Of a stretch of DNA of 29,533 bases, positions 1 through 29,533 are shown piece after piece. This stretch comes from a virus, in the IMG/VR virus record IMGVR_UViG_3300048930_000093, positions 1 to 29,533 of that record. One strand, written 5' to 3'. A program made the translations under genes and the position numbers. Within the stretch, counting starts at the first letter, position 1; each line of letters opens with the position of its first letter. The notes beneath the pieces were generated by a model that saw nothing but the letters and a program-made list of their open reading frames with translations, was not told the DNA's origin and made no database searches.

Positions 1-117
1 TGGCGCCCGCGGGCCATCGTCATCGAGATGCCGCGCAGCATCAAGCTCGGCCCAGGCCTGGACCTGCCGGCCCTTACCGGGACTGCCGTCGCTCCGGTGA
101 CGCTCAAGCTCGACTGA
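1..117 (+). CDS. C-terminal end of an unidentified plus-strand gene (partial)
   Basis: Frame 1 is open from the window edge to a TGA at 115-117 and encodes the last 38 residues of a protein, beginning WRPRAIVIEMP and ending APVTLKLD. It converges on, and overlaps by 14 bases, the minus-strand gene ending at 104. Only the tail end is visible and I recognise no family. Tight convergence with the last lysis-cassette gene suggests a real gene end rather than chance reading, but a chance frame in GC-rich DNA cannot be excluded. It may mark the boundary of the late operon. Confidence 0.4.
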   Translation, partial: WRPRAIVIEMPRSIKLGPGLDLPALTGTAVAPVTLKLD

Positions 118-316
118 CCGCCCGCCAAACAAACATGCCCTCAATCCGCACCGCCCGGTGCTGCCGCACGTAGACCTCGGCGCGGGCTTTGTCTGGGCCT
201 AGCCGGGCCTCGAAGCCGTCATCGTGCGTCACCAGCCAGCCGACCAGCACCGGCGCGCGGTCTGAGCGCGCCGGGCTTCCCGACTGCTGCCCGGTGGCGG
301 TGTCGATGGGGGTCAC
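104..316 (-). CDS. Small conserved-type phage protein at end of lysis cassette
   Basis: A 70-residue protein starting at GTG 316-314, in a GTGA overlap with the stop of the lysozyme-like gene. I chose this start over longer in-frame ATG options because of that 4-base coupling, which recurs across the cassette. The sequence contains VGWLVTHDDGFEARLGPDKA followed by a charged segment and VRIEGMFVW. It resembles a small soluble alpha/beta protein; there is no signal peptide or membrane segment. Position after the endolysin suggests a late accessory gene. Function is unknown. Confidence 0.6.
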   Translation of the reverse strand: MTPIDTATGQQSGSPARSDRAPVLVGWLVTHDDGFEARLGPDKARAEVYVRQHRAVRIEGMFVWRAVSRA

Positions 317-813
317 GCCAGCCCCAGCGCAGCCCGAGCTGCGGCGTGATTCTGCCCCCAGGTGGCAGGGTGTGGCTTGCCGGGCCGCCAGGTGCGGATG
401 TAGACCTCCCACGCGGCCCCAGGGTCACGCACAGACGGCAGCGACATCGGATCCGTCCACAGCAGAAGCCGGCCGGCGGCGAAGGCCAGCACGTCGTCAT
501 ACTGAATCGCCTGCCACAGCGCGCCGGCCGTTGGCTTTGTCCTACAGACCCGGCACACCCAGCGCATCAGGTCGCGGCTGGCTTCGTGCTCGAGCACTCC
601 GGTACAGCCGCCGCCCTTCTCGAATTGGAGCAAGCCAGCAGCAGGCCCGGTAGGCTTCGGCGGGCTGCCGACGAGTTGCCGGCGGTGCAGCAGGCGGGAT
701 TCCTGAAGGCCGATGCTGAGCAGCATGACGCGCGCTCTGTCCGTGTCCATGCCGCGCGGCAGCAGGTCCAGCGCGGGGGCCAGGACGGCGCCGACGAATC
801 CGGGCTGGATCAC
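313..813 (-). CDS. Lysozyme-like endolysin (glycosidase or transglycosylase fold)
   Basis: A 166-residue protein starting at GTG 813-811, in a GTGA overlap with the upstream lipoprotein gene. It carries a lysozyme-like signature: SIGLQESRLLHRRQ places a probable catalytic glutamate at residue 38, followed by GPAAGLLQFEKGGG and, further on, LLLWTDP and the Trp-rich end TWRPGKPHPATW. These fit lysozyme-superfamily proteins of phage lysis cassettes that cut the glycan strands of peptidoglycan. No signal sequence is visible, so release would depend on the holin-like proteins encoded just upstream. The longer in-frame ATG start is rejected because it would read back through the lipoprotein gene. 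Assignment to the fold is from motif recall; exact enzyme class is inferred. Confidence 0.75.
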   Translation of the reverse strand: MIQPGFVGAVLAPALDLLPRGMDTDRARVMLLSIGLQESRLLHRRQLVGSPPKPTGPAAGLLQFEKGGGCTGVLEHEASRDLMRWVCRVCRTKPTAGALWQAIQYDDVLAFAAGRLLLWTDPMSLPSVRDPGAAWEVYIRTWRPGKPHPATWGQNHAAARAALGLA

Positions 814-1043
814 TTGCGCGTCACCTTGATCGAGCAATCGCCGCCCGTCTCGACAGTGCCGGCGGGCGCGTCGGCTCCGACCTGCAGCAACACGGTTCGC
901 ACGGTTGTGGTGAACGTGGACACCAGCGTGCACATGATGCTGGTGCCGCCAGGCGGCGCGGCCAGATCAGGCGGCGCGGGCTGCGTCGGCACGGTCGAGC
1001 AGCCGGCCAGCAGGCAACTGACAAGGATTGCTTGACGGTTCAT
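810..1043 (-). CDS. Small proline-containing lipoprotein, possible outer-membrane spanin-like protein
   Basis: A 77-residue protein starting at ATG 1043, in an ATGA overlap with the upstream holin-like gene and a GTGA overlap with the endolysin gene. The N-terminus is a clear lipoprotein signal with lipobox LAGC, acylated Cys at residue 15, and no Asp after it, so outer-membrane sorting is expected. The first mature residues are Pro-rich (STVPTQPAPPDLAAPP), as in Rz1-type outer-membrane spanins, but two further cysteines (residues 38 and 70) and the Thr-rich middle are not typical. In gram-negative phages the lysis cassette normally ends with spanins that fuse the membranes; no obvious inner-membrane Rz partner is seen. 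The spanin role is therefore inference from position and lipobox. Confidence 0.7.
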   Translation of the reverse strand: MNRQAILVSCLLAGCSTVPTQPAPPDLAAPPGGTSIMCTLVSTFTTTVRTVLLQVGADAPAGTVETGGDCSIKVTRK

Positions 1044-1342
1044 ATCCCAACCCCCATGCCGCGCCGGTCGTGGTGCGTCGCGCGCGACTTGCGGATGATC
1101 TTCACCGCCGTCCCGACGCCGTAGATGCACAGCCCAATCTGCGCCATCAGAATCTCGGGCGGCGTGTACGGGTGCGCGATCTTCTCGGGGATTCTCAAGA
1201 TGCACGCGATGGCCACCACCGACAGGCCAACGCACTGCATCAGGCTGTCGTCGAAATGCTTGGAGAACACGCCCCAGGTCGCAAGGCCCCCGGTGATGAT
1301 GAGACAGACCAGCGACAGGATGCCCAGCGGGTAGTCCATCAT
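1040..1342 (-). CDS. Holin-like membrane protein (second of two)
   Basis: A 100-residue protein starting at ATG 1342 (ATGA overlap with the gene upstream; the next codon is also ATG). It has three hydrophobic stretches: LGILSLVCLIITGGLATWGVF, LMQCVGLSVVAIACILRI and ILMAQIGLCIYGVGTAVKII, followed by a basic tail with KIIRKSR and HHDRRG. Size, three transmembrane segments, cationic C-terminus and position just before the endolysin fit a holin, which would oligomerise in the inner membrane and trigger lysis timing. A second membrane protein lies directly upstream, so the pair may be holin and antiholin or a two-component pore. Which is which cannot be told from sequence. Confidence 0.7.
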   Translation of the reverse strand: MMDYPLGILSLVCLIITGGLATWGVFSKHFDDSLMQCVGLSVVAIACILRIPEKIAHPYTPPEILMAQIGLCIYGVGTAVKIIRKSRATHHDRRGMGVGI

Positions 1343-1644
1343 GGCAGCCACCTCGACAGCAGTTTGTCCAGCACCTTCTGGGGGTCGAGTAGCTGCAGCA
1401 CCTCGAAGCACTTGGCCGCGACAGCCATGCCGAACAGGCCAATCAAGAACCCCGTCAAGCCGGCGTCCGTGCCCATCATGGCCGCCAGATACCCGGTGCC
1501 GTAGTAGCTGGCACCCGCGCCACCAATCAGGGCAGTGACCCGCTGCGGCCAGGTGCCCTTGATCCAGCCGAGCGCCACGAGCGCGCCGACCGTGCCGGGG
1601 ATGACTTTCAGCACCTCGGGGTGCACCTGATTCGGCTCGGTCAT
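1339..1644 (-). CDS. Holin-like membrane protein (first of two)
   Basis: A 101-residue protein starting at ATG 1644 in an ATGA overlap with the upstream gene; longer in-frame starts would overlap that gene fully and are rejected. The N-terminus is soluble (MTEPNQVHPEVLKVIPG), followed by hydrophobic segments around VGALVALGWI, ALIGGAGASYYGTGYLAAMM and LTGFLIGLFGMAVAAKCFEVL, then an amphipathic KVLDKLLSRW end. The GGAGASYYGT and GFLIGLFGMA patterns resemble putative holins found next to endolysins in proteobacterial phages. It should sit in the inner membrane. Together with the next gene it forms the pore-forming part of the lysis cassette. Confidence 0.7.
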   Translation of the reverse strand: MTEPNQVHPEVLKVIPGTVGALVALGWIKGTWPQRVTALIGGAGASYYGTGYLAAMMGTDAGLTGFLIGLFGMAVAAKCFEVLQLLDPQKVLDKLLSRWLP

Positions 1645-1904
1645 GGCTTGGGCTCCGCCTGCCTCAATCCCGGCGGCAACTGCTGGCGCTGGCGCTCGGA
1701 CTCGTAGGACTTGAAGCAGTGATCGCGCTCCCAGAAAAACAGCAGGTCGACCACGGCAACGCCGATGACCCCCGCCCTGCGCCCGCGCAGGCTCATCCGC
1801 CACAGCCGGCTGGACACCGACTCGTCCGGCCACCCGCCGAGCGCCGCGTTCAGCAGCTGCGTGAGCGACACGCCCAGGTGCCGCAGGTACATCCTCAGGG
1901 CCAT
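1641..1904 (-). CDS. Conserved small phage protein upstream of holin genes
   Basis: An 87-residue protein starting at ATG 1904, overlapping the upstream DUF4376 gene by 10 bases and coupled downstream by ATGA. The N-terminal part (LRHLGVSLTQLLNAALGGWPDESVSSRLWR) is amphipathic and recalls a short protein often found between tail-tip and lysis genes. A hydrophobic stretch AGVIGVAVVDLLFFW at about residues 44-58 may be a single transmembrane helix, followed by a charged, Gln- and Arg-rich tail. One membrane helix plus a charged tail could in principle serve as an inner-membrane spanin, but the N-terminal half argues against it. Function unknown. Confidence 0.65.
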   Translation of the reverse strand: MALRMYLRHLGVSLTQLLNAALGGWPDESVSSRLWRMSLRGRRAGVIGVAVVDLLFFWERDHCFKSYESERQRQQLPPGLRQAEPKP

Positions 1905-2563
1905 TCGATCGCCTCCAGTTCCTCGGCCGTGGCAGCCGCCTCGATTGCGTCGCGCAGGGCGCGCGCGATGGTGTGCGCCGTGGCTACGTGCGTGCCGAGC
2001 GCCAGGCCTACCGCGATCATGTCGGCGCCGCTCAGCGTGCGGACGGTGTTGTCCTGCAGCGTCCAGTCGATGGCGAATGGCTGCTCAGCGGCTGCCGCGA
2101 GCACGGCCATCTGCACGGCGCCGATGATCCGCGCCTGCGACATCTCGTCGCTGTCGAAAGCCGAGCCGTCCCAGGCGAAGCCGCCGAACTCGGAGGCGGC
2201 GCGTTGCACCTTCACCTGCGACCAGCGCGCGAGCCTCAGCGCGGCCAGCGTCGGCGATGCCACCCAGCGCTCGATTTCTTCGTCCCATGCCCAGGTCTGC
2301 AGGTCGGTGTCATCCGGCGCCGGTGGCTGGTAGCCGACCAGCGGGGGATACCAAGGCAGCGGCAAGCCGAAGTCGTCGGTGGGCAGCGGGTCTGGCGGCA
2401 CAGTCTCGATGTCGACGCGCTGGCTCAGCGGGTCCACGCTGCCGTCGTCGAGCAGCACGCCGTGCCCGGCGGGCGCGTTCACGGCCGCTACACCCCGTGT
2501 GCCGACGAACTGCCGCGTCAACATCACGCCGGTGTCAAGGTCGTAGAAGCGCCAGCGCTGCAT
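1895..2563 (-). CDS. DUF4376-containing tail protein (tail fibre-associated)
   Basis: A 222-residue protein starting at ATG 2563, two bases after the stop of the tail-tip gene, with an upstream GAGGTGAG ribosome binding site. The N-terminal part (MQRWRFYDLDTGVMLTRQFVG) is a short beta-rich domain, followed by a Pro-rich middle (VPPDPLPTDDFGLPLPWYPP). The C-terminal 110 residues match the DUF4376 pattern: LARWSQVKVQRAASEFGGFAWDG, then SQARIIGAVQMA, a WTLQDN segment and an Ala- and Glu-rich helical end. DUF4376 proteins commonly sit next to tail-tip or tail-fibre genes. A role in tail-fibre structure or assembly is inferred. Confidence 0.8.
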   Translation of the reverse strand: MQRWRFYDLDTGVMLTRQFVGTRGVAAVNAPAGHGVLLDDGSVDPLSQRVDIETVPPDPLPTDDFGLPLPWYPPLVGYQPPAPDDTDLQTWAWDEEIERWVASPTLAALRLARWSQVKVQRAASEFGGFAWDGSAFDSDEMSQARIIGAVQMAVLAAAAEQPFAIDWTLQDNTVRTLSGADMIAVGLALGTHVATAHTIARALRDAIEAAATAEELEAIEWP

Positions 2564-2565
2564 GC

Positions 2566-5500
2566 TCACCTCTTGATGACCGCGGCGCTGACCCACGGGT
2601 CGCGCGAGACGATGGTGCAGGCCGCGCCCGACAGGTTGGTCACCTGCACATCGATGGCGACACGGATGCGCCGGCCGGCCGGCACGACCACCTGCTGCGT
2701 GCGCGCGTGCTGGAACCTGGCGACGCCGCTGGCGGCGATGTCGGGCACCGGCTTTTCGTAGTTGGCCTCGCCGCGCTCGGCCACGAACGACCACGATCCG
2801 GAATAACTCTCCTCCTGGATCGTCAGCCGCGCGCGGTCCACGCGCGTGGTTCCGGTGCCGTTGGTGTTGGTGACGGTGAAATTGGCAGCGCCTCCGACCT
2901 CTACCGTGACATCGAAGCCGAGCGTGTTCTCCCAATAGAAGGCCACCGGGGTCTGGCTGCCGCCGGCACCGGCGCCCAACGTCGTGCTGACGGTGGTGTC
3001 GCTGTCGCCGGCTAGCTCCGTTGCGGCGTTGTCCGCCAGCTGCGGCGTGTCCACCGACCGGGACAGAATGTCGTCTTCGCGCGGCGCGTGCCCGGTCAGC
3101 ACCGTGCCGGGCTGGAACTGCGCGGCGTCGATGTCCATGGTGGCCAGCGTCACCGAGCCGTTGTCTTCCATCCAGATGTAGGCGCGGGCATAGGCGGCGG
3201 TGGCTGGGGCATCAGCGCTCAGCGAAAACCTCGTGAGCGTCGCGGTAGGCGTGAACAGGGACGAGGCACCGCTGATGAATGAAACACTGGCGTCATACCA
3301 GTCGATGTACAGGCGCAGCTTCGGCGTGCCGGCGGAGATTGAGCCCCACACAGACAGAATGTACGGCTGCCCGCCGGAAACAACGACGGCTTGGTACGCG
3401 CCAATGCGGTCGCCGGTTCCGGTGCCGAGCCCGCTGCCGCTGAAGCGTTGCTTGTAGGTGCCGTGGATCGCGCCGCTGTTGATTTGCGAGTAGGTGATGG
3501 TGCCCGTTGTTCCAGCGCTGTACGCGGTCCACGAGTCGGCCAGGCCATCGGCGTCAATGTCGGCCTCGAAGCTGCTGTTGCGCAGCAGGTTGCCGCCTGC
3601 GTCGACGCTCAGCGCGCCGTCCACCGTGTGCGAGAACCACGCCCAGGGCCCGGCCTGCCCCAAGCCGTTGATCGCGCGGACACCCATCGTCAGGATGTCG
3701 CCGTGGTTCGGCCCGACGACATAGGCGCTGGTGCTGTCGCCCGGCACGCTCACCACCTCGTAGGGGCCGCCGGGCCGGCGCCAGATCACCTCTATGCGGC
3801 CGGAGCCGTCGGTGACGTAGGCATCTGTGACCGCATCCCAGGACACCAGCACGCGCGGCACGATCGCGCTGCCGGTGCTGTGCAGCACCGTGGTGCTGTC
3901 GCTCAGCGCCGATATGCCCGTCAGCGCTGCCACCACCCACGGGCTCGGCAGGCCGGTGTTTGGCGCCGGGTCTGCGGTTGCCGCGTCGGCCAGGTCATAC
4001 ACCGCGGCGGCGTCCTCCTGCAGCGTCAGGACCACCGCCGAGCGCAGGCCGAACTGCCAGTCCGTGACGCGGAAGGTCTTGCTGCTGAAGCCGTACTCGG
4101 CGCTGGTGACGGTGACGCGGTCGCCCACCTGCAGCGGCCAGGCGCGCAGCTTGGCCGGGTAGCGGATCACCAGGCCGTCTCGGTTGCGCTCGGTGAAGAT
4201 GCGCGCCAGGTTGCGCGCTCGCGCCTTGCTGTCGGTCCATGGCAGCGCGACGTCGGACCACAGCTCCTCGCCGTCGGCCGTCACGAAGGCGCTGTTCTGG
4301 TACGGGTCGAAGTCGCTGGGCGTGCCGCGGCCGGCGGCGATGTACTGGCCGCGCAGGCTGTTGAACAGCTGGTCCTGCGGCGCACCGGCCTGCACGATCT
4401 CGATCTGGCCGTGCAGGTCGTCGTCGGTCAGCGTCATCACGCTGGCGGTCCACGCACCGGCGAGGATGCCCCAGGACGCGCCGTAGACCGCATAGCCGGC
4501 CATCGACTCGCACAGATCCTCGAGCACGCCCTCGCGCCCGCTGTCGGCCACGAAGGCGCCATGCGCGGTGTACGTGGCGTAGTCGTACCAGGTGCCGGTG
4601 TGCGTGCCGCTGCCCGCGGTGGTGATGTTGATGGCTGTCCCGGCCTTGGCATTGGCCAGGCTGGTGGCGAACTTGAACACCTTGCGATCCGTGGTCTCGA
4701 TCACGTAGTAGGTGGTCGCGGTCGCCAGCGGCGCCGGCAACGTGCCGGAGGTCGTGAACCGCACGCCGTCGCCGGTGGTCCACCAGCGCTCGCTGGCGAA
4801 GGTCAGCTGGTCCGTGGTGGTGCCCGCGGTGAAGGTGGCCGCGTGCGACTGCGAAGCGGCCAGGCTGCGCGCGTCGCAGGCATTGGCCGCAGCGTTGCAC
4901 AGCGCGGTGTCGATCTCGGCCGCCGCCGCCTCGAAGCCCCACGGCTGGGTGAGGAAGTCGCGGATGATCAGTGCGTTGTTGCTGCTGTAGCCGGTGGTCG
5001 ACGTGCGCGTGTCGAGGATGGGCTTGCCACTCCCCAGCATGGTGATCTGCGGCGGGCCGCCCTGGAAGCGCGTCTCCTCCAGGTCGAGCGTCACCACGCT
5101 GTAGGCCAGGCCGCGTAGCCGGTGGTTGCTGGTCCACTGCGACGGCACCACGCTGTTCAGGTAGGTGTCGACGGTCTGCCCGGCGGTGCCCAGGTGGTGC
5201 GAGGCGCGCACCCTGGCGGCGTTCGTGGCCACGGTGTAGTTCACCGTGGCCCCTGGGTCTCCGCTGATGCGCGTGTTGCCGATGCTCAGCGTCACCGACA
5301 CCTCGGCGTAGGTGGAGTCCAGCCCGGCGCCGCTGCTGAGGTAGGCGTTCAGCACGCTGGCCACCGCCGGTGAAACGTCGACATACCCGCCGCCGCCAAT
5401 GGTGGCGGTGCGCGTCGCCGGCTTGTTGGAGGCGAAGAACTCGCCGCCGGTGGTCCACCCGCTGCCGTCGAGCGTGCCCAGCGGGATGCCGTCGATGAAC

Positions 5501-5952
5501 AGCTCGTGGATCGCTGTCAGTTCGTGCGCGGCCCACACGATGACCAGGTGCTTGTAGGCGTCGGCCTTGGTGTAGCTGCTGCCGTTGTCGCGCACGCCGG
5601 TCTTGTCGCTGGTGAAGATGGCGACGATGTCGCCGCCCACCGGCCCGGGGCGGCCGTAGACGATGCGCCACGGCGGGTTGGCCTGCAGCAGCGTCACGTT
5701 TCGGTCCTGCAGGCCGGCGTTGTACTCGGCGCGCTGCCTGGCGGCAGCCTTGCGCGCCTTGCGGCGGCCGGCGGCGGCGCCGTAGACGTTGACGGCGATG
5801 GCGCCGATGCCGAGCACCTGGCCGACAGTCAGCGCTGCGGCCGCGGTGCCTATCGCGCCCCACGCCGACGCGAGTGCAGCGCCGATGCTCAAGGGGTCGG
5901 CCCAGGCTGCGGCGGGCAGCAGCGCCAGCAGCAGGGCGGCGGCTCTCAGCAT
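2566..5952 (-). CDS. Central tail (tip/hub) protein, gpJ-like, with FN3-like and carbohydrate-binding-like regions
   Basis: About 1128 residues from ATG 5952 (an alternative ATG lies at 5967). The start overlaps the upstream gene by 7 bases. The N-terminus, MLRAAALLLALLPAAAWA, looks like a cleavable signal peptide, odd for a virion protein, followed by a hydrophobic glycine- and alanine-rich segment. Residues about 85-360 (PPWRIVYGRPGPVGGDIVAIF onward) match the phage tail-hub family of lambda gpJ type. Residues about 367-460 hold an inserted Ig-like domain (TGDGVRFTTSGTLPAPL, GTTTDQLTF). About 697-776 is FN3-like (VSWDAVTDAY, YEVVSVPG). About 784-959 is jelly-roll carbohydrate-binding-like (NLLRNSSFEADIDADGLADSW). 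The C-terminal 170 residues are a Thr- and Gly-rich beta region. It should form the tail tip that contacts the host surface. Confidence 0.9.
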   Translation of the reverse strand: MLRAAALLLALLPAAAWADPLSIGAALASAWGAIGTAAAALTVGQVLGIGAIAVNVYGAAAGRRKARKAAARQRAEYNAGLQDRNVTLLQANPPWRIVYGRPGPVGGDIVAIFTSDKTGVRDNGSSYTKADAYKHLVIVWAAHELTAIHELFIDGIPLGTLDGSGWTTGGEFFASNKPATRTATIGGGGYVDVSPAVASVLNAYLSSGAGLDSTYAEVSVTLSIGNTRISGDPGATVNYTVATNAARVRASHHLGTAGQTVDTYLNSVVPSQWTSNHRLRGLAYSVVTLDLEETRFQGGPPQITMLGSGKPILDTRTSTTGYSSNNALIIRDFLTQPWGFEAAAAEIDTALCNAAANACDARSLAASQSHAATFTAGTTTDQLTFASERWWTTGDGVRFTTSGTLPAPLATATTYYVIETTDRKVFKFATSLANAKAGTAINITTAGSGTHTGTWYDYATYTAHGAFVADSGREGVLEDLCESMAGYAVYGASWGILAGAWTASVMTLTDDDLHGQIEIVQAGAPQDQLFNSLRGQYIAAGRGTPSDFDPYQNSAFVTADGEELWSDVALPWTDSKARARNLARIFTERNRDGLVIRYPAKLRAWPLQVGDRVTVTSAEYGFSSKTFRVTDWQFGLRSAVVLTLQEDAAAVYDLADAATADPAPNTGLPSPWVVAALTGISALSDSTTVLHSTGSAIVPRVLVSWDAVTDAYVTDGSGRIEVIWRRPGGPYEVVSVPGDSTSAYVVGPNHGDILTMGVRAINGLGQAGPWAWFSHTVDGALSVDAGGNLLRNSSFEADIDADGLADSWTAYSAGTTGTITYSQINSGAIHGTYKQRFSGSGLGTGTGDRIGAYQAVVVSGGQPYILSVWGSISAGTPKLRLYIDWYDASVSFISGASSLFTPTATLTRFSLSADAPATAAYARAYIWMEDNGSVTLATMDIDAAQFQPGTVLTGHAPREDDILSRSVDTPQLADNAATELAGDSDTTVSTTLGAGAGGSQTPVAFYWENTLGFDVTVEVGGAANFTVTNTNGTGTTRVDRARLTIQEESYSGSWSFVAERGEANYEKPVPDIAASGVARFQHARTQQVVVPAGRRIRVAIDVQVTNLSGAACTIVSRDPWVSAAVIKR
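4572..4850 (-). other. Inserted Ig-like domain within the central tail protein
   Basis: This stretch encodes roughly residues 367-460 of the tail-tip protein. It carries the recurring phage module pattern 'attains a value in a gap': TGDGVRFTTSGTLPAPL, TTYYVIETTDRKVFKFATS and GSGTHTGTW. Similar modules are found at variable places in unrelated phage structural proteins. It splits the hub fold between NACDARSLAAS and ATYTAHGAFVADSGREG, so it appears to be a later insertion. Boundaries are by eye. Confidence 0.55.
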
Positions 5953-6347
5953 CGCCCGACCCTCCATGCCAGGGACGCCTCGCCCATCGGCACGTGCGCC
6001 AGCCCATCCAGGCGCAGCACTGCGGCAAGCCTGCCGGTGCAGATGCCCACCGCCTGCGCGCTGCCTTCGCGCACGGCCACCACGTCGCCCACCTGCGCGA
6101 GCTCGGCGGCGAACGGCGCCAGGCCAAGCTGCAGCGTCACGGCATCGGCCAGGCTGGCACCCATGCGCGAGTGCAGCCTCAGTGCCGCGGCGGCGCTGCC
6201 CGTTGCCGGCAGGCCAGCCATCGGCTGCAGGCCGCTGGCGCGCCGCACCCATTCGGCGGCGAAGGTGCAGCAGTTCCACGCGGCCCAGTCGAAGGGGCGG
6301 GCCTGCACCTCGGCCAGGTAGGCGTCGAGCATGGCAGCGCGGCTCAT
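5946..6347 (-). CDS. DUF6950-type tail assembly protein (NlpC/P60-like)
   Basis: A 133-residue protein starting at ATG 6347, in an ATGA overlap with the DUF2163 gene. The motif FDWAAWNCCTFAAEWV at residues 19-34 contains the Cys typical of this NlpC/P60-like family, followed by RRASG and, later, QVGDVVAVREG and AVGICTGRLAAV, the usual strands of the papain-like core. In lambda-type phages this position is held by a peptidoglycan hydrolase-like tail assembly protein (gpK-like) encoded just before the central tail protein. It probably processes or assembles the tail tip, or locally cuts peptidoglycan on DNA entry. A His after the core is present only as LAHVPMG, so catalytic competence is uncertain. 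Confidence 0.8.
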   Translation of the reverse strand: MSRAAMLDAYLAEVQARPFDWAAWNCCTFAAEWVRRASGLQPMAGLPATGSAAAALRLHSRMGASLADAVTLQLGLAPFAAELAQVGDVVAVREGSAQAVGICTGRLAAVLRLDGLAHVPMGEASLAWRVGRC

Positions 6348-6949
6348 ACCTTCTGGAAGCGCTTGCTCAGCCACAGGCTCGGCTGCTCGATGAGCGTCTG
6401 CACGTACTCCAGCCCCAGGTCGCCCGGGTATCGCTGCAGCTGCTGCGCGTGGCTCAGGCGCAGGCCCGCCGGGTTGCGCGCCCTGGCCATGCCGGCGCGG
6501 GCGCACGGCAGTTCGATCCTGCCGGTAGCGCCGCCGCCAGCCGGATCGCCGGGTGTGCGCGCCACCTTGACCGGCTGCATGGTCCCGGACCAGCGCAGCA
6601 CCGGCGCGCCGGCAGGCTGGAAGGCCTCGTCGAACAGCTGAAGGTACAGCCGCACGGCACGCCCGCGGTAGTTCTCGACGTTGCCCAGCGTGGCGGCCAG
6701 CAGGGCGGTATTGACCAGCGCGAAGGACAGCGTCACCTGCTCGGCGCCGGTGTTCTCGCTTTCGCTCACGTCCGACACGGTGGCCAGGTCGCCGAGGCCC
6801 AGGTACGTGCTGCCGCCGATGGTGAAGGTCTGCGGCGCGGTGGTGTAGTACAGCGTGCTCGGCAGGAAGTCGAGCTGCACCAGCCAGGCGATGCCGCGCA
6901 CCGCCGCTGCGATGCGCGCCGATGCGGTGCCGTCGAGCGTGAGGCTCAC
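6344..6949 (-). CDS. DUF2163-type minor tail protein
   Basis: A 201-residue protein starting at GTG 6949, in a GTGA overlap with the upstream gene. The N-terminal part (VQLDFLPSTLYYTTAPQTFTIGGSTYLGLGDLATVSDVSESEN) is the usual start of this family, in which a beta-rich domain follows. RAVRLYLQLFDEAFQPAGAPVLRWSGTMQPV continues the fold; a C-terminal LRLSHAQQLQRYPGDLGLEYVQTL segment recalls the conserved DQ...YPGD..fey motif. DUF2163 proteins lie between distal-tail and NlpC/P60-like genes and form part of the tail-tip complex. The lower-coordinate neighbour is coupled by ATGA. Confidence 0.85.
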   Translation of the reverse strand: MSLTLDGTASARIAAAVRGIAWLVQLDFLPSTLYYTTAPQTFTIGGSTYLGLGDLATVSDVSESENTGAEQVTLSFALVNTALLAATLGNVENYRGRAVRLYLQLFDEAFQPAGAPVLRWSGTMQPVKVARTPGDPAGGGATGRIELPCARAGMARARNPAGLRLSHAQQLQRYPGDLGLEYVQTLIEQPSLWLSKRFQKV

Positions 6950-7569
6950 GAAAACGACTCCAGCAGGTCAACGGAGAAGCCGCTCTGCGTGGCGCGGCTG
7001 TGGTACTCCCACTGCGGCTCGCTCAGCTGCTTGTAGTAGGCGAGTGGCTTGTCCCAGGTGACGGCCGCGCCGCTGCTGAAGGCGATGCGCAGCGGCGGCT
7101 CGACCGTCAGAGAAATGACACCGGACCCGTTGGCCGTGGCGTCCGCCATGACCTTGACCAACTGCGAAGTTCCGAGCCCGGTGCCAATCTGCAGCCAGTC
7201 GCCCGCCAGTAGCGTGCGGCTGGCCTGGCCGCTGCCGGCCGTGACGTTGACGGCGACGGCGCCGGCCGAGTGCGCGCCGCTCAGCGTCATCGTGCCGCGC
7301 ATCGTGCCCAGCGGCGCCGGCTTGTAGGCGTCCCAGGCGGACAGGTGGTTGACCCGGCCGCGCAGGCGCAGCAGCACGGATTCCCATACCGCGGCATCGG
7401 CCAGGGTCAGCACGGCGGGGCTCGCCATGCTCAGGCGCCAGCGGGGGGGCCCGAACAGCCGGGCGGCCACGCTGCCGGAGGCGTCGCCCATCTCCTCCAT
7501 GTCGTAGCGCGCCTGGCCGAATACAGGGCGCGCGACGCGCAGGGTCGTCGGCATTGCGATGACGCTCAT
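6946..7569 (-). CDS. Distal tail-type minor tail protein
   Basis: A 207-residue protein starting at ATG 7569, in an ATGA overlap with the tape-measure gene. The start MSVIAMPTTLRVARPVFGQARYD and the WRLSMASPAVLTLADAAVWESVLLRLRGRVNHLSAWDAYKPAP segment are typical of beta-rich minor tail proteins encoded directly after the tape measure. The middle, GTMRGTMTLSGAHSAGAVAVNVTAGSG, adds an Ig-like inserted part. The C-terminus ends with YYKQLSEPQWEYHSRATQSGFSVDLLESF. It likely forms the ring that joins the tail tube to the tip. The assignment is by position and fold impression, not by a specific residue signature. Confidence 0.75.
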   Translation of the reverse strand: MSVIAMPTTLRVARPVFGQARYDMEEMGDASGSVAARLFGPPRWRLSMASPAVLTLADAAVWESVLLRLRGRVNHLSAWDAYKPAPLGTMRGTMTLSGAHSAGAVAVNVTAGSGQASRTLLAGDWLQIGTGLGTSQLVKVMADATANGSGVISLTVEPPLRIAFSSGAAVTWDKPLAYYKQLSEPQWEYHSRATQSGFSVDLLESFS

Positions 7570-9566
7570 CCCATCACCCCAGAGGCCTTGAGCTGCATCA
7601 GCATCTGCTCGTTGGCAACGCGCATGCCCTGGGCGACCATCTGCGCGACGGCGCCAACGTCGGTGCGGGCATCGATGCGGATGTTCGGGGCGCTGGTCAG
7701 CACGATGCCGCCGGGCCGGCCGCTGCCGGCGCTGCGGTCGCGCAGGTTCTCTGCCGCTGGGACGATGCGCTCGCCCTTGTGGACCATGACGGGCATGTCC
7801 TGCGGCACGTAGTCCATGCCCGTGGCGGCCTGCGGCAGGAAGCTGAACAGCTTGGTGATGTCGAAGCCTTTGAGCGCTCCGGTGAGAACACCAGTCAGCG
7901 GCTTGGTGACGGTCTCGCGGATGGCGATCTGCGCCAGGTCGGCCAGGATGCCCTTCAGCACATCGCCGACGCTCTCCCAGCGCATGATGGCCTCGCCGGC
8001 TGCCGAGCTGAAGACGAGGGCCAGGTCGCCAGCGACCTCTGTGCCGTTCTTTCTCACCTGCTCTTGGGCGTCGAGGAACGCCTGTCCTTCCGCGATGGCG
8101 CGATCCTGCTCGGCGTCGATCTCATCGAAGACCTGCTGCCACTGCTGCTTGGTGGCCTCGGTGCGCGCCTCCTGCTGCGCGGCGACGCTCTTGTAGAAGA
8201 AGTCCCAGGCCTCGGCGGCATCCTGCGCGGCCATCTCCTCGGCGTCCGCCTCGGCCTGCGCAGCGTCTTCCCGCAGCTTGGTGGCCGCCTTGCCTGCCTT
8301 CTTGGCGTCCGCGTCGCTCGGTGCCTCGGCGTTGACCTTCTTCGGCTTGCCGGACGCTTCTGGCGAGTAAGGCACGTAGCCGGCCTCCATGCGGCGCAGC
8401 GCGTCGCGGCCGGCTTGGTCGATCTCGCCCGCCGCCGACTTGCCCATGCCGAGCGCGGCCTTCCAGCGCCCGATCAGGTTCGTGACCATCTCCGGAAGGT
8501 TCATCGTGAGAACCTTCTCGGCGCCGGTGTCGCCGGATATCTTCTTGATCTGCTCCTGCATCCACTGCACGGCGCCGACCACGTCGCGCGTCGCGGCCAC
8601 GATCGAGCTGAATGACGCCACGATCCCGCCGGCCAGGTCCTGCGCCGCCTTGATGGTCTCGGGGTCCTGCAGCGCATCGGCGAGCAAGGCCACGTTGTCG
8701 GTCAAGCCCTTGCTGGCGCCGCTGGATTCGTTCACCTTGCCGATGAACACCGTCAGGGCGTTGCGCAGCTTGGTGCCGGCATCGGCCACCGACACGGTCA
8801 TCGCGTCGGCCATCTTCTTGTTCTCGTCCAGGCTCTGCCGCAGGCCTTCGTTCAGCGCCTTGATCGAAAGCTTGCCGGTGGCGCCGAGCTGCTTGATCTT
8901 GGCTTCGGTCTCGCCGGTGGCGACGGCCACGCCCTTCACGATCGACGGCGTTGCGGCCATGATCGAGGCCCAGCCGTCGGCGTCGATCTTGCCCTTCATC
9001 AGCGCCTTCGAATAGGCATCCATCGCCGTGGTGGCCTGATCCGCCCGCGCGGCATCGCGCACGAAGGCGTAGGACAGCGAGTCGCTGATGTCCAGGACCT
9101 GCGCGGTGGTGTAGCCCAGGTCGCGCAGCGTGTCGGCGGTCGACAGGTAGACCTCCTGCGCCTCGGCCAGCGACCGATAGGTGCCGTTGGCGGTCTTCAG
9201 CAGCCTGGCCTGCACCATCTCGTATTCGTCGGTGCTGCTGGTGGCGTTCCTGATCCGGCTGGCCATCTGGCCGTACTGGTCGGACATCTGAATCACGGCC
9301 TGCACGGCGCGCGCGGTCACAACGGCGGTCATCAGCCGCGTGAGCGTCGACCACGTCGCGTTGACCTGCTGCGCGTTCTGGCCGAGCTGCTTGACGGCCT
9401 GCGCGGTCTGCGTGAGCTGGCGCTCGTTCTTCGCGGCGGCGGCCTCGGTCTTGCCGAACACCGAAGTCAGCCGGTCGAGCCAGGTCTTCGCCTTCGCCGA
9501 CTCGCTCAGAAGCTTGGACGTGTCGGCACTAACGTCGTAGTGTATGGCTCCTACCTGCTCACTCAC
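7566..9566 (-). CDS. Tail tape measure protein
   Basis: A 666-residue protein starting at GTG 9566, overlapping the upstream gene by 8 bases. The N-terminal region (YDVSADTSKLLSESAKAKTWLDRL) and the long helical region with SRIRNATSSTDEYEMVQARLLKTANGTYRSLAEAQEVYLS match the tape-measure N-terminal domain of siphoviruses. A charged, Ala- and Lys-rich coiled region follows (about 400-480), then a typical C-terminus: RWESVGDVLKGILADLAQIAIRETVTKPL and DMPVMVHKGERIVPAAENL. At about 1.5 angstrom per residue, the general rule for this family, it predicts a tail near 100 nm. It determines tail length and is ejected with DNA. Confidence 0.92.
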   Translation of the reverse strand: MSEQVGAIHYDVSADTSKLLSESAKAKTWLDRLTSVFGKTEAAAAKNERQLTQTAQAVKQLGQNAQQVNATWSTLTRLMTAVVTARAVQAVIQMSDQYGQMASRIRNATSSTDEYEMVQARLLKTANGTYRSLAEAQEVYLSTADTLRDLGYTTAQVLDISDSLSYAFVRDAARADQATTAMDAYSKALMKGKIDADGWASIMAATPSIVKGVAVATGETEAKIKQLGATGKLSIKALNEGLRQSLDENKKMADAMTVSVADAGTKLRNALTVFIGKVNESSGASKGLTDNVALLADALQDPETIKAAQDLAGGIVASFSSIVAATRDVVGAVQWMQEQIKKISGDTGAEKVLTMNLPEMVTNLIGRWKAALGMGKSAAGEIDQAGRDALRRMEAGYVPYSPEASGKPKKVNAEAPSDADAKKAGKAATKLREDAAQAEADAEEMAAQDAAEAWDFFYKSVAAQQEARTEATKQQWQQVFDEIDAEQDRAIAEGQAFLDAQEQVRKNGTEVAGDLALVFSSAAGEAIMRWESVGDVLKGILADLAQIAIRETVTKPLTGVLTGALKGFDITKLFSFLPQAATGMDYVPQDMPVMVHKGERIVPAAENLRDRSAGSGRPGGIVLTSAPNIRIDARTDVGAVAQMVAQGMRVANEQMLMQLKASGVMG

Positions 9567-10128
9567 GGCGCTTCTCCATCGCGGCTTTCTGGATGGCCCT
9601 CATGGCGATCACGCCGGCCTCGTACTCATCGCGCGATGGCACCTCGGCGTCCTTCTTCCCCGGGAACTTCGCTTCGAACAGCGCCTGCAGTTCGGTCGAC
9701 GACAGCGCCTCGGCGTCGGCGGTGGACATGCCGAGGTGCACGCGTGCCGCGGCGATGTACTCGCCGGCCCGGAACTCGTCGACGTAGCGCCCGCCTTCGG
9801 TCTTTCCGCCCTTTCCGACGATGCCGTGCCGCATCAGGTGGCGCGCGAGGATGACCATATCGGCCGCCGGCATCAGCCCGTCATGCTCGCTGCCGTCGTC
9901 GGCGCAGTGCCAGCCGATCAGTGGCGTTGCGTCGTCCTGCTCGCACAGCGTGGCCAGCACGTAGCGGGCGGTGCGCAGGGCGTGGGCCGGATCGTGCAGA
10001 TCATGCACGTACAGGTCGACGATCTCCTTCGGCTCGCCGAGCGCAGCGATGCGCGCCAGCGACGGTGCGAAGGTCCACTCGCTACCGTCGCCAGTGCTGA
10101 CCCTGACGAATCCGTGCTCGACCAGCAC
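9559..10128 (-). CDS. DUF6246-like protein in tail assembly chaperone position
   Basis: A 189-residue protein starting at GTG 10128 and overlapping the tape-measure gene by 8 bases. It is acidic and mostly helical: SEWTFAPSLARIAALGEPKEIVDLYVHDLH, then RYVLATLCEQDDATPLIGWH and a C-terminal charged helix (EYEAGVIAMRAIQKAAMEKRR). The pattern recalls DUF6246 proteins, which take the place of the gpG/gpGT tail assembly chaperones upstream of the tape measure. No separate frameshift product is seen: the gene runs straight into the tape measure. The start has only a weak ribosome binding site, and it lies 9 bases downstream of, and in the same frame as, the stop of the preceding gene. Confidence 0.75.
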   Translation of the reverse strand: MLVEHGFVRVSTGDGSEWTFAPSLARIAALGEPKEIVDLYVHDLHDPAHALRTARYVLATLCEQDDATPLIGWHCADDGSEHDGLMPAADMVILARHLMRHGIVGKGGKTEGGRYVDEFRAGEYIAAARVHLGMSTADAEALSSTELQALFEAKFPGKKDAEVPSRDEYEAGVIAMRAIQKAAMEKRRE

Positions 10129-10137
10129 CGCCGAGGC

Positions 10138-10482
10138 TCACAGGTCGAACAGCTGGGCCTTGAGCGTAGAGGCGCCGGTGATGCTGACGACGCCCTGCAG
10201 GTAGTGCCTGATCGTGCTGAGCACCACCGCGCGCGACTCTCCGGCCGGCACTACGATGGCCAGGCCGGCAGCCACCGACACAGAGCCGATGCCCGGCGCG
10301 TCGACCGTGGTGCCCGCGTTGCCATCGATGGTCGCTGTGAGCGAGCCGCCGGTGGTGTTGGTCAGCACCAGCAGCTGCTTCTTGCCGGGCGTGTAGGTGA
10401 TGGTGTCCGATGCGCTGAGCGTCGTGATCGGCGCAGTGAACGCGCCGGCGACAGCGGCATTGATCGAGGAAATGGCGGCCAT
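10138..10482 (-). CDS. Small beta-rich structural protein between tail tube and chaperone genes
   Basis: A 114-residue protein starting at ATG 10482, with an upstream CCGGAG ribosome binding site. It is rich in Thr, Ala, Gly and Val, with segments ITYTPGKKQLLVLTNTTGGSLTATIDG and VSVAAGLAIVVPAGESRAVVLST that predict alternating beta strands as in a beta sandwich. No catalytic motif is visible. The location directly after the major tail protein suggests a tail-tube decoration or second tube-associated protein. It is inferred by position only. The stop is TGA and the next gene starts 9 bases on in the same frame. Confidence 0.6.
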   Translation of the reverse strand: MAAISSINAAVAGAFTAPITTLSASDTITYTPGKKQLLVLTNTTGGSLTATIDGNAGTTVDAPGIGSVSVAAGLAIVVPAGESRAVVLSTIRHYLQGVVSITGASTLKAQLFDL

Positions 10483-10508
10483 GGGTCAATCTCCGGTGAC
10501 GATGGGAA

Positions 10509-10958
10509 TCAGGCGGGGGTGAAGGTCACGGCGCCGTTGCTCATGGCTGTGAGCGACCAGGTGGCGGCGTCGGCGTAGGGGCTGAGGCTGTCCCAGCCGG
10601 TGGCGATGAACGGGCCTTCGGTGACGCCATCCGGGGCGGTCTGCCGCAGCCACACCTTCGGCTGATTGGCCGTCGCCGAGCCGGGCGATAAGACGTGGGC
10701 CTTCAGCTCGGCCTGGTTGTAGACCGCATCGTTGTAGCTGACGCCGTCGCCGCTGAACTCGACCTGTTTGAACGTCACGAGGTTGGTGCGTGTGAACTCC
10801 GGGGAGTCGTCGGCGGTGGTGTCTGCGGTGTCCCACTTCACCGACATGCCTTTGTCGCGCATCATGCCCAGCGTCTTGTAGGTGAGCCCCGCCGGGTTGG
10901 CGTTCTCGTCGCCGATGGCGAACTCGATCAGTACATCGCGGCCGGTATGTGCGCCCAT
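10509..10958 (-). CDS. Major tail (tube) protein, TP901-1 type
   Basis: A 149-residue protein starting at ATG 10958 with an AAGGAG ribosome binding site at the expected distance. The start HTGRDVLIEFAIGDENANPAGLTYKTLGMMRDKGMSV is the typical opening of TP901-1-family major tail proteins, followed by NLVTFKQVEFSGDGVSYND and the C-terminal Ig-like end (GPFIATGWDSLSPYADAATWSLTAMSNGAVTF). The family forms the hexameric rings of the non-contractile tail tube. It lies between the tail terminator and the tape-measure block, as expected. Confidence is high from family pattern and synteny. Confidence 0.87.
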   Translation of the reverse strand: MGAHTGRDVLIEFAIGDENANPAGLTYKTLGMMRDKGMSVKWDTADTTADDSPEFTRTNLVTFKQVEFSGDGVSYNDAVYNQAELKAHVLSPGSATANQPKVWLRQTAPDGVTEGPFIATGWDSLSPYADAATWSLTAMSNGAVTFTPA

Positions 10959-10961
10959 GGG

Positions 10962-11309
10962 TCAGACTCCTTGCATTGCGGATAGAGAGATGTCGAAGGC
11001 GTGGCGGCCGTCGCTGGTCCACCAGTACGCGGGCTCGCCCGCGTCGAGGGCCACCAGCTCGCCGCTGACCGCCTTGGTGGCCGCGACAACGGCTTCCGCG
11101 GCGTCACGCGCCACGCTGGTAGCGTCGCCCGCGGCCGAGATCAGGTGCAGCGTGAACGCCGGCTCGCGCAGCAGCGGGCGCGAGGCCCCGCCGGACGGCT
11201 TGATGACCGCGCAGCGCTGCGTCGGCACGTCGTCCCAGCGACCAAACTGCGTGCGCCACCCGGGCAGGATGGGCTCGATGAAAGCTTTGATGGCATCGGC
11301 CGCGGACAT
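10962..11309 (-). CDS. Tail terminator protein
   Basis: A 115-residue protein starting at ATG 11309. It has the tail-terminator pattern: an N-terminal helix (MSAADAIKAFIEPILPGW), RTQFGRWDDVP, the strand RCAVIKPSGGAS and LREPAFTLHLISA, a long helix (ATSVARDAAEAVVAATKAV) and a final strand pair (RHAFDISLSAM). Such proteins cap the head-proximal end of the tail tube and stop its polymerisation. The gene is followed by the tail tube gene and preceded by the HK97 gp10-like gene, which supports the role. The 22-base gap before it carries one copy of the recurrent CTCCGTAGCAT motif, 8 nt before the ATG, and lacks a clear Shine-Dalgarno sequence. Confidence 0.78.
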   Translation of the reverse strand: MSAADAIKAFIEPILPGWRTQFGRWDDVPTQRCAVIKPSGGASRPLLREPAFTLHLISAAGDATSVARDAAEAVVAATKAVSGELVALDAGEPAYWWTSDGRHAFDISLSAMQGV

Positions 11310-11317
11310 GCATGGGC

Positions 11318-11328
11318 ATGCTACGGAG
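11318..11328 (-). promoter_or_regulatory. Recurrent junction motif, copy 1 (CTCCGTAGCAT, before tail terminator gene)
   Basis: On the minus strand this reads CTCCGTAGCAT and ends 8 nt before the ATG of the tail terminator gene, in the gap after the TAG stop of the HK97 gp10-like gene. It is one of four exact copies in the window, with two more differing by one base. No role is established. Confidence 0.5.
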
Positions 11329-11331
11329 CCC

Positions 11332-11685
11332 CTATTTCGTCTTGAGCGTGCCCCGCACCGCCGCGTCGATGTTCTTGCGCTGGCGCTCGAAGCCCTTTTT
11401 CAAGAACTCCTTTTCGGCGCTGGCGCGGCGGAATTTCTGCGGGTTCTCCGGGTCGTGTACCGGCATCGCGTATGCGGCGGTGTAGCCGACCGTGCCCTTG
11501 ATCGTCCCGCCCTGGCGCTGGACGCTGCGGTATTGCGAGTTCAGCAGCGTAGAGGTGTCGATCGGGGTCAGCACGCTGGCCTCGCTGGCGCCCAGGATCA
11601 GCGCCTGCGTCACGGCGCGCGCCGCGCGGCGGTCCACGTCCGCCACGAACTGCGGCATCTTGTTGGTGGTGCGGATCTTGCCCAT
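11332..11685 (-). CDS. HK97 gp10-like tail completion / head-tail joining protein
   Basis: A 117-residue protein starting at ATG 11685, joined to the upstream gene as TGATG. The layout fits the HK97 gp10-like family: VADVDRRAARAVTQALILGASEASVLTPIDTSTLLNSQYR (long helix, then the conserved TP.dTG-like turn) followed by IKGTVGYTAAYAMPVHDP and EFLKKGFERQRKNI. Proteins of this family act at the head-tail interface during joining of filled heads to tails. It lies between the head closure and tail terminator genes, as expected. Confidence 0.82.
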   Translation of the reverse strand: MGKIRTTNKMPQFVADVDRRAARAVTQALILGASEASVLTPIDTSTLLNSQYRSVQRQGGTIKGTVGYTAAYAMPVHDPENPQKFRRASAEKEFLKKGFERQRKNIDAAVRGTLKTK

Positions 11686-12074
11686 CAGCAGACTATTTCG
11701 AAGTCGTCGGCCGTGCGCTCGAAGGTGTCGGCGCTGCGGTTAACCGCCAGGACCTCGATCGCGCCCGCCGCGATCGGGTCTGCCGCTGCGCTGGTGCCCA
11801 GCATCACGCGGTCGCCCGGCACGATGTCGGCGCGCTCGGTGTAGAGCACCAGCTGCGACACGGACTCGGCCCCCTTAGCGCCGCCGATGACGGAGCTGCC
11901 GGCCGTGCGCTTCTCGGCCTTGGCGCTGTAGTCGCACAGGAACTGCACCGGCGCCGCGAAGGTCACGCCGCCGGTCCAGTCGTCGCGGGTCTGCCGCTTC
12001 CACAGCGTTGCTGTGGCGGTGTACGCCCAGCTTGCTGAGGAGCTAATCTCCGGCCTCCGTAGCATGTTTTCCAT
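11685..12074 (-). CDS. Head closure / connector protein
   Basis: A 126- to 129-residue protein. Two in-frame ATGs exist, at 12074 and 12065; the second (MLRRPEISSSASWAYTATAT) looks more like family starts and has GGAAAA just before it. The pattern TATLWKRQTRDDWTGGVTFAAPVQFLCDYSAKAEKRT followed by QLVLYTERADIVPGDRV is typical of small beta-barrel head closure proteins that seal the portal after packaging. The start codon at 12074 overlaps the divergent start region of the HNH gene, and the 12065 ATG is part of a recurrent motif copy. It should share late transcription with the downstream tail genes, but its upstream partner is now the opposing HNH gene. Confidence 0.75.
   Translation of the reverse strand: MENMLRRPEISSSASWAYTATATLWKRQTRDDWTGGVTFAAPVQFLCDYSAKAEKRTAGSSVIGGAKGAESVSQLVLYTERADIVPGDRVMLGTSAAADPIAAGAIEVLAVNRSADTFERTADDFEIVC
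12055..12065 (+). promoter_or_regulatory. Recurrent junction motif, copy 2 (CTCCGTAGCAT, at HNH start)
   Basis: Here the motif lies on the plus strand and ends 7 nt before ATG 12073 of the HNH gene. On the minus strand the same bases hold the ATG at 12065 of the head closure gene. This is the only copy oriented with the plus strand and with the HNH gene. Confidence 0.5.
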
Positions 12075-12849
12075 GCATCAAGGACAGACACAAGGCGCCA
12101 CCGAACTGCGGATCTGCTCGAAATGCGGTGAGGCAAAACCGCTTACCCCCGAAAACTTCCAGGCCGACACACAGAAGGGCAGCGGGTTCAGGCCGGATTG
12201 CAAGGTTTGCAGGCATGCGGCCTATGCTACGAAGCGGCCTGATGCGCCAAAACTTCGCGTGCGCGCATTGGCCGCGATCGGGCTGAAGCCATGCTGCGCC
12301 TGCAAAGCCTCGTTGCCACTCTCTTACTTTGGGCGCCGATCCACGAACGCTGACGGGTTGATGGAGAGGTGCCGCACCTGCGTCTCCGCCTACGCGAAAT
12401 CGCAGCGGGCGGCGAATACAGAACGTGTTGACGGCTACGCCAAGGCCTACAAAAAGCGCAACGTAGAGGCCGTCCGCCGCCGGGCGCGAGAGTACGCGGC
12501 AAGGCGGCGCGGGAGCGACCCTAGATTCAGACTACGCGGCGCGATAAGCCGCCTTGTCGGGTGCCACATGAAGCGGCGCGGCACGTCCAAGGCAGGTCGC
12601 GCGTTCTTCGATGCCGTCGGCTACACACCGTCAGAGCTGTGTGGCCACATCGAGCGCCAGTTCCTCGCCGGGATGGAGTGGGGGAATTACGGGGCCTGGC
12701 ACGTTGACCACATCCTTCCGAACGTGTCGTTCGACTATGAGGATATGGACAGCCAAGAGTTTCGATCATGCTGGGCGCTTTCTAACCTGCGGCCGATGTG
12801 GGCGCCCGACAATCTGAAGAAGGGTGCAAAGGCGCTCAGCCTGCTGTGA
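12064..12849 (+). CDS. HNH endonuclease with two zinc-knuckle-like CxxC pairs (homing-type)
   Basis: A 261-residue protein on the opposite strand from its neighbours. Starts at ATG 12064, ATG 12073 or GTG 12013 are possible; the shorter ones are favoured because the GTG lies inside the head closure gene. Two CxxC...CxxC units, at about residues 18-49 (ICSKCGEAKPLTPENF, DCKVC) and 77-106 (CCACKASLP, RCRTC), look like zinc-binding DNA-contact modules. A basic helix-rich region (about 111-180) follows. The C-terminal HNH domain carries WHVDHILP (residues 212-219), CWALSNLRPMW and DNLKK, the usual His-Asp-His, Asn and Asn pattern. It cuts or nicks DNA, probably as a selfish homing endonuclease. 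Sampled base composition is visibly less GC-rich than its neighbours, consistent with separate acquisition. Confidence 0.88.
   Translation: MFSMHQGQTQGATELRICSKCGEAKPLTPENFQADTQKGSGFRPDCKVCRHAAYATKRPDAPKLRVRALAAIGLKPCCACKASLPLSYFGRRSTNADGLMERCRTCVSAYAKSQRAANTERVDGYAKAYKKRNVEAVRRRAREYAARRRGSDPRFRLRGAISRLVGCHMKRRGTSKAGRAFFDAVGYTPSELCGHIERQFLAGMEWGNYGAWHVDHILPNVSFDYEDMDSQEFRSCWALSNLRPMWAPDNLKKGAKALSLL
12224..12234 (-). promoter_or_regulatory. Recurrent motif, variant copy 3 (CTTCGTAGCAT, inside HNH gene)
   Basis: A variant with one base changed (ATGCTACGAAG on the plus strand), inside the coding sequence of the HNH gene, where it encodes part of YATKR. It lies about 150 nt upstream of the head closure gene in that gene's orientation. 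Confidence 0.3.
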
Positions 12850-12852
12850 CCA

Positions 12853-13188
12853 TCAGCGGTCCACCAGCTTCAGCCAGAGCGTGCGGTCATCGGTCTGACC
12901 GTCGGCGCACACCAGGCGCACGGTGAAGGGGTACTTCGTGCTCTTGGTGAACGTGGCGCCGTCGGCCACCTTGATGCGGATGGCCAGTAGCCCGCCGTCG
13001 TCGGCCGTGTAGTCGCTGGATACGCACTCCAGCGGCGATGCAAGAACGATCTCGTGGCTGGCATAGGTGGACCCCAGCGAGGCAAGCCAGTCTTCCAGCT
13101 CGAAGGGGATGACGATCTCGGCGTTGGTGTCGAACAGCGCCCACGGCTTCAGCGGGTTGTCGATGTTCCAGAGGTTTCCGGTAGCCAT
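12853..13188 (-). CDS. Small Ig-like virion protein
   Basis: A 111-residue protein starting at ATG 13188 with a GAGG ribosome binding site 6 nt upstream. It has a pattern seen in many phage fibre or baseplate-associated small proteins: DTNAEIVIPFELEDWLASLGSTYASHEIV, a short strand region, then FTVRLVCADGQTDDRTLWLKL at the end. It is probably a beta-sandwich attached to the fibre or head-surface proteins encoded upstream. It ends 4 bases from the convergent HNH gene. Function is inferred from pattern and place in the adhesin block. Confidence 0.65.
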   Translation of the reverse strand: MATGNLWNIDNPLKPWALFDTNAEIVIPFELEDWLASLGSTYASHEIVLASPLECVSSDYTADDGGLLAIRIKVADGATFTKSTKYPFTVRLVCADGQTDDRTLWLKLVDR

Positions 13189-13196
13189 GGTGGTCC

Positions 13197-15785
13197 TCAG
13201 TGCGGGCGGTAGTTGCGGCCAAACGCGGGCACGCGGTAGCGGTTGAAGGTCGACAGCGGGGCGTTGGGCACCAGCGTTCCGGCGGCCGACCCAGACGCTT
13301 GCGCATCACCCTCCAGCGGCACGCCGTGGGTCATCGATCCGCCGGCCGTCGCCTGCGCCGCAGCGCTACCGACAAGGCCGATCGTCAGGGACAGCGCGCC
13401 AGTGCCGGATGCAGCGCCAGCGCCAGCGCCGGCCAGCTGCACCACGCCGTCGAAGCTCGCGCCGGCCGTCGCTTGAGCCACCGCGGCGCCCGAAAGGTTG
13501 ACCGTGATCGACAGCCCGCCTGCAGCCGCAGCGATGGCCTGCGCGTCCGCGCTGATCGGGATGGCGATGCTGAGCGCTGCCGCGCCTGCTGCAGAGCCCG
13601 CAGCGGCGCCGGCAAGGGGCGCGCCGTGGGTCATGGTGGCGGTGGCCGCAGACTGCCCAGCAGCCGCCCCCGACAAGCTGACCGTGCCGCTGAAATCGGC
13701 CGATGCCGTGGCCTGCCCGACCGCGCTGCCCGCCAGCGGGACCTGCAGGCTCAGGCCGCCAGAGGCAGCAGCCTGCGCGGCAGCAGCGGCCGACAGCGTG
13801 ACCGAGATGGACAGGCCGCCGCCGGCCGTCGAGACGGAGACTGCGGCGCCGGCCAGGTCGGCAATGCTGCGCGGCGTGTAGGCGTCAGCCCTCGGCTGGA
13901 AGTAGCGGCCAACGCTGTACGGACCGCGGCCGGGGCGCGGGCGGCGGCCGAATAGCTCGACCTCGGACACGCGCACCAGGATCTGCGCTGCGGCCGTAGC
14001 GCTGCCGGCGGCCGTGCCGGCGAGCGGAACACCGTGCGCAAGGTCGCCAGTGGCCGCCGCTTGCCCGGCAGCAGCGCCAGCAACGGGCACGCCGTGCGTC
14101 ATGCCCGCAGTCGCAGTAGCCTGCCCGGCCGCCGAGCCTTGCAGCGGCACACCATGGGTCAGCCCGGCCGCAGCAGTCGCAGCACCAGCAGCGCCGCCCT
14201 GCAGCGGAACACCGTGGCTGAGCCCGCCAGTGGCCGAGCCGGCGACGACGGCCGCGCCCGCCAGGTCCACCGCCGTCGAGGCACGCAGGCGCACCAGCAT
14301 GACGCCGCCCGACGAGTTGCCGGCGCTGCCGGTGGCCGACATGGTGAACGTGACCGGGCCGGACCCGCTGCCGGCTGTGACCTGCACCTCGCCGATCTGG
14401 TAGGCCACGTCGTCGCCCGAGGTGGTGCCAGTCGGCCCCGCGCGGCTGTTGAACGTGCCGAAGGTGACGCCGGTAGCCGATAGGCTGTGCGCGCTGTGGC
14501 CCACCACATCCAGGTCGCTGTTCTTGGCGACGAACACCAGCACGGTGTCGCCGGCCGCCAGGTCAAGACTGCCGGTGACGACGGACCAAGAGGCCGACGC
14601 CGCGCCCTGCGAGCCGGCTGCCGTGGCGATGTCCCAGCCGGTGCCGCCGCTGCGCGAGAACGCAATGCTGCGGCTGTACGCAGCATTCCCGCTGGGGATG
14701 CTGATCGACTCGGTGGCCGCGTCCTCGGTGCCGTCGCACACGCGGTGGAACACCGTGGCGTACACGTCGCCCTGGTCGGCGCCGGCCGCGCCGCCGTCGC
14801 CCATGACGGCCTGCGCAGTGAGCGCGTAGCCGGTCGGCGTGTTCGGCCCGTTGGTCGGGTACTTGTTGACCACGCACCACAGCGCGAGGTCGGTGTTCTC
14901 CAGCGTGTCCGGCTGGCGGAACAGCACTGACCCGATGCCCGACTGCGGCGCGCTGCTGAGCGAGCGGAAGGCGATGAGGCTGGCGCCGCTGACCGAGACA
15001 TCGGCGGTGGCGTCGGCTGCTGCGGCGGCGTCGCCTTGCAGCGGCACACCGTGAGACAGCGCACCGGTGCCGGTGGCCTGGCCTGTTGCCCCGCCGGCAA
15101 GCGGCACGCCATGAGACAGGGCGCCCGTTGCGGTGGCCGCCGCCGTCGCGGCGCCGGCAAGATCTACGGGAGTGCTGCCTCCGATGTCGCCGAATGCGAA
15201 CTTGGTGAACTGCACCTGATTGGCCGTGCCCTGCGAGGCGCCAATGCACGCATAGGGGCCGCTGTTGACGGCCGTCCCGGGGTTGTTGGTCAGCGTCGCA
15301 TCGGGTCCGCGGCCATCCCAGGTGCTCGCGTCCGTGGGCGCGTCCGCAGTGATGTTCGACCACAGACGCACCTCGGTCGCCGAGCCGGTGCCGTCAACGA
15401 TGATCCCGACGCTTTCGCCCGAATAGAAAGGAGCGCCGGGCAGACCCCCCGATGTCTGGATGCCGGTGGAGCTGGTGCCGACGTTGGGCTTGTAGCCCCA
15501 CTCCACGGTGCCGGCGTTGCCGTCCACGTAGAAGACGTAATAGCCGGACGATGAATTGGTGTAGCGCAGGCACCCGAGCGGGTATTGAAAGTCCGTCGTG
15601 CCTGAAACCATCTTCAGGTACTGCGTGGCGCCAGAAAGCGAGGTCGAGTGCTTGAGGACAGTCTCGACCCAGCCGCCAGCGGTGATGCGCAGCTTGTCGG
15701 ACGACACATCAGCCGACCCCTGCTCGGCGCTGAACGCGCCCGGCAGAGCGCCGGTGCCGGAGAATGTGACGACTACGTCGGTCAT
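13197..15785 (-). CDS. Large repeat fibre protein with exact 20-residue repeats
   Basis: An 862-residue protein starting at ATG 15785. Residues about 1-200 form a beta sandwich of lectin or jelly-roll type (TDVVVTFSGTGALPGAFSA, VEWGYKP, GIIVDGTGSATEVRLW). Residues 207-266, 505-602 and 641-845 hold about 17 units of exactly 20 residues, of the type LSHGVPLAG-x-A-x-GQATATA. Residues about 268-504 form a second globular beta domain (IGSVLFRQPDTLENTDLALW, GTGWDIATAAGSQGAASASW). Segments 611-632 (GRRPRPGRGPYSVGRYFQPR) and 848-862 (NRYRVPAFGRNYRPH) resemble each other, so the gene looks like two tandem units fused. Probably a fibrous head- or tail-surface adhesin. No catalytic residues seen. Confidence 0.75.
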   Translation of the reverse strand: MTDVVVTFSGTGALPGAFSAEQGSADVSSDKLRITAGGWVETVLKHSTSLSGATQYLKMVSGTTDFQYPLGCLRYTNSSSGYYVFYVDGNAGTVEWGYKPNVGTSSTGIQTSGGLPGAPFYSGESVGIIVDGTGSATEVRLWSNITADAPTDASTWDGRGPDATLTNNPGTAVNSGPYACIGASQGTANQVQFTKFAFGDIGGSTPVDLAGAATAAATATGALSHGVPLAGGATGQATGTGALSHGVPLQGDAAAAADATADVSVSGASLIAFRSLSSAPQSGIGSVLFRQPDTLENTDLALWCVVNKYPTNGPNTPTGYALTAQAVMGDGGAAGADQGDVYATVFHRVCDGTEDAATESISIPSGNAAYSRSIAFSRSGGTGWDIATAAGSQGAASASWSVVTGSLDLAAGDTVLVFVAKNSDLDVVGHSAHSLSATGVTFGTFNSRAGPTGTTSGDDVAYQIGEVQVTAGSGSGPVTFTMSATGSAGNSSGGVMLVRLRASTAVDLAGAAVVAGSATGGLSHGVPLQGGAAGAATAAAGLTHGVPLQGSAAGQATATAGMTHGVPVAGAAAGQAAATGDLAHGVPLAGTAAGSATAAAQILVRVSEVELFGRRPRPGRGPYSVGRYFQPRADAYTPRSIADLAGAAVSVSTAGGGLSISVTLSAAAAAQAAASGGLSLQVPLAGSAVGQATASADFSGTVSLSGAAAGQSAATATMTHGAPLAGAAAGSAAGAAALSIAIPISADAQAIAAAAGGLSITVNLSGAAVAQATAGASFDGVVQLAGAGAGAASGTGALSLTIGLVGSAAAQATAGGSMTHGVPLEGDAQASGSAAGTLVPNAPLSTFNRYRVPAFGRNYRPH
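13251..13865 (-). repeat. 60-bp period repeat block 3 of the fibre gene
   Basis: Encodes residues about 641-845 of the fibre protein. Short anchors (VTLSAA, VPLAGS, VSLSGA, APLAGA, IPISAD, VNLSGA, VQLAGA, IGLVGS, VPLEGD) recur at residues 662, 682, 702, 722, 742, 762, 782, 802 and 822, exactly 20 apart with no indel. DNA copies are diverged from one another. Confidence 0.8.
13980..14273 (-). repeat. 60-bp period repeat block 2 of the fibre gene
   Basis: Encodes residues about 505-602. Anchors DLAGA, VPLQGG, VPLQGS, VPVAGA and VPLAGT recur 20 residues apart (506, 526, 546, 566, 586), most units beginning with THGVP or SHGVP. Confidence 0.8.
14988..15167 (-). repeat. 60-bp period repeat block 1 of the fibre gene
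   Basis: Encodes residues about 207-266. Two VPL anchors at 227 and 247 with LSHGVPLA and LSHGVPLQ follow the same 20-residue period as the two larger blocks. Confidence 0.75.
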
Positions 15786-15788
15786 CGC

Positions 15789-17126
15789 TCAGGCCACCTC
15801 AAAGGCCCCAGCGGACCACTTGCCTTCGCGGCTCGTGCCGTCTGGATCGACGTTGTATGGGCTGTTGCCGACATCGATCCCCGCGCCATCGGCCTGGCTG
15901 CCGCCGACAATGCGGAAGTCCTTGTTGGCGCGATCAACGAACGGGTCAACCGTCGCGGTGACGTTGTTCGATGCCGAGTTGGCCGTCACGCCGGTGGAGG
16001 CGCTGTTGTAGAACAGGTTGTTGCGCGCCTCGTTGCCCGACCCGCCGCTGAGCAGGATCATCGAGTAGACCGACGAGTCCGCGATGTCCACGAAGGTGTT
16101 GTTGAACACCTTGCAGTTCTGCGCCGAATCGGACCACCCGCCCCCGCCGAAAAAGATGCAGGAGTTGCGCCCGCCACTCTTGCTGTTGAAGAAGACGTTG
16201 CCGTAGATCAGATTGCCGGTCGGGTCACTACCCCCGAACGCGCCGATCTCGGCGGTCAGCCCCGATGTGCCGTCGTTCGGGTCGGTCTGCGTGGAGTCCC
16301 AGAAGCGGCACCACCGCACCACCATGTTGTTGATGCCGACGTTGGGCCCAGCGATGGCTTCCTTGCCCCAGCCCATCGAGAAGTGGCAGTGCTCGAACAC
16401 CAGGCCATTCGAACCGTGGGCGTAGACCAACGCGCCGACGCCGTTGTGGATCGCGCAGTGCGAGAACGTCACATTGGTCTGGTTGTAGACCAGATAGAGC
16501 ACGCTGCCGTAGGCGGCAATGGTCCCTGAGCTTGGGTTCGTCGCCCATGTCGCGCCAATATCGATGTACTTGAACAGGCTGTTGGCCGCGCTTTCGCTCG
16601 CGCTGCTGTTCGATGAGATCGACGTTGCCCGCATGCCGTAGCCGGCGGGCGCACCCCAGATGTACGACTCGGTGCGCGTGGAGCCGTCCATCACGAAGTA
16701 ACCGCGCGCCACCGTGATGCTGCCGAACACCACCTGCGTCGATGCGTATGAATCGCTCCAGCCGGTGTCGGTGCCGTGAATGGCCGGGGTTGCCTTCTTG
16801 AACCGCACCACCTGCGTGCCGCTGGTGTTGTCGTCGAAGGTGTAGCCGCCGTAGGAGCCACCCGCGAACCAGTACGTGGTGTCGCGGCTCAGTGTGGCCG
16901 GGATCGACGTGTAGGCGTTCGTCCAGTCGTTGCCGCTGCCCGAGCCGGATGCGCCCTGGCGCACGTACTTCTGGTTCGTGGTGGGGGCGTCGTCAGTCTC
17001 CCCGGCGTCTACGGTAAGCGCGCCGGCTACCGTCGCGGCTGCCTGAGCGACGGCGGACAGGTGGATGGCCTGCGGTGTCCATGCGTTGCCGCGACCAGCC
17101 GCGAAGATCGACTGCGCGATCGGCAT
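15789..17126 (-). CDS. Right-handed parallel beta-helix protein (tailspike- or adhesin-like)
   Basis: A 445-residue protein starting at ATG 17126, ending 3 bases before the repeat fibre gene starts. The N-terminal 45 residues are an Ala- and Val-rich attachment-like region (LSAVAQAAATVAGALTVDAG). From residue about 55 (YVRQGASGSGSGNDWTNAYTSI) onward the pattern of short beta strands with Asn and Gly turns (FEHCHFSMGWG, NMVVRWCRFWD, NLIYGNVFFNSK, KVFNNTFVDI, EARNNLFYNSA) is that of a right-handed parallel beta helix. The end, ADGAGIDVGNSPYNVDPDGTSREGKWSAGAFE, is a familiar closing motif of pectate-lyase-like repeat proteins. Such proteins bind or degrade surface polysaccharides. Catalytic residues cannot be assigned. 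It belongs to the adhesin block between head and connector genes. Confidence 0.85.
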   Translation of the reverse strand: MPIAQSIFAAGRGNAWTPQAIHLSAVAQAAATVAGALTVDAGETDDAPTTNQKYVRQGASGSGSGNDWTNAYTSIPATLSRDTTYWFAGGSYGGYTFDDNTSGTQVVRFKKATPAIHGTDTGWSDSYASTQVVFGSITVARGYFVMDGSTRTESYIWGAPAGYGMRATSISSNSSASESAANSLFKYIDIGATWATNPSSGTIAAYGSVLYLVYNQTNVTFSHCAIHNGVGALVYAHGSNGLVFEHCHFSMGWGKEAIAGPNVGINNMVVRWCRFWDSTQTDPNDGTSGLTAEIGAFGGSDPTGNLIYGNVFFNSKSGGRNSCIFFGGGGWSDSAQNCKVFNNTFVDIADSSVYSMILLSGGSGNEARNNLFYNSASTGVTANSASNNVTATVDPFVDRANKDFRIVGGSQADGAGIDVGNSPYNVDPDGTSREGKWSAGAFEVA

Positions 17127-17133
17127 GGTGGTC

Positions 17134-17706
17134 TCAGCTGTACAGGTCGATGTGCCCGTACTGCACTTGGATGCTGTTGCCGTTGCTGATCGACCAGGCG
17201 GCCAGCAGGTCGATCAACTGGCTGGCGCTGTTGTCGAAGCCGGAGCCGTTGGCGGGCGCGGCGTTGTACGGCAGCATGTGCACGCCCGCCCCGCCGGCGC
17301 TGGGTGCCGCGGCGCCGACGACGGCGTGCGACTCGAACTCGCAGCCCTTGGGGAACAGCAGCGTGCCGGTGCTGTTGCCGTAGGCGCGGCACACCAGCTC
17401 GCCCGAGAACTTCCAGTGCACGTCGGTCTTGGCCACGGTGTTCAGCGACATCGCGCCGGACGCCAGCACGTCGACCGAGCCCAGCCGCAGCGCCAGCGCC
17501 AGCGTGCCCGGTGTCGTGACCACCGTGCTGATGCGCCCGCCGAACTCGAAGGCGATGATCTTGCCAACGCGGTCGAAGTAGCCGATCGGCAGCGCCGCGG
17601 TCTTCTTGGCGCTGGGCAGGATGCTGGTCTGCGATGTGCTGCCCGTCAGAGCGCTGCCGTCCTCGGTGATTTCGAGGATGCGCTCGCGGAATCCGTAGCT
17701 GCTCAT
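17134..17706 (-). CDS. Unidentified beta-rich virion protein in the adhesin block
   Basis: A 190-residue protein starting at ATG 17706 with a clear GAAGGAAC ribosome binding site. The sequence (MSSYGFRERILEITEDGSALTG, LPIGYFDRVGKIIAFEFGGRIST, TPGTLALALRLGSVDVLASG) predicts beta strands and no membrane segment. A C-terminal part (ASQLIDLLAAWSISNGNSIQVQYGHIDLYS) ends like phage structural proteins of unknown family. Neighbours on both sides are adhesin- or enzyme-like, so a virion-surface role is likely. The family is one I do not recognise by name. Confidence 0.65.
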   Translation of the reverse strand: MSSYGFRERILEITEDGSALTGSTSQTSILPSAKKTAALPIGYFDRVGKIIAFEFGGRISTVVTTPGTLALALRLGSVDVLASGAMSLNTVAKTDVHWKFSGELVCRAYGNSTGTLLFPKGCEFESHAVVGAAAPSAGGAGVHMLPYNAAPANGSGFDNSASQLIDLLAAWSISNGNSIQVQYGHIDLYS

Positions 17707-17718
17707 AAGGCTGTTCCT

Positions 17719-19644
17719 TCAGGTCAAGAGGGTGCGTGCGGGGCCGATGTAGCGGCGAGCGACGCACAGGTTCCGCGCTCGCCAGTAGATGTCGTGGTCG
17801 GCCGGCTTGGTGCCGCCGTGGTAGGCCATCAGCCGGATGCCGCGGATGCCCATCGCCGGGTGGCGGAAGAACGCCAGGTCGGTGCGCTCGCCCGCGGGCA
17901 CGCCATCGAGCCAGGTGCGCAGCACGCCGTCATTGCGCGCGATGCCGTTGCCGCCGGCATCGGGGCTGCTCATGTCGATGGTGTTGATGCGCAGGTAGGT
18001 CTCCTGCGTGTACCAGCGGCCCATCGGTATGCAGCGATCCATGCCGCGCGTGCCGATGCGCAGGTTCTGCTCGGTGCCGTACAGGCCGCCGTCGCGCAGC
18101 GTGTCGAAGGGCCCCAGGTGCGACGGCGCATAACCCAGCGCGATGGCACCGGGGTAGGCGTTGTGCTCGGGGTGCGGCATGCCCAGCGTGTGGCCGCGCA
18201 GCGAGTGGCCCTGATAGACCCACTGCTGCGATGCCTCGTCCCATGTGCGACTGCCGTTGGAGTCGATCTGCCCACCGCCGTAGCCATATGTGCCGTCGAT
18301 CAGCCAGCCGCCGGACGGCAGGCCCTTGCCGTACTGCAGCTCGAAGCCGGGGCCGAACTTGAAGCCGAAGTTCTTGGACCAGAAGCTATCCGACTCAAGG
18401 AACAGCTCCATGCGGAAGTACACCTCGGCCACATGCGTGGCCGGGTCGGGGTAGTAGTCCTGCTCGCCCGCCAGCGCGCGCTGCCACAGGATCTTCCATT
18501 CGCCGCCGCCGCTCAGCTTTGGCTGCTTGGCGATGCAGGTCCGCATGTAGAAGCGGCCCGGATGATCGGGGTCCGGGTGCACACTCGTCTTCGAGTGCTG
18601 CAGCGGGATCATGGTCACGTAGTTGAACAGCCCCGCCTCGCGGCCCGCCTTGACCAGGATGCTGTCCTTCTGCGCCTGGCCGGGCGTACCGTTCCAGTTC
18701 GATTCGCGGAAGTCGCCGGCCGCCAGCACGTCGGGATGGCCGGGCAGGTTCTCCTCGCCGACTTCCATCGCCAGGCCGTACACCGGCGCTTGGCCGGCGC
18801 CTCCCAGTAGCAGCGGCGGCGCGTCGGTTTCGAACACTGACAGCACCAGCGGGTATTCATCGTCCGAGCTGTTTGCGTGCAGCCGCATGACGGCGCGCTC
18901 GACGGTCGGCAGATCCTGCAGGCCGTGGAAGTGGATCAGCTGGCGGTAGCGCCGGTCCATCAGGGCCGACACATCACAGTCCATCGCGGCCGGCGGGTTC
19001 TTGGCGGTGGCGGTGGCCGGCGTGAACACGGCCAGGTCGCCGCGCAGCACGTGCTCCGCGCCGTCGCTGGTCACCACGAGCTGCGGCGGGTTGTCGCCGT
19101 GGGTGCCGCACCAGGTGACGCGCGCATTCGCGTGCGTCTTGGGCGCGGTCATGAAGAACGCGCCGCGGTTCTCGCCGGCATGCCAGCGCTGCGCCAGCTC
19201 GGTGATGTCGAGATCCACGTAGCCAGTCGTCCCGGCAGGCACGGCCAGCGTGTACCAGGGGTCGGCGCCTTGCTCGATGCCGTTGCGGTCCAGCCAGTCG
19301 CCATTGACGCGCTTCCAGCGCAGGTGCACCGCGCCGTTGAACACGACGGCGTTCGGACCGCTCATCACCACGTGGTTAGGCCACACGCGATAGGAGCCCG
19401 GCGCGGGTACGGGTGCTGTGGAGTAGTCGGGTTCCGGCGCAGGCGGCTCCGGCGCAGGCGATGGGGCAGGAGCCGGCGGTTCAGGCGCGGGCGCCGGCGG
19501 CGACTCAGGGACCGGCGCGGGTGCTGGGGCAGGCTCAGGCGCGGGCGCAGGAGCCTCCAGCGACGCAGCAATGCTCTGCAGCTCGGCCACAGTGCTTTCC
19601 AGGCCCGCCACCAGCGGGCGCAGGCGATCCGCCAGTGCGACCAT
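17719..19644 (-). CDS. Polysaccharide-lyase-like virion protein with Pro-rich stalk
   Basis: A 641-residue protein starting at ATG 19644. Residues 1-30 are helical and coiled-coil-like (LRPLVAGLESTVAELQSIAAS). Residues about 31-83 are a Pro/Ala/Glu stalk. Residues about 84-290 resemble DNRLRE-type beta domains found in cell-surface proteins (YVDLDITELAQRWHAGENRGAFF, VERAVMRLHANSS). Residues about 300-640 resemble the jelly-roll of family PL14/PL20-like polysaccharide lyases: DFRESNWNG, VYFRMELFLE, FGFKFGPG, RWYTQETYLRINT, DGVLRTWLDGV, and AYHGG at 607-611. Such enzymes cleave acidic polysaccharides such as alginate. A capsule or exopolysaccharide depolymerase is the likely role, on fold impression only; catalytic residues were not verified. 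Confidence 0.72.
   Translation of the reverse strand: MVALADRLRPLVAGLESTVAELQSIAASLEAPAPAPEPAPAPAPVPESPPAPAPEPPAPAPSPAPEPPAPEPDYSTAPVPAPGSYRVWPNHVVMSGPNAVVFNGAVHLRWKRVNGDWLDRNGIEQGADPWYTLAVPAGTTGYVDLDITELAQRWHAGENRGAFFMTAPKTHANARVTWCGTHGDNPPQLVVTSDGAEHVLRGDLAVFTPATATAKNPPAAMDCDVSALMDRRYRQLIHFHGLQDLPTVERAVMRLHANSSDDEYPLVLSVFETDAPPLLLGGAGQAPVYGLAMEVGEENLPGHPDVLAAGDFRESNWNGTPGQAQKDSILVKAGREAGLFNYVTMIPLQHSKTSVHPDPDHPGRFYMRTCIAKQPKLSGGGEWKILWQRALAGEQDYYPDPATHVAEVYFRMELFLESDSFWSKNFGFKFGPGFELQYGKGLPSGGWLIDGTYGYGGGQIDSNGSRTWDEASQQWVYQGHSLRGHTLGMPHPEHNAYPGAIALGYAPSHLGPFDTLRDGGLYGTEQNLRIGTRGMDRCIPMGRWYTQETYLRINTIDMSSPDAGGNGIARNDGVLRTWLDGVPAGERTDLAFFRHPAMGIRGIRLMAYHGGTKPADHDIYWRARNLCVARRYIGPARTLLT
19395..19554 (-). 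repeat. Pro/Ala/Glu low-complexity stalk in the lyase-like gene
   Basis: Encodes residues about 31-83 of the lyase-like protein, built of short PAPAPEP, PESPPAP and PAPEPPAP units. It joins the N-terminal coil to the globular part, so a flexible or rod-like spacer is likely. Confidence 0.8.
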
Positions 19645-19653
19645 GACGACGGA

Positions 19654-20088
19654 TCAGTTGTCGATCTGGAACGACAGCGCGCCGATCGCAAAAGACACCG
19701 TGTCGCCGCTGTTGATCGTCTTGCTCGATGTCAGCGCCGCGTAGAACAGCAGGTTGCCGCTCGAACTGGCGTCGTACACACCGAAGTGCGTCACGGTGCC
19801 CCAGCCCGCGCTTGGCGTCGGGAAGTTGATGGCCACGCCGTTTTCGATGGTGCCGTCGGTGCCGGAACTGGTGCCCGTGCCGCTGGCCTGCGAGTTGGTC
19901 CAGTTGGTGCCGTTGCACGCGACGGTCACGCGCGCGTAGCTGCCGCCCGAAACCTCGGTGCCGCCGCCGGTGTCGCTTGGCGCGGCAGTCAGCAGGCCAA
20001 CGTAGGTGTTGCTCGGCGCAGTGAACGATGTTCCGCGCAGGATGTGGTCGAGAAGCTTGTTCTCAAGATAGTCGGACAGTGCGGCCAT
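19654..20088 (-). CDS. Gp80-like structural / tail fibre-associated protein
   Basis: A 144-residue protein starting at ATG 20088, with a GAAGGAACC ribosome binding site. The start MAALSDYLENKLLDHILRGTSFTAPSNTYVGLLTAAPSDTG is the hallmark of a widespread phage structural family (Gp80-like), with GGSYARVTVAC and the Gly- and Thr-rich middle, then GWGTVTHFGVYDASSSGNLLFYAAL, where these conserved segments recur. Members are often annotated as minor structural, head fibre or tail fibre proteins. In this genome it begins the adhesin block that follows the head-tail adaptor gene. Confidence 0.8.
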   Translation of the reverse strand: MAALSDYLENKLLDHILRGTSFTAPSNTYVGLLTAAPSDTGGGTEVSGGSYARVTVACNGTNWTNSQASGTGTSSGTDGTIENGVAINFPTPSAGWGTVTHFGVYDASSSGNLLFYAALTSSKTINSGDTVSFAIGALSFQIDN

Positions 20089-20121
20089 GGTGTGGTTCCT
20101 TCGGGTGAGTTGGGTTGCGCT

Positions 20122-20487
20122 TCAAACGACCATCAACAGCGTCGCCGCCGCCGGGTCGGTGCCGACCACTGCGCTGAGCGTGCCGGCGGTGTCCATGGAT
20201 TGCAGGCTTCGACGCAGCGTCGACAGCGCGTTTTCCTGATGCTTGAAAGACCGCGACGCACCGGATGGCGCGCCTTGCGAGACCAGCCGCTTTGCAGCAC
20301 CGCCGCAGGCGACGATGGCCACGGCCATGGCCTGCATCAACTCAATCTGCGGCTCGGTGTAGCCGGCTTCGAACATCGCCGGCTCGGCTGTCTCGACCTG
20401 ATCGCAGGCCGCCGTGACCACGAAAGGCGGCAGGCTGACGCCAATCGCCTTGTCGAGGTATTCGGTGGCCTGCGCTGGCGTGATCAA
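20122..20487 (-). CDS. Head-tail adaptor protein (DUF7370-like)
   Basis: A 121-residue protein starting at TTG 20487. The TTG is chosen because AAGGGG lies 6 nt upstream and no ATG exists near the conserved N-terminus. The sequence ITPAQATEYLDKAIGVSLPPFVVTAACDQVETAEP followed by QIELMQAMAVAIVACGGAAKRLVSQGAPSGASRSFKHQ matches a family of small helical head-tail connector proteins recognised by the S(S)QxAPSGASRSFRY-like motif. It probably attaches below the portal. Position after the capsid genes fits. The end (LSAVVGTDPAAATLLMV) also follows the family's usual ADPTA-like close. Confidence 0.75.
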   Translation of the reverse strand: MITPAQATEYLDKAIGVSLPPFVVTAACDQVETAEPAMFEAGYTEPQIELMQAMAVAIVACGGAAKRLVSQGAPSGASRSFKHQENALSTLRRSLQSMDTAGTLSAVVGTDPAAATLLMVV

Positions 20488-20490
20488 GGG

Positions 20491-20742
20491 CTACCCCTTG
20501 CGCGCCTTGATGGCGGCCTTCTCCTGAGCGGCTTGGGCTTCGATGGCGTCTTGCGGCTGGCCGGTGTCGGCCGGCGCCTCTGACTTCTGCGCCATGCTGT
20601 GCTTGGCCTCGGCGCCGTCGGCCGCGGGCGTGCACTTGCCGACGGCCCATGCGGGGATTGCGTCCGCGCACAGGTCGACCACGTCGCCAGGGACGCAGCC
20701 AGCCGGCCACGGCGCCTTGAGGTGGGTGACTGTGACCTTCAT
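20491..20742 (-). CDS. Small protein downstream of the major capsid gene
   Basis: An 83-residue protein starting at ATG 20742, two bases after the capsid gene stop. The first 40 residues (MKVTVTHLKAPWPAGCVPGDVVDLCADAIPAWAVGKC) form a small beta-like domain, the rest is an Ala-, Glu- and Gln-rich charged helix. Short proteins with this layout are common between capsid and adaptor genes in tailed phages and have no known role. No motif for catalysis. It may be a minor capsid-associated protein. Confidence 0.6.
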   Translation of the reverse strand: MKVTVTHLKAPWPAGCVPGDVVDLCADAIPAWAVGKCTPAADGAEAKHSMAQKSEAPADTGQPQDAIEAQAAQEKAAIKARKG

Positions 20743-20744
20743 GA

Positions 20745-21797
20745 TCAGGCGGTCAGGTGCGCGAAGGGCGCGCGGCCGTCATAGTCGGTGCGCAGCTGGG
20801 GGGCTGCGGCAGCGATGACCGTGTAGACGTAGTCGTCTTCCGGGTTGTGCCGCGCCTTCGGGCGGGTGGTCATACCCATGCCCTGCAGGATCGAGCCCCA
20901 GTCGCCGGTCTCGATGCCGGCGATGCCCAGCAGGTTGTCGGCCGGCACCTTGCCGCACGGCACAATGTCGGCGATCTGCTCAACCTCGCGCATGCGCTGC
21001 AGGATGGTCTTGGAGTAGCCGGCGGCAAACTCGTTGATCGAGGCGTAGACCCAATCGCTGTAGTTCATAAACACCGTCGCGCGGCCGAAGGCGTTGTCGC
21101 CCACCAGCGCATTGATCAGCTTCTGGAACGCGGCCAGGTAGTTCGCGCCGGTGGCCGTCGAGTTCAGGTCGAAGCCGTGCGTGTCGGTGTTGCGCTGCGG
21201 ATGGTTGCGCAGGCCGTAGATGGTGTTGCCGGCCACAACCACGTTCGCATCGCCGTTCAGCACCATGTCCTCCAGCTTGTCGGCGACCTTGCGCTGGTGG
21301 TTGGCGATCGTCTCGGCCTCGATCAGCGTGCCGGCCTTGCGCATCACCTCCATCTGGCGCCAGCCGAAGCGGGCGTCCGAGGTGATGATGGGCACCGGCG
21401 TGCCAACGTACTTCACCAGCGCGGCGTCGCTGCGGCCGGCATCGCGGCCGTCCATCGTGACGCGCGCTTCGCCGCTGTCAGAGACCTGCGGGAAGTAGCT
21501 CATGATGTCGCCCATGCTCACCGGCGTGGTATTCGCGGCAGCCAGGCGATTGAACACGGCCAGCACGTCGCGCATGATCGTGGTTGCGCGGGTGTCGATG
21601 CGGCGCCACGCTTCGGGCGGGATCGGCGCGGCATTGCCGATCGGCAGCGGGCGGTAGGCCAGCTCGCGGATCAGCGCGCCCTCGGACATCAGCGCCAGTT
21701 CCTCGGCGTTCAGGCCCAGCAGGTGGGCCTCGTTTGCGAACACCGCGGCGCGAAGGGTTTCCTCGGCGCGGATCTGCTCTTGGGTGAGCTTCGGCAT
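20745..21797 (-). CDS. Major capsid protein (HK97-fold type)
   Basis: A 350-residue protein starting at ATG 21797, with an AGGAG ribosome binding site. The layout fits an HK97-fold coat protein of the DUF6260/encapsulin-like type: helical N-arm (EQIRAEETLRAAVFANEAHLLGL), E-loop and spine region (MSYFPQVSDSGEARVTMDGR), then WRQMEVMRKAGTLIEAETIANHQRKVADKLEDMVLNGD (spine helix) and the A-domain region (GLRNHPQRNTDTHG, VFMNYSDWVYAS, ILQRMREVEQIADIVPCGKVP). Its place after protease/scaffold and decoration genes and before the adaptor gene supports it. The most abundant virion protein would be expected from it. Confidence 0.85.
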   Translation of the reverse strand: MPKLTQEQIRAEETLRAAVFANEAHLLGLNAEELALMSEGALIRELAYRPLPIGNAAPIPPEAWRRIDTRATTIMRDVLAVFNRLAAANTTPVSMGDIMSYFPQVSDSGEARVTMDGRDAGRSDAALVKYVGTPVPIITSDARFGWRQMEVMRKAGTLIEAETIANHQRKVADKLEDMVLNGDANVVVAGNTIYGLRNHPQRNTDTHGFDLNSTATGANYLAAFQKLINALVGDNAFGRATVFMNYSDWVYASINEFAAGYSKTILQRMREVEQIADIVPCGKVPADNLLGIAGIETGDWGSILQGMGMTTRPKARHNPEDDYVYTVIAAAAPQLRTDYDGRAPFAHLTA

Positions 21798-21815
21798 GGC
21801 TGTGGCTCCTGGGGG

Positions 21816-22274
21816 TTACAGCTTGGTGTAGAAGTTGGACACGACCACGTCGACCAGGTCGCCGGCACTGCGTGCCACGCTGTTCGGGCCGTCGTAGTGC
21901 GCGACGACGATGTTTCCCTGCGCCGCCGCAGCCAGTCGGCCGCTGGCGGCAACCGTCAGTTCCTGGCCGTTGGTGTAGGTGGCCGCAGCCACGGCCCACA
22001 TCACAGACTGGCCGGGCTCAAGCTGCAGCACGTGCGCCGTGTCGCCGCTGGCGTAGGCAGTCGTCAGCGGGTCGTTCGAATCGAACTGACCGGCGCTGTA
22101 GAAGTCGCGCTCGACCAGCAGGCCCAGTCGCACGGCGCTGGGCGAGGTGGCCTGCGCCACGGTGGCGACGAGGATGCTGACCGCAGTGCCAGGCAGCAGG
22201 CCCGCCGCGCAGGTGCGGTTGCTCAGAATCTTCGGCTGACGGTCCTGCGGGCCGGTGTAGATGCGCTTTGCCAT
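21816..22274 (-). CDS. Capsid decoration-like protein
   Basis: A 152-residue protein starting at ATG 22274, with an AAGGAG ribosome binding site. It is a beta-rich protein with segments RTCAAGLLPGTAVSIL, RLGLLVERDFYSAGQFDSND and VMWAVAAATYTNGQELTVAASGRLAAAAQG. Together these recall small capsid decoration or head-stabilising proteins with a beta-tulip-like core. It sits between the protease/scaffold and coat protein genes, where such proteins are usually encoded. The role is inferred from position and general sequence pattern. Confidence 0.65.
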   Translation of the reverse strand: MAKRIYTGPQDRQPKILSNRTCAAGLLPGTAVSILVATVAQATSPSAVRLGLLVERDFYSAGQFDSNDPLTTAYASGDTAHVLQLEPGQSVMWAVAAATYTNGQELTVAASGRLAAAAQGNIVVAHYDGPNSVARSAGDLVDVVVSNFYTKL

Positions 22275-22286
22275 GTCGGCGGCTCC

Positions 22287-22682
22287 TTACTTGCCGGCCG
22301 CAGCTTCTTGCTGCAGGCGGTGATTGATGAAGGTCTCGGCCAGCGTGGCGGCGGGCTTGCCGCCGGCGCCGCCGGGCACGATCGGCGCGGCCGGCTTCGC
22401 GGCAGCCTTCAGCTCCTTGCAGCGGGCCAGGCCCATTGCCTTGAAGTCGTCGGGCTTCAGCGCGCTGTTCGTGCTCAGCTCGGTGGCCAGCGCGGTCAGC
22501 TCGGCGTCCGCCGCCGCGCGGTGCGCAGCCTCGAACTCGGCGATCTTGCTGTTCGCCGCCGTCACCTGCGACTGCAGCGGGGCCGTCTTCAGCGCCTCGT
22601 AGTCGGCGAGCAGCTGCTCGTCGGTCTTGCCGGCGGTGTGAACGCCGGCCTTGTTCAGCGCGGCGAGGATGGATTCACGCAT
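22287..22682 (-). CDS. Probable nested scaffold protein (internal start in DUF2213 gene)
   Basis: In the same frame as the DUF2213 gene, an internal ATG (22682-22680) is preceded at 5 nt by GAGGAAG, a much better Shine-Dalgarno sequence than most gene starts here. It would give a 131-residue product: MRESILAALNKAGVHTAG, a long Ala-, Glu- and Lys-rich helix region, then KPAATLAETFINHRLQQ. That is a typical small scaffold. Nested scaffold genes in protease genes are known in lambda (C and Nu3). Expression is predicted, not seen. Confidence 0.6.
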   Translation of the reverse strand: MRESILAALNKAGVHTAGKTDEQLLADYEALKTAPLQSQVTAANSKIAEFEAAHRAAADAELTALATELSTNSALKPDDFKAMGLARCKELKAAAKPAAPIVPGGAGGKPAATLAETFINHRLQQEAAAGK

Positions 22683-23594
22683 TGCGTCTTCCTCGTGGTT
22701 GGAGATGGGCTCGTATTCGACCTTGCGGGTCACTTCAACTGCTGTCCCGGACCATGCTACGGAGCCGTCCGAAGACACCGAGTAGTCCTGCCTCCACAGC
22801 CGGCCATCGCGGTCGGTGTAGATGGCGTGCCGGGTGAAAACCTCGCGCAGCCAGGCCCCCTCGGGCAGCTGCTTGTAGAGGCCGTCGCTGATCTGGTCGA
22901 AGCTCAGGTCGGAGCCGTTGCCGAGCAGACGGCGCACCCAGGCCACGAGCCCGGCGCCGCGGCGGTCCTGCGGCGCTGCGTTGGCCTCGACCTCCTCGAC
23001 CGGCTCGGGCTGGCCCTCGGCGTTCAGGAACATGCCGACGCCCTGCTCCGGCGTGCCGGCGCCGCGCTCGTGCAGCAGAAACGCCATGTGGTCGTAGGCG
23101 ATGCGCGTGGCGATGCGGTCATAGGCCGCGCCGCCGCTCTCGCCGTTCGCCGTGATCGGCTCGCAGAACAGGCCGGTGCTGACGTGGATCGGCTCGGCGT
23201 TGGTTCCGGCGATGGCGGCATCCAGGCGCTCCACCAGCTTCAGGCCGTCCGGGTGCGCGCGGGCCTGCGCCTCGTTGACCTCGATGTCCACCAGGGTGCG
23301 GCCGGCTTCGTGGCGCGCGTTGCGGCACACCGCACCGGCGTAGGCCTTCAGCAGCGCGTCGCCGTTCAGCGCGCTGATGTAGCGGCCCTCGGCGTCCTTC
23401 GGGTGTCCTGCCGGGGCGGGCTTGCCGTTCAGGGTCTGCACGCCGGCGGCCAGCTGCTCGGCCGGGTACAGCATGCGGTTCATCACGATGCCGTCGACCG
23501 CGCCGCAGACACCCTTGATGGTGTAGGTGCTGCCGGACTTGCTGACGGCGCCGGCATTGACCGCGCTGAGGATGTGGACGCGCTTTCGAGACAT
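22287..23594 (-). CDS. DUF2213 prohead protease-like protein with C-terminal scaffold region
   Basis: A 435-residue protein from ATG 23594, with AAGGG 6 nt upstream; a TTG two codons earlier is less likely. Residues about 20-180 match the DUF2213 protease family: TYTIKGVCGAVDGIVMNRMLYP, GKPAPAGHPKDAEGRYISA, DIEVNEAQARAHPDGLKLVERLDAAI and EPIHVSTGLFCEPI, which hold the His and Ser-type segments of this prohead protease family. A central region (about 215-290) is family-typical (GNGSDLSFDQISDGLY). The C-terminal 130 residues are helical and charged like a capsid scaffold, ending EAAAGK. The enzyme would cleave scaffold and itself during head maturation. A nested scaffold product is likely (separate entry). 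Confidence 0.82.
   Translation of the reverse strand: MSRKRVHILSAVNAGAVSKSGSTYTIKGVCGAVDGIVMNRMLYPAEQLAAGVQTLNGKPAPAGHPKDAEGRYISALNGDALLKAYAGAVCRNARHEAGRTLVDIEVNEAQARAHPDGLKLVERLDAAIAGTNAEPIHVSTGLFCEPITANGESGGAAYDRIATRIAYDHMAFLLHERGAGTPEQGVGMFLNAEGQPEPVEEVEANAAPQDRRGAGLVAWVRRLLGNGSDLSFDQISDGLYKQLPEGAWLREVFTRHAIYTDRDGRLWRQDYSVSSDGSVAWSGTAVEVTRKVEYEPISNHEEDAMRESILAALNKAGVHTAGKTDEQLLADYEALKTAPLQSQVTAANSKIAEFEAAHRAAADAELTALATELSTNSALKPDDFKAMGLARCKELKAAAKPAAPIVPGGAGGKPAATLAETFINHRLQQEAAAGK
22688..22694 (-). promoter_or_regulatory. Internal ribosome binding site for the nested scaffold
   Basis: The minus strand reads GAGGAAG, 5 nt before the internal ATG at 22682, within the DUF2213 coding sequence. 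Confidence 0.6.
22754..22764 (-). promoter_or_regulatory. Recurrent motif, copy 4 (CTCCGTAGCAT, inside DUF2213 gene)
   Basis: Exact copy in sense orientation within the DUF2213 gene, encoding part of DGSVAWSG. It ends 71 nt before the internal scaffold ATG. Confidence 0.4.
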
Positions 23595-23621
23595 GGGCAA
23601 CCCTTGGGGAGTTGCTGCGGG

Positions 23622-23632
23622 ATGCTACGAAG
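23622..23632 (-). promoter_or_regulatory. Recurrent motif, variant copy 5 (CTTCGTAGCAT, before DUF2213 gene)
   Basis: One-base variant whose TAG (23627-23625) is the stop codon of the minor head protein gene. It ends 27 nt before the DUF2213 ATG, which has its own AAGGG site. Confidence 0.45.
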
Positions 23633-24557
23633 GCGCGTTTTCGCGCTCCCACACCTCCCGCTCCTTGCGCATATCCGCCTTCAGCGTGTCGCTCAGGATC
23701 GGCTCGCCGTTCTCGTCGAGCAGGCAGCTGGTGATGCTGCAGTGGCAGTTGTATCGGTTCCCGTCGCGCCCGTAGAAGTCGCGCACCTCCTCGCGGGTGT
23801 AGGCCTTGCCGCTGCGCGACGCATGCCAGGGCCGCGTCGTCGGCAGGAAGGCCGAGGTCCACAGCTCGGCGGTGACGATGCCCAGCGACACCTCGGCGTG
23901 CTCATCCTCAGCCAGCCGCGTCTGCCGCAGCGTGTCCGTGATGTCGGTCTGCGCATACTGCGCGGCCTTCGCGCGGCTCACGCCCAGCCGCTCGGCGAGC
24001 TCGGTGCGCACGGCGCGCGGGTTCTTGCCGTCGACCACGGCGCGGCCGATGATCTGCGACAGCTCGGACTTCATACCGGCAGACAGCCCGGTCCAGTGCT
24101 CGTAGCTCTTGATCTGGGCCATGGCCACGCGGTTGCGGTAGGCCTCGGAGAACACCACATCGCGCAGCGTGCGCGCCGCGGCGTAGATGCTCGACAGGTT
24201 GGTCAGGTTCGCCACCGCCTGGGCCGCGCCGAGCTGCGACGCCTCGTCCAGATAGGCCGAGTACCAGAAGGCGTGCGCGGCCTCGCGGCCCGAGGCGATC
24301 CAGCGGTCCAGCGCCTGGCGCAGCGCGTAGGACACCGAGGCCATCTCCTCGGGCGTGAGCGCGTAGATCGTGCGCGGCAGGCTGCCGGCATCGTTCGCCT
24401 GCAGGGTGCGGATGCCGTCGAAGATGGCCATCACATCGCGCTGCAGGCCGGCGTAGCGCTTGCGGATCTCGGCCAGCGCGCGGCGCAGGATGCCGGCGGT
24501 GCCGGTGCGGTCCCGCGAGGTGCCGGGCAGTGCCGGGTTGCGTGGGCGTGGCTTCAC
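23625..24557 (-). CDS. Mu gpF-like minor head / head morphogenesis protein
   Basis: A 310-residue protein starting at GTG 24557, in a GTGA overlap with the portal gene. The N-terminal two thirds are helical (RDVMAIFDGIRTLQ, ALRQALDRWIASGREAAHAF). The C-terminal domain carries the Mu F-like pattern: LGVSRAKAAQYAQTDITDTLRQTRL, then PWHASRSGKAYTREEVRDFY and GNRYNCHCSITSCLL at residues about 244-279, with the Cys-His-Cys turn (271-273). Proteins of this family are portal-associated minor head proteins required for head assembly. The stop codon is formed by a copy of the recurrent motif. Order portal, gpF-like, protease is standard. Confidence 0.9.
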   Translation of the reverse strand: MKPRPRNPALPGTSRDRTGTAGILRRALAEIRKRYAGLQRDVMAIFDGIRTLQANDAGSLPRTIYALTPEEMASVSYALRQALDRWIASGREAAHAFWYSAYLDEASQLGAAQAVANLTNLSSIYAAARTLRDVVFSEAYRNRVAMAQIKSYEHWTGLSAGMKSELSQIIGRAVVDGKNPRAVRTELAERLGVSRAKAAQYAQTDITDTLRQTRLAEDEHAEVSLGIVTAELWTSAFLPTTRPWHASRSGKAYTREEVRDFYGRDGNRYNCHCSITSCLLDENGEPILSDTLKADMRKEREVWERENAPS

Positions 24558-25963
24558 GCCACCTGCTGCAACGCCGGCTTGCCGGTCGCCGGGCCCGCCT
24601 GCGGGTCATCGTCGGCGGCGGGGTCGCCCTCGGACGGGGCGGGAAGATCATCGATCCCCTCGTCGTCGCGCTCCTCGAAGCCGGCCACCTTGCGGATCTC
24701 GTTGCCGCTGAAGGGCGGGATGCCGCCGGCGGTAAAGACCTTGTGGTTCACGTCGCCCATCTTCGAGGCGTGGTCGAGCTTCTCGGCGTCGCCCGGCGCG
24801 TCCAGCGACGGCCACTCGATCTCGAAGTCACCGGCCTCGATCCAGCCGGCGGCCTGCCAGCGCTTCACCAGCGCCTCAAGCGCGGGCGTGAGCACGTTCA
24901 CCTGTCGGCTGGCGCAGCGCGCAACCATGTCGGCCTGATCCTCGTCGCTGGCCAGGCGCCCGGTCTGCTGGCCGAACAGCACCGTCATCGGGATTTGCAC
25001 CGACGCCGCGAACAGGTTCGCCGCCAGGTTGAATGCCCCGGTCGGATCGCTGATCGTGGTCTGCAGCGTGGTGGCCTCGCCGCCCTGGATCACGATAGCC
25101 TTGTCGATCGAGCGGTTCAGCGCGTCGGTCTTCTCCTCCACAGCCTCGCCGACCGTCTTGCCGGTGGGCGTACCGTCTGGGTTCAGTGTTAGCGCTTGAG
25201 GGTTGCTGGCCGCGTCGAACTTGAACACCAGAGCGCGCGCCGAATTCTTCAGGAAGCTCTCGCCGCTGCCGCCGCTGATTTTCTCGATGTCGACCAGCGC
25301 ATTAAAGCCGGCCTCGAGCAGCGGCACGCCGTCCATGAAGTCGTCGCCGACGGCGCCCTCTGCCAGGATGTGCAGGCGGCTCGGGTGCACGTCGGCCCAG
25401 TCGTCGGGCTGGCCCTGCGTGTCGGCCACGTCCGGCCGGCGCATGCGGTACTGCCACATCGCCGGTTTGCCGAAGTCCGGGCTGTTCTGGTCGCTGTTCC
25501 ACGCGGTGACGCGCAGCTGCGACTCGAACACCGGCACGATGTCGACCAGCGCGCCACCCTTGCCCAGCGGGTCGCGCAGCGCCTTGCCGTCGGCCACCTT
25601 CAGGATCAGCCCGGCGTAGCGCCCGATCATGTTGCGGCGGTCCCAGTCGCGCAGCTTCGGCCAGGCGCCGATGGCCTTCATCAGCGCATTGACCTTCTCC
25701 TCCCAGGGTGACACCGCGTCGGCATCGGGGCGCTTGATCCGGGGCCGCTCCTGCCAGCACTTATCGAGCAGGCGATGCACGGCACCGTGGCCGGCGCCGC
25801 CGCGCTTGTACGCGCGCATGAAGTCGTCGAAGCTGAGCGCGTCCTTGTAGCCGTACTGCGTCCAGGCGGTGGGCCGCTTCGCGTCGATCGTGCCGCCGGA
25901 CAGCAGCCCCATGCGGGCCGCGACCAGGGCGAGGTCGGATTCGTTGATGGCAAGCTGCTGCAT
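24554..25963 (-). CDS. Portal protein (DUF1073 family)
   Basis: A 469-residue protein starting at ATG 25963. Motifs fit the DUF1073/Phage portal 3 family: the N-terminal MGLLSGGTIDAKRPTAWTQYGYKD and LSFDDFMRAYKRGGAGHGAVHRLLDKCW, followed by a long central domain with WRYRMRR-like QYRMRRPDVAD and HPSRLHILAEGA, then LFGQQTGRLASDEDQADMVA at about residues 330-350. The C-terminal 40 residues are acidic and low complexity. Portal proteins form the dodecameric ring through which DNA enters and leaves the head and which anchors terminase and connector. The 27-base gap before the start holds one copy of the recurrent motif and no clear Shine-Dalgarno. Confidence 0.92.
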   Translation of the reverse strand: MQQLAINESDLALVAARMGLLSGGTIDAKRPTAWTQYGYKDALSFDDFMRAYKRGGAGHGAVHRLLDKCWQERPRIKRPDADAVSPWEEKVNALMKAIGAWPKLRDWDRRNMIGRYAGLILKVADGKALRDPLGKGGALVDIVPVFESQLRVTAWNSDQNSPDFGKPAMWQYRMRRPDVADTQGQPDDWADVHPSRLHILAEGAVGDDFMDGVPLLEAGFNALVDIEKISGGSGESFLKNSARALVFKFDAASNPQALTLNPDGTPTGKTVGEAVEEKTDALNRSIDKAIVIQGGEATTLQTTISDPTGAFNLAANLFAASVQIPMTVLFGQQTGRLASDEDQADMVARCASRQVNVLTPALEALVKRWQAAGWIEAGDFEIEWPSLDAPGDAEKLDHASKMGDVNHKVFTAGGIPPFSGNEIRKVAGFEERDDEGIDDLPAPSEGDPAADDDPQAGPATGKPALQQVA

Positions 25964-25971
25964 CGCCGGGG

Positions 25972-25982
25972 ATGCTACGGAG
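25972..25982 (-). promoter_or_regulatory. Recurrent junction motif, copy 6 (CTCCGTAGCAT, before portal gene)
   Basis: Exact copy in sense orientation in the 27-base gap between the large terminase stop and the portal ATG, ending 8 nt before the ATG. Same spacing as the copy before the tail terminator gene. Confidence 0.5.
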
Positions 25983-25990
25983 CGCCGCGC

Positions 25991-27400
25991 CTACATCCAG
26001 ACCCCCGAAGATGGCGCCAGCAGCTGCGAGAAGGCGCGCGATGCGGCGTCGACCTGGTCGTCATAGGAGCCGTTGGGGAACAGCCGGCACTCCTCCTTGA
26101 ACGGGTCGTTCCAGGGCGCGCGCAGCAGCATCACGTTGCCGACGTTGATCTGCCCGGCCATCTGGTCGGCGCGTGTGACCTTGTCGCCGCTCTCCGGGCT
26201 GAAGTGCAGCAGGTGCCCGGCCAGCGTTTTCGACAGCCCCGCGACCTGGCTTTTGCCGGCCTGGCCAGGGTCTTGCGGCAGGCTTTGCCTCACTCGGCCG
26301 CGGCCGTCGCCGTCGGCGGTGTTGCGGATCAGCGCATCGCGCTGCGCGGTCTCCAGCCGGTCGCGCTTTACGTCGGCGATGATGTATCGGCCATCGGCCA
26401 GGCGGCCGAACTTCACGCCGGACGTGAAGTCGCCGTCGACGGTCGCGCCCAGGTCCCAGCCGCGGCACCACTCGACCACGCCGGCCGGAATCGCGTCGAC
26501 GATAGGCATCTGGTCCGGCTTGATGATGCCGCCCGCCGGCGGCGCGGGCTTCTGCCGGTACTGCCCCGCGAATACGTAGGGCTTCGCCTTCTCCATCGTG
26601 CGCAGCTCGTCTGCGCTGTGCTTCTCCGGCCATAGCGGCGTGCCGTCGTCGTTCCACGCCGACAGGCAGACGTGCTCCCAGACCTCGCCGTTGCCGCCCG
26701 GCAGCTCGCCCGGCTTCTCGCCGAGCAGCCAGCCGGCCAGGTCCTTCTGGTGCAGCCGCTGCATGATCACGATGATCGGCGTGGCCGGGTCGTTCTTGCG
26801 GCTCTCCAGCGTGTTCTGGAACCAGTCGATCACGCCCTGCCGGATCGTGTCCGACAGCGCCTCGTCCGCCTTGTGCGGGTCGTCGATCACGATGGCGCCG
26901 CCGAAGCCATCGCGCATCTTGCCGGCGCCAAAGCCGGTGATGGTGCCTTCAGCTCCGGCCGCATACATCACGCCGCCCTCGGTGGTCTTCCAGTGGTGGC
27001 GCGCGTTGCTCGACAGCATCGTTCGCGGGAAGATCCTGCGGTACTCGTCGTGCTCGACCATTCCGCGGATCTCAGAGCTGTTGTTCGTGGCCAGCAGCGA
27101 GCTGTAGCTGGCATGGATGAACTCGGCATCCGGCACCTTGCCCAGCGCCCAGGCAATGAAGTTGACGACGGCCAGCTCGGTCTTCGAGTAGCGCGGCGGC
27201 ACGTTGATGACCAGCCGGCGGCACTCGCCGCGGTAGACCCGCATCAGGGCATCGCAGACTATCTGGTGGTGCCTCGCCTCGCGCCAGGCGTAGCCCTTGC
27301 GCTTGAGGAACATCCAGCGCGTGAAGGCGAACAGGTCATCCCGGGCCCGGCGCCGCTCGCGTTCCAGCAGCAGCGCGAGCCGCTCACGGTTTGATGCCAT
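25991..27400 (-). CDS. terL: Terminase large subunit
   Basis: A 469-residue protein starting at ATG 27400, overlapping the small terminase gene by 17 bases. It is the ATP-driven motor and nuclease for DNA packaging. The Walker A-like loop is VPPRYSKTE at about residues 67-75 and Walker B is AIVIDDPHK at about 169-177, with the catalytic acidic residue replaced or shifted as usual in this class; the coupling-type motif IIVIMQRLH follows. The nuclease part has RGWDLGAT at 313-320 and SYDDQVDA at 445-452, holding the metal-binding Asp residues of an RNase H-like fold. RLPQDPGQAGK-like SLPQDPGQAGKSQ is also present. All expected motifs are intact. Confidence 0.95.
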   Translation of the reverse strand: MASNRERLALLLERERRRARDDLFAFTRWMFLKRKGYAWREARHHQIVCDALMRVYRGECRRLVINVPPRYSKTELAVVNFIAWALGKVPDAEFIHASYSSLLATNNSSEIRGMVEHDEYRRIFPRTMLSSNARHHWKTTEGGVMYAAGAEGTITGFGAGKMRDGFGGAIVIDDPHKADEALSDTIRQGVIDWFQNTLESRKNDPATPIIVIMQRLHQKDLAGWLLGEKPGELPGGNGEVWEHVCLSAWNDDGTPLWPEKHSADELRTMEKAKPYVFAGQYRQKPAPPAGGIIKPDQMPIVDAIPAGVVEWCRGWDLGATVDGDFTSGVKFGRLADGRYIIADVKRDRLETAQRDALIRNTADGDGRGRVRQSLPQDPGQAGKSQVAGLSKTLAGHLLHFSPESGDKVTRADQMAGQINVGNVMLLRAPWNDPFKEECRLFPNGSYDDQVDAASRAFSQLLAPSSGVWM

Positions 27401-27842
27401 TGCGCGCCAGTTCGGCCGCCAGTTCCTCGTCGGTCAGGTCGCGGGTCTGTTTGCTCTCGATCGGACCGCCGCCCTTGCCGGTCAGCTCGACCTTCGTCGG
27501 ATGGAAGCCGGCAGCCTTGCCGCGGATTTCCTCGGCCTTGACGGCGGCGGTGAACTCGCCATTCTTCTGGGCATCGCGCGACAGATCATCCAGGCGCTTC
27601 AGGTGGTCGGCGAGGGTGTAGACGGCCTTTGCGGCGGCTTCGGCCTGCAGCTCGGCGAGCCTTGCCTGAACCTTGCCGTTTGCTGCCAGGGTCGAGGCCT
27701 TCGGCCATACCGTGCTGTCGGCCCACTTCAAAGACGACGGGAACGCCGTGCGGTACGCCTCGGCCTGCGACACGCCGGTGGCCAGCGCGGCGGCGAATGC
27801 CTCCTGCTTCGGCGTCAGCTTGTCACTCGTCCTGGCCACCAT
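27384..27842 (-). CDS. terS: Terminase small subunit (Terminase_2 type)
   Basis: A 152-residue protein starting at ATG 27842, overlapping the upstream gene by 20 bases. The sequence DKLTPKQEAFAAALATGVSQAEAYRTAFP is the classic opening of this family (helix-turn-helix DNA-binding part), continued by WPKASTLAANGKVQARLAELQAEAAAKA and a central oligomerisation helix region (LKRLDDLSRDAQKNGEF). A C-terminal tail (DLTDEELAAELARNGIKP) would contact the large subunit. The protein recognises the phage packaging site. Gene order, small then large terminase, is normal. Confidence 0.92.
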   Translation of the reverse strand: MVARTSDKLTPKQEAFAAALATGVSQAEAYRTAFPSSLKWADSTVWPKASTLAANGKVQARLAELQAEAAAKAVYTLADHLKRLDDLSRDAQKNGEFTAAVKAEEIRGKAAGFHPTKVELTGKGGGPIESKQTRDLTDEELAAELARNGIKP

Positions 27843-28305
27843 CGCCCACCAACTCCATCAACTTCTTCGACCTGGTCTTCGCCTTCGCACTCGGCTTCGG
27901 CACCGTCTGCCGGGCCCGGCGCTGGCGCTCGCGCTCCTGCCATTCCTCGGTCTCCTGCTCGGTGATGCTGACCACCAGGACCACATCGCCATCCCGGTGG
28001 ACGACGCGCGGGCCGGTGCTGCCGCTGTTCAGCTTCACCGGCTTCGTTGGGCCGTGGAAGATGCTGGACGATGCTCCGGAAGCCCGAATCGGCGGCAGCT
28101 TGCCGCTTTTCTTCGCCTTTCTGGCCGCCGCGCGTGGCCCGAGGCGGAAGCATGGCTCGGTGGCGATGCCGGTGCCGAACACGCGGTTCGCCTTGTCGAC
28201 GGCGCGCGCGAACTGCTCAGCCGTGCAGCCGAACTTCGCGCAGGCGTCGGTGATGGTCAGCCCTTCGTCTGGCCTGGCTGTCCAGAAGGCATCGATACGG
28301 CGCAT
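27823..28305 (-). CDS. Putative helix-turn-helix protein upstream of terminase
   Basis: A 160-residue protein starting at ATG 28305. The first 40 residues (IDAFWTARPDEGLTITDACAKFGCTAEQFARAVDKANRVF) look like a helix-turn-helix similar in design to terminase small subunits or transcription regulators. The C-terminal half is basic (KTRSKKL, RQRRARQTVPKPSAKAK) with a beta segment (RVVHRDGDVVLVVSI) between. It overlaps terS by 20 bases, so is co-expressed. It could be a DNA-binding partner in packaging or a regulator; I do not recognise its family. No signal or membrane sequence. Confidence 0.55.
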   Translation of the reverse strand: MRRIDAFWTARPDEGLTITDACAKFGCTAEQFARAVDKANRVFGTGIATEPCFRLGPRAAARKAKKSGKLPPIRASGASSSIFHGPTKPVKLNSGSTGPRVVHRDGDVVLVVSITEQETEEWQERERQRRARQTVPKPSAKAKTRSKKLMELVGDGGQDE

Positions 28306-28328
28306 GAGGCTGTTGGGTTTCAGGGCGC

Positions 28329-28808
28329 CTACTCCTCAGTGACATCCCACTCCACCAACGCCGCCGCATGCCCCATAGCCCCGGTCGGCAGGCCCTGCAG
28401 GTCGGTGGTGCGCAGCACGGCGCGGGCCATGAGCGCTGTCTCGCCGGCCGGCAGCGTGATGACGACGCTGTACCGCAGCGGCAGCTCGGCGCTGCCCTGC
28501 GCCAGCGTGCGCGCGTCCTGGGTGGTCCCTGTTGGCGCTGGTGCGGTCAGATCGACGGCCAGCGTGCCATGCGCCGGGTAGTGCACGCCAAGCCGCACAC
28601 TGCCATCCAGACGCACGCGCACGGCGGTCTGCCGGTCGAGATTGACCGTAGGCCCCTGCAGCGGCAGCACCAGCAGCACGGCTCCCGTCGATGCGTCTCC
28701 GGCCTGGGTGGTGCTGGTGCCGGAGGCCAGTTGCTGCGGCTCGTTGCTGCTGCCACCGCAGGCGGCAATCAGCATCGATGCGGTCACGGTGAGGATGGTT
28801 CGGATCAT
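28329..28808 (-). CDS. Predicted lipoprotein of unknown function
   Basis: A 159-residue protein starting at ATG 28808, in an ATGA overlap with the upstream CxxC gene. It has a strong lipoprotein signal: MIRTILTVTASMLIAACGG with lipobox IAAC and acylated Cys17, followed by Gly/Ser (outer-membrane sorting expected). The mature protein is beta-rich (GAVLLVLPLQGPTVNLDRQTAVRVRLDG, LGVHYPAHGTLAVDLTAP) and lacks further hydrophobic parts. A lipoprotein between resolvase-type and terminase genes is unusual for the late operon; phage lipoproteins are often superinfection exclusion or host-modifying factors, but no evidence links this one to those roles. Confidence 0.7.
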   Translation of the reverse strand: MIRTILTVTASMLIAACGGSSNEPQQLASGTSTTQAGDASTGAVLLVLPLQGPTVNLDRQTAVRVRLDGSVRLGVHYPAHGTLAVDLTAPAPTGTTQDARTLAQGSAELPLRYSVVITLPAGETALMARAVLRTTDLQGLPTGAMGHAAALVEWDVTEE

Positions 28809-29017
28809 GCGGAAATCTCCAGTTGGGTTGAAGGCCGCCGGGCTCGCCTGCGCGACACCACCCGCCTGCGGCTGAACAGCGACGGCGGCAGCAGGCCCGC
28901 CTTAATCGCGCAAGTCTTGCCCAGTGCGCCGGCGGGGTGCGGGGTCGGGCCGGTCTCGACTGCGGGGATGGTCGCGGCTGCGCGCAGGAGGCGGCGACCG
29001 CAGCGGCAACAGCGCAT
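28805..29017 (-). CDS. Small CxxC protein, possible zinc-binding
   Basis: A 70-residue protein from ATG 29017, five bases past the stop of the membrane protein gene, with GGAAGAAA upstream; ATG 29035 would add MEEIAV and overlap that gene. The start MRCCRCGRRLLRAAAT holds a CxxC-type zinc-ribbon half; a later Cys (GKTCAIKAG) may complete a site. The C-terminus is basic (RRRVVSRRRARRPS). Such short zinc-ribbon-like proteins occur in phage early-late junctions. Function unknown. Confidence 0.5.
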   Translation of the reverse strand: MRCCRCGRRLLRAAATIPAVETGPTPHPAGALGKTCAIKAGLLPPSLFSRRRVVSRRRARRPSTQLEISA

Positions 29018-29022
29018 CACGG

Positions 29023-29187
29023 CTATTTCTTCCATGACGGAAAGAACCAAACAGAGAGCCCAGCGGCTGGCGTGTACAACGCCACCATGAACGCGACATA
29101 GCCGCGCTCGTTGAAGTCGAAGCCTCCGACCCACGCCAGCGCCGGAACGCTTGCCGCCACTGCCAGCGACCAAAGAGCGCGCTTCAC
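29023..29187 (-). CDS. Small membrane protein (54 residues)
   Basis: Starts at GTG 29187 in a GTGA overlap with the resolvase gene and ends at a TAG at 29023. It reads VKRALWSLAVAASVPALAWVGG, then FNERGYVAFMVALYTPAAGLSVWFFPSWKK, giving two predicted transmembrane helices with short loops. Chosen over a much longer in-frame reading because it alone has membrane-like composition and coupling. Role unknown; small phage membrane proteins of this type can be holin-like or host-interacting. Confidence 0.6.
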   Translation of the reverse strand: MKRALWSLAVAASVPALAWVGGFDFNERGYVAFMVALYTPAAGLSVWFFPSWKK

Positions 29188-29533
29188 GCCGCAGCCCCCA
29201 GAAGCTGCGCCTGCTGCACCGGCTGGCACTGCTCCCAGACCTCGACGCGCACGCCCGGCGTGGCCGCGTAGCGCTTGCGCACCGCCAGCTCCACCACCAG
29301 CACGTCGTCGCGCCACAGCACGCCGTTGCAGCCGTCGAAGATGGCCTTGACCACGTTGTCGATGTCCGGCTTCGATGTCGGCAGGATCTCGCTGGCCAGT
29401 GCCGAGCGCTGCTTCTTGCCGGACCAGCTCTGCGGCACCGCGCAATGGATCGTCAGCTCGCAGCCGACCGGGCCCTCGAACAGCGGGGCGCCGGCCATGG
29501 CAGCCATCGCGGCGTGAGCGATCAGGCCCTCGT
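29184..29533 (-). CDS. RusA-type Holliday junction resolvase (partial, N-terminus beyond window)
   Basis: The reading frame stays open to the window edge, so the first 30 or so residues lie outside; the ATG at 29507 is probably internal, because upstream residues read EGLIAHAAMAAMAGAP as in family members. The core KPDIDNVVKAIFDGCNGVLWRDDVLVVEL carries the conserved KPDxDN...D..NG..W.DD pattern of RusA endonucleases, with the metal-binding Asp residues. RusA cuts Holliday junctions and branched DNA; phage versions resolve replication and recombination intermediates before packaging. Its C-terminus is GTGA-coupled to the small membrane protein gene. Confidence 0.88.
   Translation of the reverse strand, partial: EGLIAHAAMAAMAGAPLFEGPVGCELTIHCAVPQSWSGKKQRSALASEILPTSKPDIDNVVKAIFDGCNGVLWRDDVLVVELAVRKRYAATPGVRVEVWEQCQPVQQAQLLGAAA

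Follow-up and report, generated by a model that had tools for sequence, protein, structure and literature searches.

A candidate exopolysaccharide-directed fibre payload with a PL14/PL36-like jelly-roll domain on a proline-rich rod in a probable siphovirus

The 641-residue protein encoded at positions 17719-19644 (minus strand) of the viral DNA analysed here (the window, a 29,533-base virus record) is, with chances that we put marginally above even, a payload that binds and probably also cleaves exopolysaccharide, carried by a side-fibre cassette of a probable siphovirus. A role as depolymerase is plausible; we infer catalysis, a place in the virion and, as the probable substrate, a uronic-acid-bearing exopolysaccharide or capsule. 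The usual form in which phage depolymerases are recognised is the β-helix tailspike. If our reading is true, a jelly-roll lyase fold carried on a Pro-rich rod beside a GP4-type fibre base would represent a different depolymerase design, one that escapes the models searched in Pfam, NCBIfam and PHROG.

Architecture and constraint of the 641-residue protein

The protein is encoded by a single open reading frame with an ATG start, which is retained in five viral relatives with identities of 80-92% and 54%. For all pairs and all regions compared, dN is lower than dS (ratios about 0.1-0.6), and the reading frame is therefore a constrained gene. Its product is divided as follows:

19555..19644, minus strand: N-terminal amphipathic helix, residues 1-30 (heptad pattern; also in close viral relatives)
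19399..19554, minus strand: Pro/Ala/Glu-rich rod, residues 31-82 (composition)
18775..19398, minus strand: carbohydrate-binding region, residues about 83-290, Disaggr_repeat/DNRLRE followed by a CBM96-like half (PF06848, NCBIfam DNRLRE, CBM96)
17722..18750, minus strand: predicted PL14/PL36/PL20-like β-jelly-roll domain, residues 299-641 (AlphaFold model, Foldseek, VIA-align, haloarchaeal match)

The heptad pattern of residues 1-30 was matched by 0.065% of 20,000 shuffles (permutation P=0.00065), and this helix is likely an oligomerisation or docking segment. In the rod, 25 of the 52 residues are Pro and 14 are Ala; a poly-Pro rod replaces it in the copy of viral contig L006. The sequence supports both the coiled N-terminus and the Pro-rich stalk proposed in the preliminary description, and the strings on which that description drew, RWYTQETYLRIN (residues 543-554), WLDGV (578-582) and YHGG (608-611), were all located in the translation. 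Two things had been overlooked: the sugar-binding region of about 200 residues that separates the rod from the lyase-like domain, and an architecture shared with secreted proteins of Burkholderiales.

Within the sugar-binding region, residues 106-178 match Disaggr_repeat (PF06848) at E=1.3e-8 and 35.2 bits, above the cut-off of 33.9, and a match to NCBIfam DNRLRE (E=1.1e-6) falls below the cut-off of that model. CBM96 (PF24517) scores 13.9 bits against a cut-off of 26. Some bacterial relatives likewise show CBM96 after Disaggr_repeat, at up to 25 bits and hence below the same cut-off of 26.

The fibre cassette and the location of the protein

Besides terminase, portal, tape-measure and tail-fibre-like genes, the window encodes a DUF6260-type capsid protein. 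Relatives of the latter are found in contigs of Rhodoferax, Comamonas, Pseudacidovorax and other Burkholderiaceae, and the phage host is probably a Comamonas-related bacterium of soil or water. Between a DUF7370 gene (20122-20487) and the genes to the left of 13197 lies a cassette in which the 641-residue protein is accompanied by four others, with a possible adaptor gene beyond its end:

19654..20088, minus strand: gp80-like fibre I protein, directly upstream of the 641-residue protein gene (PF23140, PDB 8jou)
17134..17706, minus strand: 190-residue cassette protein (no Pfam, PHROG or PDB match)
15789..17126, minus strand: right-handed β-helix protein of the same cassette (PF13229)
13197..15785, minus strand: 862-residue repeat protein at the cassette end (translation; no family match)
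12853..13188, minus strand: possible GP4 gp77-like fibre-tail adaptor (PF23148, below cut-off)

The gp80-like neighbour is homologous to the fibre I protein of Ralstonia phage GP4, with 167 bits for PF23140 (E=2.5e-49, cut-off 27) and E=1.1e-18 for PDB 8jou. The β-helix protein, whose presence beside the gene had been anticipated from its sequence, matches PF13229 at E=4.5e-6 and 26.8 bits, above the cut-off of 25.9. With both proteins in its cassette, the phage may target two kinds of polysaccharide, as the preliminary description proposed. For the product of 12853-13188, the match to PF23148 (E=3.3e-4, 21.6 bits, below the cut-off of 27) is suggestive of an adaptor like GP4 gp77; a PDB search with this protein gave no match. 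The 862-residue protein consists largely of ATATGxLSHGVPLAG-type repeats, and a shorter version of 536 residues is present in viral contig L002.

The slot occupied by the 641-residue protein gene differs in content from one related prophage to another. In contigs L020-L022, the DUF7370 homologue is followed by the next head-completion-like gene without anything large between them, and in L019 and L023 other proteins occupy the slot. The occupant in L023 (11797-13299), a Burkholderiaceae contig, is a 500-residue protein with a weak GDSL esterase match. Within the cassette itself, L002 and L006 carry a different protein, of 146 residues, in place of the 190-residue one. The genes before the cassette differ: in the window, L001 and L004 they belong to the capsid region, whereas L002 has one that looks terminase-like by eye and L006 one that looks portal-like by eye, and the whole cassette may therefore be transferred as a unit from phage to phage.

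Location in the virion is plausible from the gene neighbourhood, since the gene directly follows the GP4 fibre I homologue. For phage phiM5, the annotation records detection in particles both for its gp80-like homologue and for a putative host-binding tail fibre encoded nearby.

The gp80-like genes of three viral contigs begin, by eye, with a signal-peptide-like stretch (L002, about 5264-5791; L004, about 5294-5824; L003, about 4646-5266), which is of twin-arginine type in L002 and L004 and Sec-like in L003, is lacking in the window and L001 copies and is unexpected in a virion protein. Additionally, L003 carries a small lipoprotein-like gene (5274-5654) between its gp80-like and lyase-like genes.

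We consider it improbable that the protein is instead a non-virion enzyme, made during infection or lysogeny and altering the host exopolysaccharide as its secreted bacterial relatives may do. Lipoprotein- or signal-like N-termini in several of these relatives, and the signal-like starts of the gp80-like genes in L002-L004, would fit such an enzyme; the N-terminus of the 641-residue protein, however, is not signal-like, its gene comes straight after that of a fibre protein homologue, and a rod with a heptad segment suits a virion appendage.

Fold, relatives and active site of the C-terminal domain

An AlphaFold model of residues 299-641 was built from seven phage sequences and is of moderate confidence (pLDDT 60.6, pTM 0.69), with pLDDT below 50 for residues 491-498 and 507-536; a model of residues 82-641 from six close relatives (mean pLDDT 37.8) was set aside. 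Searched with Foldseek, the 299-641 model returned PL14, PL36 and PL20 lyases (vAL-1, AkAly30, Aly36B and TrGL) as all of its top eight matches, with E-values from 4.5e-9 to 1e-6. VIA-align gave Z-scores of 16.8 for Aly36B, 16.3 for both AkAly30 and vAL-1 and 13.8 for TrGL, compared with at most 13.7 for other jelly rolls and 11.9 for a lectin-type carbohydrate-recognition domain. PL7 and PL13 lyases, sialidase domains and lectins also appeared in the fold search, with lower scores than the PL14, PL36 and PL20 enzymes. On this moderate-confidence model, residues 299-641 adopt the β-jelly-roll lyase fold of PL14/PL36. The comparison with PL14 and PL20 enzymes that the preliminary description had called for thus agrees with the fold that it proposed, and the modelled jelly roll is, as it had suggested, unlike the usual β-helix tailspike.

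No Pfam, NCBIfam or PHROG model matched the C-terminal domain itself, even at E 10, the PL14 family PF21294 included. PHROGs gave no match for the 641-residue protein, tblastn of the whole protein and of its C-terminal domain found none among 50,697 phage records, and a scan of genome contigs with the phage profile yielded no relative. A PDB search with the single protein produced matches only around the Pro-rich stretch.

Relatives were reached by other routes. With tblastn, the last strands of the domain match haloarchaeal plasmid proteins (best E 7e-5), some of them annotated as polysaccharide lyase; the matched proteins themselves match PF14099 or PF21294. A tblastn match on a Rhizobium plasmid was dropped, as no related-looking open reading frame lies at that site. 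With the profile of the phage family, protein matches came from genomes in the order and family to which Comamonas terrae belongs; the L063 protein is matched at E 8.8e-59 across positions 16-557 of 563. Several of these Burkholderiales relatives share the order Disaggr_repeat, CBM96-like, PL14-like, and three of them (L038-L040) pass the PF21294 cut-off at 53-71 bits. Profiles that include the bacterial relatives match PDB sequences of Aly36B (E 5e-7 and 2e-6); their matches to AkAly30 and vAL-1 are weaker. Together, the structural matches, the shared domain order and the three relatives passing the PL14 cut-off indicate that assignment to a lyase fold is right.

Related domains occur in phage context in three further viral contigs (L043, L044 and L045); near the L045 domain, Pfam confirms a gp80 protein. 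When 23 lyase domains were placed in one tree, all five phage copies of the window type grouped in a single clade (support 100/100) on a long stem branch of 1.44 changes per column (100/100), within a larger group to which L045 and five bacterial proteins also belong. The secreted Burkholderiales proteins with matching domain order suggest a possible source of the phage domain. Compared in bins of 30 residues, the window protein is mostly 83-100% identical to that of L002 or L003 up to about residue 320 and 34-93% identical thereafter, and L002 and L003 are alike along the whole protein. This pattern suggests two alleles of the lyase domain on one chassis; two such alleles on nearly identical sugar-binding regions would point to recombination at the domain boundary.

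The catalytic centre of Aly36B comprises Lys143, Arg169, Tyr185 and Tyr187, of which Lys143 possibly serves as both acid and base (PMC8286568). The corresponding positions are:

18358..18360, minus strand: K429, equivalent of the catalytic Lys143 of Aly36B (alignment; role of Lys143 from PMC8286568)
18196..18204, minus strand: S481-L-R483, an S-x-R motif, likely equivalent of Aly36B Arg169 (conservation)
18121..18129, minus strand: A506-P507-S508, most likely position of Tyr-x-Tyr, motif absent (MAFFT alignment A8 and two of three profile alignments)

K429 is invariant in the nine-sequence MAFFT alignment A8 and retained in the window clade. The S-x-R motif is conserved across this clade and most bacterial relatives, R483 being equated with Arg169 by motif and not by structure. 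No Tyr-x-Tyr occurs between R483 and the W544 strand of the 641-residue protein, and none of the five complete close phage copies has the motif beyond R483. It is kept in L043, L044, L045 and nearly all cellular relatives examined; L040 lacks the pair. MAFFT A8 and two of three hhalign comparisons align the motif to A506/S508, and the third places it at Y522-G-T524; the L-INS-i alignment also deviates from the first register. Because the registers differ, we give replacement of both tyrosines as likely; as aligned, at least one Tyr of the pair is missing under either register. An intact lyase active site, as implied by the preliminary description, is therefore not supported, whereas its Lys and Arg are kept. 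With the active site partly kept and Pfam matches to the domain lacking, we refrain from assigning it to PL14.

With the Tyr pair missing, the domain may be either a lyase or a lectin. A lectin of PL14/PL36-type descent, which lost catalysis together with Tyr-x-Tyr and only binds capsule or exopolysaccharide for adsorption, is a close rival, with a probability well short of even. The uniform absence of the motif from the close phage copies, set against its retention in the other viral contigs and cellular relatives, favours loss of catalysis, as does the long stem branch of the window clade. On the other hand, the clade retains K429 and R483, dN stays below dS, the Lys of Aly36B may act as both acid and base (PMC8286568), and the register at the Tyr position is uncertain, so that Y522 could be the proton-transfer Tyr. 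The combination of a lost Tyr pair and a kept catalytic Lys would permit a sharp test of cleaving versus binding only.

H485, H491 and H509 are also invariant among the five complete close phage copies, H509 adjoining the likely Tyr-x-Tyr position of A8. That these His residues replace the Tyr pair in a rebuilt active site cleaving another polysaccharide is very improbable: the region is modelled below good confidence, and invariance in a set of five related sequences carries little weight.

In the favoured reading of a polysaccharide-cleaving payload, the N-terminal helix and Pro-rich rod would hold the protein away from a GP4-type fibre base built with the gp80-like neighbour, and the Disaggr_repeat/CBM96-like region would grip the polymer. 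An acidic chain would lie in the cleft of the jelly roll, and there K429 would perform β-elimination in the manner of the Aly36B Lys, with R483 against the carboxylate. More broadly, and tentatively, since we rate it somewhat below even, the close phage copies may form, within the PL14/PL36 jelly-roll superfamily, a branch specific to phages, which kept Lys and Arg and lost the Tyr pair, which either cleaves through a Lys-centred or rebuilt site or acts as a lectin, and which GP4-type fibre cassettes carry as an exchangeable payload.

Comparison with known systems

Among characterised enzymes, the PL36 alginate lyase Aly36B (PDB 6kcw, 6kcv and 6kzk) resembles the window domain in its jelly-roll fold (Z 16.8, 222 aligned residues, 3.5 Å) and in the Lys and Arg positions, but identity is 17% and its Tyr185/Tyr187 pair is not found in the window domain. 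To our knowledge, Aly36B has no rod, heptad helix or phage context. The PL14 alginate lyases vAL-1 (3gne/3a0n), likewise viral (from a Chlorella virus), and AkAly30 (5gmt) share the fold at Z about 16; they differ at 12-15% identity, and the window domain lacks both a PF21294 match and Tyr-x-Tyr. The PL20 glucuronan lyase TrGL (2zzj; Z 13.8), compared by fold only, is more distant than PL14/PL36.

The secreted Burkholderiales proteins (L037-L042 and L063-L069) have the same succession of Disaggr_repeat, CBM96-like and PL14-like domains; unlike the phage protein, several have signal- or lipoprotein-like N-termini, and all examined except L040 contain Tyr-x-Tyr. At the level of gene organisation, the module of Ralstonia phage GP4 (gp80 fibre I; PDB 8jou) similarly places a gp80-like fibre protein beside a polysaccharide-directed payload. 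So does the three-gene module gp34-gp36 of Alishewanella phage LSH1, which combines a gp80-like fibril with a lyase-like payload, but there the payload, gp34, is modelled as a β-helix and not as a PL14-like jelly roll (PMC13243795).
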